Positions 1 through 64,000 of a stretch of 64,000 nt of DNA are shown piece after piece. The stretch spans positions 62,001 to 126,000 of the forward strand of contig NGBS01000009.1 in NCBI GenBank assembly GCA_002245135.1. Reading direction: 5' to 3'. The notes under the pieces were generated by a model, which was not told where the DNA came from, did not search any database, and saw only the letters and a list, made by a program, of their open reading frames with translations. Each line of letters begins with the position of its first letter. The first letter of the stretch is position 1. The DNA comes from Proteromonas lacertae. Its lineage: Eukaryota > Sar > Bigyra > Opalinata > Proteromonadidae. The position numbers and the translations under genes were made by a program.

Positions 1-3000
1 ATAAAGATATAAAAACAACAAATATACCATAATATTTCTAATGATGTTGTTTTACCAGCTCCATTTGGTCCTAACAAGCCAAATATTTCATTTTCTTTTA
101 CTTTTAAACATAAATCTTTAACTGCAGTTTTTGTACTTCCTCTTGATTTAAATATTTTCTTTAAATTCTTTATATAGATCAAATCATCCTTTTCTACTCC
201 TTTCATCACAGAATCATTCAATTGTTTTATATCTTCATCCATATCATCATCTATATCTACTGTTGTAATTCCTTCTTTATCAACTAATTCAGAATATACT
301 TTTTCTTTAGAACAGGTAGGTAACTGTGGAAAATGTATATTATTGATATGAAAATATACTGTAGAATAATCATGAATCATTATAATCATCAATCCAATTA
401 TCAAAAGAATAGTGGAAATAATAAACATCCAATAGAAACATTGGTTAATCTGAAAATCACCATTAATTACATCACTTCCATACTAAAATGAAATATAAAA
501 ATAGAATTATACTGCAAGAAATCCAGTAACAATATGAGCAAAAGCAAATGGTGGTAATAACTGTAAAATAAGTGGATATTCTGTTTCACTAAAAAGAATA
601 TATATACTACAAATATATATACAATTCCATCACATTTGTAACAACAGCTGGAGCAATAAATATAATCAAAGCAAATGATCTTTGAAACTGCTTTACTTCT
701 TATTATTGAGGCAATGAAGAAAATAATACAAACTTGACAGTAAGACCATAAGAAATATGTCAAAAACATCCACAAATAATTCGCTGAATCATAAGCAATT
801 GAACCAACAATTTTACTATGTTTATATATATATATATAATTATTATACTTCAATATTAACAACAATATGCAACTTATAAATGGATAAATGAAACAATATA
901 TGGCATTACCAATAACATATGTTGAAAAATTCAAACCATGTAACTTCATTTGAGGCAATAATCTTCCATTCAATTCTTCAACTATAATTGATAAGCCTGG
1001 AGACATTAACATTAACATTGTTAAAATGGAGAAAACTGATTGTAATTTACCTCCTTCAGGATCATATAAAGGAATATGCTCAAAATCTGGAAATGTGTAA
1101 TATGAAACATCAATAAAACTATCATTTTCTTTATTTAACAGCTATAGAGATTATATTAACAACAAAAAATACTTTATATTGAGAAGCTAAGCCATTATCC
1201 ATCATATTTGCATATATGAATGAATCACATATTGAATATAATTTCAATGAATCAGAAGAGTAAGCATAATAACATTTTGAATCATAATCATTGGATGAAA
1301 TCTGTGTTGGATTCTTACGACTATTTAGATTATATTATAAACACTTATATATATACTAAATTGAATAATCAAAATCGATTCTATTGGATGATTGTTGTAT
1401 TCTGTCAAATTTTAATCCTCCAACTGGATAATTTTCATCCACAATTGAACAAAAATCATTAATTGAATCACAATTGACTTTATTATTTATTGTATTAATA
1501 CCAACTATATTATCTCCTAAAATATCATTGGAATATTTAAAATCAACTTTGAATTTTGTATCAGTATATTCTCCATCTAAATTATCATCAACAATACCAC
1601 TGAAATTCCATGAATCAATACTATCTTTTACAGCAGATGTATCTATTAATATCCTAACTGCATTATTGTCATGACAATTAGTAGATGAATATGCACTAAA
1701 TACAAAAAATATATTAATAAATATACGCTAAAGTACTCTTTATATTGACCCATTTAAATTCATTACGATCATTGTAATGACTATCACATTCGCTATACAT
1801 ATTATCAAACTCTCTTATAAAGTCATCAACATTACAATAATTATTGTGACCCTAATGAATATATACATATGATATGAAAATATATACTCTTCCTTTGCAT
1901 AATGGTGCATCATTGACTTTTGCTCCAACTAAAGCAGATACTAATACAAGAATAACAAAAAAAATAAAGGCACAACAATTACTTTTCTTTGATTTAAGTT
2001 GAATATGAATATTCTTATATAGAATTGCAGCTACTTGAGATGTACAAGTGATATGTGATTGTTTAACCACTGAATTAGCTATATTCATTGCTTTATGAGA
2101 AGTTGATTTTTGGTTTGTTAAATCTTCTTCATTCTTTTTATTGTTTATATCTTGATCTGGAACTCCATTACCATCACCACCTACTTCAATACTTCTACCT
2201 TCAGCGCAATATTGACATACTAAATCAGCTACACCAACACCAATACCATTAGATGTAAATAATGTGACAAAATCAGGTTTATGTCTATTGCATAATGGAC
2301 AAACCATTTCTTTATTCTCTTTATTTCCTTCTTCATTAATTGACTTATCTTTTGAAATTAATTTCATAAATACATCTTCCAATGTTGTACTACTAATACC
2401 CCATTCTTTGATGCCTTTATATGTTTCATTTAAGTCTTTGAGAAAATCTGATAAATGTAACAACAAATTAGTTGGAATTGATATTTCTAAAGTTCCCATT
2501 TTATCATATACTACACTTGCACCAACAAAATGTCTTTTCACTATTACATTCAACTCTTTCACATATTCTTTACTGCAAGTAATTCTAATCAAATAACCAC
2601 TACCAAAATGATTCTTCAAATATAACGGAGTTCCACTTGCTCTAACTCTTCCATCACTCAATACACAGATTTTATCTCCCAAAACATCAGCTTCTTCCAT
2701 TGAGTGAGTAGTCAATAATATAATCTTATTATTCTTTGTTCTTTCAATTAAATCCCATATCATTCTTCTACTTACTGGATCCATTCCAGTTGTTGGTTCA
2801 TCTAAGAATATTATTGATGGATCACCAACTAATGCTAAACCTAATGACAACCTTCTTTTCATTCCACCACTAAATGTTGTTGCATAATGATTTCTTTCAT
2901 TTGATAAATTTATTTCATCTAATAATTTCGATGTTCTATAATCATGTCTGCTTCGAGGAATTCTATGGAATATACACATCAATCTGATATGTTCTTCAGC

Positions 3001-4890
3001 TGTTAATACATCCCATAATCGATCAAATTGTGGACAAATTCCAATTATACTTTGAATCAGACCAACTTCAGTTCTAATATCACAACCATTGATAAATGCA
3101 TTACCAAATGTGAGGTTCAATTGACCTGATAAGATTGAGATTAATGTTGTTTTTCCACTTCCATTTTGCCCTAATAAAGCTGTACATTTTCCATTTTCAA
3201 ATACTTGACTTACTTCTTTCAAAGCTCTAACTGTTCCAAATGATTTTGACAATTTGTGAATGATTATACTTCTTTCATCATTTGATTGTTTCTGTAACTT
3301 AGCTAATGTATCACCTTCATTCACTTGTTGATTATTATTAGCATTTTTATCCCAATATGATCTTTTAAACATAAAGAATAATCCTTTTCTTGCACCTTGA
3401 GAATTATCCAATGATTGACTAATATACCAAGTAAATACTAAAAGAATCAATGAAATTAGAAATTCAAACAAAAAAATGTTTGAGCATTTCACTGCTTCTA
3501 ATTCATTCACTTCTTCAAGTGAAAGATCTGACCAATGAAATTGAATTAACGACTTTGCACTACCTCCTGAATGAATAACTGTCATAAAATTATAAATGAG
3601 AGTTATATAATGATATGATGGGAATATGACAAGTACGATTTTCATTCCAAAGTTACCATTATAACTATATATATATATATATATGGTGATATATATATAC
3701 AACTTGGTAAAAACCCCATAAGCTCCTGCATTAAATGAAACAGTAAAGATCAATAATCCAATTCTATAAATGTAATATATTACAATATAAATATACAAAA
3801 CATAATTAATTCTTGCAGACTTATCAATAAAACTACAAAAGAATGAACCATACGAAAAGAACATCAACATTGTTAAGAAATATGTAACAAATGAAACACT
3901 AAAATCAACATATTTAAACACATCCATATTACATATAAAACCTAAAGCAATTGTAATAAGAGCAATTAATGCAGATAAAATAACAGATAATATAAAATAG
4001 GAGATCCAATAAGCGCTTTCATGCAATCCAATCATTCTCAATGTTTTTAATAATTCATTCTCTTTTTCATACAAAATGTAATTCATATAAACTGATAAAT
4101 TTAATATCATTCCACAGCAAAGTACCAAACCACAAGCCATTACACAGATTGTATAGTCTTTCGAATATGCACTATTATCTTTACTACTAGATAATGATTT
4201 CATTTTCATCAATGATGGATTAATTGAAATTTCCTTTCCTGAAGAAAAAGACATTATTGCACTATCTATTGTCGCCTAAAATAGATAATAATAAACAATA
4301 ATAAAATACAGTCAACTTAAGTGTGATAGAACTAACACCATTTCTTTCATATCCCTCTTCTACATGGTTAAAAGCATCTCCTATATTTGTTGTTGTATTG
4401 TAATATAAATTGTATTTGGTATTACTATCGAATTCTACAATATTTCTTAACTTTCCTGGGTTATTGAAAAGGTATTCTAAGGCTACTTTTTTATTCTCAA
4501 ATATTGTATTTGAAATTCCATTCTTGTTCATATAAGAGGATGTATAATTCACAATTTCATCATTTTTGCGATCTTCATTATAAAATAGTCCAACAAATGT
4601 GCAATACTCTAAAAAATATCAGATGGAACATATATACGATTTATTTTTAAGTTCAAAGCATTGTAAATGTTACAATTGTAAAAATCAGCTCTAACTAGCT
4701 TTGCTTCAGGAGCAGAATAACTATAATGTTAATATAAACTATACCTAATAGTTGTTATCAAATAAGTAACAATTGTTGACAAAATTGGGAAGATTAGGAA
4801 GTAAATGGAACTTGTCCATTTTCTGTAGAATATCTTAAATGATTTATGCAATAAGCATAAAAATTGATTAGCCCAATTAACAATATACAT
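1..4890 (-). CDS. ABC transporter, subfamily A (partial, C-terminus off the left edge)
   Basis: A full-length ABCA-type lipid/amphiphile exporter read leftward. The start (ATG at 4888-4890) is followed by a basic stretch and a first membrane helix, then a large soluble loop, a block of membrane helices (about 4190-3400), and nucleotide-binding domain 1 with Walker A GQNGSGKTT, signature FSGGMKRR and Walker B IIFLDEP. A second membrane half follows, and the Walker A of the second nucleotide-binding domain (GLLGPNGAGKTT) lies at about 40-85, where the window ends. At least seven short introns are visible, e.g. 3665-3700 (36 nt, in frame) and the 24-nt one near 4723-4746. Joining 4262-4254 restores the ABCA-like AIDSAI motif. 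Subfamily is certain; substrate is not. Confidence 0.9.
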
Positions 4891-5941
4891 GAATTGATAG
4901 GAATATTGATAAGAAAATTGAAAATAAAAATAAAAAACAAAAATATTGTTTCATGAAACGATCAAATATTGTTTTGATAATGTTAAAACAATGTTCTACA
5001 ACATTTTCATTAAATAGATATAATATGATAATGACTATAATGTTTAAATAATGTCTTGTTTTTACTCTTTACATTCTATATACACGTATTGTCTTTGATA
5101 ATATAATCAACATATTCTATTCGTTTCTTTCATATAAGTCATATATCACTACTCCAAATAATCCAACCAAAACATTTATCTGTACTATATCTCAATAGTG
5201 TATCCAGATTTTAAAAAAATACATAAACTTAATTCTGTTTTCTAAACAATTAAAATAGTTACATTTGTTTTAAAACTGTTTGAACATACTAAGAGTGTGT
5301 GATACTTCCATTTTTCTACACTTCTTGGTTGATTTAAGTAAAATTGAAAGTAACATAATTCAATAAATAATATAATAGAATTTATAAAGAGATTATTACT
5401 TCTTTTAATTTTTAGTATTTCTGACTGTCAATTACACAAACAGAAATTTCTAGAATTCTTTATCATCATATTCTTCAGATGATGAATAAATATAATATTA
5501 AACTTAAATATATCAATAGTTCACATTATTCTCAACAATTTATGATAATGTTTATGTAATGTAGAAATAAAATGTCATACCACTGTTGTGGACAAAATAG
5601 TGTAATATCTGTTAATTTTAAGGTGAATAGAGTATATCTCAAGCTAGTCACTAGTTTTTAATTCAAATTAGCTTATCTACCGAGATAATTGAGTAGTATT
5701 GGTATGTTTAAATATTTGGTAAGTGGTGATTATAATATTATTGTTTATTTTACACAATAATTTATGATCATCTACATTATGGTGTTTAGAATTGCGTATA
5801 TCATCATAATAGTTGAAATATATAGCTCATATTCCATTACTGTTTAGAAATGAAATGAAATATCATGTGTTTTATAAAAAGTCGTTTCAAACCTTTATTT
5901 TTTTTTATTAGTTGTTTTATAACAGTTAACAAAAATCAAAT
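4891..5941. other. intergenic, about 1 kb
   Basis: Divergent promoter region between the ABCA gene (-) and the adhesin gene (+), the longest apparently gene-free stretch in the window. I see no ORF, tRNA, repeat array or micro-exon structure. Base composition is slightly less AT-extreme than in the introns. No GCTTGA element was seen close to either start. Confidence 0.5.
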
Positions 5942-8900
5942 ATGAAAAGATCCTTTGTATCAACAGTTGTGTGTATGATTATTATTATTATTATTTAATA
6001 GTACTATGCATGGCAAGTTGTTCTTGTGCTTTGACATTCGATTATGAAGATATGCATCCTTTTTATGTGGTAAGAAGTGTAATTACCGAAAATAAACCAA
6101 ACCCTCCAAAAGAAGGATCATACACTGTTTCACCAGACTTACCAGATGGTTTATCACTTGATTCAAAGACAGGATATATTTCCGGAATTCCAACAGTTCA
6201 ATCTTGGACAAGTCATACAATTGTTTATAATGCAGGTCAAGATGATCAAGCATCATGCATATTGATGATAGTCTGTATATTTATCAATTATATATATAAT
6301 TTGACTAGGTATGTCTGCTCCTGTTGTAAATTGTGGTGTATCAAAACTAACAACAGTCTCTCTTATTAATACAGTTATTACTTGTACTTCAACAGGTGAT
6401 GCTTCCGATGATAGTTGGTCAATGACACCCAAAGAAATCCGAGGTGTTACTCAAGATGGTTCCTCTTTGACATTTCGAAATTTCAATCCTCAAACTAACA
6501 TGAAAATTACTATTGAAGCTAGAAATGATGCTGGAACTGGAAGTTTTGACATTGATATTGTTAAAGTAGAGAATCCTGAATTAAAGGATGGTATATTTGT
6601 AACATTTTATGATTTGGAGACAACGAAATGTGATAATTATTATGATGGTATCCCTACATATGAATTTCCATTTGAAGTTCCAATGAATAATTTAGATAAC
6701 TTAACCAATTATGAAAGTTGGATTCAAAAAATGCAAGTATCACCTTGGGGTATAATAACAACATTTAATGGTACAATGGATGGATTTATCAATATTGAAA
6801 CAGCTGGTGATTATACCTTTTATATGCAAACTGGTAATGAAATGAATGCTAGAGTGTTTATTGATGATGTTGAAGTATTATCTGATTGGAGTGAATGTAA
6901 ACCATGGAATGATGATCCAATGAAGAAAACAGTGAAATTAGAAAGTGGTTATAGAAGAGTGATAGTAGATTTTATGGGAGGTGAAGGATTAGATTTCAAA
7001 TTTGTATTAGATTATTCCACTGCAGGAAGTAGTATAAGAAAAACCATTCCATTTAAATATTGTATATATATATATATTGTTTATTATCTGAATAGATTAT
7101 TCGAATTTTAATCCAGTAATGTTTCTATCTGCTGATACTGCCGAAGTTAGTTGGAAATTAGATGCCTTTAGTTTAACTCCAATACATGTATCAAAAGGTA
7201 AAGCTGAAAGTTGTTGGATAAGTAATAATGTTGAATTACCAGAGGGATCTGAAGTAACAGTGAGTGGTATAACAGGTCATCCAGCAATCTATGATGGATT
7301 ATACAGAAGTTAAAATCAAATGTAAAAATCAAGACAGTGAAACAAATGAAATAGCCTTGAAACTTCGTGTTACAGATACTGTAGTTAATGGAGTAAGAGC
7401 TTATTATTACAAACCTTATAATTTCGATACTAGTTTAAATACAAAATATGGTCCAGAAGTTGATGGTATTGATCCATTATATATTCAAAAACAAGATCAA
7501 CCATTCATTCAAGAAATTCAAGAAAAACCTCATCCTGAAGGACTAAGTATAGAAATTCTTGATGATTATGGTGTTTATTGGGAAGGTTATCTTCATCCAT
7601 TACCACAGGATTTAGGATTAAACAATTTCAAAGTTATTGCAGATGGTGGTTATTGGGTTTGTTTTAATCATAAAGAAGTATTAGCTAAGCCAGGAAGAAA
7701 TACAATTGAAGATGAATGATTCTTTGATTTTAATATGACTGATGATGATTATTTGGTTCAGATTTATTTTGTTTCACATAATGGTCATGCATCTTTTCTC
7801 CTATCTAAAAAATTAAATACACAAACTGAAGAACAATACAGTGATTTTCTTCCTTTCAGATATGTTCCAGTAAATGATTATTTCCTAATGACTCAAAGTA
7901 CAGCGACATATCTTAATGGTCAAACAGTAGAGAATCAAGCAATTCCAGTTGAAAGTTTTGGATGTAAAGGAATAAGTGTTGATCCACCATTACCCAATGG
8001 TTTAGTTGCACATTGTTTACCAAGTTCATATATGCCTGTAGTTATTAGCTCATAAAATCAAAGTTACAAGTACACTTGATAAATCTATTTCAACTACTAT
8101 CTATATATCTGTGAAAAGTATAATTCATTTATTTTTATTATCTTAAATAGCTGTTCAATCACCAGCAGATTTTTATGTAATAGATCTTCAAACTGGAAAA
8201 GAATATACTGATTCAATATTCTTAGTTGTAGGTGAATTCTATGATCTTCAATTCCATGTGAAATCTGGTTATGCAATTGAATTTAGAGCTGAGAATATTC
8301 CAGTTGGTTTTACATATGATTGGAAATCATCAACTCTTTCAGGAAGTCCAAGAGAAAAATTAAATACAAAAGTGACGAGTAACTGCAGTTGTTCTTCCTT
8401 CTGATGGTGATAATAAACAATTTGAATTTGGAATAAAAGCTGAAGGTGGATGTGAAAGTGGGAAAAGACATTCCTTCCATTTCAGTAATGATTTTGTTGA
8501 TAATGGTCAATATTTAATGTTAAGAGTAACAGCTTCAAATGGTACAATAGTTTTAAATAAATATGAAAAGAACACAGTTAGTTTACCTCGAACTTACAGT
8601 ATGTGTCTTCCAGTAGATACTTATACAATATATATAAGTGGAATGTTTGATTATGTATTTACTGTTTACAATGATGGTGTAAGAATCTATCGATATACTG
8701 GTGATTTTCCTGTTACTGATTCTCATACAGTTGTACTTAACACAGGTATATATTATTTAATTATATGTAATTGAATAGATCCTGTTGAACCTAATTTTAA
8801 ATATATTACCAATAATGCAACCTATTATCAAGGTAATCAAATCCTATTAATTCCAACAATAGAAACATTTGTTGATTATTTCACTATTACTCCTTCAGCA

Positions 8901-11900
8901 TTACCAAGAGGTATTAGATTCAACAATATAACAGGAAGAATATATGGAACAGCTCGTTTTATTACTAATGCAACAACATATACAATCACAGCTATAAATG
9001 ATAAAGGTCGAAAGAGTGTAGAAATGATAATACATATAATTCCTGATACTCAAGAAGATGATTGTGAAAATGCAGGAAAATTCTTGATTGGATTAACCTT
9101 AGCTGTAGGAAAAGAATATGATAGACCAGCTTATCAATTAATCAATTCAAAAGATGAAGTTGTATTTGAAAGAGTAGATAATACATTTACTGAAAACTCA
9201 ATAAACAGTATAAAGATGTGTATAACAAAAGGATGGTATACATTGAGATTGATTGATATAAGTGGAGGTGGTTGGGGAAATTCCAATATGACAATCTATG
9301 CAGGTAATTCCATAATTGGTAGATATACTGTGTCTTATACTGATAATGGTGAAGTAAATATAACAACTGATTGTATATATTAATTGTTTTATAATTTCTA
9401 TAGTTACATATTTGATGGATACTCGAACACAATGGCAATATAATCGACAATATGTTCCAAATTGGGAATTTAAGAACTTCACTTTAACATGGCCAACATC
9501 ACCAATAACAACATTGGCTCAACCTCCACTTACTATGCCAACATATTATTTGAGATATCCATTTATCATTCCCAAATTATGACAAATATTCAGGTTATTT
9601 CCTTCGAATTAAACATAGATCTGGTGTAATTGTCAGAGTAAATGGAAGAGTAATATTCAGAGATAATTTACCAGTTGGTGATGTCAATGAAAATACTCCA
9701 GGAGATACTGCTTATGAAAGAGCGAGAGAAGAGAATTTCATATTACCAATCGATGATTTAAATGAAACAGCAATAATAACTTATGAAATTCATAAAAGTC
9801 CAACGGATGATAATTTCCCAAATGAAGATAGATTTTTTATATTCCCATTAGATGGAGATAATGATGAAGATTGTATTTTAGTTACACTTTATGGTGGAAG
9901 TGTAAGTGATTCATCTAGTAAAAGTTTTGGTAAATATGAATCATCTTTTGCTCATGCAGCATTTGATTTATCAGTTGAATCATCATGGGATGATTATTAT
10001 GGAGCAGTAGATGGTTATTCCTATGCTGATTATACATTTGGTAGTAATAATCATTTCGCCTTTAATCAATTCACAATGAGAGCTGGTACTAGTGCAACAA
10101 ACACATTATCCAATGAAAGTGTCATTAACAGGTACAACAGATACATCGACAGTGTCGATTGGTTCATTAGATCCAGTAAATTATTTCATAACAAAGAAAT
10201 ATACACCAGGAAGAGCAACCTTCAACGTAGATCCTTATACATTATATAAAAGTGTAAGAATTGATATACCCAAATCAAACCAATATGATTATGTTAATAA
10301 AGGAATGGAAGTGAGAGAAATTGGATATCATTTATGTCGTACAAAGAAGTGTGCAAGAAATTCCATTGAAAATCTTCCAGAAGGAATATCCAATACATTT
10401 TTTAAAACAAATTGTTCAAAGCCTGATTCTGCTGGTGAAAGATATTTTTATTGTTCAAACTTTGCTTTATGGATTGAAGCAAATTCTACTTGTGGAGATC
10501 CACCAAAATTCATTAATTCAGTAACAACAGCATATTTAGATGCTGGAGTTGCTTATGTAGATGAATCAATATATGAAGTAACAGGAAATCCAACATTTTA
10601 TAGTTATTCATGTTCTGATTGTGAATCAGGTAAGTTTATTCCTGGATTGTTCTACAATCCGTTAACTGGTTTAATATCAGGAACTGCTTATAAAGGAGCT
10701 ACTTATTCAATTAAGTTTACTGCTAGAAATAGCTATGGATCTGGTGAAATAACAATGACAGTAGTTGTTCGATCTTCTAATGATATTATCATATATGAAT
10801 ATAAACCAACAGTATCATTTAATCTTTATGCAGAATTAAATGAACAAATATTTTGGGTAGAAAGTAGTTCACCTGTGAGTTATACTGTTGATTTACTTCC
10901 GCTTGGTTTAACAATAGATTCTTCAACTGGTTTTATTAAAGGAAAATCAACAAGACCAGGAAAGACGATAAGTCTATTCACTATTTCCAACACAGCTGGA
11001 AAATCAACAACAAGAACTGTTGAAATTACTATTGCATTACCTAATGAACCAATAATGGTTGAATCTGTAGATAAATTAGATTTAGTCTATATGATGGATT
11101 ATGATAATCAATATCCAATATTATGTTATTCAAATCCCTTAACTTATAGCATTGATAAGAATTTACCAGCCAGTTTAACTTACAATGCAACAACAGGTGC
11201 AATGAAAGGAAAAGTAACCGCTTCAGCTCAATCAGCAGTTAGCTACAAATTCTCTTGTACAGGTAAAAGTCAAACAGTTTCAAAAGATATTTTAGTATCA
11301 GTAATTCAAGGTGATGATATTCCAGTTGTAATTAGTCAAAATGAATCTGTAATCTTAACAACAGGGCAAGAATTATTTAATGAGAGATTCTTTACAGTGA
11401 GTGGATCAAATTTAGTTTATTCAATTACTCCCACATTACCAAGTGGAATAACAATGGATTCTAAAACAGGAACATTTAGTGGTTATGGCAAAGTAGATAC
11501 TCAAAATACAACTTATACAATCAATGTATCTAATGGTAAAAACTCAATTCAGATTAAAATGTTAATAGTAGTAGTAAAAAGTGAAAAACCAGTAATTCCT
11601 GATTCAACAGTAAAGAAAGATATAGAAGTAGCAACAGGAACAATGGTGTCAATACAATTATTTGATGCAGTTGGAGATGGTTTATCAGTATCAATAAATC
11701 CGCTATTACCTGATGGTTTTATAATATCTGCTTCTGGATATTTACAAGGACTTTCAGTGGTTGATGTTGCAAAACAAGATTATGTAATAACAGTAACAGA
11801 TTCAAATGGAAAATCAGCAAGTGTAACAATCAAATTAGAGTTTAAAGCAAAGAAATGTCCAGCTAATGATGGTTTTCCTGAAACTCTAGTAGGTGATCAA

Positions 11901-12176
11901 GCAGTAATAAAATGTGGAGGAGGTCGATCTGGTTTTATAATGAGAAGATGTATTTATGTAGATGGGAATGCAATCTGGGAAAGTCCAATTGATGAATGTT
12001 CAGGAAGTACAACAGGTGCTTTAGTTGGAATAATAATTGGTTGTATAATATTGGGAGGAGTTGTATTCTTAGGAGGTTATTGTATTTACGTCAGAGTAGG
12101 TGGAAGAACAAAACATGTTCGAAAAACAGCTGAACAAATGGTTGATGCTTCAAAAGATGCTGGTGTAAGAATTTAA
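5942..12176 (+). CDS. large secreted/surface adhesin-like protein with putative-Ig and PA14-like domains
   Basis: Starts MKRSFVST; the first intron (27-29 nt) interrupts a hydrophobic signal peptide ending near CSCA. The ectodomain contains repeated bacterial-type putative-Ig (He_PIG) units, recognised by LPDGLSLDSKTGYISG and similar motifs (clear at about 6130-6190, 7980-8040, 10640-10730, 10900-10960, 11430-11480, 11700-11760), and a PA14-like module around 6790-6990 (AGDYTFYMQTG). One transmembrane helix lies near 12020-12090 with a short basic tail. Introns at 6275-6308 and near 7063, 8120, 8740 and 9350. The first two thirds need +1 shifts near 7311, 8053, 8380, 9580 and 10110 and cross an in-frame TGA at 7717-7719; the last 690 codons are clean. 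Likely a cell-surface adhesion protein, possibly decaying or recoded. Confidence 0.75.
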
Positions 12177-12294
12177 ACATTCTGTAAATTACTTCTAAAT
12201 AATAATTTCATGTTATATGGATATTTTGATTTTTACTCTAAGTGTATAAAAAAAGAGAAAAATGAAGAAAAAAAGTGAAAAAAAGTTTGAGTGG

Positions 12295-12332
12295 AGTAAG
12301 AAGCGTAACCAACTCCTCTCTTACTTTTTTTT
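12295..12332 (+). other. small inverted repeat followed by a T-run
   Basis: AGTAAGA at 12295-12301 pairs with TCTTACT at 12319-12325 (7 bp, 17-nt loop) and is followed by eight T. It lies about 120 bp after the adhesin stop. It may be a 3'-end structure or coincidence. Confidence 0.2.
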
Positions 12333-12433
12333 ACTTTCGTTTGCTTAGACAACTTGCATATGAGTGATTTTTGTAGTTTCATTATAGATAAATCATTTTT
12401 ACTGTTACATTTTAAGATTTTCATCGAAAGAAG

Positions 12434-14675
12434 ATGATATTTAGTAAATATATAAGTGATAATGGGTATATTCTTTGTGTATAGATGTTATAGGATGATA
12501 TTTGATGCAGTTGACATTGGTTTAGGTGATTTAGTGTTAGAATTAGGTAATGGAGATAAAGTGAATGTCGTAAAATCAATGATGTGTTACAGTAATGAGA
12601 CATTCAGAAAATTGATATGTGACACTCAGTGTGAAAATCCACTCAAAATCGCCAATGCAGTATCTAAAGACAGTTTATGTATGTTAATTAAGTATTATGG
12701 AGGAGGTAGAATAGATATAAATGATGAAAATGTTAGTGATTTATTAATTTAATGTTTATTCTATAATGAGAAAGAGTTATTATGTAAACTATGTAAATAT
12801 TGTATTAATCATCTAAATTTGAAGACTGTGGAATGTATATTAAACAATTTGGAGTTGTTCAAAACTGAAATAACCAAAGAATTGATGATGAAAAGTAAAG
12901 AGTTTATAAAGCACAATTGTATTTATTTATTATCAAAAGAAGAGATAATGACAATATCTATCGATGGAATAAAAGAAATCCTCTTAACAAATGATCTAGT
13001 ATTGAACAATGAAAATCAAATATTATATGGATTAATAGAATATTATAAACAAAAACAATATGAAATAGAGAGTATAATATAATAAAATATAATTTAATAG
13101 ATAATAAAGAAAAAAAAGACCAGTTTGAAGAATTATTTAAATATGTGAATTGGGAAAATGCAATAATCAAACCAAAATTATTTAAAGAATTTAAATTTTT
13201 AAGCCAAATAATGGAGATAGTTTCAGAATTACCAGATAATCCAATCAATCGTGAATATTATCCAATTCCAGAAATATCTAATCCGAAATTATCAAAATAT
13301 TTATATAAATACTGTTTTAATCCAAATCCATTACTGAATGATGAAAGTATTTACAATGAAATAGATGGAAAAGATATAACTGAAGAAGATGTGAATAGAA
13401 CATTAAATTCATCAAATTTGAGATTAGTGAAAATTATAATTATAACGCTAAACAAATGCAAGAATCAAATCAAAAGTATATATATATGAATTGTTTTAAT
13501 ACTTTAAATAGTTGACGGAAGAATAGCAGCAGATGTTCTAACTCAAATAGTAAGTGAATACAACAAGTTTGAAACAAGCAGAAATAGAAAATAATCTTAC
13601 ATTAAAATCACTTCTATATTTCCTAAATGATGAAATAATTACTGGGATAAACAACATGTATGGACATAAAATATTGTTTGATATTGTCAATATTAATCCA
13701 TTGTCACCTAATACTATCAGTTTAATATCATCAAATATGAAGAGATTAAAGATATTAGAAGATGAAAAAGTAAAAGAAGAAATGAGAGAAATAATAAAAG
13801 ATGAAATAGTTCAAAAAATACTACTAAATCCTTTAACATATTTTAAATATTCTTCCGATAGAATTTATTTCGATTTTAATGGAAGATAAATCAATAAAAT
13901 GTGAACATGATGGAGATGATTGTGAATTTTCAATTTATCCAAATGTTACTGATGGTTTAATATTAAACAAGAAAACTGGAGAAATTATTGTAACTCCTTA
14001 TCTTAAATCATCAATATTTGAATATGAAATAAAATGTAAACAATTCTACATTGAAAAGACTTTCAAAATGTTAATAATTAATTATGTTTTTATAGATGAT
14101 TATTGTACTGTTGGAATGACAATTGATAATAATGGTAAAACAATAAAAGGTGATAATAATAATTATGGTCATTGTTATTTGAATGTAAAACTGGAAAAAA
14201 GGTGTTTATAGTATTAAATACAAAACAATATTTAATGGATGTAATAGACCAGGATTTGGTGTTTCAACAGTTAATAACTATAATGGGGAAAAGATTTATG
14301 AAGATGAAAATTCTTTATCCATTTATACAGCTGTAATATCAGATAATATTAATTCAACAACTACAACAACAGCAACTGGTGGTTTTTTAAGTTCAACTTC
14401 TAAAGCAAGAATGAAGGTTGCTCGATTTGTTCAGGAAACTAGTAAATTATTTGGTTCAAATCAAGTAACAAATCCAAATTATACTTATAATAATGGAGAT
14501 ATTTATGAATTGATATATGATATGGATAAAAGAAAAATCTTCAATAAAGCAAAATGATGGAGAAGAAGTTATAATATTTGAAAATATTCCATCTCCATTA
14601 TATCCTTTTGTCTTTGTTGATAATGCAAGAGATATATTCTCAAACTATCAGTACAGTATAGAAATAATCAATTAA
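12434..14675 (+). CDS. BTB-BACK protein with C-terminal putative-Ig/SPRY-like region
   Basis: Start MIFSKYIS with a 28-nt intron, then a BTB/POZ fold (DLVLELGNGDK...MMCYSNETFRKLI) and a helical BACK-like region. The in-frame TAA at 12750-12752 disappears if a 35-nt intron (donor GTGATT, acceptor ATGAG) is removed, giving NDENVKELLCKLC. Another intron lies at about 13077-13105. After a linker comes a putative-Ig-like stretch (DGLILNKKTGEI) and a SPRY/B30.2-like C-terminus (VGMTIDNNG, ending in LYPFVFVDNA). Frame changes are needed near 13570 (or a 25-nt intron), 13887, 14195 and 14554. Such proteins usually act as Cul3-ligase adaptors or scaffolds. The number of breaks leaves a pseudogene possible. 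Confidence 0.6.
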
Positions 14676-14900
14676 TCAAATATATAAATAACTATTATTA
14701 TTTTATATAAAACTATTTTGATATGTAAAAGTTTTGTAAATTCAACATTGTTTATTAAGAAATTATCAATGATTAACCTAAAATAAAGATAAACTACATT
14801 CAAAAGTATATCCCATATCACAATAACCAAGCAAACATTATATTTAGCTCATTTCTCACTCTAGATTTTAAAATACAAGCAGTTACATTTTTTAAATAAA

Positions 14901-14906
14901 GCTTGA
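14901..14906 (+). promoter_or_regulatory. GCTTGA element upstream of IFT38
   Basis: 42 nt before the start codon, in gene orientation, within AAAGCTTGAAAAG. Confidence 0.45.
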
Positions 14907-14947
14907 AAAGTTTGAATTTTTGAAAATCCGTTATATACAATTTCTTG

Positions 14948-16370
14948 ATGTCTTATCGAGAATTGAGACGTAATAATTTTTTGAATAATTTATTATAGGT
15001 TTTACTGAAATTATGCGATCTTTGGGTTATCCTCATAAGATCTCAGTATTAAAATTCAAATTTTATTGATAGGTTGACAGTTTTAGAACCCCTAACTTTG
15101 AGCTTGTAGCTGATTGTTTATACTGGTTAACTACTAGGTATATTGTATGGTTGTATTGTTATTTAGATATGATCCACATATAAATATATCTGATGAGTAT
15201 AGTACTGAAGAAGATAGAATAAATTTACTAACTACAATAGCAGAAGTATTTTTTGAAATTCTATTTTCTAGAAAATGGCTAGTTTGGCTAGAATCCGACT
15301 AAATACAAAAAAACTTTATGCGGCAGAGGGTCATGCAGTACGTGAATTACTTAAAATAGCAAATATACTATATAAGTATCAATAATCAAAATTTACTCTA
15401 TTGTAGTGCACATATTAATACAACAGATGATGATACAATTGAAGATGCCTATGTAGATGATGAAAAGAGAATATCAGTAGATACAGCTAAAGATTTATCC
15501 AATGGAATTAGAGAAAGTGGTGTAAAACTATATGATTTATTAGGCGAAGAAAGCCAATTATCAGCAAGTAGAGCAAAAACAATATCTTTCTTAGATACAT
15601 CAGGCATTGGAGGTGATTTAGCAGCTAAGTATAAAGAATTGATTTTTTTTAATAAAAATAGAAAATTAAATGGTTTAATAACATCAGCAGAAGCTAATGA
15701 AAAACAATTAGATGCACAAATAGACGAATTAAAGAGAGATAAGAGTACTTTTGAGAAGAAATTAGAGAAAAAGAACGAAGATTATGAAAGATTAGAGAAA
15801 AAGATCCATGAAACTCGTAATTTCAGACCTGCTTATATGGATGAGTATGAAAGATTAGAAGATGAAATGAGACAGATTTATGCAGAATATTTAAGCAGAT
15901 ACCGTAATTTAGATTATCTAGAAAAACAATTAGACAAATATAATAGACAAGAAGAAGAAAGTGCTAAAGCAGCTCAGAAAGAATTAAAGAAATTACAAGA
16001 CAAAATGAAGAGGGATATAATAAAGGCAACAAAAGAGAATTTAGATGATGTTGATGAAGATGATAGTGAATCAGGCTCAGATTCAAGTGAAAGTGAATCT
16101 GGATCTGATGAAGATGAGAGTGATGGAGAAGTTGCTGGTGGAGGTCGTGGTGGTTATAACAGAATGGGAGGTAATGGAGCAAGAGGTGGTGCTGCAGGTG
16201 GTGGTGGTGGTGATAGAGGTAGACCAGCTGGTCAGAATGGTGGTGGTAGATATAATATAAGAGGTAATATGGCTGGTGGAGGTGATTCTAGTCCATCTGA
16301 TAGTGATTCTGATGATGATGACGATGATGATGATGATAGTGATGTACCATCTAGTGATGAAGATAATTAA
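14948..16370 (+). CDS. IFT38: intraflagellar transport protein IFT38 (CLUAP1/qilin/DYF-3)
   Basis: IFT-B complex component needed for anterograde ciliary transport. The spliced N-terminus reads [19 protein letters not shown], then [16 protein letters not shown] and [11 protein letters not shown], the calponin-homology-like CLUAP1 signature. Five introns of 26-30 nt are visible (e.g. 15214-15290 region). The middle is coiled coil (15650-16010). Unusual for the family, the C-terminus continues with an Asp/Glu/Ser-rich block, a Gly/Arg-rich block ([10 protein letters not shown]) and a final acidic run. A GCTTGA promoter-like element is at 14901-14906. Its presence implies a motile or sensory cilium. 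Confidence 0.93.
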
Positions 16371-16450
16371 ATTTTTATATATATTTTTGGAATATTCTGT
16401 TGATTTTGGTTAAATAAAGAATTAATATGTTAATAAGAGTTTAAAAGTAG

Positions 16451-17686
16451 TTATGTTAATTTATTTTGGCAAGAAGGGCATTTATCATCCATTACAAATT
16501 GATCATAGCAGTTTTCGTGAATATAATGAAGGCAATTCTTGAATTGGTATACATTCACAGTTAAATTCTGTCCACAACATATACACTTACCACCTAATGG
16601 TGGTCTATTAATAGCAGTAGCTACATCGTTCAAATCAGGTACATCACCAACAACATCAGGTAATGCTCTATTATATGCATCACTATGTAAAGTCATTGAA
16701 GCTTCTTCTTGTGTAACTGTTGGTAATCTTGAAGGAACAATATTACCGTGATGTCCGATAGAAGATGGTCTAATACTCCCACTGACTATATTAGACACTG
16801 CTCTATTCTCTATATCACTCAATGTACCTCTTTCATATGCCCAAGGAAGTGGAATAATTGGAGATCGATGGAATTTGGCTATTAAACATATATATATATC
16901 AAAAATATACCATAAGCAAAAACTGTTCTAACATAACCAGTACCTACATTTGTTTGTGATAATGAGTTTGCATCAATCACATATCTTCTACCATATGCCA
17001 TCTGATTGATTTTCTTGTTGAATTCTTTGGCTATTGTTAAATTAACACATTGTTCTGGTGGATATAATCTCACTTGTCTACCATATTCATCTCCATCATC
17101 ATCAAATCCAAATACTATTAATCATAATCATATAAAAATATATACATTCGCCTTCATATTTTATCATTCTTACTACTGTTGCACTATAGTCAGAAGTACG
17201 ATAACATGCTAATGTATTCCAAATTGTGCAAGATTCACCATCTCTGTTGATTTTTACACTGTTACCATAATTTGGTATTGATTGTATAGCTCTCTGAATT
17301 TCTATTGTGTAAACCATCCAACTACCATCATAATATTCATATTGGTCTATAAATAAATAAATTTGAATAAATATACCACTACTGTTCTTTCTGATTGGTT
17401 TCATATTACCGCTTGTGTTGTTTATCTCAATATAACCTTGATAGACCACAAAACTATACGTCAGTGTAAAAATGAAAAGCAATACCTGTCTCTATTACCT
17501 TTATTATTAGCACTGACTGTTACAGTTAATATAGACTTTGTCATAGCTGCATCTATAGCTTTATTAGCTTCTATGAATATATAAAACAGCAAAATACCAT
17601 CTCCAAAAGGATAGAACACTCCTGGTCTAATTGAATATCTCTCATAAACTATGTTATTGTATGAAGACTAAAATAATACCATTCAT
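16451..17686 (-). CDS. WWE-domain RING-H2 E3 ubiquitin ligase-like protein
   Basis: Begins with a 7-nt first exon (ATGAATG, 17680-17686) and a 31-nt intron, then MNVYERYSIRPG. Two regions resemble WWE domains (around 17350-17180, WMVYTIEIQRAI...VKINRDG; and the ARRYVID-type segment near 17000), modules that bind poly-ADP-ribose or mediate ubiquitination contacts. The C-terminus is a RING-H2: CICCGQ, CLHYIHENC, CPSC (16560-16460). At least five short introns split the gene. The arrangement recalls Deltex-type ligases, but only one or two WWE units are convincing. A GCTTGA element lies 48 nt upstream of the start. Confidence 0.6.
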
Positions 17687-17733
17687 TATGAAGAAAAATG
17701 AATCTAAAGTAAAAAAATAAAAAATCACTCAAA

Positions 17734-17739
17734 TCAAGC
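17734..17739 (-). promoter_or_regulatory. GCTTGA element upstream of WWE/RING gene
   Basis: 48 nt before the start, followed by TTTGAG as in the CASP promoter. Confidence 0.45.
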
Positions 17740-17815
17740 TAATTTTCATTTTACAGTGAATGTCTTACTAAATACAAACAAAATGAAAGAAAACATATTA
17801 AAAAAAGGGAAAACA

Positions 17816-19141
17816 TTAAAACCACGGAGGATCTGGAACAGTATATTTCCATGATTCACTCTAAATAATATATAAATAAAATAAATACTTCATATTGTAA
17901 TGCATGTAGATAAATTTCATTGTAATCCAATTGAGAATCACAAAATCCAGCTAAATTTTCATCCTCACCTCTATTCTGAATGATACAAAATGGACATATT
18001 CTATTCCAATCAATATTCTCTAAATCAATAGTTTCTTTCTTCACAGAATCATCAACTGTATAATCAGAAAACGGTTTAACATCTCTATTAAACTCAAGAT
18101 TATACTTAGGATTATATAATGGATCATTGGTGATAGGAAATCCAAGATATTTCAAATGCAATCTAATCTGATGCGTTCTTCCTGTAACTGGAATACATTT
18201 AACAATTGAAGTGTTTTCTTCATCATTTTTCTTTATAAATGTGAATTTTGTAACTGTATTTTTACCTGTTTCGATTGTCTGATAAGTTCCTTCGTGATGA
18301 CTTACAATATCTGTTGGAATTGTAACAATTACTGTATTATCTTCCCATTGAATATATTTACTCTTACTTTCATCATAAAAAGAAGAATGTTTATATTCAT
18401 CTTCATTCCCTGGGAATTTATTATCAACTTTAGCAAGATAAGTCTTAATAACTTTATCATTTTCAATTAAATTACATATTTCATGAGCAACAGTTGAGTT
18501 TTTAGCTAACATTACTAAACCAGATGTTAATCTATCTAATCGATGAATAATAAATAATGGTGTTTTATTCTGTTCTTTTGCTAGGATATATAATACACTG
18601 TTATATCTAAATGCACCTGAAGGATGTATTGGAATTGATGGAGGCTTGTTTATTACAATATAATCATCATTTTCATATACAATTGTAACAGGAAAATTTA
18701 AAACAGGTGGTTCGTTTATAATAATGAATTAAAAGAATTAAACTATTTCAAATATATGTATTTATTTATTCAAAAGATATGTCTATGAGAGATATGAGTA
18801 ATAAAATCACCATTCTTCAAAATGTAGTTTTCTGTTATTTGTTCTGAATTAACCATAATTAAGCCTAATTTAATAGCAGATTTATAATAATTTAGTGAGT
18901 AAGAATGGTATTCTTTTTCAAACATATCGATAATTCTCATTCCATACCATCTCTATTATAAAAATAAACATTTTTATAATAACATACACCTTTACAGAAT
19001 GTCTTATATTCATATTTATAAGGTTTTACACATCTTTTACTCTCTTTTATCTCATAGTCTGTCTCATTCAGATTAAGTTCATTTCTATTTGTCGAATATT
19101 CATGTTGTTTTAGTTTTCTTCTCTTAGTTCCTACTTTAATC
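17816..19141 (-). CDS. RluA-family tRNA/rRNA pseudouridine synthase (RPUSD2/RIB2-like)
   Basis: Isomerises uridine to pseudouridine in structured RNA. The spliced product has the eukaryotic signature YKTFCKG-RWYGMRII (joined across a 35-nt intron near 18960), an S4-like segment, then EPPVLNF, NKPPSIPIHPSG and the catalytic motif HRLDRLTSG (Asp in HRLD, near 18535), and GRTHQIRLHLKYLG. A CxxC (CPFC, about 17990) lies in the C-terminal region. The last exon ends in DPPWF before TAA at 17816. Family-level identity is very good; it is closest in layout to cytosolic RPUSD2/yeast Rib2 PUS domains. Confidence 0.88.
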
Positions 19142-19233
19142 ATGATTTTTTAATTGGACATGATCTGTTCTTTTCGGAAATGTTTGATTTGAAAAAATTG
19201 TATAACTGAAATATAAAGATTTATTTTTTTGGA

Positions 19234-20060
19234 ATGACAGATTCAAAAATCCCTCTTGATGTAATGAGTATGATGGGGTTATAACGTATTATATTAAATA
19301 GAGCCATGCAATTTATGTGGCAAGATAATAACTGATTCTGTTTATGTGACATTTAAAGATAAGATTAGTCACAAAGAATGTTTCAAATGCTCAAAATGTG
19401 GAAAATTATTAGATGGACAAGAATTTCAGGTTGAAAGCGTAAAATTCTGTTATTTAATCTTTTTTATAGGATAAATTATACTGCATTGACGATTACAAGA
19501 AGTATTTCTGTAAACATTGTGCAGTTTGCGGAGAGGCTTTAATAGGAAAGTTCTATCCTTGTGGTGATAAATTCTATCATGATAAATGCTTTGTTTGCAA
19601 GGACTGTGGAAAGAGTGTAGTTAGTGGATATAAAGAATCTCCACCAGATGCTGATCATGATGTTGGTATCTTCTGCCCAGATCACTATTACGAACATTTT
19701 GGTGAAATCTGTACTGCATGTGGTAAAAGATGTCATGCACAAGTTGAGATATTGAGGGATTATAAGTACCATCCAGAATGCTTTTCTTGCTGTGTTTGTA
19801 AGAAACATCTTGAAAATGGTGAATTTAAAGTCCAATTTAGTGAAGATAATCAACCTCCAAAGATATATTGTACAGAACACTATGGAGAATTAGTAGCTCC
19901 AAAATGTTGTGGATGTAAAAAGCCTTTGGAAGGAAGTTATGTTACTGCAAATGGAAGTACTTATCATCACGAATGCTTCAAATGTGAAAAATGTGGTAAT
20001 GTCATTGAAAAATCCTATGCTATAGTTGATGGTAAAGTTTGTTGTCCAAATTGTAAGTAG
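19234..20060 (+). CDS. four-LIM-domain protein, copy 1
   Basis: Start MTDSKIPLDVMK, the last residues being joined across a 34-nt intron. It contains four tandem LIM domains with complete zinc ligands: CNLCGK (about 19310), CAVCGEAL, CTACGK and CCGCKKPL, ending CCPNCK-TAG. LIM-only proteins of this layout (FHL/paxillin-like) scaffold actin and adhesion complexes and have no enzymatic activity. A second intron of about 30 nt lies near 19441-19470. A paralogue sits 1.1 kb downstream with a decayed copy between them, so the locus arose by tandem duplication. Confidence 0.9.
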
Positions 20061-20799
20061 ATTTGTATGAGTAAATGAATATTTGATTTTTTTTAATATT
20101 ATCTGTTTTGTAATAATCAGAATAATGAATAACCTACTCTTTTGTCCATACAGTTTAATACATACGATTTGCTTTTCATTTTCACATAACTCTAAAAGAA
20201 TCAATAACAGAGAATAATATCATACAATACACAATGCAATTAAAGAATAACAATTCATATTTAATAATACACGTATTGTTCTGTATTATCTGTCTTTCTT
20301 TTTTGATTTATTTTCTCTCTATATATTTATTATTGATTATTAATTCCACAAATATCCATCTAAAAGATGAATATAAAATCCATAAATGGTGTATTGTTGG
20401 TATTGAACACTTCAATTATTTAAACAATAATATACTATTCAGATATATAATATTATTCACATTTTTATACTTAATCATGATTTATTGTTGATTAACCATT
20501 TAAGAACATCCTACAGTTGTATATTTTTAAAAACTAGGTTATAAACTAATATGATTTTCATATACTTTCATAAAACCAGTAAGATAAAACTTGAAAATGG
20601 TTAAAATGAAAAGAAAAAAGGTGTTAATGATGAAAAAACATACTAAAACGAAGTATAGAAATTCCTATTTGCAAAATAGATATTATTTTTTTGAAGTTTA
20701 CAGTAGAATATCTGAACGAAATGAATTGTATAAACTCTTTTTTTCTATTTTCAATCCCTTTATATGATTATAATCTATTAACTGTAGAAAATTATTATA

Positions 20800-21060
20800 T
20801 TTAAGGTAAGACAGTATGAAATACTGTTTATATTACATTCAAAGGTAAAGTAAGTTAGAAAGAGTGTTTAAAATGCTGAAATATTAGATGAGATTGAAAA
20901 GTTCAGTTTTATTGTTAATCTTCATTTATAGAAAATGGATAATATTAATAAGTTTATTTTAGTGAAGATAATCAGTAGTAATGTTGTGGTTGTTAATAGT
21001 CTTTAAAAGGATATTTGTCATTATAAGAAGTAGATTTAGTAAAAGCAGAGTGTAGTTGAA
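20800..21060 (+). pseudogene. decayed LIM gene copy
   Basis: Two stretches are recognisably derived from the flanking LIM genes but are full of stops. 20826-20905 matches the first LIM exon of copy 1 (same order: ACTGTTTAT, CATTCAAAGG, GAGTGTTTAAAATGCT, TTAGATGA). 20940-21015 matches the AGTGAAGATAATCA and TGTTGTGGTTGT parts of its third and fourth LIM regions. Most of the gene between them is deleted. It is a relic of a third tandem copy. Confidence 0.7.
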
Positions 21061-21202
21061 TAATTTATTTTATTATAATGTTACTTGTTTGTTATAAATG
21101 ATATATTATTGTGTAATAGTATATTATAGAACATATGTCCAACCTAAAAAATCGGACAATTCTGTTTTTATTGTTGTTTTTGAGTATTAATCAAGCAGTT
21201 TA

Positions 21203-22108
21203 ATGGGTAATTGTTCTGGTAAAAATGCAACATGTATATATAATTGCTTTTTGATAGTTATATTCACTGTTGAGACTAAAATGAGATGAATTGCCTATTC
21301 TTTAGAATTATATATTTCTATATAATTATATTTTAATAGCTGTATCAGGATGTTCTGTTTGTGGAAAAGAAATAACTGATACAACAGTCATTTCTTATAG
21401 AGACAAGAAATGCCATAAAGCATGCTTTAAATGTTCAAAATGTCACAAGGCCTTAGATTTAAACGGATTTAAAATCAATAATGTATTGTTTAAAAGAAAC
21501 TAATTTTTAATTAGGATAAACTATATTGTGTAGATTGCCATAATAAAGAGAATGGCATGAAATGTGCTGTATGCAAACAACCATTAACAGGTAAATACTA
21601 TCCTTGTGGAGATAAACTCTATCATGAAAAGTGTTTTAAATGCAAAGATTGTGGTAAAAGTGTAGTAGATGGATACAAGGAATCACCTCCAGAAGCTACT
21701 AGTAATATTGGTGTATTCTGCCCCAAACACTATTATGAACATTTTGGTGAAACCTGTACTGCTTGTGGTAAAAAAATTCAAGAAAAAACAACAGCATTAA
21801 AAGATTTTAAATACCATCCTGAATGTTTTGCTTGTTGTATTTGTAAGAAGCAATTGTCTAATGGTCATTATCATACAAAGTATGATGATGAGAAAAAACC
21901 TCCTAAAATATACTGTGATAAACATTATGATGAATTATTTGCACAAAAATGTTGTAAATGTGATAAACCTTTAGATGTGAAATATGTTACAGCTAATGGT
22001 AAAAATTATCATCATAAATGTTTCAAATGCGAGTTTTGTGGTAAAGTGATTGATAGTTCATATACCACAGTTGATAATAAAATATGTTGTCCAAAATGTA
22101 AAAAGTAA
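21203..22108 (+). CDS. four-LIM-domain protein, copy 2
   Basis: Same architecture as copy 1 from 21350 on: CSVCGKEI, CAVCKQPL, CTACGKK, CCKCDKPL, ending CCPKCKK. The intron before the second domain is at about 21490-21515. The first exon is uncertain: ATG at 21203 gives MGNCS joined over an unusually long intron (about 120 nt) to AVSGC, which would create an N-myristoylation-type start absent from copy 1. Strong similarity to copy 1 in domains 2-4 indicates recent duplication with the N-terminus re-formed. Confidence 0.82.
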
Positions 22109-22235
22109 AGTATAGTTTTTATAAGAATTTATATATATAATTCCTTTTTCATTTGTTTGTAGTGAGAAAAACAACAAAAATCAAAATATATGAAAATATA
22201 GTCGTTTTATTCATAAAAATCGTTTTTTTATTAAA

Positions 22236-22832
22236 ATGGATTATAAACCACCAAACAACCAGTTTTTCGGATTAACAAGTCTAGGAGCTAATTCATTTGA
22301 TCCATCAATTATGGATTATCTTAGAATAAGTAATTTTTCAAACGATGAAATTAGAATTTCTTTCAATAGAATAATAAAAAGAGATGCACCTGGAATATCG
22401 CGAGATGATGTATTTATTTTTAATATTCATTTGTAGATATTCTATGTTTTGAGAGATATGTATCATGGACCAACTCCATCTATACAAGAAGAAGCTGATA
22501 TAATAAGCCAGAATTGTCCAAATGATGTAATTACATTAGAAGACTTTTATAAAGCAGCAGATGTGGCAAGAGAGAAAATGAAGGAAGAACCTATGGGTTT
22601 GCCAGTGACAAAAGAGTTTACATCAACAAATCAATGGAAATTTGTAATGACAAAGCATATCCCCTACAAATATGATCCAAGAGATAAACAGAAAGTTCCA
22701 ATGACAATGTCACAAGAAATTGGATGGGATAAAGAATTCTTTGATTCAACAGAAAAACCATATTTTCCTTTAAATACATCAGAAGAAACAAGATTTGCAG
22801 AAGCTATGATAAAACAAGGAGAATATTTCTAA
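22236..22832 (+). CDS. EF-hand-like protein, possibly ciliary
   Basis: Two exons joined across a 27-nt intron (about 22411-22437). About 190 aa. The N-terminal half is helical and resembles a degenerate pair of EF-hands (DEIRISFNRI...GISRDDIFYVLRDMY...DVITLEDFYKAA) without full calcium loops. The C-terminal half has YDPRDKQKVPMTMSQEIGWD and KPYFPLNTSEETRF, short proline/aromatic motifs reminiscent of axonemal microtubule-associated proteins. I do not recognise the family; the ciliary link is inference, helped by other ciliary genes in the window. Confidence 0.6.
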
Positions 22833-22874
22833 ATTAATTATTAGTGTATTTTATTTTAATTATTGTAGTTTTCA

Positions 22875-24024
22875 TTAATCAAATTCGAAATCTTCTTCAT
22901 GATCTAATAAACTATCTAGAAAATCTGTTGTATTTGTTTCTGTAACATCTGAAGATGTAATACTCTCTTTATTATTAACATTACTAACATTATCATCATT
23001 TTTATTATCTTCAACTACATTTTCTTTATTGACTTTATTAACATCATTTAATATCATTACTTTCGATTTAGTTGGAGATTCTATCACAGGTGATTGTATA
23101 ATACTTCTATTTAATTCCTTTTCAATTTGTAGATGTTTATTTTCTTCAACAATCATTGGTTTATTATTGTTATTATTATTATTTTTCATTCTTCCAACAA
23201 ATGAAGAATATCGAATATATTGATATGTAAAAGGCGGTGGATAATTAATACTATCATATGGTGGTAGTAATGGTAAAGATAATCCTTCACATTCCATATT
23301 ATTATCCGTTATTATATCAATATTGCTTAATGACCTTTGAAGTATCTTAATATTTGTATTATTGGTGTTATATTCACTAAAAGATTGAGATCTAAATAAT
23401 GTTTGACATGTACTATTATAAAATGTAGGATTAGTAAAAGAATTTTGAAAACATTGAGGTTGTATCTATACATGTAAAATAAATTAAGAACAATTGAAAT
23501 ATATACATCTAAATTTTTATCAATCTCTTTAATTATTGCATTTCCTTCTTCTTCATGTATTTTCATTCCATTTAATAATCTTCCTTCAATTATATTGTCT
23601 AGATTCCTTAGTTCCACATCACCAAAACCTAACCATTCTATATCTGCATATGTATGCTTCATCACATGGATTTCTTCAGATTTAAATACTTGAAGTACTT
23701 TTGCATAACCTCGAAAGGCTTTTAAATGTGAGTCATAGAATATTATAATCACTCTTAGTTTATGATCTAAGCATATCTTTAAGTTCTTAAATGTAACTTC
23801 ATTAACTAACCATAAATTTAATTGTACTGCTTCGAATAGAGTATCAGGTTCTTCAATAATTTGGATGAAATATTCTGTATTGACCTTCTAATAACTAATA
23901 CAAATAATCATACCACAACATCTAAACTAGGTGGAGTTTCAATTTCCATTTGCTTATCACCATCTATCACCAACTCAACAACATCATCATCATCGCTTTC
24001 TACATCATATTGATTAGCTGACAT
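22875..24024 (-). CDS. YTH-domain (m6A reader-like) protein
   Basis: Start MSANQYDVESDDDDVV, acidic, followed by a YTH-like fold: KVNTEYFIQII, LNLWLVNEV, RVIIIFYDSHLKAFRGYAKV, then DIEWLG and ELRNLDNIIEGRLLNG (24000-23540). The two Trp are at the positions of the first aromatic-cage residues of YTHDC1-type domains. Two introns (26 and 41 nt). The C-terminal 190 residues are disordered and Asn/Ser-rich with an acidic end. Known YTH domains bind N6-methyladenosine in RNA; here binding is inferred. It is closer to the nuclear YTHDC1 than to YTHDF by feel. Confidence 0.65.
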
Positions 24025-24157
24025 TTGTATGGTCAATTACACTCCAAATTTACACATTAGCTTTTAATGTCAATATTCATATTACATTTTGAAAATTCAA
24101 CCGAAAAGGATATAAATAAATATATAAAAGAAGTATAGCATAATTATTCTATAATAG

Positions 24158-24837
24158 ATGGAAGCTTTTATTAATTCAACTAAAAATCCGCACATTCAAA
24201 GAGAAATGGAATATAAAATAGAAAATAGTGTTTTAACAATTGTAGTTGATCGATCCTACTATGTTCCACTATCTGAGTGCTACTCTAACATGTTAGTTAA
24301 AGTAAGTAAATATTCATGGTTTATTTTATTAAATAGGATGTAGTTCAATGTTTATATGAAGTATCTACTGTTTTAAGAATATATCAAAAGAGACAATTAG
24401 TTCATAGCAACATTGATATTTATTCAATTTTTCATTCTTTAGATAATAATTACACAATTTTACCATTATTTTTTAACCCTCAAATTTCTTTTTATTCAAC
24501 TAAATATTTAACATTACATTCACCATTCTATTCATCAGAGCTATTCCAACAATGTCCAAATGTTAATGTCCAAATAGATATGTATAGTTTAGGTATTACA
24601 TTGTATTATTGTATAACTCACAACTTACCTTATTATTCTAATAATATAAATAATTATAAATCCAGTAGAGTAGTGAATAAAATCACTGTATATGAGCCAT
24701 TGGATAATATAATAAATAATTTAATATCAAATCAAACCATATTACTACCCACTGATATTTTAACAACTTCATTAATGCAAACATTCATTAATCTACCAGA
24801 TAATTGTGATTTACCTAATATTCTACCAGAATTATAA
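24158..24837 (+). CDS. small pseudokinase
   Basis: About 215 aa after removing a 35-nt intron (24304-24338). The layout is protein-kinase-like: a helix (YEVSTVLRIYQKRQ), LVHSNIDIYSIF where HRDLK...N is expected, YSSELFQQCP in place of APE, and DMYSLGITLYYCITHNLPY matching subdomain IX (DxWSxGxxLYELLTGxxPF). The Gly-rich loop, VAIK lysine, catalytic Asp and DFG are missing, so it should be inactive. Probably an allosteric partner or scaffold. It is divergently transcribed from the YTH gene and shares its 130-bp promoter. Confidence 0.65.
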
Positions 24838-24959
24838 GTTATTATGTTTTTGTTGGAATATTTAATAATTAAAAAATAAATAATAAAAAATAAAATATAA
24901 AATAATAATGTATTTATTTTATTCTGCACATTTGTATATTTTTGAATTATCATAAGTTA

Positions 24960-25783
24960 TTACTTTTTCATATTCACTCTTCTTCTCCAATATACTCTCT
25001 ATATAAATAAAAATAAATTAATAGTAATATATATATATATATATATATACCAGCATTAATTCTCATTGCTTTGGCTATTGTTGTTACTGGAATTGGAGTT
25101 TGAAACCATGAACCAAATTTCTCATTTCCTCTTGCTTTATCTCCTCTACCTAACAATCCAGGTTGATATATTTCAAGAGAATCAAAATTCAATGTTTTAA
25201 GATTCTCTTCAATCATTCCTTTGGTTTTCATATATTGAAGCCAGCTATTTGGATTAGCTCCCACTGATGATATTAAACTAGTATGATTTATTCCATTATC
25301 CTTTGCGAATTTTGAACATTTTGTTATAAATCCATATTCGATTTTATGAAATTGAGACTATTTAAACATAGAACTTATATTGTAATTATACAGCACCACC
25401 TGCATCAGATCTAGTTGTACCAAAACATGAAAAGAAATAATCATGATCTTTGAAATAATCGGCATGATTGTCAATTTCATCAACTGTACTTATCTATTCA
25501 TATTATTATGTTGTATATATTACATACAAGCTGAACTAATCTTCCACTTTTTTCGTTCTCTTCGACTAAACTCTGATTCTTACCCTCACCATCATACTTT
25601 CGTCTATACAATATTCACCATTATATTAATTATATACCTTCCAACTGTAGTAATTTTAGACCATTTAGGACTGTTTAGCAACTCTAATACCAACTCTGAA
25701 CCAATTGCACCAGTGCCTATCAAATGAAATTAGTAACAGATACTTCCTATAATAATAGCTTTGAAAAGTGAAGTTTCTGACAT
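24960..25783 (-). CDS. TIP30/HTATIP2-like short-chain oxidoreductase
   Basis: NAD(P)-binding atypical SDR. The spliced N-terminus reads IIIGSTGAIGSELV (Rossmann GxxGxxG; the first intron, 28 nt, splits it), then ITTVGRRKYDG, FFSCFGTTRSDAG, SLISSVGANPNSWLQYMKTKG (catalytic-type Ser and YxxxK equivalent), and YQPGLLGRG. Six exons; introns of 28-34 nt plus one of about 54 nt made of a TA run (25018-25051). The last exon gives AMRINAERVYW before TAA. TIP30 relatives act in endosomal/nuclear import regulation; substrate unknown. Confidence 0.85.
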
Positions 25784-25910
25784 ATATAGAATGAAGAAGA
25801 GTGTTTTTTTTTTGTTTTTTTTGTATAGATTAACGAATCTATTTTTAGAACAACAAAAAAACAAAAATAATGGTGATACTCATTAAACTAATAAATACTT
25901 AATTAACTAT

Positions 25911-26941
25911 TCATAAATTCGACAGGTACAAGCTAAAACTATCATCGTTATTCTTGAGAACAAAAAAATCAGAGTGACTATTTTGGTTATAAATGTTTTA
26001 TATGATTATAATAATAACATACCATCTATTTTCATATAAATATAACAATTTAATATATACTTCTTACATCTAGAATAAAATCAATCAAACTTTAATACTC
26101 TCTAAAAATAGTGTAAATATATGAATAGAAAATACAATCTAAAAAATATGGTTTTGCATTATTATATACATTCTATATAAAGGGTAATAATAATTATTAA
26201 TACGGTCTAATCAATTTAATAAATTATATAATACATACATACTATAAATTAAGTTATATATATATACTCTCTATTATTAAAAGAATATATTAATTTATCT
26301 AAATAAATATATGTTATATACGGTATTAAACAACTATAAATTGATAAAAAATATATATATATAAATAGTTATACATTTCAACTCTATAATATTTATATTA
26401 ACAATATTTATTATACGGTCTATAAATCATATTACAATTTTTTATATTATACATTCTATCAATAATAGATGATAAAAATACTCTTTTGGTCTAACAGATT
26501 AACATAATAATTATTATACTCAAATCCTAATATTCTATTATATATTATTTATTTATATAATTATACTGACTATACATTATAGAATAAGTATTTATACTTG
26601 CTATTACAATAAAACAATTAAAAAATATTACTATATACCATCTACAACATTATATATATTATTATACTTTCTAATAACATAATATTATATTAAAATTAAC
26701 ATACGGACTAAAGAAATGTGAAAATAAGTAAACTTACCATTTTATATATTGAATGGATAACAAATATTCTGCTGCTGATTTATATGATTCAATTGCATCA
26801 TCTCCAATATATTTTGTATCTAATTAACCAGATTAGTTGGTTTAGTGATTATATGATACTAAAATTGAATAAAGAACATTGATCTTGCTCAGCAAATCCA
26901 TCATCCATATCTTGCGAGGAACCATCTGGTATTTCGTCCAT
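25911..26941 (-). CDS. 108-aa zinc-ribbon protein encoded by 22 exons, 14 of them 3 nt long
   Basis: Exons: 26860-26941, 26738-26819, then 19 micro-exons between 26737 and 25978, then 25911-25977. Introns: 26820-26859, 26708-26737, 26671-26704, 26642-26667, 26601-26638, 26570-26597, 26535-26566, 26491-26519, 26456-26481, 26420-26452, 26384-26416, 26334-26374, 26271-26321, 26242-26267, 26207-26238, 26173-26203, 26139-26169, 26102-26135, 26070-26098, 26026-26060, 25978-26022. Each starts GTA and ends TAG. Micro-exons are 3 nt (14 times), 9 nt (3), 12 and 15 nt, and the last 20 introns are all phase 2. The product starts MDEIPDGSSQDMDDG, has an Asp-rich and then helical N-half, and forms CPKC (residues 55-58) and CKKC (84-87). 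CDS totals 327 nt, exactly 109 codons. Function unknown; a zinc ribbon suggests nucleic-acid or protein binding. Confidence 0.88.
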
Positions 26942-27088
26942 ATTATCAAAACAAAATAATTCCGAAACGAATATATTTTTAGCAATATAAATAAACATGT
27001 AATTAATAAATATTCATTCCCTTTATTCAATATATACAATCACAAATACGTTATACAATAAATAAAATAAATAAATTCACAATTCTAA

Positions 27089-28528
27089 CTACTTCTTTTT
27101 CATTTCTAATTCAAGCAAAATAAACGACATATCAGGCAATGCATTACCTTCTCTATCATATGCTTCCAACAACTGCAACAATACTTCAGAACATTCTCTA
27201 GTAGTCTCCGATTTAGCAACTACTTCACGTATAGTTTCATTCGTTAAAGTTCTCCACACACCAGAACTACAAATCACAATGAATTTATCATGATCTGCTA
27301 ATACCTGCTGACTCAGATCGGGAGTACCAATAACACCTATCGTATGTGCAATATTATCTCCAATAGAACGACTTACATACAATCCAGGAATCTTTAAATC
27401 ACTTTTTATATATAACCTTGGTATACTGTTAATACTTTTATCTGGATATTCTGGAGCTTCAATTACACCACCATATGTGATTATTCGTGCCTTTTCTTCA
27501 ATATTTTCTGGTAGATGATCTTGTGTAAGTTGGAATATATTTCTATCCAAGACATTTCCTGTAACTACAATTGCTCGATTATCACCTAAATGAACTACAT
27601 ATAATAATTTCCTTCTGAATAAACATAATGTAAAACAAACACCAGTAAAATCTAAATTAATTTGACAGTTGTCATATATTTTTGATTCGATGTTATTAAA
27701 TACGTTTTTCATACACTGAGGGAGATTGTAAGGCCATGATTCTTCTGATAATAATGTCATTAATATTGTCTTGGCTGTAAACTATAAAAAATAAAATAAA
27801 AATGAATTTATTAATATAAATAAGGAATAACATATTTAATTATATGTATATATATATATATATACTTCTGCTAATTCATGTCCATATTCTCCATGACCTG
27901 ATATTATACCAAATATCATCGTTTGAGTTTCTTCGTCAGAATATAACATAATATGATCCATTGGCTGTCTGTTTGGATCGTAAGGGTATATACACTTCAA
28001 TGAAGATGATATAAACGATTCTATTGGTGCATATAGTTTTAGATCTGATTCTAATGGAGGTGGAATCTTCGGAAGACTTGGAGCTGATTCATCCCTTGCT
28101 ATTGGTTTCATTGGCAATTCAATAAAGTGATTATTATTATCTTTTTGCCTATCTAGTTCTTGAGCTTCTTCTAATTCATCATATTCTTCTGGAATTTCTC
28201 TTGATGAGTATTGAGTGACAGATTCTTCAGGAAGTTCCATAGATGAGTATTGCGTGACTGAATCTGTTGTTGAATCAGCTGTTGAATCTGCATTTGACTC
28301 AGAATCTGCAGTTGTTCCTGTCATAACAGAATCACCTCTTTCTCTTCCAGCACCAAATGCTCCATCTTTATATCCTGCTATTGAAATTCTTCTTCGACTG
28401 TTTTGCCTTGATAAACTCCCTAAACTCCCTAAGTTCTTTAAACTTTCCAATCGCATAATGCTATGTCTACTATTCGATTTACCGATAGCATCTAATCTTA
28501 TGAAACTTCCTTGTTGTCTGTTTAACAT
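27089..28528 (-). CDS. PP2C-family phosphatase fold, probably catalytically dead
   Basis: Start MLNRQQGSFIRL; about 150 residues of Ser/Thr-rich, acidic linker precede the fold. PP2C landmarks are present but altered: ISGHGEYGHE where DGHGG is expected, GDNRAIV for GDSRA, LTQDHLP for the T-x-DH motif, VSRSIGD for SRAFGD, CSSGVWRTLTN for ASDGLWDVLS, and LPDMSF for DNMT. Two metal-binding aspartates (DGHG and SDG) are Ser. One intron of about 83 nt with a TA run (27785-27865). Likely a pseudophosphatase with a regulatory N-terminus. An upstream TTG-initiated reading is possible but the first ATG is preferred. Confidence 0.82.
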
Positions 28529-28644
28529 TTTAAAAAAATTCAAAACGAATATAAAAGTTTGATTACTTGTTTGATAAGATAATAAACAAAACAGTATAAT
28601 AACGTAATAAAAGACATTTAAGAATATATTAGGAAAAACACATA

Positions 28645-29667
28645 TTACAGACTTTTTGGTCTATTATTTCTGCAGAATTGTTTCATTTTATCATACACTA
28701 TTGAATAATAATTCAAAAATATATACCTGCATAATTGATAGCCATAGCTGGAATTGCTTTTAAAAAATTAGGTAATAGTCCACGATAATATCCTCTAATC
28801 CCTTCTAACCTCCATATTGTTTTAAATACATCAAACATTCCATTATATCTATTTATAGCATCACCCTTCATTCCTTGTATCTGCAGTCTTGTTCTGGCTA
28901 AATGTAACGGATATGCTGTGATTTGTGCAGTAACTGAAGATATTGATCCTAATAGCAACAATGTAAAAACACTGGGATCTCCACCATAATATTTTTCATA
29001 TAAATCTCTAAATAGAGAGAATAAACCTAAATCAACTCCTGAATAAGGTATCATGCCTAGCAATGATGCTAATAATCCTTTATAAAGCGCTTTTGGTCCT
29101 TCTTCTTTAATTATATGGGCAAATGCGTCAATTATTCCATCATAATGTGTCAATGAGCCTGATATTGCCATTCTTGTTTTAATTACATCCAATGGGTAAA
29201 TTACCAATTGAGTTAATGTTCCAGCTATTTATGATTATATATATTTAATGTAATATATATATATACCTATTGCTCCTGATAAAAATCGATCTATTAGAGA
29301 TGCACGGCCTGGTTTTATTCCAAATAATGCTCTTGTCTCCTCATATAAATAAAATTTCAAAGCTGTTTCAGGTGCTATCTTAATACAATTTGTACCATTA
29401 CCTCTATTTAGAATTGAATAATATAAAGAGATTAAAAAAATACTTAAAAAAAGCTTTTAAACCTTCTTTTTTCCAAATATATTTAATGCATTGCCGTACT
29501 GATACCATAGATTTCCCTTCAACTTTCACCTGTGACTGTATTAATACTCGAATTCTGTCCAGTGGAGCTGTACTTGTTCTAGACACAACTCCAGCAACAC
29601 AACCAGACAATAAAACACTTATCGTAGTATATCTCGCTCTCATTTGCTTTCTTTTTCTTTCATCCAT
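28645..29667 (-). CDS. mitochondrial carrier (SLC25 family, SCaMC/CoA-carrier-like)
   Basis: Three carrier repeats each with the P-x-D/H-x-x-[KR] signature: APLDRIRVLIQ, YPLDVIKTRM, YPLHLARTRLQIQG (third Asp replaced by His). There is no N-terminal EF-hand, so it resembles SLC25A42/ATP-Mg/Pi-type carriers lacking the calcium module. Four exons; introns near 29403-29440, 29227-29268 and 28702-28731. The annotated ATG leaves only five nt to a GCTTGA element (29672-29677 on the complement); the internal ATG at 29643 would give the usual spacing, so translation may start there. It implies a mitochondrion or related organelle exchanging nucleotides or cofactors. Confidence 0.88.
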
Positions 29668-29671
29668 TTTG

Positions 29672-29677
29672 TCAAGC
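29672..29677 (-). promoter_or_regulatory. GCTTGA element upstream of SLC25 carrier
   Basis: Context ACTTGAGGCTTGACA. Only 5 nt from the first ATG but 29 nt from the second, which argues for the second as start. Confidence 0.4.
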
Positions 29678-29992
29678 CTCAAGTCAAACAAAAAATATGT
29701 TAAGTAAATCCATCCTGTGTTTCTATTACCTTATTTTACAATAGGAAATTTGTTGTAAAAAAAGGTGCGAATTATGTTTCATCTTGTAAATGAGTTTTTA
29801 TACAGCAGTTATTCGTTTCAAATGTTATTTGATACTAACTGTTTTTTATGTTATTTTGATCGTTCACATATTTTATTCAATACCTAATATACTTACTATT
29901 CCTCTAAGTGATGATATTTTCAAGTTTGAATTTTCTCTCTCAAGCTTTTATTCAAACCATTTTATTATAAATCTTTTTTTCAACACATAGAG

Positions 29993-31539
29993 ATGTTGTC
30001 CAAGTATTTTGAATTTATTATTTATATCCAGACAAGATCATCCACTTATTAATTGGAATAAAACAAAATGGGAACGATGGATTAATGCTCCTCAGATATC
30101 AAAGCCTATCGCTAATACTCCATTTATTATTATCAAAGCGCCTTTATCAACTAGGTATATTTATTTGTATTTATAAGTTAGTTATGAAACAGAATATGGT
30201 TTAAATTCTTTCACAGTCGATAATCTACTAAACTTTTGTATGGAAAAATGTTGGGAGATAAAGTATGTTATAAATACATCCTTGACAAACTCTTTTTATC
30301 ATGATACAAAGTATAGAATAGTCAATTATTGTTATTTAATTAATATAGTGAATGGAAACAATGGGATATAGAATATTATCAACTGCCTGGAAATAACACA
30401 TTCATTACATCAAAAGATGTAGATGTATTTGAAAAAGTATAATCATTTTTTTATTGTATTTTTATTCATTATAGTATTGTGAGAATAAAGAACCATTAAT
30501 ATGTTTATTTGATGATTATGGCTGTAATAATTCTGTTCTATTAGTTATCTGCTATTTAATAGATGTATTACATGTTGATATAATAGATGTATTCAAGAAA
30601 TATAAGAAAAGTCTACATTTAAAAAATAAACTATTTTACCCATTTTATTATGATTTTTTATCAAAACGTTATCACACAGATATCATTAAATATTTCCCAA
30701 TTCCAAGTCCACCAGTATGGTATGGTGATATAAATAGCGAAGATGATAGTGATTATAAGAAATTACTAGAAAATAAGGATAATGAAAACAGTAATAGAAA
30801 TTCATCAAAATCATATCCTAAATATTCACCATTACCTTCACTTCCATTTACATTGTTATTATCAGAAGATAAAATTAATGAAATTAAAAGTGCTTATGAA
30901 AAATTAACTAAATTCAATACATTTTGTGGTTGTGAAGTGATAGATTATAATCCAAATGAATTAAATGCTGGTTATTGGATTACTTTTAAATCTGTTGGTA
31001 TTAGATTACAATTGTTTATTTATAATAATGAATCTTTTATTATTCAATCAAAAGATGATTCAGGATCATTGAATATAATTAGTGTAAATTTGAATTTATC
31101 AAATCTCAACAACACTCTGTTAGATGGAATATTTGTTGAAGAGAAATTGAAAGATAATTCTACTCAATTCAAATTATTATTGTTTGATATTTTATATTTA
31201 AATGGTGAGTGTGTTTATACACAGAATATGCAAAATAGAATTAATTTAATAATGTCAAAAGTGATTGAACCACAAAAGAAAGTTACATTAATTCAAGATA
31301 CTGTAAAGGTTAGATTTAAAGATTGTTTTTCTTTGAGGAAGATTGATTTTCTATTGAATTCAGTATTACCACAGTTGTTACATAAAACTGATGGGATTAT
31401 CTTTGTTCCAAGTGGAAAAGGTTCTTTGAGAAGTGATGGATCAATAAAACCAATGAAATGGAATGAAAGTAATGAATCTAAAGATAAAATGGTTTTAAGA
31501 ATAAAAGAAATACTCAAGGCTAGTGGGACAAATATCTAA
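29993..31539 (+). CDS. mRNA-capping-enzyme homologue with degenerate active sites
   Basis: Two-domain layout of animal-type capping enzymes. N-terminal cysteine-phosphatase-like triphosphatase part: KWERWINAPQ, KYVINTSLTNSFY, YYQLPGNN, but CLFDDYGCNNS where HCxxGxNRTG is expected (no Cys, no Arg). C-terminal guanylyltransferase part: WITFKSVGIRLQL in place of WxxxKADGTRY (K-x-D-G becomes K-S-V-G), LLDGIFVEE, LLLFDILYLNG, DGIIFVPSG and PMKWNES (motifs III-V retained). Four introns; the first joins MLSK to QDHPLINW, so ATG 29993 is favoured. Probably a non-catalytic paralogue or one with altered activity. Confidence 0.75.
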
Positions 31540-31693
31540 TTAATAATGGAAATGTAGATCTTTTTATTTTTAACAATTTTTTTTGTAAATTCGTTTTATA
31601 TGCGAAACAAATGCCAATGTGATAAGTAAATACAACATTTAATTGAGTTTTGAAGGTTTGAAAAGATATAACGGCTATAATCAAAAATAATAA

Positions 31694-31706
31694 GCTTGAG
31701 GCTTGA
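31694..31706 (+). promoter_or_regulatory. double GCTTGA element upstream of PDE6-delta
   Basis: GCTTGAGGCTTGA, 52 nt before the ATG; the same tandem form occurs before ACPS. Confidence 0.5.
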
Positions 31707-31757
31707 TATTCTCGTTTCATTTTTTAAATTTCAAAATTCTATAAACACTTAACAATA

Positions 31758-32430
31758 ATGGAAGGAAAAGAATCAAAATATATGGAGACTAAGTGTGAAG
31801 GCAAAGCAAGGACATCTGGATTAGAAGATACAAAATCAGAATCAAAGAGAGCGCCACTTCCACAAGGTGAAATAGAAATTACAAGAGATCCAAAAGCTAT
31901 TAAAATCGTTGAAGGATTTAGAATGTATTATTATTTGAAAGATTATCATTAATTATAGTTTGTCAATGAATATGAGAGATGGAGACACAGGTAAATTGAT
32001 GTGGGAATCTGATAAATGGGGTGCTGACTTATTTAGAGAAGAAATAAAAATACATATTCCAGGATCAATATTACAGTGTAAAGTAGTATCTAGAGAAATA
32101 GAATTTTCATCAAGAGAATTAATTCAAAACCTTAGAATTGACCAACATGTTTATTTCCATGGTAAAATAATCGAAAGTATTAATTTTCAAATTATTCTAT
32201 TATTATAGCTTGGAATTTCGTTTTTGGATTTGTCATTCCTGGTTCAAAGAATTCATGGCAAAATACTATCAAAGCAGCTGATCAAATGGTTCTCACACCA
32301 AAAATGTTAGAGTATTAATACATTTATTTTATATAATGTAAATAGTGGTAATGTTACAATTGAAAGTTGCTTCTATGACGATGACTATTTGATTGCTAAG
32401 TGTTTAATTAGAGTTTATTATGATGCTTAA
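31758..32430 (+). CDS. PDE6D: PDE6-delta prenyl-binding protein
   Basis: GDI-like solubilising factor that carries prenylated proteins (small GTPases, ciliary cargo). A basic/polar 45-residue N-terminal extension precedes the core, which aligns along its length with the family: GFRILSMNMRDGDTGKLMW, KVVSREIEFSS, KVYFHGKI, FGFVIPGSKNSWQ, SCFYDDDYLI and RVYYDA. Three introns of 32-34 nt at 31923-31956, 32178-32209 and 32313-32346. Two GCTTGA elements lie at 31694-31699 and 31701-31706. With IFT38 and PACRG-like it supports a ciliated cell. Confidence 0.92.
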
Positions 32431-32587
32431 TCAATATGAAATTGGTTGATACAAAATCTTAAAATTTTATTTTTAATTGATATTTTATTATTGTGCTTTT
32501 GACATAATAAAATAAAATCAAATTTTAAGACAAAAATCAAAAAATGAAAAAATATTGTGATTATATTTTTGTTTTGTCTCAATATAT

Positions 32588-33757
32588 TTAGTCTTCATCT
32601 TTTTCTTCGTCTTCTTCTTCCTTATTTTCATTGTTCTTAGCTTCTTCTTCACTAGCTTTGTTCTTTTCTTCTTCTTGTTTATCATGCATAGCTTTTTCAG
32701 CATCCTTCTTCTTAAAGAATGTTTCTTTGGCAAAAGCTTCAGCTTCTTCTACTGAATCTGTGATAATAATATCATCAAATAATGATTTTGCTTTAACTTG
32801 CCATAATTCAAAACCAACAAATTGACATTCTTTGCATACATTGTAGACAGTGTTATCTTCAACATAATCTGGGTTTTCAATCTCTGGATGAACCCATTTA
32901 CCTTTATAATCTGGATTCTTAATCATCTTTGGCTTCCATTCTCCTTTGTATTCTGGGTTTGGAATCATTGGAGCTTCCCATTCACCATCATCTTCATCAT
33001 TCCAATCTTCTGGTTTTTTAGCATCTGGATCTGGGATATTGGCTGGAATATCATCATAACCTTCTGGTTTCTTGTCTTCTGGATCTGGAATTTCTTCTTC
33101 ATCTACCCAATCGGATGGTTTTTTAGCTTTTGGATCTTTAATCATCTTTGGCGGTAAGAAATCCCAATCATCGAATAATGAACCTTTCTTTTTCTCTTCA
33201 TTATCAATTCTGAATTCATAGGTATTGTCTGGGTTGATGATTAAGGTGTATAAATGGGTTAATTCATCAGTTTCTACTGGAGCATTGCTCTTCATTAATA
33301 AGTTCTTACCTTTGTAGTTGAAAATGATGTGTGTCTTTCTGGTTCCTGAACCACAGACATCTGGACCAAACATAATTGAATAGTCAGAATCTCCTCCGAA
33401 ACTTTCTTGATCTAATCCTGATGGTAATACTTTGATGTAAGCACCACCACATTCTGGAGATTCTTCGAATTTAACTGAATATTGAATGACTAGTGTTTTA
33501 CCTTCATTGTTGAATGATTTACCAATATCAGCAGAAATACCATAGAAACGGTGATCATCTTGGGTTTGGATACCATTGTCGTTCTCGTCTCCATACCATT
33601 TACCTGGGGTTTGTTTCCAAGCTCCCATTTCATTATCTTTCTTCCAATTGGTACTCTTTACCCATCTGCTTTCCCAGTCTCCTTCAAATTGTTCCTTGTA
33701 GTAGACTTCAGCAGATGCAAGTGCAAGACATGCAAGAATAAGGCAAACAGCTTTCAT
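32588..33757 (-). CDS. calreticulin
   Basis: ER lectin chaperone and calcium buffer, 389 aa, no intron. Signal peptide MKAVCLILACLALASA, N-domain with GGAYIKVLPSG and IMFGPDVCG, P-domain repeats (IPDPDAKKPEDW, PNPEYKGEWKPKMI), and an acidic C-domain rich in Glu/Lys. The C-terminus is KDED rather than KDEL/HDEL, so ER retention would need a variant signal or a different receptor specificity. The coding sequence is richer in G/C than its surroundings and has no frame problem, as expected for a highly expressed gene. Confidence 0.96.
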   Translation of the reverse strand: MKAVCLILACLALASAEVYYKEQFEGDWESRWVKSTNWKKDNEMGAWKQTPGKWYGDENDNGIQTQDDHRFYGISADIGKSFNNEGKTLVIQYSVKFEESPECGGAYIKVLPSGLDQESFGGDSDYSIMFGPDVCGSGTRKTHIIFNYKGKNLLMKSNAPVETDELTHLYTLIINPDNTYEFRIDNEEKKKGSLFDDWDFLPPKMIKDPKAKKPSDWVDEEEIPDPEDKKPEGYDDIPANIPDPDAKKPEDWNDEDDGEWEAPMIPNPEYKGEWKPKMIKNPDYKGKWVHPEIENPDYVEDNTVYNVCKECQFVGFELWQVKAKSLFDDIIITDSVEEAEAFAKETFFKKKDAEKAMHDKQEEEKNKASEEEAKNNENKEEEDEEKDED

Positions 33758-34038
33758 TTCCTATAAAAATAGATAAGGATGGATATAAAAGATATAAAAT
33801 GCAAATAAAGCAAAAAAATATTGAAGATCATATAAAGAAAGCATTAATTATAAGCATACAATAAAGTTGTTCTCGAAAACAAAAATTAATTACAATTGTT
33901 CGATTCTGATTGGCTGATTTTATTCTTGAATTTGGGGTATGAAAATTTTCGTAATTATTTTTTTCATGTTTTTTTTCTTGTTAAAATAACTCACATACAG
34001 TTGTAATACAATATATAATAAAGAATTTTATTAAAGAC

Positions 34039-35612
34039 TTACTGACTTAACTTCTTCATTTCTTTTGATAATCTTGATGCTAATTGAATAAAGTCATTAG
34101 CATAGTGTTTTTCAGCATGTTGACTTTCTACATTGATTGTATCCTATAGTAGAATATAAAAAAATCAAAAAATATACATCAACAACAACAAAATTGATTG
34201 GTAATGAGTATTTCAACAAAGAATTACATAAGAGTGTACTACTAGAATCCAATTCATAACAATAAGACTTCCATTTCAAACAATGTATATTATTTCTTAC
34301 ACTATCTTCATTAGCATTTGATTTTAATTTCGCTAATTGACTGATTGGTAAAACAGTGTATAATTTCAATATTGAGTGTAATAATGGAACAGTCTCTTGT
34401 TGTTGTATATCATGGAATAGTACTTGTTTCTGTGTTAAGCTAATAGAATCTGTTGGTGGTACATTTACTGAAATATTGTAATTAATAAAGTAAGTTGGAA
34501 AACATGAATCATATAACTCTGATAATGGTTTTACTCTTTCAGAATCACCTCTTTGACTGGAGTAAATTAATTCTTTTGCTGAATCTGACAAGCCATCAAC
34601 AAACCTATCAACTCTTTGAACTAAACATAATGAATGCTATTTATAATAAATATATTAAGATATATATATATATATATACAGCTATTGTTAATAAAGCTTT
34701 AATTTTATCTAATTTCTTTGTATTATCACCTTCAAATTTACCAAATAAATGCATAGATTGTCCCATATAAGTGAACATCTTCACTGCATCTTTGTATCTT
34801 CTTAACATTAAGTAATTTACACCTAAATTGTATAAGAATATATAGGAACAAGTTGGTGATGATAAATATGGTTCACTTCTATCTAATTTCAGTGGTTTTA
34901 CTACTTCAAGAGCTGCATAATAATCACCAGTTAACATATGCACTTTGTGGAGGAAGGTTAAAGCGAAGAAACCTAAATGGATTTTTATCTATTTAACAAT
35001 AATAAAAAGAATTAAATACATTATCAGTATCTGATGAATCATGAGCTTCATTCAATATATTATAAACTTTTGACTTTTCTACAATATTCTCAAGGGTTTG
35101 AATAATATGTAAAGTTGTCCAATATTCATTGCCTTTTGGTATTTCAGTTGATTTTTGAAGAGTTTCGTAATGTGATTCATAGTGATATATGAACTCTTTC
35201 ATTATGTCAAATGTCCATTCTATACTTAAACCAAAGGATGGATGTTCTTCTTTTAATATTAAATCGAATATCTTTTTATAACATTCTGCTGTTTGGATTC
35301 TTTCTTCAACTGTCATTGATCCTTTTCTTGCAAAATTTTGACGTAAATTTAGTTCAGCATACACTGCGAAAAAGAATTCACTGTTTATTCCAACATCTTT
35401 TAATTGATCAACCTTAGGCCAATTATCAAATTCTGGAGCTGGGTCAGTTGCATTGCATATTGATGTGTAATGAGTTCTTAAAAATGGACCTTTATTATCT
35501 ACAATAGCTGAACAGATATCAGCCCAATATTTGATATTTTCTGGTAATTTTGATTCAGTATCAGTGTTTTGATTATCTCTAAAATATTATATTCTATATA
35601 AATATACGCCAT
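34039..35612 (-). CDS. eukaryotic translation initiation factor 3 subunit L
   Basis: PCI-type, non-catalytic subunit of eIF3. Start MAD joined over a 29-nt intron to NQNTDTESK; later EFIYHYESHYETL, LLTGDYYAALEV, YNLGVNYLMLRRYKDAV, and a C-terminus VESQHAEKHYANDF that is diagnostic for eIF3l. About five exons; one intron contains a TA run near 34661-34680. The 85-bp intergenic space to the divergent ACPS gene holds a double GCTTGA element in ACPS orientation. Confidence 0.9.
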
Positions 35613-35643
35613 GATGAGATTTTCAAAATGCAAATATTTATTG

Positions 35644-35656
35644 GCTTGAGGCTTGA
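35644..35656 (+). promoter_or_regulatory. double GCTTGA element upstream of ACPS
   Basis: GCTTGAGGCTTGA, 42 nt before the ATG; between divergent eIF3l and ACPS genes. Confidence 0.5.
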
Positions 35657-35697
35657 AAATTAATTGTTTGATTTAACAGAGTTACAATGAAATAATC

Positions 35698-36135
35698 ATG
35701 TCAAAAATATGGGGAATAGGAACAGATATAGTACAGATATCTAGAATTAAGATAACATATGAAAGATTTGGGATGAGATTTCTGAAAGAGCATATAATCC
35801 GATGGAAATAGCAAAATTTAATTCTAAATCGATTAATCAATTCAATTATCTTGCATCAAGGTATTGTTATTCATTATTGTATTAGATGGGCAGTTAAGGA
35901 GGCAACATATAAAGCAGTAGGACAAAAACGAATCTTATTCCCTGAAATTACTGTTAAACACTCTATTACCCACCAACCTACAATCTGTTTTTCTGGAAAT
36001 GCTTTGTCAATAGTAAAAAATCTTGGAATTGATGTGAATGTATATTATTTGAATTATCATCAATAGAAAACTCATTTGTCAATTTCAGATGATGGTGGTT
36101 TTGCTATTGCTTATGTTATACTTGAAAAAGTATAA
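35698..36135 (+). CDS. holo-[acyl-carrier-protein] synthase (AcpS-type phosphopantetheinyl transferase)
   Basis: Transfers 4'-phosphopantetheine from CoA to acyl carrier proteins, usually mitochondrial or plastid-type fatty-acid synthesis. Start MSKIWGIGTDIVQISRI carries the Mg-binding Asp; then LASRWAVKEATYKAVGQ (RFAxKEA motif) and HLSISDDGGFAIAYV. Introns at about 35861-35885 and 36030-36056. Near 35790 the sequence CTGAAAGAGC must be read one base back to give FLKRAYNPMEI, which matches the family; this is a -1 shift or a missing A, unlike the +1 cases elsewhere. Confidence 0.85.
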
Positions 36136-36322
36136 TGTTATAGAGTAAATTAGTTTATTTTATAATTTATTTTAGTTAATAATTCAATTATTATTGTTTT
36201 TCTATTGTATTGCATATTACTGTTTTATCTAATTTAATGGAGCAATCTAAGATATAAATAATAGAATTATATCATAATATGCGCTACAACATTAAAAAAA
36301 TAGAAAAATATGAATGTTAGAA

Positions 36323-36338
36323 GCTTGATTTAGCTTGA
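36323..36338 (+). promoter_or_regulatory. double GCTTGA element upstream of CASP
   Basis: GCTTGATTTAGCTTGA, 29 nt before the ATG. Confidence 0.5.
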
Positions 36339-36366
36339 GTATTTCATATTTTTTTCTTCTTATTTT

Positions 36367-38478
36367 ATGAATATAATTGAACCTAAAATTCTTGCTCCAA
36401 GTTCATGTATCATTATTTATCCTATAGTTTTGTATATATAGCAAAGGACTTTGATTTAACTCCAATAACTGAAAGCTTAAAGTTTTGGAAAACATTTAAT
36501 CTGGATGAACAGAAATTGCAATTAGATAAAATTGGAATTGAAATTCCCAACAAAAAATCCCTCTCAATAGAATCTAGAAAAAAGCTTGCAGAAGAAACTA
36601 AAAAATTTCGTCAACAGCCAGATGAATCAAAGCTTAAAACGATTGGATCATTGATGAAATTATATCAAGAAGAAATCGATAGATTGACAAACAGATCTCA
36701 GTATATTAGTAGTTAATATTTCGTATTGTATAGAGAAGCAGAAATAGCATTCTTAAATATTTACAAATCATTATATGATGCACCAGATCCAGCAGCAGCA
36801 TTACAATTAGCTCAACAAGTAGCAATTCAATATCAAACCAAAAAAATAGAAAATGAAAAACTCAAAAAAGAAATTACAGAGTAAAAATACTATATATTAT
36901 GTTTATAGTTATTCATCAGAAATGTCATCATTACAAAATCAAGATATCACAATCAGAAATCTTCAATCAAGACTCGAACATCTTCAAGCCGATTTTCAAG
37001 TTCAAGTTGATAATTTAGTCGCACAAAAACTACAAGAATCCAATACTAATTCACAGAAAATACAAGAAGAATACGAGCAAAGAGAAAGTCAATTAAAATT
37101 ACAGCTTCAAAAAGCATTACAGGAGTTGGATATAATGAGATTAACAAATCAAAGCAATAACTCATTTGCTATTGATGAAATGGTGAGTGAAACAAAAGAT
37201 TCACAAAATCAAGTAGAATTACAATTACTCAGTGATGAATTGGATAAAGTGACTGCAAGAAATGTTGCATTAGAAAAAGAGTTGAAAGATTATAAAGAAA
37301 AATTTAATGATAATAAATCCAATAGATCTTCTTCACTTGAAATGTATACTGACATAATCAAAGAGAAAGATGGTGAAATAGAATCATTATCATCAGATGT
37401 AGCTAGATATCAAGTATATATATTAATTATTTATTTATATTTTCTATAGTCTTTACTTGATTCTACTAATGCGAAAAATACAGCAGTAATTGCAGATAAA
37501 GATAAAACAATCAATAAACTGCAAATATCACTTAATAAAGTTCAAGCTGATTTAGCAACAAGACCAACAACAGAAGAATTAAACAAACTTAAAGCGAAAT
37601 TACAAGCAATTCAAGCAATAGAATATGGAGTAGAAGATGATGAAATTGAAGAATTAGAAGATGATGATCTTAAAGAAATTAATAATGCATTAAAACAGAA
37701 GTTAAAGAAATTAGAAACTGAACTTACACATGTAAAGTTATCTAATACAGATTTAACTAAAAGAGTAGAAAACGCTGAAGCTATTCAATTGAAACAAGAT
37801 GAACAGATTAATGATTATAAAGAATTAGTATCAAAATTAGAGAGTGATTTATCAGGACAAACTGTTATGAGTATTTTTCTATAGATATATATATTTTTGT
37901 AAATAGGTAATGTAACTGGTGATGGTTCTGCATTATTATCATCTGTTTTACAAAGTGATATTATTATGGATGTATATATATATATTTATATATTTAATTA
38001 GAATGTTGGAAGTAATTCAAACTCATCTTCAATGGAACAGATCTTTAAAGAACAAAGAGACAGATTTAGACAAAGAATGCAACAATTAGAAGTTGATAAA
38101 CATACTTTATCAGCCAAAATATCAGCTTATATAAGAGAAGTAGATGAATTGAAATCCGATAACTTGAAGTTGTATGAGAGAATAAAGATACTTCAAAATT
38201 CTACTACTGCTAATAATCGCTCTAAATTAATACAATCTGATGATGTAATGCAAAGATATGCTAATGAGTATAATTCTCAGTTAAATACATTCCCTGTAAC
38301 TCAAGGTGATCCATTTAGTAGTAGATATGGTAGTTTAGGTAGTTTTGATAGATTTTTATTGAGGATTACTCGATTATTGTTTAGTGGAGTATTAGGAAGA
38401 AGAGTTGTATTTATTTATCTACTATTCCTTCATTTATTGGTTTTCTTTACTACAAATATGGCAGCAAGTTCATCTTAA
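36367..38478 (+). CDS. Golgi membrane coiled-coil protein CASP
   Basis: Tail-anchored golgin homologous to the CASP form of CUX1. Start MNIIEPKILAPSS joined over a 35-nt intron to KDFDLTPITESLKFWKTF (family SMFQYWKxFDL), then long coiled coils, FKEQRDRFRQR and the conserved CASP C-terminus with QRYANEYNSQLNTF, DRFLLRITRLL and a final hydrophobic anchor (VFIYLLFLHLLVFF). About six introns, several made of TA runs (e.g. 37973-38000). A doubled GCTTGA element sits at 36323-36338. It tethers intra-Golgi vesicles. Confidence 0.9.
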
Positions 38479-38584
38479 ACAGATAATTATTGTAATTATA
38501 TATAGATTTGTGTTTTTTAAAGGAAATATTTTAAATAATCGATATATAATATTATTAAATTATTAAATTTACAGGACATTATAA

Positions 38585-40491
38585 TTATAGAAGAATACTG
38601 ACAGATTGTTCATATATCATTTCATTAGCATAACCATTTCTACAAACATGTTTAATTGTCTTGTACATACAATAAAATAGGATTGAAATGTTAAATGAAT
38701 ATATCCAAAAACCCAAATAACTTAACAAAAAAACATTATTCATTTCATCATAAAAAAAACACTTCTTCTTCCTTGTATCTAAATTTAGAAATAATATCTG
38801 TAACAATCTACTATTTTTATCATAAAACTTTAACGATGTAGAATAAACAATATCTTTTTTACATTTTGAATTGAATTTAAATCTCAAAATATTATTGGAT
38901 GATGAAAAATTCTGTAGATTGGATAATATTGAAACACAACTTGTATTACTAACAACAACATGGTGTATTTTACCTTCACTGTCAGTTTTTGTAAGTGACT
39001 AATAGAGAATATTCTAAACTTTTCTTTCTATAATCTTTACTCCAATCAACCATATAATCAAAATCTTCAGCAAACGAATAAATTGGTCCAGAATATCTAT
39101 ACTCAACTATATTTGTATTTATTATCATTATATCTGCATTCATAAAAGAATTCCATTTATCAGTCACATAATTTCCGTTGTATTTAGCCATTTTAGTATA
39201 ACATATTGTATTTGATTGTCGATAATAAGAAAAATTCTGTAAATACAGATGTAAATTATACACTAAATCTGATTCATAAATGAATATAAACGAATTAAAA
39301 GATAAACTATTAGAAATTGAAGAATAATATGGTTGAGTTTGATAAAGTTGTCCATCATATGAAACTAACTTATATATTCTATATTTCTTATAATTATATA
39401 ATGCAATAGAATTGTGGAGTATTACTTTCCCATTTCTTATATTTTGAATAATTCTATTAACATCATCATCTTTATCATTTCTATATTGATAGAAAATAGA
39501 ATATGAATTTAATATTGATACTTGACTATCAACTACATTCTTTATTATATTATTAATTCCTAAGTATTTGTTAATGTAATTTATTCTAACCCAACATCCA
39601 TACATTATTATATCATTACATTTATCTATCGTATTAATAAATGAGTTGCTAGTCAAATCATTACCAGAAATATACTCAAACTTATCAATATTCATGAAAT
39701 TCTTATATAAAATCATAGTTGATGATGTATTAAAAGTTGCACCAATAAAACAATAATTTATAACTTCCTTCGCTTTACCTTCTACTGTTATATTCACTAC
39801 ATTAACAAATGAATAGGATAATCTTGAATTACTCATTTCAGATACTAGAAAATATATATCTCTTCTATCAGTATATAGCGATTCACCTTTTAAAAATAAA
39901 CCACTTATTTCGTTGAATTCATTATTATTTATTCTGTATATTAGAAAAGGAAATTTGTTATTGTTATTTGCAGAGTGCTCTACATCTTCAATTTCTATCA
40001 AAACAAAAAATAATCCTAAATGAATGATTGTACTGTTTGATACTTCATTTATTAATGGAATTATATTCTTATAAATCATTTCTGATTGAAGTGTTACATG
40101 CATATTATATATGTATGATTCATACATGGATGATATAATTAAACTATCTTTTTCATCTTCTGAAGTTGAATATATAATTTCACCATCAACTATTATTAAG
40201 AAATATATATTCACTAACCTAGAATCCCTTAAGACATTTATAAAACTACTATTTGTAGTATTTTGATAATAAAGTGTTATGCAAAGTCTCTTGTCCATTT
40301 CCTTCAACAGTTACATTTTCAAGATTACGATAGTACATCATCCATAACGACATATCTACTGTGTATTGTTTTTCTAATCTGGATGAAGTGTTACTTCGAA
40401 AAATTGCATCCAACTGTTCATTATCATATAATTCAACAGATTTTACCTTGAATAGAAATATATAGACAAGAAATAATGTAATAAATAACAT
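38585..40491 (-). CDS. secreted/single-pass membrane glycoprotein, unknown family
   Basis: Signal peptide MLFITLFLVYIFLF followed by about 530 residues rich in Asn, Tyr, Ser and Ile with many N-x-S/T sites, then a transmembrane helix near residue 590 (VFLLSYLGFWIYSF) and a short tail. No introns seen. Two frame changes are needed: at AAA-TAG (40249-40251) and AAC-TGA (38982-38984); both are solved by +1 on the stop, giving YYK-SSFIN and YKN-DSEGK. I do not recognise a domain; pairs of immunoglobulin-like beta stretches are possible. Could be a surface receptor. Confidence 0.55.
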
Positions 40492-40566
40492 TCAATAAAA
40501 AAGCTCGATTACTGTTTGATAATTGAAAAGATGTTTTGGAAGATTTCGAGTATTAATAAGTATTTG

Positions 40567-41470
40567 ATGGAGAGAAGCCGTTTAAATTTGGACGTATGAT
40601 TGTTGTTTAATATGAAAATAGGAATATAAAGTGTTGAAAGAAGGTGTAAATGAAGTTTGTATTAGAAGTAATAATAAACGAAAACTGATTAGGATATTTA
40701 ATATAAGTAATTCAAGTGAGCTAATTTTTAGAAATATTGAACAAAAGTATTGTTATCTGAGTAATATTTCACTTCCTTGTGTTATTACTTCAAAAACATA
40801 TGTAGATGAGTTATATAAATGCTTAATTATGAAGAGAGATTATTATTGTCGAGATTTAGAAGAGATTATTCAAAGTGAATCATTTTCGAGAGATACTTGT
40901 AAAGTGATACTTTCAATATGTAATATGTTGATAATATTGAGTGAGTATGATGTGATTGTTGTTAATTTGAAGAGTTCAAATGTAGTATATGAAAGAGATG
41001 ATGATGTAAAGATTATGTGATTTATTCTTGAATGAAGTAAGAAGAGAAGAAGAAGAGAGTTTGTATGATATCTGCTTCAAAAGTCCAGAAGAGTTGAATG
41101 GATTAGAAGGCAATGATAAAAAGTTTAATATGGTCAATTGGTTGTATTTTATATGAAATATTGTTTAAGAAATTACCGTTTAATGAAGATGATAATATGA
41201 AATAAGACAATTAATAATATACTGAGATGTAAATACAGTTTTGATATAGAATGTGATGATTATGATATGAAAGAGATGATCAAAAGAATGTTGAAATTGA
41301 AAAATGAAGATAGATTGAGCTTAATAGAGTTGAAAAAAGAGATGATAAAGATGTGTGAAATAAAGAAAGATAATGATGGTTATTTAATGATAGTGAAAGA
41401 AAGAAAAGAAATACTATATAATAATGATTTGGAAACTCTAATAACTTCTGCCAAAAGAATTTTATATTGA
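40567..41470 (+). CDS. protein kinase-like, probably inactive, with several frame breaks
   Basis: Start MERSRLNLD, a 28-nt intron, then EYKVLKEGVNE. The fold is kinase-like: VIVVNLKSSNVVY (HRDLKSSN with HRD lost), VKIM then DLFLN (DFG region; a TGA at 41018-41020 separates them in frame 0), SPEELNG (APE), IWSIGCILYEILFKKLPF (subdomain IX) and MIKRMLKLKNEDRLSL. Frame changes at 41018 and 41203 coincide with stops (ATG-TGA, AAA-TAA) and are solved by +1; one at 41118-41122 lies in five A. Either a decaying gene or one needing recoding. Confidence 0.55.
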
Positions 41471-41600
41471 AAATCATGAATATAAAAGTATAAATATATA
41501 TAATATTTGAAATAATAATGATTAATAGAAATTCGAGATGATTTAATAAAATTTTACAATAATAAACCCTAACGAAAAAGTATTGTCATTATTATTGATA

Positions 41601-43958
41601 ATGAAATTACACAAAAAAGATAATTCAATAAGTGATAAATTAAACTTTCAAATTCATCACCAATGTAAAGGGGAAAAATGTAATTTAGATGAAAAGATCT
41701 TTAATATTAGTAGTATCATTCAATCGAAAATGAAATAGCTGCATTTTATTCACATTATATGTTTGTTTTTGCTGAAGAAGGAATGAATTATATGTTTAGA
41801 ATATTTAAAATTAGTGAATAGAACAAAACTTCAATTCCGTATCTTTTTTATTATTCAATTGATTTAGATTGGATTAATATTCCAATTAAACAACAATCAT
41901 TATTCGGATCATGTTTTTCCCAATTAATATATTTGCAAGGAATTAGATTTATCATTTTGTCGTCTTACATATCATTTCGTTGAATCATTTATAGAATCAA
42001 TTCCATCTATGAAATTGAAATATATTAATTTTTGTTGTATATATTTTGTTGATTATTGTTCTGTAATAGTTAATCCAATTGGAATAAAGGGGTTGAAATT
42101 ATTACTTCCCTATTTTCCATTATTAATCAATAACAAAAGTGAGTTAATTCTATATGGAATGAAATTAAATGATGAATCAATATCTTTAATGTTAAACTGT
42201 GGAAATATAACAAATAATAATATCATATCACTTGCTTTAGGAAGTAATTTAATAAGTGATAAAGGCTTAGAATTATTATCTTACTAATTTCAATCAATTT
42301 CCTAATTTGAAGCAATTGAATCTTGTAAATAATCATATAAGTGACAAAGGAATAATATCTTTATCTGAAAATCTATCCCATTTAAAAGACTTAGAATATG
42401 TAGATATATCTTTAAATAAAATTGAATATTTCGGAATCAAAACATTGTTTACTAACACATCAAATAACCCCAAACTTCACACAATTAAATGTGATATATA
42501 TAAAGAAGGAATACTTGAAGATATTGAAATTATGAAATCAGACAAATGTAAAGAAATTGAAAAGATTAAATCTGAGTAGTATAATTTATTATTTTATTTC
42601 TATTATGTAGATAGAAATCTATCATTCAAAAGAATAGAACTGCTGATTAACAATTTATCTTCATTTTCCCTTCCTAAAACAACTGTTTTTAAATGGAAAT
42701 TTAATAGGCGATTTAGGAATGAAACTCTTGTCTCCACATTTGCATTTATTAAAAGATGATATTGGTAGAATGAATTGTTCAAGTATAATATTATTATTAT
42801 TTATTGTTTAATAGAAATGGGTTTATCTTCAACTGGATTTAATTATTTATTAGATGGTTTAAAGAATTTTAATGAAAAGATCATGTTAGTTGATGTAAGT
42901 GAAAATAATATTGATGCAGATGGGATAGAATATTTGCTGAATTATGTGAAAGAGAATAACAATAGTTAAAAAGTTGCAGATTCATGGTATATTATTACAT
43001 ATTTAATATACTTATGAAATAGATAACCCAATAGGTAATTCTGGATTTAAATTATTATTAAACAATTTAAATTTGATAGATTATTTTGGAATAGTAAATT
43101 TGAGTAATTTATCAATAGATGATGAAAGTGTGATGCTGTTAATAGACATTAGTTCGATAAAAAGATGCAATGCAAATAAATCTCAATGGAAATAATATTC
43201 ATATGAAAGGATTGAAATTATTAGAAACAATGGAGTTTCTATCTATAAATCCATTAATAGATGTGAAATGTTCATCATGGACAAATGATGAATTGGAATA
43301 TTATTTGAATGATTGTATTAAAAAGAAAAGATGTTATTATGATTTTTCGAGTATAGATATTTGTTTATAATGAAATAGATCTAAACATCAGCGATTTTCA
43401 TATTGCATTAGTTAAACAAGTTAATTATGATAAATTAGATTTATCCAATAATAAAATCACTTATAAAGGATTAAAAGAATTATTTGATACTTTATCAAAA
43501 GATGTAATATATATATTAATATATAATAATGAAATTGGAGATGAGGGAGTAGAGATAATATGTAAAAATTTGGATATATTTGTCGAAACAGTCAATTTTG
43601 ATCCAAATTCATTAAATCTTTCAAGTATTTTCTGATTATATTTATAATCTGAATAGACATTGGAATGAGTGAAAGGGGATTGAAAATGTTAATAGAAAGA
43701 TTGAAAGGTTATGAACAATTAGAAAAAATGAATATATCAGGAAATGAATTAGATGAAAATGAATTAAGATTAATGAAAGAAAACCAAGAAGTGTTTTTAT
43801 ATTTAGACGAATTATCAATAACAGTAAAAGAGAATATAGATAATACAGTACTTAAATCATTTTTAGAAACATTTTCAACAATTAGATTAATCAAGTTAAA
43901 TGGAATTTCAGAAGAAAAAAGGAAAAAATTATCAAAAGAATTCTTCAATATTGAATAA
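41601..43958 (+). CDS. leucine-rich-repeat protein (ribonuclease-inhibitor type)
   Basis: Tandem 28-residue LRRs of the RI type run through the whole gene: LALGSNLISDKGLELL, LNLVNNHISDKGI, VDVSENNIDADGIEYLL, INLNGNNIHMKGLKLL, MNISGNELDENEL. The N-terminal 100 residues are not repetitive. At least six short introns (e.g. near 41703-41731, 42570-42610, 42985-43020, 43625-43655). Problems: in-frame TAG at about 41818-41820, a +1 near 41940 (extra G before GAATTAGATTTA), and a stop at 42285-42287 solved by +1 (TAC-TAA). Function unknown; LRR-RI proteins mediate protein binding, and pseudogene status cannot be excluded. Confidence 0.6.
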
Positions 43959-44024
43959 TTAATACAAATAATATTCTATAACAATAATAATAAAATGAAA
44001 ATTTTTAGATTATTATTCTCCATT

Positions 44025-45946
44025 CTATTCATCCATAAAGAAGTAATTTCCACTACTCTTTTGTTCTTTATCTTTTATTGAATCTTTCTTGTTGATTCGA
44101 GGTCGGAAATTTGTTGGATCTCTTCTAAAGGTGATTTGTAAAGCATTTAAAAATTTATTCATTCCACTTAATAATGGTTGAGGAGAAGCTGCACAACAAT
44201 CTCGAGCAGGAATTCCAGAATATACTACTACACGATCAGCTAAATAAGTTGCCATTATAAAATCATGCTCTACTACAAAGCCAGTTTTCTTTGAATGTAA
44301 TATAAATCGTTTTATTACTTTCGATGCAACTATACGTTGTTCAGAATCTAAATAAGCAGATGGTTCATCGATTAAATAGATATCAGCAGGTTTACCTAAA
44401 CATAAGGTTATAGCTACTCGTTGTAATTCACCACCAGATAAATGCGTTACTTCTTGATCATATAATGGCTTCAATATTCATAGGTTTAAGAACATCGGTG
44501 TTAAATTGAGGATGTAAAAATGCAGCTTTGATTTTACTTAATAATAACATTCTAACAGTTCCTTCAAAATGAGGACTGATCTTTTGAGGTTTATAACTGA
44601 TATTTAGCTGAGGAACACTTACATCTTCACCTTTCTCTTCTTCATCACTTTTTATTAAACCTGCTAACATTCGAATAAATGTTGTTTTACCAGTTCCATT
44701 TTCACCCAATAATACGATTATTTCACTATCTTTAAATCCACCAGCTTCAATTCGTAATTTGAATTCATTATCTTTAGTTTTTAATGTTTTAGTCATTGAA
44801 GGATAACTATATTGTTTTATTGTATTCTTCTTCTTTTCATCATCTGTTGTTTCAGCAATTTTAAATGTTAGACCTTCTTCTCGGAATCTCAAATTTTCAG
44901 TTGGAACAAATCCACCTAAGAAGATATTAATACCATCTCTAACATTGAATGGCATTGTTACTACACCATAAGCTCCAGGAGTTCCATATAATACACAAAC
45001 AAAATCAGATAAATAATCTAATACAGCTAAATCATGCTCAACTACGATTACATAACCTTCTGGTAAATCACTTACGATTGATCGAATTACTTCAGCAGCT
45101 CGTAATCTTTGTCGAACATCTAAATAACTAGATGGTTCATCAAATAAATAAACATCACTATCAGATATTGCAACGATACAGATTGTAAAACGCTGTAATT
45201 CACCTCCAGATAACATCTCCACACTTCGTTCTTGTAAATAATCTAAATCTAATAATGGTAATAGAATATCTAATTTATGACGTTTATCTTTTTTTCTTAA
45301 TATTTCACCTACTATTCCTTTTACTGCTTTTGGAATATTATCTACATATTGAGGTTTTATTGAAGCTTTTAAATTGTCTTCTACGATCTTTTTGAAGTAG
45401 TTTTGTAAATCACTTCCTCGGAAATAGGTTAAAATATCACTCCAATCTGGAGGACTTTCAAAACGACCTAAATTTGGTTTAACTTTTGCAGATAATATCT
45501 TTAAAGCAGTCGATTTGCCTATACCATTTGTTCCTACTAAACCTAATACTTGACCTGGACGAGGTGTTGGTAATCTATGAAGTTTAAATGCATTTGGTCC
45601 AAAACGATGAATTACTTCATTATTTAAAGCCTATTCAATGTAAATTAGATATATCAGAATATACTTTTGGTAAGTTGATGATGGTGATTGCTTCAAATGG
45701 ACATTTTTTTACACATATACCACAACCAATACAAAGTTCTTCAGATATAAAGGAAATTTTGTCTTTTTTAGTTACTTCAATGCATAATTTGCCTTGAGCA
45801 TTGACTGGACAACTTCTTTTACAATCTAATGCGCATCTGGATGGTTTGCACTACGAATATAAGCAAATTCAATATAGAATGATATACTTTGTCTGAATCT
45901 ACGATAGCTACACGAGTATTTTCGTCCTGGGCTCCTTTCTTACTCA
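44025..45946 (-). CDS. ABCE1: ABCE1/RLI1 ribosome-recycling ATPase
   Basis: Essential ABC-type ATPase that splits ribosomes after termination. [16 protein letters not shown], two 4Fe-4S clusters ([11 protein letters not shown] and [13 protein letters not shown]), NBD1 with [14 protein letters not shown] and LSGGELQRF, hinge, NBD2 with [14 protein letters not shown] and [33 protein letters not shown]. Two introns near 45842-45878 and 45630-45663. In frame 0 the sequence stops at TGA 44458-44460 right after IEAII; a +1 step on that TGA gives [11 protein letters not shown]. Eukaryotic ABCE1 proteins have I-I-D-Q-E-V here, so the break lies on the stop codon itself. Confidence 0.95.
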
Positions 45947-46055
45947 TTATTCTAAACAAATGCAATTTGGGTGTTACAAAAAATTATCCCCAAAATTTTC
46001 GATCAAATCAGTTTGAAAATTTGAAATTTGAATTTAAAATAGCTATTATTCTGCA

Positions 46056-46646
46056 ATGAGTCAATCTGAATCTCCAATTGCCAATTTAAATGAAACACAA
46101 TTACAAAATGATCCTTCCATGTCAATTGATGATAGTTTTGCTCCACCATCTTGTCATCCAACAAAGACAACAAATGAATCAATTGATTCATGCTGCGAAT
46201 CCATTAAAAACACCACTTGTCAAACAACTTCGTTTGGACGATTTAGAAGGATCTTCTTTTTCAATCCCAGCAACACCTATATCAACAACCAAAATACCAT
46301 TTAGCAGAGTATCAACTCCAACTTCATTGATGAAATCATATTTGACCAGATCATCATGTAAAGCAAGAAGAATTATATCTCCTCAACATTTTCAGCCCAC
46401 TATTACTATCAAACCAAAATTCACCATTATCTCCCCAACAAAAACAAAAGATATTAATAAATGAAGAAGATAATAATATCACAATATACAATGATGATTC
46501 AAATCCACCTTTATTAACAAACAAACCAACAATTCATTTTGGAAGTGTTTTATTAAATGATAAAGAAACCAGTTCAATATTATTAAAGAACAACAGAAAA
46601 AATGAAATTACATTGAATCTAGCAATTATTGATGATAAAAATGAAT

Positions 46647-46688
<42 letters not shown>

Positions 46689-47990
46689 GTTTATTTATTT
46701 AGAGTAAAAATGGTTATAAATTACTATGTGATTCAGTTGTTGAATTAAAAAGTAATGAAGTTAAAGAAATATTCGTACAGTTCAACCCAACAACACAGAA
46801 TCAATATATCAGTCTATTAAACATTGAAGTAAAATTATTAAGTGAAAAGAAAGAAGGAGAAGATATAATAAAGAATAAATTATTATACAAATATATGATT
46901 CCGTTGAATGGATTTGGTGGAAAATGTGATATTAATGTATATTTTATTAATTTATTTCATTTAATAGTGTTTTGTATATAATGATCCAATGAAATTAGAG
47001 TTAAATGGTAATGAATATGAAAATATTATACTTTTAAAGAATATTGGCACAAGAAGTGGTATAATATTCAGTATGATTGATGATCCAGAAAATATGATAA
47101 ACGAAGAGTTAAAGAAATCAATAGAAATAATTCCAAATAATTTGATATTACACAGTGGTGATGAGATCAATATTAATGTATCAATAAATAAAGAAATCTA
47201 TGAGAAATACTGTATTAATGAAGGTATTAAATTCACCATTCTAATCGCTTGGAATGAAGAGATCAATAGAATGAAAACTTATTATAATATGAAAGATAGT
47301 AGTGAATTATTAAAGTTAATGAAATCTAATTATGTTATAGAAAGTGATATTACTGAAGATGAGTTGAAGTTTATAAATATTGAAAGTGAAAAAATGGTAA
47401 TGGATTTAAGAATATTAAATGAAGAAGATAATAAAAACACAATAAAAATATTGAAATTAAATGAATTGAACAGAATATTTGAATATTTCCACTATAATGA
47501 GAGTATGAATAGTATATTTATTGATTGTGAAATTACATCAAATAACAATATAAAATCAGAAAAAATAGACAATGTTATAAACAAACTAGAAATGATAGAA
47601 GAAAATGGATTATTATTATCTTCAGAAAATAATAATGAAGATAAAGAAAATAAAGATTCAAATAATATCAGTAATAAGAGAGAAGGTGTTTTCTTTAATG
47701 ATACCTATATTGTCTTCCCAAGTTGTCGATTAGGTGAAACTGTTACACGAAATGTTAAATTATGTAATCGATCTCCCAATAAAGTGACTGTTCAATTACA
47801 TCAGTTACAATTGCCATATATATTACCTAAGATAAAATATCATTTGAAGCCTTATACATACACTAGAGTGTTAATTTACTTTAGCCCAAGAATTGAGAGT
47901 GATATTGGTAAGAATATAATACATTTGAAAGGTACTGTAACTAATTGTGTTAAAGTTGAAGAAATTGAATTGAATCTAAAACAAAATTAA
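46056..47990 (+). CDS. SPD-2/CEP192-like ASH-domain protein
   Basis: About 620 aa. N-terminal disordered Ser/Thr/Pro part (ATPISTTKIPFS), then two or more ASH/MSP-like beta domains: PTIHFGSVLLNDKETS, VFVYNDPMKLELN, and at the end YIVFPSCRLGETVTRNVKLCNRSPNKVTVQ with YFSPRIES. Such domains occur in centrosome and ciliary proteins (ASPM, SPD-2, Hydin). Introns at about 46651-46702 (TA run) and 46936-46966. Frame changes: near 46190 (extra T in TCATGCTGC) and at AAA-TGA 46462-46464, the latter solved by +1 on the stop. Confidence 0.65.
46652..46686. repeat. (TA)n microsatellite inside an intron
   Basis: An uninterrupted alternating TA run forms almost the whole body of an intron in the SPD-2-like gene. 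Comparable TA runs form introns at 25018-25051, 34658-34680 and 54548-54573. Confidence 0.9.
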
Positions 47991-48102
47991 CTATTCTTCT
48001 TTTTGTGATTATTCTATTGGTTATATTTAAAACACACAAACACATTAATATTATTCAACACATTAAATTAGTAAATTATACTTAAATAGAAAAGATGACT
48101 CT

Positions 48103-48832
48103 CTAATTATTAGGAATAGGATTTGTGTTTGGATCATAAATGATTTTCCTCCTCCTCTCTCTTATTCTAACCTTCAGAATGGAAATTTTACTAACATCAT
48201 ACAATGTACCAAGATGTCCAACTAATTCCACAATTAGAAAGATAGTTGAGAAAAACAATACTACCCATACCCTGTCCATATTATTTCTATATGTCTTTAG
48301 TAGATTATTAACTCTGTATCCATACATCCTCTTTTCTTGTATTAATAAATAAGGCCATTTTGATTCGACATATTTACTTGAATTACCTGGAGTAACTTCA
48401 TTGATTATATAATATAAAGCAATTAAAAATAATACAATAACAACAGTCTATAAATAAATAAATATAATAAATAAATATATATATATACTGTAATAAGCAT
48501 AGAAACTGCATTAACTCTATAATCTTTACAGAAATAACCAAATAATGATATTAAATCCAATAACAACAATAAAGCACTAAATGGAATGAGGAAATATGAA
48601 TAATTGACATTCATATAAGGTATATGATCAACATAACATAATTCATAATAACCACATAGAATACAAGGAACTGATAAACTACAGATTAAAGTGCCAAATA
48701 AACCAACATTATAAATTATAAAATAAACTATTAATAATAAAATAGAAACATAGAATATATACAAATGTGATAACTGTGTTGTATTTGTTCATACCATTGA
48801 TTATTATGTCCAAAATTACTCAACTAATAAAT

Positions 48833-48865
<33 letters not shown>

Positions 48866-49566
48866 TATACGAGTGGTCTAGATGCATTCAATATATTACA
48901 ACAAACATATGCTATTAACACTATATAATTGATTATATAATATGCAGCAGTCCAATCCCAAAGTAATCTTCTACCACAGGTTGTATTGTCTGTACTATAT
49001 AGCCAATAACTACCTAGTACAAACCAGAATAGTCGTAGAAATATGAAGAATAGTATGACTATATAATATGTTCTTAATCTTTCACTATTTTTAATATTTA
49101 TAAATACAAAAAATATACATTACTCCAACTTCATCTCCATCCCATAATACCATCAAAAACATAATCATTGAGAGAAAACATAGTATAGATTCTATTAGAA
49201 GGAAAATATGTATTGCATATTCACACGATCTCCCTATTTAAATGATATTTAATAAAATAATGTCGATACATTCTGTAATACTTATCACAAATCCAGCAAG
49301 ATAGTATCCAAACAATAAAAATAATGAAAAAACTAATTTTGTAATATATAACACTTTATACAGTATATAAATTTCTTACACATTGATGTATAGAAGCTGC
49401 AAACGATATCAACTATCTTATTTACGTTTAATACATAACTTACAACATCAAATACTATTTAATATTAACAAAGTAATGTACATGTTATGAGTTCAAGGTG
49501 CGGATCAGTAATATCATTCTGATATTGCGATGACATATCATTTGGTGGATTATTCTCTGTCGACAT
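48103..49566 (-). CDS. polytopic membrane protein, unknown
   Basis: Start MSTENNPPNDMSSQY, then about eight to ten hydrophobic helices spread over nine or so exons (e.g. FFSLFLLFGYYLAGFVI, YIVILFFIFLRLFWF, LLLIVYFIIYNVGLF, IVLFLIALYYI, VWVVLFFSTIFLIV) and a basic C-terminus (KVRIRERRRK). Introns are 27-50 nt; one contains the (TTA)n run at 48838-48864. Exon frames join without shifts. I do not recognise the family; an orphan transporter or receptor-like protein. Confidence 0.6.
48838..48864. repeat. (TAA)n microsatellite inside an intron
   Basis: Nine to ten tandem TAA units located within an intron of the polytopic membrane-protein gene (read as TTA on its strand). Confidence 0.85.
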
Positions 49567-49632
49567 ACCTCTAGTTTCTTCAATAAATTTATCAAAAATT
49601 TAAAAATAGTTTGACTTAACTTGGCTCGGATT

Positions 49633-49638
49633 TCAAGC
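49633..49638 (-). promoter_or_regulatory. GCTTGA element upstream of polytopic membrane protein
   Basis: 67 nt before the ATG, context GGGCTTGAAATCC. Confidence 0.35.
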
Positions 49639-49751
49639 CCTCCAATAAGAAGTTGCATGTGTTTTTGACTTTTTGAAAGACCTTAATGTATGAGAATAAT
49701 AATATATATAACCTATCTAAATGAATATTTGCTTATATCTATATAGTCAAA

Positions 49752-50204
49752 ATGCGTATGAACGTATTGAGCGATGCTCTTAAAACCATTTTCAATGCAG
49801 AGAAGAAAGGAAAGAGACAAGTACTTGTCAGACCATCCAGCAAAGTTTTAATAAAAGTTTTACAAGTTATGCAAAAGAATGGTATCATATTATGAGATTA
49901 ATCTGATTAATAGGTTATATCAATGAATTCGAAGTTGTAGATGATCACAGATCAGGAAAAATTGTTATTAATCTCAACGGAAGAATTAATAAATGTGCTG
50001 CCATTTCACCAAGATACGATATCACAATTGACCAATTAGATCAATTAGCTAGTACTTTATTACCATCAAGACAAGTATTAATGTTCATTTTATAGTATTA
50101 AATAGTTCGGCCATGTATTACTTACAACAAGTATGGGAATTATGGATCATAATGAAGCTAGACGTAAGCATGTTGGTGGAAAATTATTAGGCTTTTTCTT
50201 CTAA
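49752..50204 (+). CDS. RPS15A: 40S ribosomal protein uS8 (RPS15A)
   Basis: 130-aa small-subunit protein. [82 protein letters not shown]. Two introns: about 49883-49914 (32 nt) and 50074-50104 (31 nt). Complete and undisturbed. It is a good standard for the splice-site consensus of this genome. Confidence 0.97.
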
Positions 50205-50393
50205 GAAGCTTTGTTAAAGTCAAAACACAAAACTATTGATATATATTTTTTGGATTTGAGGATTGATTTATAATTACCATAACAAGAATGAAAAATTCTA
50301 TTCTTTTAGCTTTTATATTACATAATTTAATGATTAGAAATAAAGTCATTGTGTTTTGAAAATAAAACTGTTTTTGAAAAAAATTGAAATTTC

Positions 50394-51201
50394 ATGAAGA
50401 AGACAACTCAACACACAGCAAGTATAACATCTTTGTTTTTAATGTATAAGCCAAATTATCTGAGAAGAGATTTGATTCACATAAAACAGCTAATCCTTTT
50501 TCTACTAAAGCATTCAAGACGTATATTTGATAATTATTTTTCTGAAGAACATTCGCCAAGAGTTATTCAGCTGGAGATATACCATGTCGAATAGATCATG
50601 GTGGATCAGGAATTAACAAAGTTCAATGGAGTACACCTCCAGAAGTATTTATTTATTCATAATAGCGTAATAGGAACTAAATTATACACAACTATTACCT
50701 ATATTTGCCGATGGTCTTCGTGAAACAGATCATCCCTATTGTTTTTTAGCTAGACAAGGATTTATAGAGTTATGCAAAGCAGCAGAAGGCGCACCAATGA
50801 AAGTAACAGCAATATTACCAGCTGTAGTTCAATCTTTAAGAGGAAGTTTTATATCTAAAGATAATGGTGTATTTGAAGCTTGTTTAAATGCTTTAGAGTA
50901 TAAAATTTTTAGTTTAAATTTACTAGAGCATTATCTAATGTTGTAAAAGAAGCATTAAATCCACATTTGAAAGTTTTATATATCATTTTTTATTGAAATT
51001 TTAAGATTTTTAATAATTCTTTAATATATTTCAATAGTTCCTGTTTCAAGGAAATATCTAGAACCAAAACATAGAGAACAAACACAACATATATTAGAAG
51101 TATTATTATTATTATTATTAACATAATAGACATTAGAAGCAAATGGAGGGCCAGATTCAAAAGCAATTATTAAATCTAAAGTACCAACTTATATGGTATG
51201 A
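50394..51201 (+). CDS. PACRGL: PACRG-like protein (PACRGL)
   Basis: Relative of the parkin co-regulated gene product, an axonemal inner-junction protein. Spliced reading: MKKTTQHTATKLSEKRFDSH (over a 29-nt intron ending AAG), NPFSTKAFKT-TFAKSYSAGDIPCRIDHG (27-nt intron ending AAG), PIFADGLRETDHPYCFLARQGF, FEACLNAL, GPDSKAIIKSKVPTYM. The order of motifs follows human PACRGL. Introns ending AAG here show that acceptors are not always TAG. No frameshift is needed once the introns are removed. Confidence 0.85.
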
Positions 51202-51531
51202 AATGGATGAAACAATCAGATGAGTAATAATAAATTATTTATTAAATATTAATTATATTGGCAATAATTAATACATTTAAGATTTAGTTGGTTTGATTCA
51301 TCATTTAATTACCTCATAAAATAAATAATGTGCCATAGTTTCAATCATGCTCTTGTTAAATGGTGTTAATAAGCATATTTATTGGTGTAAGACTTTAAAT
51401 TGCGTAACCGTTAATAATTATCATATTCTCATATATTGCATATATTGATCATATCATTATCTTGCATTTACTATGAAGTATGCATAAATAAACACATCAC
51501 TTCATGTTAAATTTACAAACGTTTGAAAAAA

Positions 51532-51537
51532 GCTTGA
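51532..51537 (+). promoter_or_regulatory. GCTTGA element upstream of PHD gene
   Basis: 34 nt before the ATG, context AAAAGCTTGAATT. Confidence 0.45.
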
Positions 51538-51570
51538 ATTATTTAGTTTTGGAGGGAATTTAAAAAATCA

Positions 51571-52182
51571 ATGTCTGAAGGAGATACAAAAAGTATATAG
51601 AGTTACAACTATATTCATTTAGCAGCCACATTACCAGAAAGTATATTAAATAGTCCAGAGAGAAAAGAAGCATACACAAAATACCCAAATGGCACAGAAG
51701 TGGAAGATAAATATTTGAAGAGAGGGTTAAAAAAGTGGAATGGAGAATATAATGAAATTTGTGAGATTTGTGATGAAGGTGGTGATATACTTCTTTGTGA
51801 TTTCTGTAATTTAGTATTCCATCCTGAATGTTTAATCCCTCCAATGAAAAAAATACCAGAAGGTAATTGGGCATGTCCAGAATGTTCTGCCGATGTAGAG
51901 AAGATAAAGAATGCACCTTCACCAAAGAGATCAACTCGTGGTAGATCAGATGGTCAAGCCAAGAAAAGAAGAAAGCTTTCAGAAGAGGAGGAAGATGATG
52001 AAGAAGTTGTAGAAGAAGATGATGAAGAAGAAGAGTATGAAAGTCCAAAGAAAGAAGAAAAAAAGCCGAAAAAGTCGAAAAAAGTAGAAAAAGAAGATGA
52101 GAAGAATGAGAAGAAAGAAGACAATAAAGAAGAAAAAACAGAAGAAAAAAAGGAGGAAAAACCTGTAGAAGAGAAAAAGTAA
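51571..52182 (+). CDS. PHD-finger protein with acidic/lysine-rich tail
   Basis: MSEGDTKTATLPES (29-nt intron at 51590-51619), then a single canonical PHD zinc finger: CEICDEGGDILLCDFCNLVFHPECL...WACPEC (C4HC3 complete). Such fingers usually read histone H3 tails. A TRGRSDGQAKKRRK basic patch is probably nuclear localisation. The last 90 residues are nearly only Glu, Asp and Lys. A GCTTGA element at 51532-51537 precedes the ATG by 34 nt. Confidence 0.88.
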
Positions 52183-52247
52183 ATAATTAGTCATAAAACA
52201 TCATATATTAGAATTAACACTATATTTTCTTGTAATTGTACATCAAC

Positions 52248-52821
52248 TTATAAAAAATTACTCATATTTTCAACTGTTCTTCTTTTACCTCTATGATCTG
52301 TTGTTCCATAACCTAAGGTCAGTATAGCAGCTGGAATATAATCATTAGATAAGCCTAAAACATCTCTTAAAGCATCTTCATCAAAAGCACCAACCCAACA
52401 AGATTCTATTTAATTATAATTCACATTTTATACGTATTCCACGAGCTTCAGCACTAAGTTGAGCATAGGTGCATGCAATATTAGCATCAGTGAAACAATA
52501 CCTTTTTATACCTCTTTCTTTATATTTTTTACCAGAAACATTTGGAAGAGCAGAAAATATCAACATGACTGGTGCTTTGGCAATCCACTCTTGTTCATAA
52601 GCGATTTTTTCAATTTTACTCTTAAGTTCATCAGATTGTACAACAGTAACGAAATATGCCTGTAAATTGCCTGCAGTAGGACAGGTAGTTACTTCCTCAA
52701 GTATTTCTTTAATTACTTTTTCTGAAATCCTCTTATCTTCATATCTATCATAAAACAGAAACTATCTATACTCTCTAACTGAATGTCTATTTATAACCAA
52801 ATTATGGAAGGCTTCTTGCAT
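52248..52821 (-). CDS. nitroreductase-family FMN oxidoreductase
   Basis: MQEAFHNLVINRHSVRE (NRRSxR FMN-binding motif), TCPTAGNLQAYFVTVV, IACTYAQLSAEARGI, SCWVGAFDED, PAAILTLGYG. Three exons; introns of 27 and 29 nt. About 180 aa, the usual length. Reduces quinones or nitro compounds with NAD(P)H; common in anaerobic and microaerophilic protists. GCTTGA lies 41 nt upstream of the start. Confidence 0.9.
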
Positions 52822-52861
52822 TTAAAATCGACTTTTAAAATCTTAATAAATCAAATCAATA

Positions 52862-52867
52862 TCAAGC
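52862..52867 (-). promoter_or_regulatory. GCTTGA element upstream of nitroreductase
   Basis: 41 nt before the ATG, context TAAGCTTGATATTG. Confidence 0.45.
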
Positions 52868-52911
52868 TTATATTATTTTTTATTCTTTATTAATTCTCTT
52901 TACAAATAATG

Positions 52912-53691
52912 TTAATAACGACAACAATAATTATAATAACTATTAGATGGTTCTGATACGTTAACAACCTTATTCTTCTTCTCTTGTTGAGCTAATAAAT
53001 CAAATGGCAAACTATTATTCATCAAATAAAAATTAATATACTTTTCCAATACTTTAGTAGCTAATGTACGAAATGGTATATCTATATTTATTCCACTCTT
53101 CGAACTTGTTTCAAAAAAATCAACTCCAATTGAATTGGCATAATCTCTTGCAAATTCAGCTGCAACACTTTTACATGCTGTTAAATCACATTTTGTTCCA
53201 ACTAATACTTTTGGAATATTTGGGTTACTTTCGTTTACTTTAGTTAACCATTTATTGACATTTTGAAATGATTCTTCACTAGTTGTATCATATGCCTATT
53301 CATAAACATTTACTTCATTCTAATACTAATATTATTCCATGTGCATTTTGATAAAAATTCTTTGTAATTGTGTTAAATCTTTCTTGACCAGCTGTATCCC
53401 ACTATTAATGATTATAGAAACGGTATAATCATACTATTCTGAGCTTACATATTTTATTCATTATCACTTCTGTTTTACATTTCTAAAGAATATTATTTGT
53501 TTTTCACTATACCATATCAATCCCTATTGTTGAGATATAGTTTTGTACAAATGTATCATCTGTATATCTTACAAGTAAGCAGGTCTTTCCAACTCCTGCA
53601 TCACCGAATATAATGAATTTCATTATATAATCACTACAATACATACTATAAATTAACAAAAATACCATTCTAAACTATTTTCATCTGACAT
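52912..53691 (-). CDS. Rab-family small GTPase
   Basis: Vesicle-traffic switch. MSDENSLECDYIMKFIIFGD, P-loop GDAGVGKTC, TIGIDMKCKTEV, WDTAGQERFNTITKNFY, TKCD (usual NKxD with T for N) and ETSSK. Five exons, introns 29-33 nt. C-terminus YCCRY suits double geranylgeranylation of the CC pair. Rab1/8-like in the effector region, though TKCD and ILAYD are divergent. Shares a 70-bp promoter with the E(z)-type gene; the GCTTGA element there points toward the Rab. Confidence 0.9.
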
Positions 53692-53737
53692 TAAATTAAT
53701 AAATAATAAATAATCAAAATAGAATTTAAAATAAGAA

Positions 53738-53743
53738 TCAAGC
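53738..53743 (-). promoter_or_regulatory. GCTTGA element upstream of Rab gene
   Basis: 47 nt before the Rab ATG, context CAGCTTGATTC. Confidence 0.45.
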
Positions 53744-53761
53744 TGTTCTCAAATCATTTAG

Positions 53762-55695
53762 ATGAATTGTATGATTTATTTCATTATATATTATAGTAAG
53801 AGAAGAGGATATAGTTGGATTATATAAGCATTTGGAAAAGGAATCTGAAGAACAAAATGAAGTATTTCAATTATTCTATTCTATGAATAGTTGATATTAA
53901 TAAGAAATAGAACTGCAATAAACAATATTTTCAATCATACTCATACATTTATATCTGATAAAAGTTTTCAATGTGTATTCTACACTACACTTATTGATTA
54001 ATAGGCAGATTATGGAATTACAATTCCAAAAAGAGAAAATGTTATTCATCTAGCAGAACTTCCACTAGTTCCAAAAATGTTTAAGTATAAATAGCTCTAT
54101 TTTTATAATAATGTTTAGATATCACCTATGTAGCAGAGTTGTGCATGGTAAAGAACGTCCAGAGTTAGATTATTTACCATATATTGACGATGATCACAGA
54201 ACTGTCAATTTCGAACAATATGATTCAATTAAATGTGGAAAAGAGAAATTAGCATTATCAGAACCAGAAAAATTAATGTTAGACGTAATATCGGCATCCG
54301 ATTGCTCAAAATATTACAAACTAATAAAAGATAATATACTCAATACACTCTCTGATCATTTATCTAGGAGTAATCCAAGGCTGAAGTATGAACAATTAGA
54401 AGAAGAATATAATCATTTAGTTGAAGGAAGAGAATTATACACTTTTAGACATTTTTACAGTGGAAATCCAAATTGTACTTGTAGTTTATGTACATATTGT
54501 TCAACACCAAGGTCTGTAAGAGAAATGAAAGAATTAATGGATGTATGATATATATATATATATATATATATAATTATAAAATAGATGATTCCTGTTATTC
54601 CAAAAATCAATAATTCCACCAATTCTATTGTTGACATTACTACTCATTTATCATCATATCGCAAATATTTCTGTAGACAATGTTATTGTTATAATTGTGA
54701 ATTACATGATACAAATCAACCATTACCTGCTAATCATGGTAATAAATATAGAACAATCGAAACTAATAATAATGGTACTGAAGAAGATGATGATAATGAA
54801 AATGATAAAATTCCATTAAAACTAACCAATTGTACACCTAAAGAAGCAGTAATATTCACAGAATTATATAAATTATTATCTCTCAAAGAAATGAATATAT
54901 TAAAAACCGATACTTCAACAAGAACAACAACCACTACGAAATTAAGTTTAGAAACTTTCGTACCATGTAATCATTCAGGTCCTTGTACTTCGCAGAATGA
55001 TTGTATATGTAATCATCAAAAACATCAATGTGAAAAGTTCTGTGGTTGTTCTTTAGATTGTCCTAGAAGGTTTAAAGGCTGTAATTGTAAAGCAGATGCT
55101 GAATGTAATTCAATGAAATGTACTTGTTATGCTTCTTCTAGAGAATGTGATCCTGATGTTTGTAACTGTTATCATACTAATGAGAATGGATCTTTAGGCT
55201 TAACCTGTGATAATATGAACTCACAAAAAGGATTTCAAAAGAAATTGTTGGTTAAACCTTCACATATTCATGGTTGGGGTTTATACTTAGGTGAAGATTG
55301 TGAGAAAGATGAATATATTGCTGAATATAGAGGAGAATTTATATCACAAGAAGAAGCTGAAAGACGTGGTTATATCTATGATAGAAAAGGAATTAATTAT
55401 TTGTTTAATGCAAATAGAGAGTCTGTTTTAGATGCAACTAAAGTGGGTAATAAATTGAGATTTGCTAATCATTCGAATAATCCTAATTGTTATGCTAGAA
55501 CTAGATATATTAAAGGCAATCATAGAATATGTGTTTATGCGAAAAGAGCATTGAAAATTGTATATATATATATATAATATTGTTTTGATATAGAATGATG
55601 AATTAACATTTGATTATGGTTATAATGAAGAACATGTACAGCCACAATGGTTTTCCACTTCTAAAAAGAGGAAGAGAAAGAATGATGATGAATAA
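53762..55695 (+). CDS. EZH2: E(z)/EZH2-type histone H3K27 methyltransferase
   Basis: Catalytic subunit of Polycomb repressive complex 2. N-part with MNLREEDIVGLYKHL, RYHLCSRVVHGKERPELDYLPY; CXC domain (CNHSGPCTSQNDCIC...CEKFCGCSLDCPRRF...CNCKADAECN...CTCYASSRECDPDVC) directly followed by SET: HGWGLYLGEDCEKDEYIAEYRGE, RFANHSNNPNC, ELTFDYGY. All catalytic motifs are kept. About six introns, several TA-run introns. Near the N-terminus two stops 16 nt apart (TGA 53892-53894, TAG 53908-53910) interrupt the frame; two +1 steps on them, or one -1, restore it. Confidence 0.92.
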
Positions 55696-55767
55696 TTAAT
55701 ACCCTAATAACAAATCAAAATATTTCAAAAATTAATTATGTAATTAAAAATAATAATAATATAAAAA

Positions 55768-58700
55768 TTAATGAAGACTATCATATTCTTCTATTTTCTT
55801 ATTTGCAACTTCCAACCATTTTCTAGCTTTTGGAATCCAATCTTTACCTAAATTACTCAAAGCCTTTGAACTATTTCTTCTAATATCCACCATCTTCTTA
55901 TGGACATTCTCTCCTTTAATTTCGATTGCTTTTTCTTTTCTTGTCTTTCTTTTCTGTAATTCATCTCTTTTACCTAATGCAAATTTATCATATTCTTCTC
56001 CATGCTTTACTTTATAACTACTAACATCACTTTCTATCTCTTCTAAGAATTGTTCTAATTCTTTCTTACTGATCTTCTGTTGACTATATTCAATTTGTTT
56101 CTGTCTTTTCAATTCATTCATTTCTTCAACATATCTACTTATATCAGATTCACATTTATCCAATTCATCTAATAATATCTTTTCTATTTGTTCATTATCT
56201 TCAACCATCAATCTCTTTTGATTCTCTTCAAACACTGCCAATTCTTTATCACATCCATTTATCAAATTCTCTTCTTCTTCTTCAATCTCAGTTCTTTCTT
56301 CCATTATATCTAATATCTTTCTATGTAATTTCATTCCTTCCATTCTTAAATCTCTACCATAGAATTTATTATGAGCTTCAGTAATTCTTGTCAAACATAT
56401 GTTAATATCTTCACATAAACTTCTCTGACAATCTTTGATTTCTTCTCTTCTATTCATTCTCGCACTTGTTATCCATTTAATAGCCATTGCCTTACTTGCA
56501 CTACTTAAATACAATCTGTCATGTGGAATTGATAACTCACCTGATCTTTCTCTTAATTTAATATTGTAAGCTCTTCTTGCACGTTTTTCTTTACGTTTTT
56601 CATCTCTTCTCTTTGAATCTTCAATGCATTTCTGTTTATAATCTTCACTTTCTTGAATAGCTTCATCACTTGGTTTTTCTATTTGATATTTAGTTCTCAT
56701 TATTGTTAACCATTTCTTTAATAATAAATAATCAGTTGTTCCTTCCTTGATTTCTATTGGATCATAGACATTTTCAAATTCATCTTCATCACTTTCTTCA
56801 TCACTATACTCTTCATTATGAATTCCTCTTTCTAACTGAGCTTCATTTCTACAATATTTACATCTTGTTACATAATTAGCATTCTTTCTGAAGAAGAATT
56901 GCCAATCAAATTGTGAGATTATATCATCTGCACTTCTTGTTTCTCTCTCATATTTATTAATCAAATCCTCTAATCCATGAGTCAATATTCTTCCTTCAGC
57001 ATCACATAAATCAACTATCAATTCATCACTATTAAACTTTCTATTACAAACACTACATATTTCTTCTTTATTATTCTCCACAATTTCATCAACATAACTC
57101 TTATAGATTCTTCTTCTTCTCACTTTTTCTAACCAAAATTTAGCTATATCTCTTGTCTTTGGTGTTATATTCTTTCTTTCCCACATTCCTGTTCTGAACT
57201 TTTCTTCTGCTTCATCATCATCACTTACTTCATTTTCTTCACCTAATTTCTCTTTTCTTACCCGTAACTTATTATAAATTGATTTTATATATTCTCTTGT
57301 ACTCTTATCATCATATAATGGTGCTTCTAATGTTCGTGGTGTTAATAATTTATATAAATGATCCAATATCCATGTCTTATTGCTGGTTAAGAATCTTAAT
57401 CTAAATCTGTCTGAATTTAAGGCATTTAGTTCTAATCTTTCTTTCTCTACATCTAATGATCTTCTTATTCCTAAAGTTGCTTTTTCACCAGCATCATCAT
57501 CAACATATCCATCATACTCTTTTCTACTCCATATTCTTAACAATTGACATAACACAATTAAGAAGTATTTTGATATTGTCACAAATAAAAACATGAAGAA
57601 TAATAATGGGAAGAACATTGGATCTGAGAGTGGACTGAAATACACATTAGTACAGATGAAATAACCAACAATTATTGAGAATATTCCACTAACATACAAT
57701 GTATTGATGAAGTAATATTGAGATGAAAAACACAATTTATCAATAATTCTCAAACTTTCTGTCAAACTATCATCCAATTTTGTAATATACATTGACCATT
57801 GACATTCTCTCATTCTGAATCTTTGATTATCAAATCTTAAGAAATCAGTCATTCTATAACCATACAACAATTCCATTGCACTTAATAAGAATATCTCCAT
57901 AATAAACACTGCTACTAATAATATGAAGAAATAGATAACGTAATAATAAACCCAACTTAACTTAATATCAAATTCACTGTAAATTGGAATCTGTAAATGG
58001 AATACTCTTATTAATAATAAAGCGAATGGAATTAAGTAATAAACATGTAAATCAACAGTAAACATAGCGAAATTCTCTATTATTGGTTCTACACTTTCTT
58101 TATCTAATTCAACTAATCTTTTTAATCTTCTCCATTCTGCTTCTTCTTCAATTCTTTCCCTTTGAGACATTTTGTGATGATTTTTACACTTTCTTCTTAT
58201 TGCAAATACCCATTTAGGCCATCTTTTAACACAGAATAATATTAATGGAGTTATATACATTCTATTGATTATTGTACATCCCATTATGATGAAGTAACAG
58301 AAAATAAAATCTAATAAATCATAGGCTGATAAAGCTACAAACATTGGAACAAATGTAACCATAATATCTAATGGAATTGCTAATATAAAATCTCTCAAAT
58401 AAATCTTATAAAATGTAGTGATTATTAACTGACATATTTTCATAATACCAATGAATAAGTAAACTCTTTCTTTAAACCAATGTGAAAATGAGAATTCTAT
58501 TGCAGTAATACAATATATTAAACATAACATCGTATAGAAGAAGAAGTAACTTCTCTTCCACCAATGAGGTCTCCAGTACTTTGAATATTCTCTTTTCTTA
58601 TCTTCATCACTATCATAAAATGTATTATCAATATTTGGCATAAATATATATTCTTCTTTCTTCTTATCATCAAATGATTCAGTTGGTATAAACACCTTCA

Positions 58701-61700
58701 ATCCTTGGAATATAATATAAACACCAATTATTAAGAAACAAGTTCCCATTCTTCCATTTTTCACTGCAGCTATTGTTTCTTCAGACATTACTGATGTATC
58801 ACTCCAATCTCCTTGTTTATCTTCAAAACTAATTGGATTTGGCTCTTCTACTGGATGATCGGAGGAGAATACTTGGAACCATATCCATATCATACCACAA
58901 CCCCATAATAATGGAGTTAAACCAGTGATTATACCGATTAATGAGTTAGGTAAAACTGCTGCGAATAATTTACAACAATTACAACATGGAGGATTTCTTA
59001 ATAACGTAATGATTCTATGGAATAACCAGAATATAAATCCTATTACAATTAAACCTAAAAATATCATTCCTACGAAGAATAAATAGATTGGCCAATTGAA
59101 TTCGAATAAATTGAATAACTCATACCAATTCAATGGGTAATATTGTATATCTAATGTATAATTTGTACTATTACACTTCAACACTGGTGGATCATAATTA
59201 CTGAATCTTTCTTCTTCTTCTGGTTTATGTGTGATTGTACAGAAATCATAAAATTCAACAAATGAATCTAACAAGTATTTCTCATTCTTTTCATCTTGTT
59301 TATAAGCAATAAACAATTTAATATTTCGTGGAACCATTGTATCTTCTGAAGCATGTTCTGACACTTTAACTGGTATTAAATCATCAGTATCTAATAAGTT
59401 ATGAACAGCGCTTGTTCTACCCCATTCACTACCATCTTCTTTACCATAATAATCTCTTGAATTCATTGGATACTTGGTTAAATAGAATAATATTGATTCT
59501 TCTTCTAATTCAAACCATCTCTTTAAGTATCTAACTCTAAATATTTCTTCTTCATAATTACATTTCAAATGAATTCCATCACATTTATCAGCATGTGGAT
59601 CTTCTTTTGTTTCATCTTTCTTTGGGAATTGCTTTATAACAGTTGTATTATCATAATCTACTATATTACAATCAGGATTATCTTCAGTCATTTTACCAAT
59701 GAATATATTATTATCATATTCCTCACATTGAGAGAAATAAGGTAAATAAGGGAATGCTATATATCTTCTTTTTACGAAATAATCCCAAAATGTTGAATAA
59801 TATTCCAAATCTTCAGCATAATCACCTCTTGAATAAATTGATTGTGAATTATCACTATTATTGAATGGTAATATTGTTCTATTGTATTTCTCTAATTCTC
59901 TTTCTCTATAACCTGGATCACCAACGTCATAATTAACTATATGATTAATTAAGGCTGTTCTTTCTAACACTTTGAAACTATCTCCTGCTTTTCCATATTT
60001 GTAAATGTTTACTGGTAAGTTGTAAGGTAAACCATAATGTGGTTGAATTAATTCTCTATTTATCACAGCTAAGAATTGTGTTGCTTTTTCTGTAACATTC
60101 ATTATATCTTCATCTGGATCATAATTACTTCTGTGTGGGTAAAATATTGATAAATCTGATGTATTATGTAACTTTGCAAATGCTAAGTAATAACCACCAT
60201 GAATTAATTCCATTGTAAAAATAACTTTGATTCTGGTTTGGGCTTGAATATTGACTTGAACCATTGTATGTTTATCATCAAAATAAGGTTCAATTGCTAC
60301 ATTCTGTGAGAAGTACGAAGGCAATGGATGTGGAATACATTTACAACATTCTGAACATAGGAAACCTGATTCTGTTTGTGTTTTATTATTCGGCCAATCA
60401 CAGGATGGATGTTCATATGAATTTTGATAATTACATTCATACATTGGCGGACATGGTGTACAATTCATATACACTCCAATTCTATAATGTTGACCATATG
60501 TAAAATTCTGTTGTAACATTGATAAATTCATTGTTAATGTTGCTATACCATAACCATCTAATTCAAAGAAAGGTAATCCACTTTCTTGTCCACTGAATAT
60601 CTTTAAATGCTCATCATTTGGTTGTAAGTATTCATTATCTTCATACACTGGAACTAATCTTTTTACTACTGTAACTTTATCTTTTGGAACAAAACAGTCT
60701 TGATAATTTGTTGCAAAACCATTGGTTGTTGTTCCATTTGGACATTTCAAGGATCTTTCACATTTACATATATCTAATCGATATGGTACATACTTTGTAT
60801 TATCAGTTTCAGTACTACTTTCATCAATATCTTCAATAAATTTGACATAATTTGGTAAATCTTCATCTAAATTGTCTATTAAATCTAATGCCCAGTAATA
60901 ATCATATATGTTTAAATCATATTCTATCCTATCACTTTCTATTTCTGCTTCATTACATTCTTCAAAGTAATCTAATCTTGTTGTATCTCTACAATATTTC
61001 TCTCTTCTTTCATGTTCATATTCTTTCTTTACAGCTTTACTAAATTCATGGAAATTTGGGAAATGTATCTTTTGTTTGTATGTAAATTGTAATGTAGTTC
61101 CATTAGTATAATCTTTTCTTTCTTCTAATCCATAAGTAACATTTGGTTCAAATACACATTGCTGTTTACTTCGTGGTCTTTCAGTACATTTCCATAACCT
61201 ATAAACATCTAATATTCTATCAATCTGAGCATTGCAATCACAATCTCCTCTTAATATTACATTATAAATATGTCTCCAATAACTATCTCTACCACATGTT
61301 AATTCAGCTAATTTCTGTACACTCACTTTACCTACAGAACCATCTTGTAATTGATAGCTTTGATATATATTAGACAATGAATCATTCAATGCAGCAATAC
61401 ATCTTTCATCATGATATACCAAATCACCTACCTCTTTCATTATTCTTTTACTTTCAAATGTTTCATTCATCCATACTAAAGCATTGAATGGATCAGCTTC
61501 ATCTCTTGTTAAATGTCTTCTTAAAGAATCCATTGCCATTGTTCCTTCATATGGATCACCTGTTCCTGTAGGACAATAATAACCAATTGGACATGGGAAA
61601 TCATATTTCAAATCTTCTGCAGTTGCTGCTGGACAGTAATAACCTACTGGACATATTGATTTATATTGACTGAATGGGTTTAATAAGTTATAATCTGGTG

Positions 61701-64000
61701 TTGTACCATCATCACATGCATAACCTGGTTTACATGATACTGCTACTTGATTATCAGATCCTGTACTTTCATAACAAACATAACCTTTGGGACATAATAC
61801 TGAATGTGTTATTGTATCAAAATTACAAATATAATCAGCTTCACAATCACCTGGTATATATTCTGTGGATGTATCATTCATGAAATAACCATGTTGGCAT
61901 TCAGTGTAAAATGAATAATCTCTAAATGTTGGTAAATCTATAAATAAAGAACCTCTACCAAAGAAACCATAATATTTATCTATTGTGCCATGACCTTGAT
62001 GTGTTTTACCTGTTAATTTATAAGATGAACCATAATATTGTCTATATAATTGATACAAAGGAGAACCATCAGCTTGTGGATTGTAATAACATTTTCCTAT
62101 TGGTAATCCTTCTTCATCATAATCTACTGATCTTATATTTGGTTTACCTGTAGTATCATTCACTGAAAGTAAACCCCATTTGTATAACTTTCCAGCTTGT
62201 TCACAATCATATTTATTAGTAATTGCTGGATATTCTGACCATGCTGTTGGTAAATCTTTCTTACTACAAGGATCAACAATTCCTTCTACTGGACAAACAA
62301 TACCTGGAGGACATCTATTACATTCACTCTTATCTCTCAATTCATAATTCTTACCCCAAGTACCTTGTGGACAACCAATACAAACTACACGATTCAATTT
62401 ACCATCAGTGAACTTATAATCATTATTACGATAAGTTCCTGGCTTACACACATTTGATTTAGACATTCCATCATTCTCACATTCTGTACCTGGTGGACAT
62501 CTGTAACATTCTACTGTCTGTATTGTTGGAGCATAAAAACCAGGAGCACAAACTGCACTTTCATATAAACCTGGTAAACTTGAATAATGACCTTTTGGAG
62601 TTGGAATTGGAACTGCTGTACCTTCTGGACAATAGAAACCAACTGGACATAATCCCATACCTTTAGCTGTTGTACTACCTAATTCACAGTAAAAACCTTC
62701 ATGACATGGTTGTGCATATAAGAAATCACCTTTCTTAATTTCATCATAACCAACTCCTCCTGTACAATATGATCCTGGTCTACAAGGATAAGGTCTTAAT
62801 GTTGTATCATTTCTAAATGGATCTGATGTTAATGTACCATTTGGACAATAATAGCCTGCTGGACATCTTAGATTTGGCGCTTCTAATCTTGGTTTACTAC
62901 ACACCATACCTGGTGCACAAATGGCTGGAATTAATCTACCCATTCCTGGACAATAATAACCTTCTGGACAATCATTACAAAGTGTTTGTTGATTCTGACC
63001 ATTGTAAGTACCTGGAGGACATAATTCTGGTTCTATTAAACCTCTTTTTGGACATTGTGTACCTACTGGACATGGAATTCTTTCACCAAATGGACAGTAA
63101 AAACCTTCTGGACATAGATTATCTCCAAATTCACTTGGTCTTCCCATACCTTCAGGACAATACATTGATTCTTGACATGGTTGTGGTGTTGTGAAGTTTA
63201 ATAATACTACATCATAGAATGCAGTACCTGGATAACAATAAGTACCAGCTGGACATGGAACAGGTCTTCTTAATGAGAAATCATATGATGAATAATCAAA
63301 TACATAATCTGAAACTAATAAATCATTTTCATCTGGTAATCTATAACATGAATCATCTAAACAATATCTTCCTCTTATTGGTATAAAATCAGTATCTGGA
63401 TCTAATGGTAAATAGTGTAATTCTTGCCAATATCTCTGTGGCATATCTGAATAAATAAAACCTATATCAAATGATGAATTATCCCAACACATATGATTTC
63501 TTGATCCTAATACCATATCTCTTGGTTTTGAATCTTTATTTGGATGAACTGTACTTCTTCTTTCTACATGACTGAATGATGGACTAAACTGAGTTGAATA
63601 TACTGGTGAACCACAAGTTGTTGCTGTTGTTGCTGTACCTTCTAAACAATAATGACCTTCTGGACATGGTTGATCTGCTACAGCTACACCTGTTACTTCA
63701 CACACATAACCTGCTGGACAAATACGTGGAACTGGTAAACCATATTCTGGACAATGATATCCTATTGGACATCTTAAACAATCAGCTTGACCATAAAGTG
63801 GTTGATAAGTACCTGGTGGACATAATGTGAAATTTGTATTACCTAAACCATTACAATAAGTACCTCTTGGACAGATTAATATTTCACTCAATTCATTATT
63901 TGGACAATAATAACCTTCTGGACATAATCTCTTAAATTCTAATGTATTTCGGTTAGTTGTATAATCCAAACCATTATTGGATATTTCTACATAAACATTA
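55768..64000 (-). CDS. giant GCC2/GCC3-repeat multi-pass membrane protein (N-terminus off the right edge)
   Basis: Open reading frame of at least 2,740 codons with no intron and no frame break, reading out of the window. The ectodomain (about the first 1,000 visible residues) is an array of ephrin-receptor-like cysteine repeats (CPEGYYCP, CPPGTY, CPIGYHCP, CAPGFYAP); then a Cys-poor, acidic region with many N-glycosylation sites. About ten hydrophobic helices lie between 59100 and 57500, then a cytosolic part with two CxxC pairs (CSVC, CKYC) and a long charged coiled coil to the C-terminus (56400-55770). Similar giant surface proteins are known from ciliates and heteroloboseans; function unknown, possibly sensory or structural. 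Confidence 0.88.
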   Translation of the reverse strand, partial: NVYVEISNNGLDYTTNRNTLEFKRLCPEGYYCPNNELSEILICPRGTYCNGLGNTNFTLCPPGTYQPLYGQADCLRCPIGYHCPEYGLPVPRICPAGYVCEVTGVAVADQPCPEGHYCLEGTATTATTCGSPVYSTQFSPSFSHVERRSTVHPNKDSKPRDMVLGSRNHMCWDNSSFDIGFIYSDMPQRYWQELHYLPLDPDTDFIPIRGRYCLDDSCYRLPDENDLLVSDYVFDYSSYDFSLRRPVPCPAGTYCYPGTAFYDVVLLNFTTPQPCQESMYCPEGMGRPSEFGDNLCPEGFYCPFGERIPCPVGTQCPKRGLIEPELCPPGTYNGQNQQTLCNDCPEGYYCPGMGRLIPAICAPGMVCSKPRLEAPNLRCPAGYYCPNGTLTSDPFRNDTTLRPYPCRPGSYCTGGVGYDEIKKGDFLYAQPCHEGFYCELGSTTAKGMGLCPVGFYCPEGTAVPIPTPKGHYSSLPGLYESAVCAPGFYAPTIQTVECYRCPPGTECENDGMSKSNVCKPGTYRNNDYKFTDGKLNRVVCIGCPQGTWGKNYELRDKSECNRCPPGIVCPVEGIVDPCSKKDLPTAWSEYPAITNKYDCEQAGKLYKWGLLSVNDTTGKPNIRSVDYDEEGLPIGKCYYNPQADGSPLYQLYRQYYGSSYKLTGKTHQGHGTIDKYYGFFGRGSLFIDLPTFRDYSFYTECQHGYFMNDTSTEYIPGDCEADYICNFDTITHSVLCPKGYVCYESTGSDNQVAVSCKPGYACDDGTTPDYNLLNPFSQYKSICPVGYYCPAATAEDLKYDFPCPIGYYCPTGTGDPYEGTMAMDSLRRHLTRDEADPFNALVWMNETFESKRIMKEVGDLVYHDERCIAALNDSLSNIYQSYQLQDGSVGKVSVQKLAELTCGRDSYWRHIYNVILRGDCDCNAQIDRILDVYRLWKCTERPRSKQQCVFEPNVTYGLEERKDYTNGTTLQFTYKQKIHFPNFHEFSKAVKKEYEHERREKYCRDTTRLDYFEECNEAEIESDRIEYDLNIYDYYWALDLIDNLDEDLPNYVKFIEDIDESSTETDNTKYVPYRLDICKCERSLKCPNGTTTNGFATNYQDCFVPKDKVTVVKRLVPVYEDNEYLQPNDEHLKIFSGQESGLPFFELDGYGIATLTMNLSMLQQNFTYGQHYRIGVYMNCTPCPPMYECNYQNSYEHPSCDWPNNKTQTESGFLCSECCKCIPHPLPSYFSQNVAIEPYFDDKHTMVQVNIQAQTRIKVIFTMELIHGGYYLAFAKLHNTSDLSIFYPHRSNYDPDEDIMNVTEKATQFLAVINRELIQPHYGLPYNLPVNIYKYGKAGDSFKVLERTALINHIVNYDVGDPGYRERELEKYNRTILPFNNSDNSQSIYSRGDYAEDLEYYSTFWDYFVKRRYIAFPYLPYFSQCEEYDNNIFIGKMTEDNPDCNIVDYDNTTVIKQFPKKDETKEDPHADKCDGIHLKCNYEEEIFRVRYLKRWFELEEESILFYLTKYPMNSRDYYGKEDGSEWGRTSAVHNLLDTDDLIPVKVSEHASEDTMVPRNIKLFIAYKQDEKNEKYLLDSFVEFYDFCTITHKPEEEERFSNYDPPVLKCNSTNYTLDIQYYPLNWYELFNLFEFNWPIYLFFVGMIFLGLIVIGFIFWLFHRIITLLRNPPCCNCCKLFAAVLPNSLIGIITGLTPLLWGCGMIWIWFQVFSSDHPVEEPNPISFEDKQGDWSDTSVMSEETIAAVKNGRMGTCFLIIGVYIIFQGLKVFIPTESFDDKKKEEYIFMPNIDNTFYDSDEDKKREYSKYWRPHWWKRSYFFFYTMLCLIYCITAIEFSFSHWFKERVYLFIGIMKICQLIITTFYKIYLRDFILAIPLDIMVTFVPMFVALSAYDLLDFIFCYFIIMGCTIINRMYITPLILFCVKRWPKWVFAIRRKCKNHHKMSQRERIEEEAEWRRLKRLVELDKESVEPIIENFAMFTVDLHVYYLIPFALLLIRVFHLQIPIYSEFDIKLSWVYYYVIYFFILLVAVFIMEIFLLSAMELLYGYRMTDFLRFDNQRFRMRECQWSMYITKLDDSLTESLRIIDKLCFSSQYYFINTLYVSGIFSIIVGYFICTNVYFSPLSDPMFFPLLFFMFLFVTISKYFLIVLCQLLRIWSRKEYDGYVDDDAGEKATLGIRRSLDVEKERLELNALNSDRFRLRFLTSNKTWILDHLYKLLTPRTLEAPLYDDKSTREYIKSIYNKLRVRKEKLGEENEVSDDDEAEEKFRTGMWERKNITPKTRDIAKFWLEKVRRRRIYKSYVDEIVENNKEEICSVCNRKFNSDELIVDLCDAEGRILTHGLEDLINKYERETRSADDIISQFDWQFFFRKNANYVTRCKYCRNEAQLERGIHNEEYSDEESDEDEFENVYDPIEIKEGTTDYLLLKKWLTIMRTKYQIEKPSDEAIQESEDYKQKCIEDSKRRDEKRKEKRARRAYNIKLRERSGELSIPHDRLYLSSASKAMAIKWITSARMNRREEIKDCQRSLCEDINICLTRITEAHNKFYGRDLRMEGMKLHRKILDIMEERTEIEEEEENLINGCDKELAVFEENQKRLMVEDNEQIEKILLDELDKCESDISRYVEEMNELKRQKQIEYSQQKISKKELEQFLEEIESDVSSYKVKHGEEYDKFALGKRDELQKRKTRKEKAIEIKGENVHKKMVDIRRNSSKALSNLGKDWIPKARKWLEVANKKIEEYDSLH

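Follow-up and report, generated by a model that had tools for sequence, protein, structure and literature searches.

A predicted Proteromonas lacertae gene with twenty tandem phase-2 introns separated mostly by single-codon exons

Genomic context and structure of the array gene

The stretch of Proteromonas lacertae contig NGBS01000009.1 analysed here (64,000 nt; hereafter the window) is AT-rich and gene-dense, with 30 genes reported in a strict gene-finder run, including genes similar to EZH2 (recognised through the Pfam families SET and Ezh2_MCSS), ABCE1, calreticulin, and PP2C. Named matches to the ABCE1 product are 64–72% identical and, among the matches listed, include Blastocystis sp. Blastoise (71%) and the red alga Rhodochaete (72%); in a 21-sequence tree built from the window's ABCE1 and 20 of the 120 matches listed, the window sequence groups first with two metagenome proteins (95% and 84% identical), Blastocystis joins next, and the branch to the rest has a support of 96. 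We note also two adjacent and similar genes at 19234–20060 and 21203–22108 with matching intron phases, which we take to encode LIM-like proteins.

The gene of interest lies on the minus strand, and its features are listed in Table 1. From 26737 to 25978 it is composed of 20 introns of 26–51 nt, all of the form GTA...TAG, with 19 exons between them, 14 of which are 3 nt long. The intron lengths are 30, 34, 26, 38, 28, 32, 29, 26, 33, 33, 41, 51, 26, 32, 31, 31, 34, 29, 35, and 45 nt, and the array as a whole contains 664 nt of intron and 96 nt of exon. The original prediction had proposed this parse, with 20 introns, the same exon lengths, and a closing sum of 664 + 96 = 760 nt, and when those exon lengths are fixed and GTA...TAG introns of 20–70 nt are allowed, it is the single solution for the region. 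Joining the exon blocks (82 + 82 + 96 + 67 nt) yields an open coding sequence of 327 nt that specifies 108 amino acids and a stop codon, with the product MDEIPDGSSQDMDDGFAEQDQCSLFNFNTKYIGDDAIESYKSAAEYLLSIQYIKCPKCNQILGFEPKEIPVEICLIPDIPILECKKCHSDFFVLKNNDDSFSLYLSNL and the cysteine layout C55-x2-C58-x25-C84-x2-C87; the predicted 327-nt open frame and CxxC-x25-CxxC motif are thereby both reproduced. The codons of residues 55–60 and 77–83, which had been described as individually interrupted, are each cut after the second codon position, and every one of the 20 array introns is in phase 2; the lone ordinary upstream intron is in phase 1. The array-gene DNA has one match across the assembly, which is the locus itself.

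Table 1. Coordinates of the exons and introns of the array gene within the window
Feature	Positions	Strand	Basis or remark
Exon 1, 82 nt, start codon at 26941	26860..26941	-	Spliced-CDS parse
Intron 1, ordinary, 40 nt, phase 1	26820..26859	-	Gene finder, 5 of 5 penalties tried
Exon 2, 82 nt	26738..26819	-	Gene finder
Array: 20 phase-2 introns and 19 exons (3,3,3,3,3,15,9,3,3,9,12,3,3,3,3,3,3,9,3 nt)	25978..26737	-	
Micro-exon TCC	26705..26707	-	
Micro-exon AAA	26668..26670	-	
Micro-exon ATG	26639..26641	-	
Micro-exon CAA	26598..26600	-	
Micro-exon TCA	26567..26569	-	
Micro-exon, 15 nt	26520..26534	-	
Micro-exon, 9 nt	26482..26490	-	
Micro-exon AAT	26453..26455	-	
Micro-exon ACC	26417..26419	-	
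Micro-exon, 9 nt	26375..26383	-	
Micro-exon, 12 nt	26322..26333	-	
Micro-exon AGA	26268..26270	-	
Micro-exon TAT	26239..26241	-	
Micro-exon ACC	26204..26206	-	
Micro-exon AAT	26170..26172	-	
Micro-exon ATT	26136..26138	-	
Micro-exon AGA	26099..26101	-	
Micro-exon, 9 nt, contains Cys84 codon	26061..26069	-	
Micro-exon ATG, with first two letters of Cys87 codon; less certain	26023..26025	-	Rival ending exists
Last exon, 67 nt, and stop codon; less certain	25911..25977	-	Weak zinc-finger match across last junctions

Comparison of the array introns with other introns of the genome

We assembled a comparison set of 50 genes with 176 introns and 129 internal exons from the window and six other loci; it excludes the array gene, a second array gene described below, and locus L033, which duplicates locus L032. 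The comparison introns have a median length of 32 nt, with 95% of them no longer than 61 nt and the longest 106 nt (the model has a ceiling of 150 nt, and longer introns cannot be called), and they are distributed among phases 0, 1, and 2 as 71, 65, and 40 respectively, such that phase 2 is the rarest. Internal exons shorter than 25 nt are found only three times among the 129 (4, 5, and 13 nt), and these three could be errors of the model. For the array introns, neither length (KS p 0.98) nor splice-site score (p 0.28) departs significantly from the comparison set. A GTAT donor is present in 19 of the 20, and the sole GTAAG donor is that of the first. Outside the array we also observe two presumed leucine-rich-repeat genes, L061 (C1159:51400-53800, minus strand) with all 10 introns in phase 1, and L037:5115-6856 with seven of eight; several of their exons are 84 nt or multiples of this, and these exons are repeat-sized and modular.

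Matches to U6, U1, and U2 above the cut-offs are present in the genome, and the U1 match starts ATACTTACCTG. There are two inverted copies of U1 about 6 kb apart (L041 and L042, on C1140) and three copies of U2 on C188 (L058–L060); lower-scoring further matches to U1 and U6 lie on the small contigs C542 (L043) and C597 (L040), and these may be divergent copies or derive from another organism. A search for enriched 5-mers near intron 3′ ends revealed no clear branch-point consensus in either the array introns or the others. An origin of the array introns from introners or by tandem duplication was considered and rejected, as their mean pairwise score is 7.67, the same as that of block-shuffled sequences (7.67), although at about 30 nt such a comparison has low power.

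Intron retention is buffered less than skipping: if retained singly, 12 of the 20 array introns would introduce an in-frame stop codon, and of the eight others only two have a length divisible by three. Because every exon is a multiple of three and every intron is in phase 2, none of the 190 possible multi-intron skips within the array shifts the reading frame; 26 of them create a stop codon and 164 stay open.

Chance expectation and coding signal

A frame-blind rule, in which a GTAT is paired with the first TAG at least 24 nt further on, recovers 19 of the 20 array introns in the same parse, with all exon lengths multiples of three; the first intron is invisible to the rule because it begins with GTAA. 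When the region is shuffled 1000 times with dinucleotides preserved, the largest frame-blind array obtained has five introns, and exon lengths modulo 3 are distributed as 399, 472, and 453 for remainders 0, 1, and 2; in about 109 kb of sequence elsewhere (both strands) the rule finds 23 two-intron arrays and two three-intron arrays, with corresponding counts of 13, 9, and 5. The probability that all 19 exons are multiples of three, at one-third each, is 8.6e-10, and that of 20 phase-2 introns at the background rate of 40/176 is 1.35e-13.

A codon model trained without the array gene gives the 33 codons that overlap micro-exons a score of +14.5, a value not reached by any of 20,000 null samples built with intronic letters (−29 ± 11) or by any of 20,000 sequences in which the exon letters were shuffled. 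The two other frames of the same exon letters have negative scores and three stops each, and open frames arise in 1,132 of 50,000 exon-letter shuffles, never with a CxxC-x15-45-CxxC motif. The G+C content is 0.26 in the micro-exons and 0.142 in the array introns. The gene-finder score of the observed sequence is 58.9, a value that none of 400 shuffles reaches (maximum 13.4), with the proviso that the best path behind it differs from the predicted parse in the last two exons; in that path, obtained for the gene in isolation at a penalty of −4, the final two exons measure 2 and 20 nt. The strict run (penalty −6, score floor 25) did not report the gene. With the floor lifted, −6 gives a model in which the array is partly distorted, and −5 gives one that lacks the final two introns; from −4 to −2 the whole array is recovered, and the model overruns the stop codon into the next gene.

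The predicted product

The 108-residue product contains the two CxxC pairs of a zinc ribbon in the broad sense (C55–C58 and C84–C87), and its zinc-knuckle profile matches touch both pairs, all of them below the curated cut-offs. MJ0042_CXXC (TIGR02098) matches residues 82–94, spanning the last junctions, at 17.7 bits against a cut-off of 20.9 (E 0.0021), and it is accompanied by the NCBIfam profiles YgiT (E 0.0073) and FmdB (E 0.083) and by Yippee-Mis18 (PF03226), with 14.5 bits against a Pfam gathering score of 26.6 (E 0.039). The C-terminal motif is probably a zinc knuckle and may bind zinc.

Searching a large protein database with this product returned two candidates, neither with an E-value of 10 or below, and no homologue was found among the PDB sequences; no intron-less orthologue was evident in either the protein database or the organism's own genome. 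The own-genome search returned three of the gene's own exon stretches and a match on C5 (E 0.077, 30% identity) within a gene (L057, C5:172946-173113, minus strand) that we presume to encode a TAZ-like zinc-finger protein; we take it as a chance or generic CxxC match.

A second array gene and genome-wide scans

A second gene of this type is present on contig C176 (L032:2782-4611), with a near-identical copy, about 1% different, on C651 (L033:2996-4835). The gene finder, whose training set contained neither array gene, returned identical models for both copies at each of four penalties, with exons of 244, 153, 138, 111, 463, 3, 9, 9, 3, 3, 3, 30, 3, 3, 12, 3, and 58 nt; the first four introns are in phase 1 and the following twelve are all in phase 2. 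One of the 12 array introns is longer, at 89 nt. The frame-blind rule sees two arrays here, with exons that are all multiples of three, and the coding score of the array is 14.3, which none of 20,000 shuffles reaches. The 66 possible skips include 13 that create a stop codon and 53 that stay open, and none shifts the frame. The product is 415 amino acids long and the array again covers a cysteine-rich C-terminus, which reads CDGC...CDTC on C651 and has CDTY on C176, with a tyrosine in place of the last cysteine. Within the array, the two copies show two differences among 81 exonic positions and two among 448 intronic ones, which is too few to gauge constraint.

None of 6187 candidates from the large protein database matches the 415-residue product with an E-value of 10 or below, and within the organism's own genome it matches nothing but the exons of its two copies on C176 and C651. 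The knuckles of the two array genes are not demonstrably homologous, as their score is equalled in 227 of 2000 shuffles. Among the 30 exons of both arrays, 21 are of 3 nt, five of 9, two of 12, one of 15, and one of 30 nt; the lack of any 6-nt exon has a probability of about 2e-4 under a geometric model, and was noticed post hoc.

We scanned the whole assembly (50.2 Mb, 1181 contigs) for closely spaced splice-site patterns, which need GTAT and TAG and miss other ends and spacings. Two consecutive 3-nt exons (3-3) occur at 35 places, 16 of them in array genes (10 in the window gene, three on C176, and three on C651); 3-9 occurs at 11 places, four in arrays; 6-3 at 16 and 4-4 at 20 places, none in arrays, eight of the latter being one simple repeat; and 3-(4..15) at 337 places, about the first hundred of which were itemised. 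Because backward-read controls exceed the real counts in all five scans, single matches carry no meaning and only chains count; apart from one simple repeat, matches to the 3-3, 3-9, 6-3, and 4-4 patterns are chained only at the two array genes.

Gene models of eleven other neighbourhoods disclosed no convincing array: five drawn from the 19 other 3-3 places gave none at penalty −6, and of six from the other scans, five places lie between exons of at least 84 nt and one (L066) is without a gene model. Looser models contain one 3-nt and one 2-nt exon in L034 at −4, one 3-nt exon in L037 at −3, and, in a model of L038 at −3 with a score of 15, scattered exons of 3, 6, 11, and 3 nt with mixed phases; we regard the micro-exons of these three loci as loose-model noise.

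Alternative explanations

There are several other ways in which this region could be read. It looks low-complexity, and isolated TAGNNNGTAT pairs arise by chance, as the scan controls indicate, so that it might be a chance assembly or an AT-rich, non-coding minisatellite whose TAG and GTAT are spaced as TAG-NNN-GTAT; this is extremely improbable, since shuffled arrays do not exceed five introns, the coding null was not matched in 20,000 trials, and the frame is preserved by the 9-, 12-, and 15-nt exons as well as by those of 3 nt. Nor is a repeat unit visible, because the similarity among the array introns does not exceed that among shuffled introns. A second reading is that 25978–26737 is removed as one 760-nt intron (GTAAGT...TAG), which would start at the array's only GTAAG donor and leave the frame open, since the 96 exonic nucleotides lost correspond to 32 whole codons; the resulting 76-residue product has a Pfam match to RRM_Thc1 that is about as weak as the zinc-knuckle matches of the full product (E 0.013, 15.9 bits against a cut-off of 23). 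We consider it very unlikely: such an intron would be far longer than the 106-nt maximum among the 176 comparison introns, albeit in a model capped at 150 nt, its model scores −4.8 against 56.5 (at penalty −4, the length term being set arbitrarily at −12), and its product has no NCBIfam zinc-finger match. It also leaves unaccounted for the coding signal, the exon lengths in multiples of three, the phase lock, the higher G+C of the micro-exons, and the second array gene. More doubtful still is removal of the pieces by DNA elimination, in the manner of ciliate IESs, or their translational bypassing. Segments of 26–51 nt are within the length range of IESs and bypassed sequences, which fits that explanation, but by length and splice score the pieces are ordinary GTAT...TAG introns in a genome with U1, U2, and U6, and the single match of the locus in the assembly, with no second form, counts against DNA elimination.

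A once-coding gene that is decaying and no longer expressed would agree with the lack of homologues and with the tyrosine for cysteine difference between the copies of the second array gene, but we find it quite unlikely, as there is no break in the frame, the GTA and TAG ends are present in all 20 introns, the splice scores are ordinary, and the coding score is positive. The remaining alternative concerns the end of the gene only. The final two introns (25978–26022 and 26026–26060) are not needed by the gene finder and are the weakest part of the gene model; if the first 18 array introns are real, the frame could instead be read on from 26061, through 26026–26060, to a stop near 26006, without a second CxxC. 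The gene finder chooses this ending at penalties −6 and −5, and rates it better by 6.2, 4.2, 2.2, and 0.2 units at −6, −5, −4, and −3 respectively. The resulting tail, YILNCYIYMKIDGMLLL, however, resembles the sequence obtained where introns are read through in other parts of the window; this product, like that of the single-intron version, retains none of the NCBIfam zinc-finger matches, and the Yippee-Mis18 match falls from E 0.039 to 0.081. The best match of the longer version lies across the disputed junctions, and the C651 copy of the second array gene has a corresponding second CxxC. The last two introns thus rest on the completed CxxC, the zinc-finger matches below cut-off, and the parallel with the second gene, and we judge the shorter ending unlikely.

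Splicing of the array and relationship to known micro-exons

The interpretation given in the original prediction, of spliceosomal introns between single-codon exons of a zinc-ribbon-like gene, is the best supported by the sequence, considering the ordinary class of the introns, the coding signal, the zinc-knuckle matches below cut-off, and the second gene; the pure intron definition in strict pairs that it also proposes is inferred. The locus is very likely a protein-coding gene for a 108-residue protein with a probable zinc knuckle and 21 ordinary U2-type introns, 20 of them in a tandem array and presumably spliced by intron definition. That prediction had also spoken of exon definition of 14 micro-exons; the 14 three-nucleotide exons stand, but the wording is loose, as the array argues against exon definition. 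Since two complexes cannot plausibly occupy a 3-nt exon, the array is most naturally read as spliced by intron definition, intron by intron. Each donor would pair with the closest TAG on its 3′ side, some 30 nt away, and the major spliceosome would remove the introns one by one, probably from 5′ to 3′ as the transcript emerges, with each step extending the upstream exon by a codon or a few; no two complexes would then need to share a 3-nt exon. Arrays in a single phase may persist because skipping is tolerated in frame.

A stronger proposal is that the spliceosome handles runs of single-codon exons routinely, in a processive 5′ to 3′ manner, within phase-locked genes, which we regard as rather doubtful. 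If it were true, phase-locked arrays would be error-proof clusters of introns or generators of in-frame variants. In a bolder form, the process of intron gain would itself read the codon frame, given that phase 2, the rarest elsewhere, is shared by all 32 array introns of the two genes.

In the parts of the open-access literature available to us, micro-exons are described singly, in pairs, in a run of three, or in the long-intron MEGs, with no run of single-codon exons; we found no printed case there as extreme as this one, and the closest are the micro-exon genes (MEGs) of Schistosoma. MEG exons are given as 6–81 bp in the text and 3–81 bp in the abstract, with 15 bp the usual size, and they are separated by introns that range from 100 bp to nearly 5000 bp. 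The array gene resembles them in having tandem short exons that are mostly multiples of three (19 of 19 here), but differs in that its exons are mostly single codons, its introns are only 26–51 nt, its array covers a cysteine-rich motif, and it belongs to a protist; the ABCE1 of the window groups with Blastocystis, in a 21-sequence tree that contained no trematode. In plants and animals, the excerpts available describe spliced exons of 1 nt in APC11 and VPS55 (PMC4674806, PMC8831610), and for that of APC11 the authors argue for intron definition and stepwise removal (PMC4674806); also described are a 3-bp exon in Drosophila hth, two adjacent micro-exons of 5 and 12 nt (PMC8831610, PMC11096116), and a cluster of three in RPS24. 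In these sources the micro-exons number one, two adjacent, or three (RPS24), whereas the array gene has 19 in a row. Blastocystis introns have a mode of 30 bp (PMC5608401) or a sharp peak near 32 (PMC3129679), and these ultra-short introns are akin to the comparison introns here. The main text of the Blastocystis paper (PMC5608401) does not contain the word microexon or micro-exon, and the accessible part of a report on Paramecium introns (PMC12862383) does not mention micro-exons.

If transcripts confirm the array, the lower bound on exon size and spacing would fall to runs of single codons, and exon definition would be argued against for such genes, leaving intron-by-intron recognition. The array would also be a test bed for the order of splicing, for whether two complexes can flank a 3-nt exon simultaneously, and for the reason that introns accumulate in one phase. 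Annotation can lose whole domains of this kind, as illustrated by the failure of a strict gene-finder run to report the array gene.
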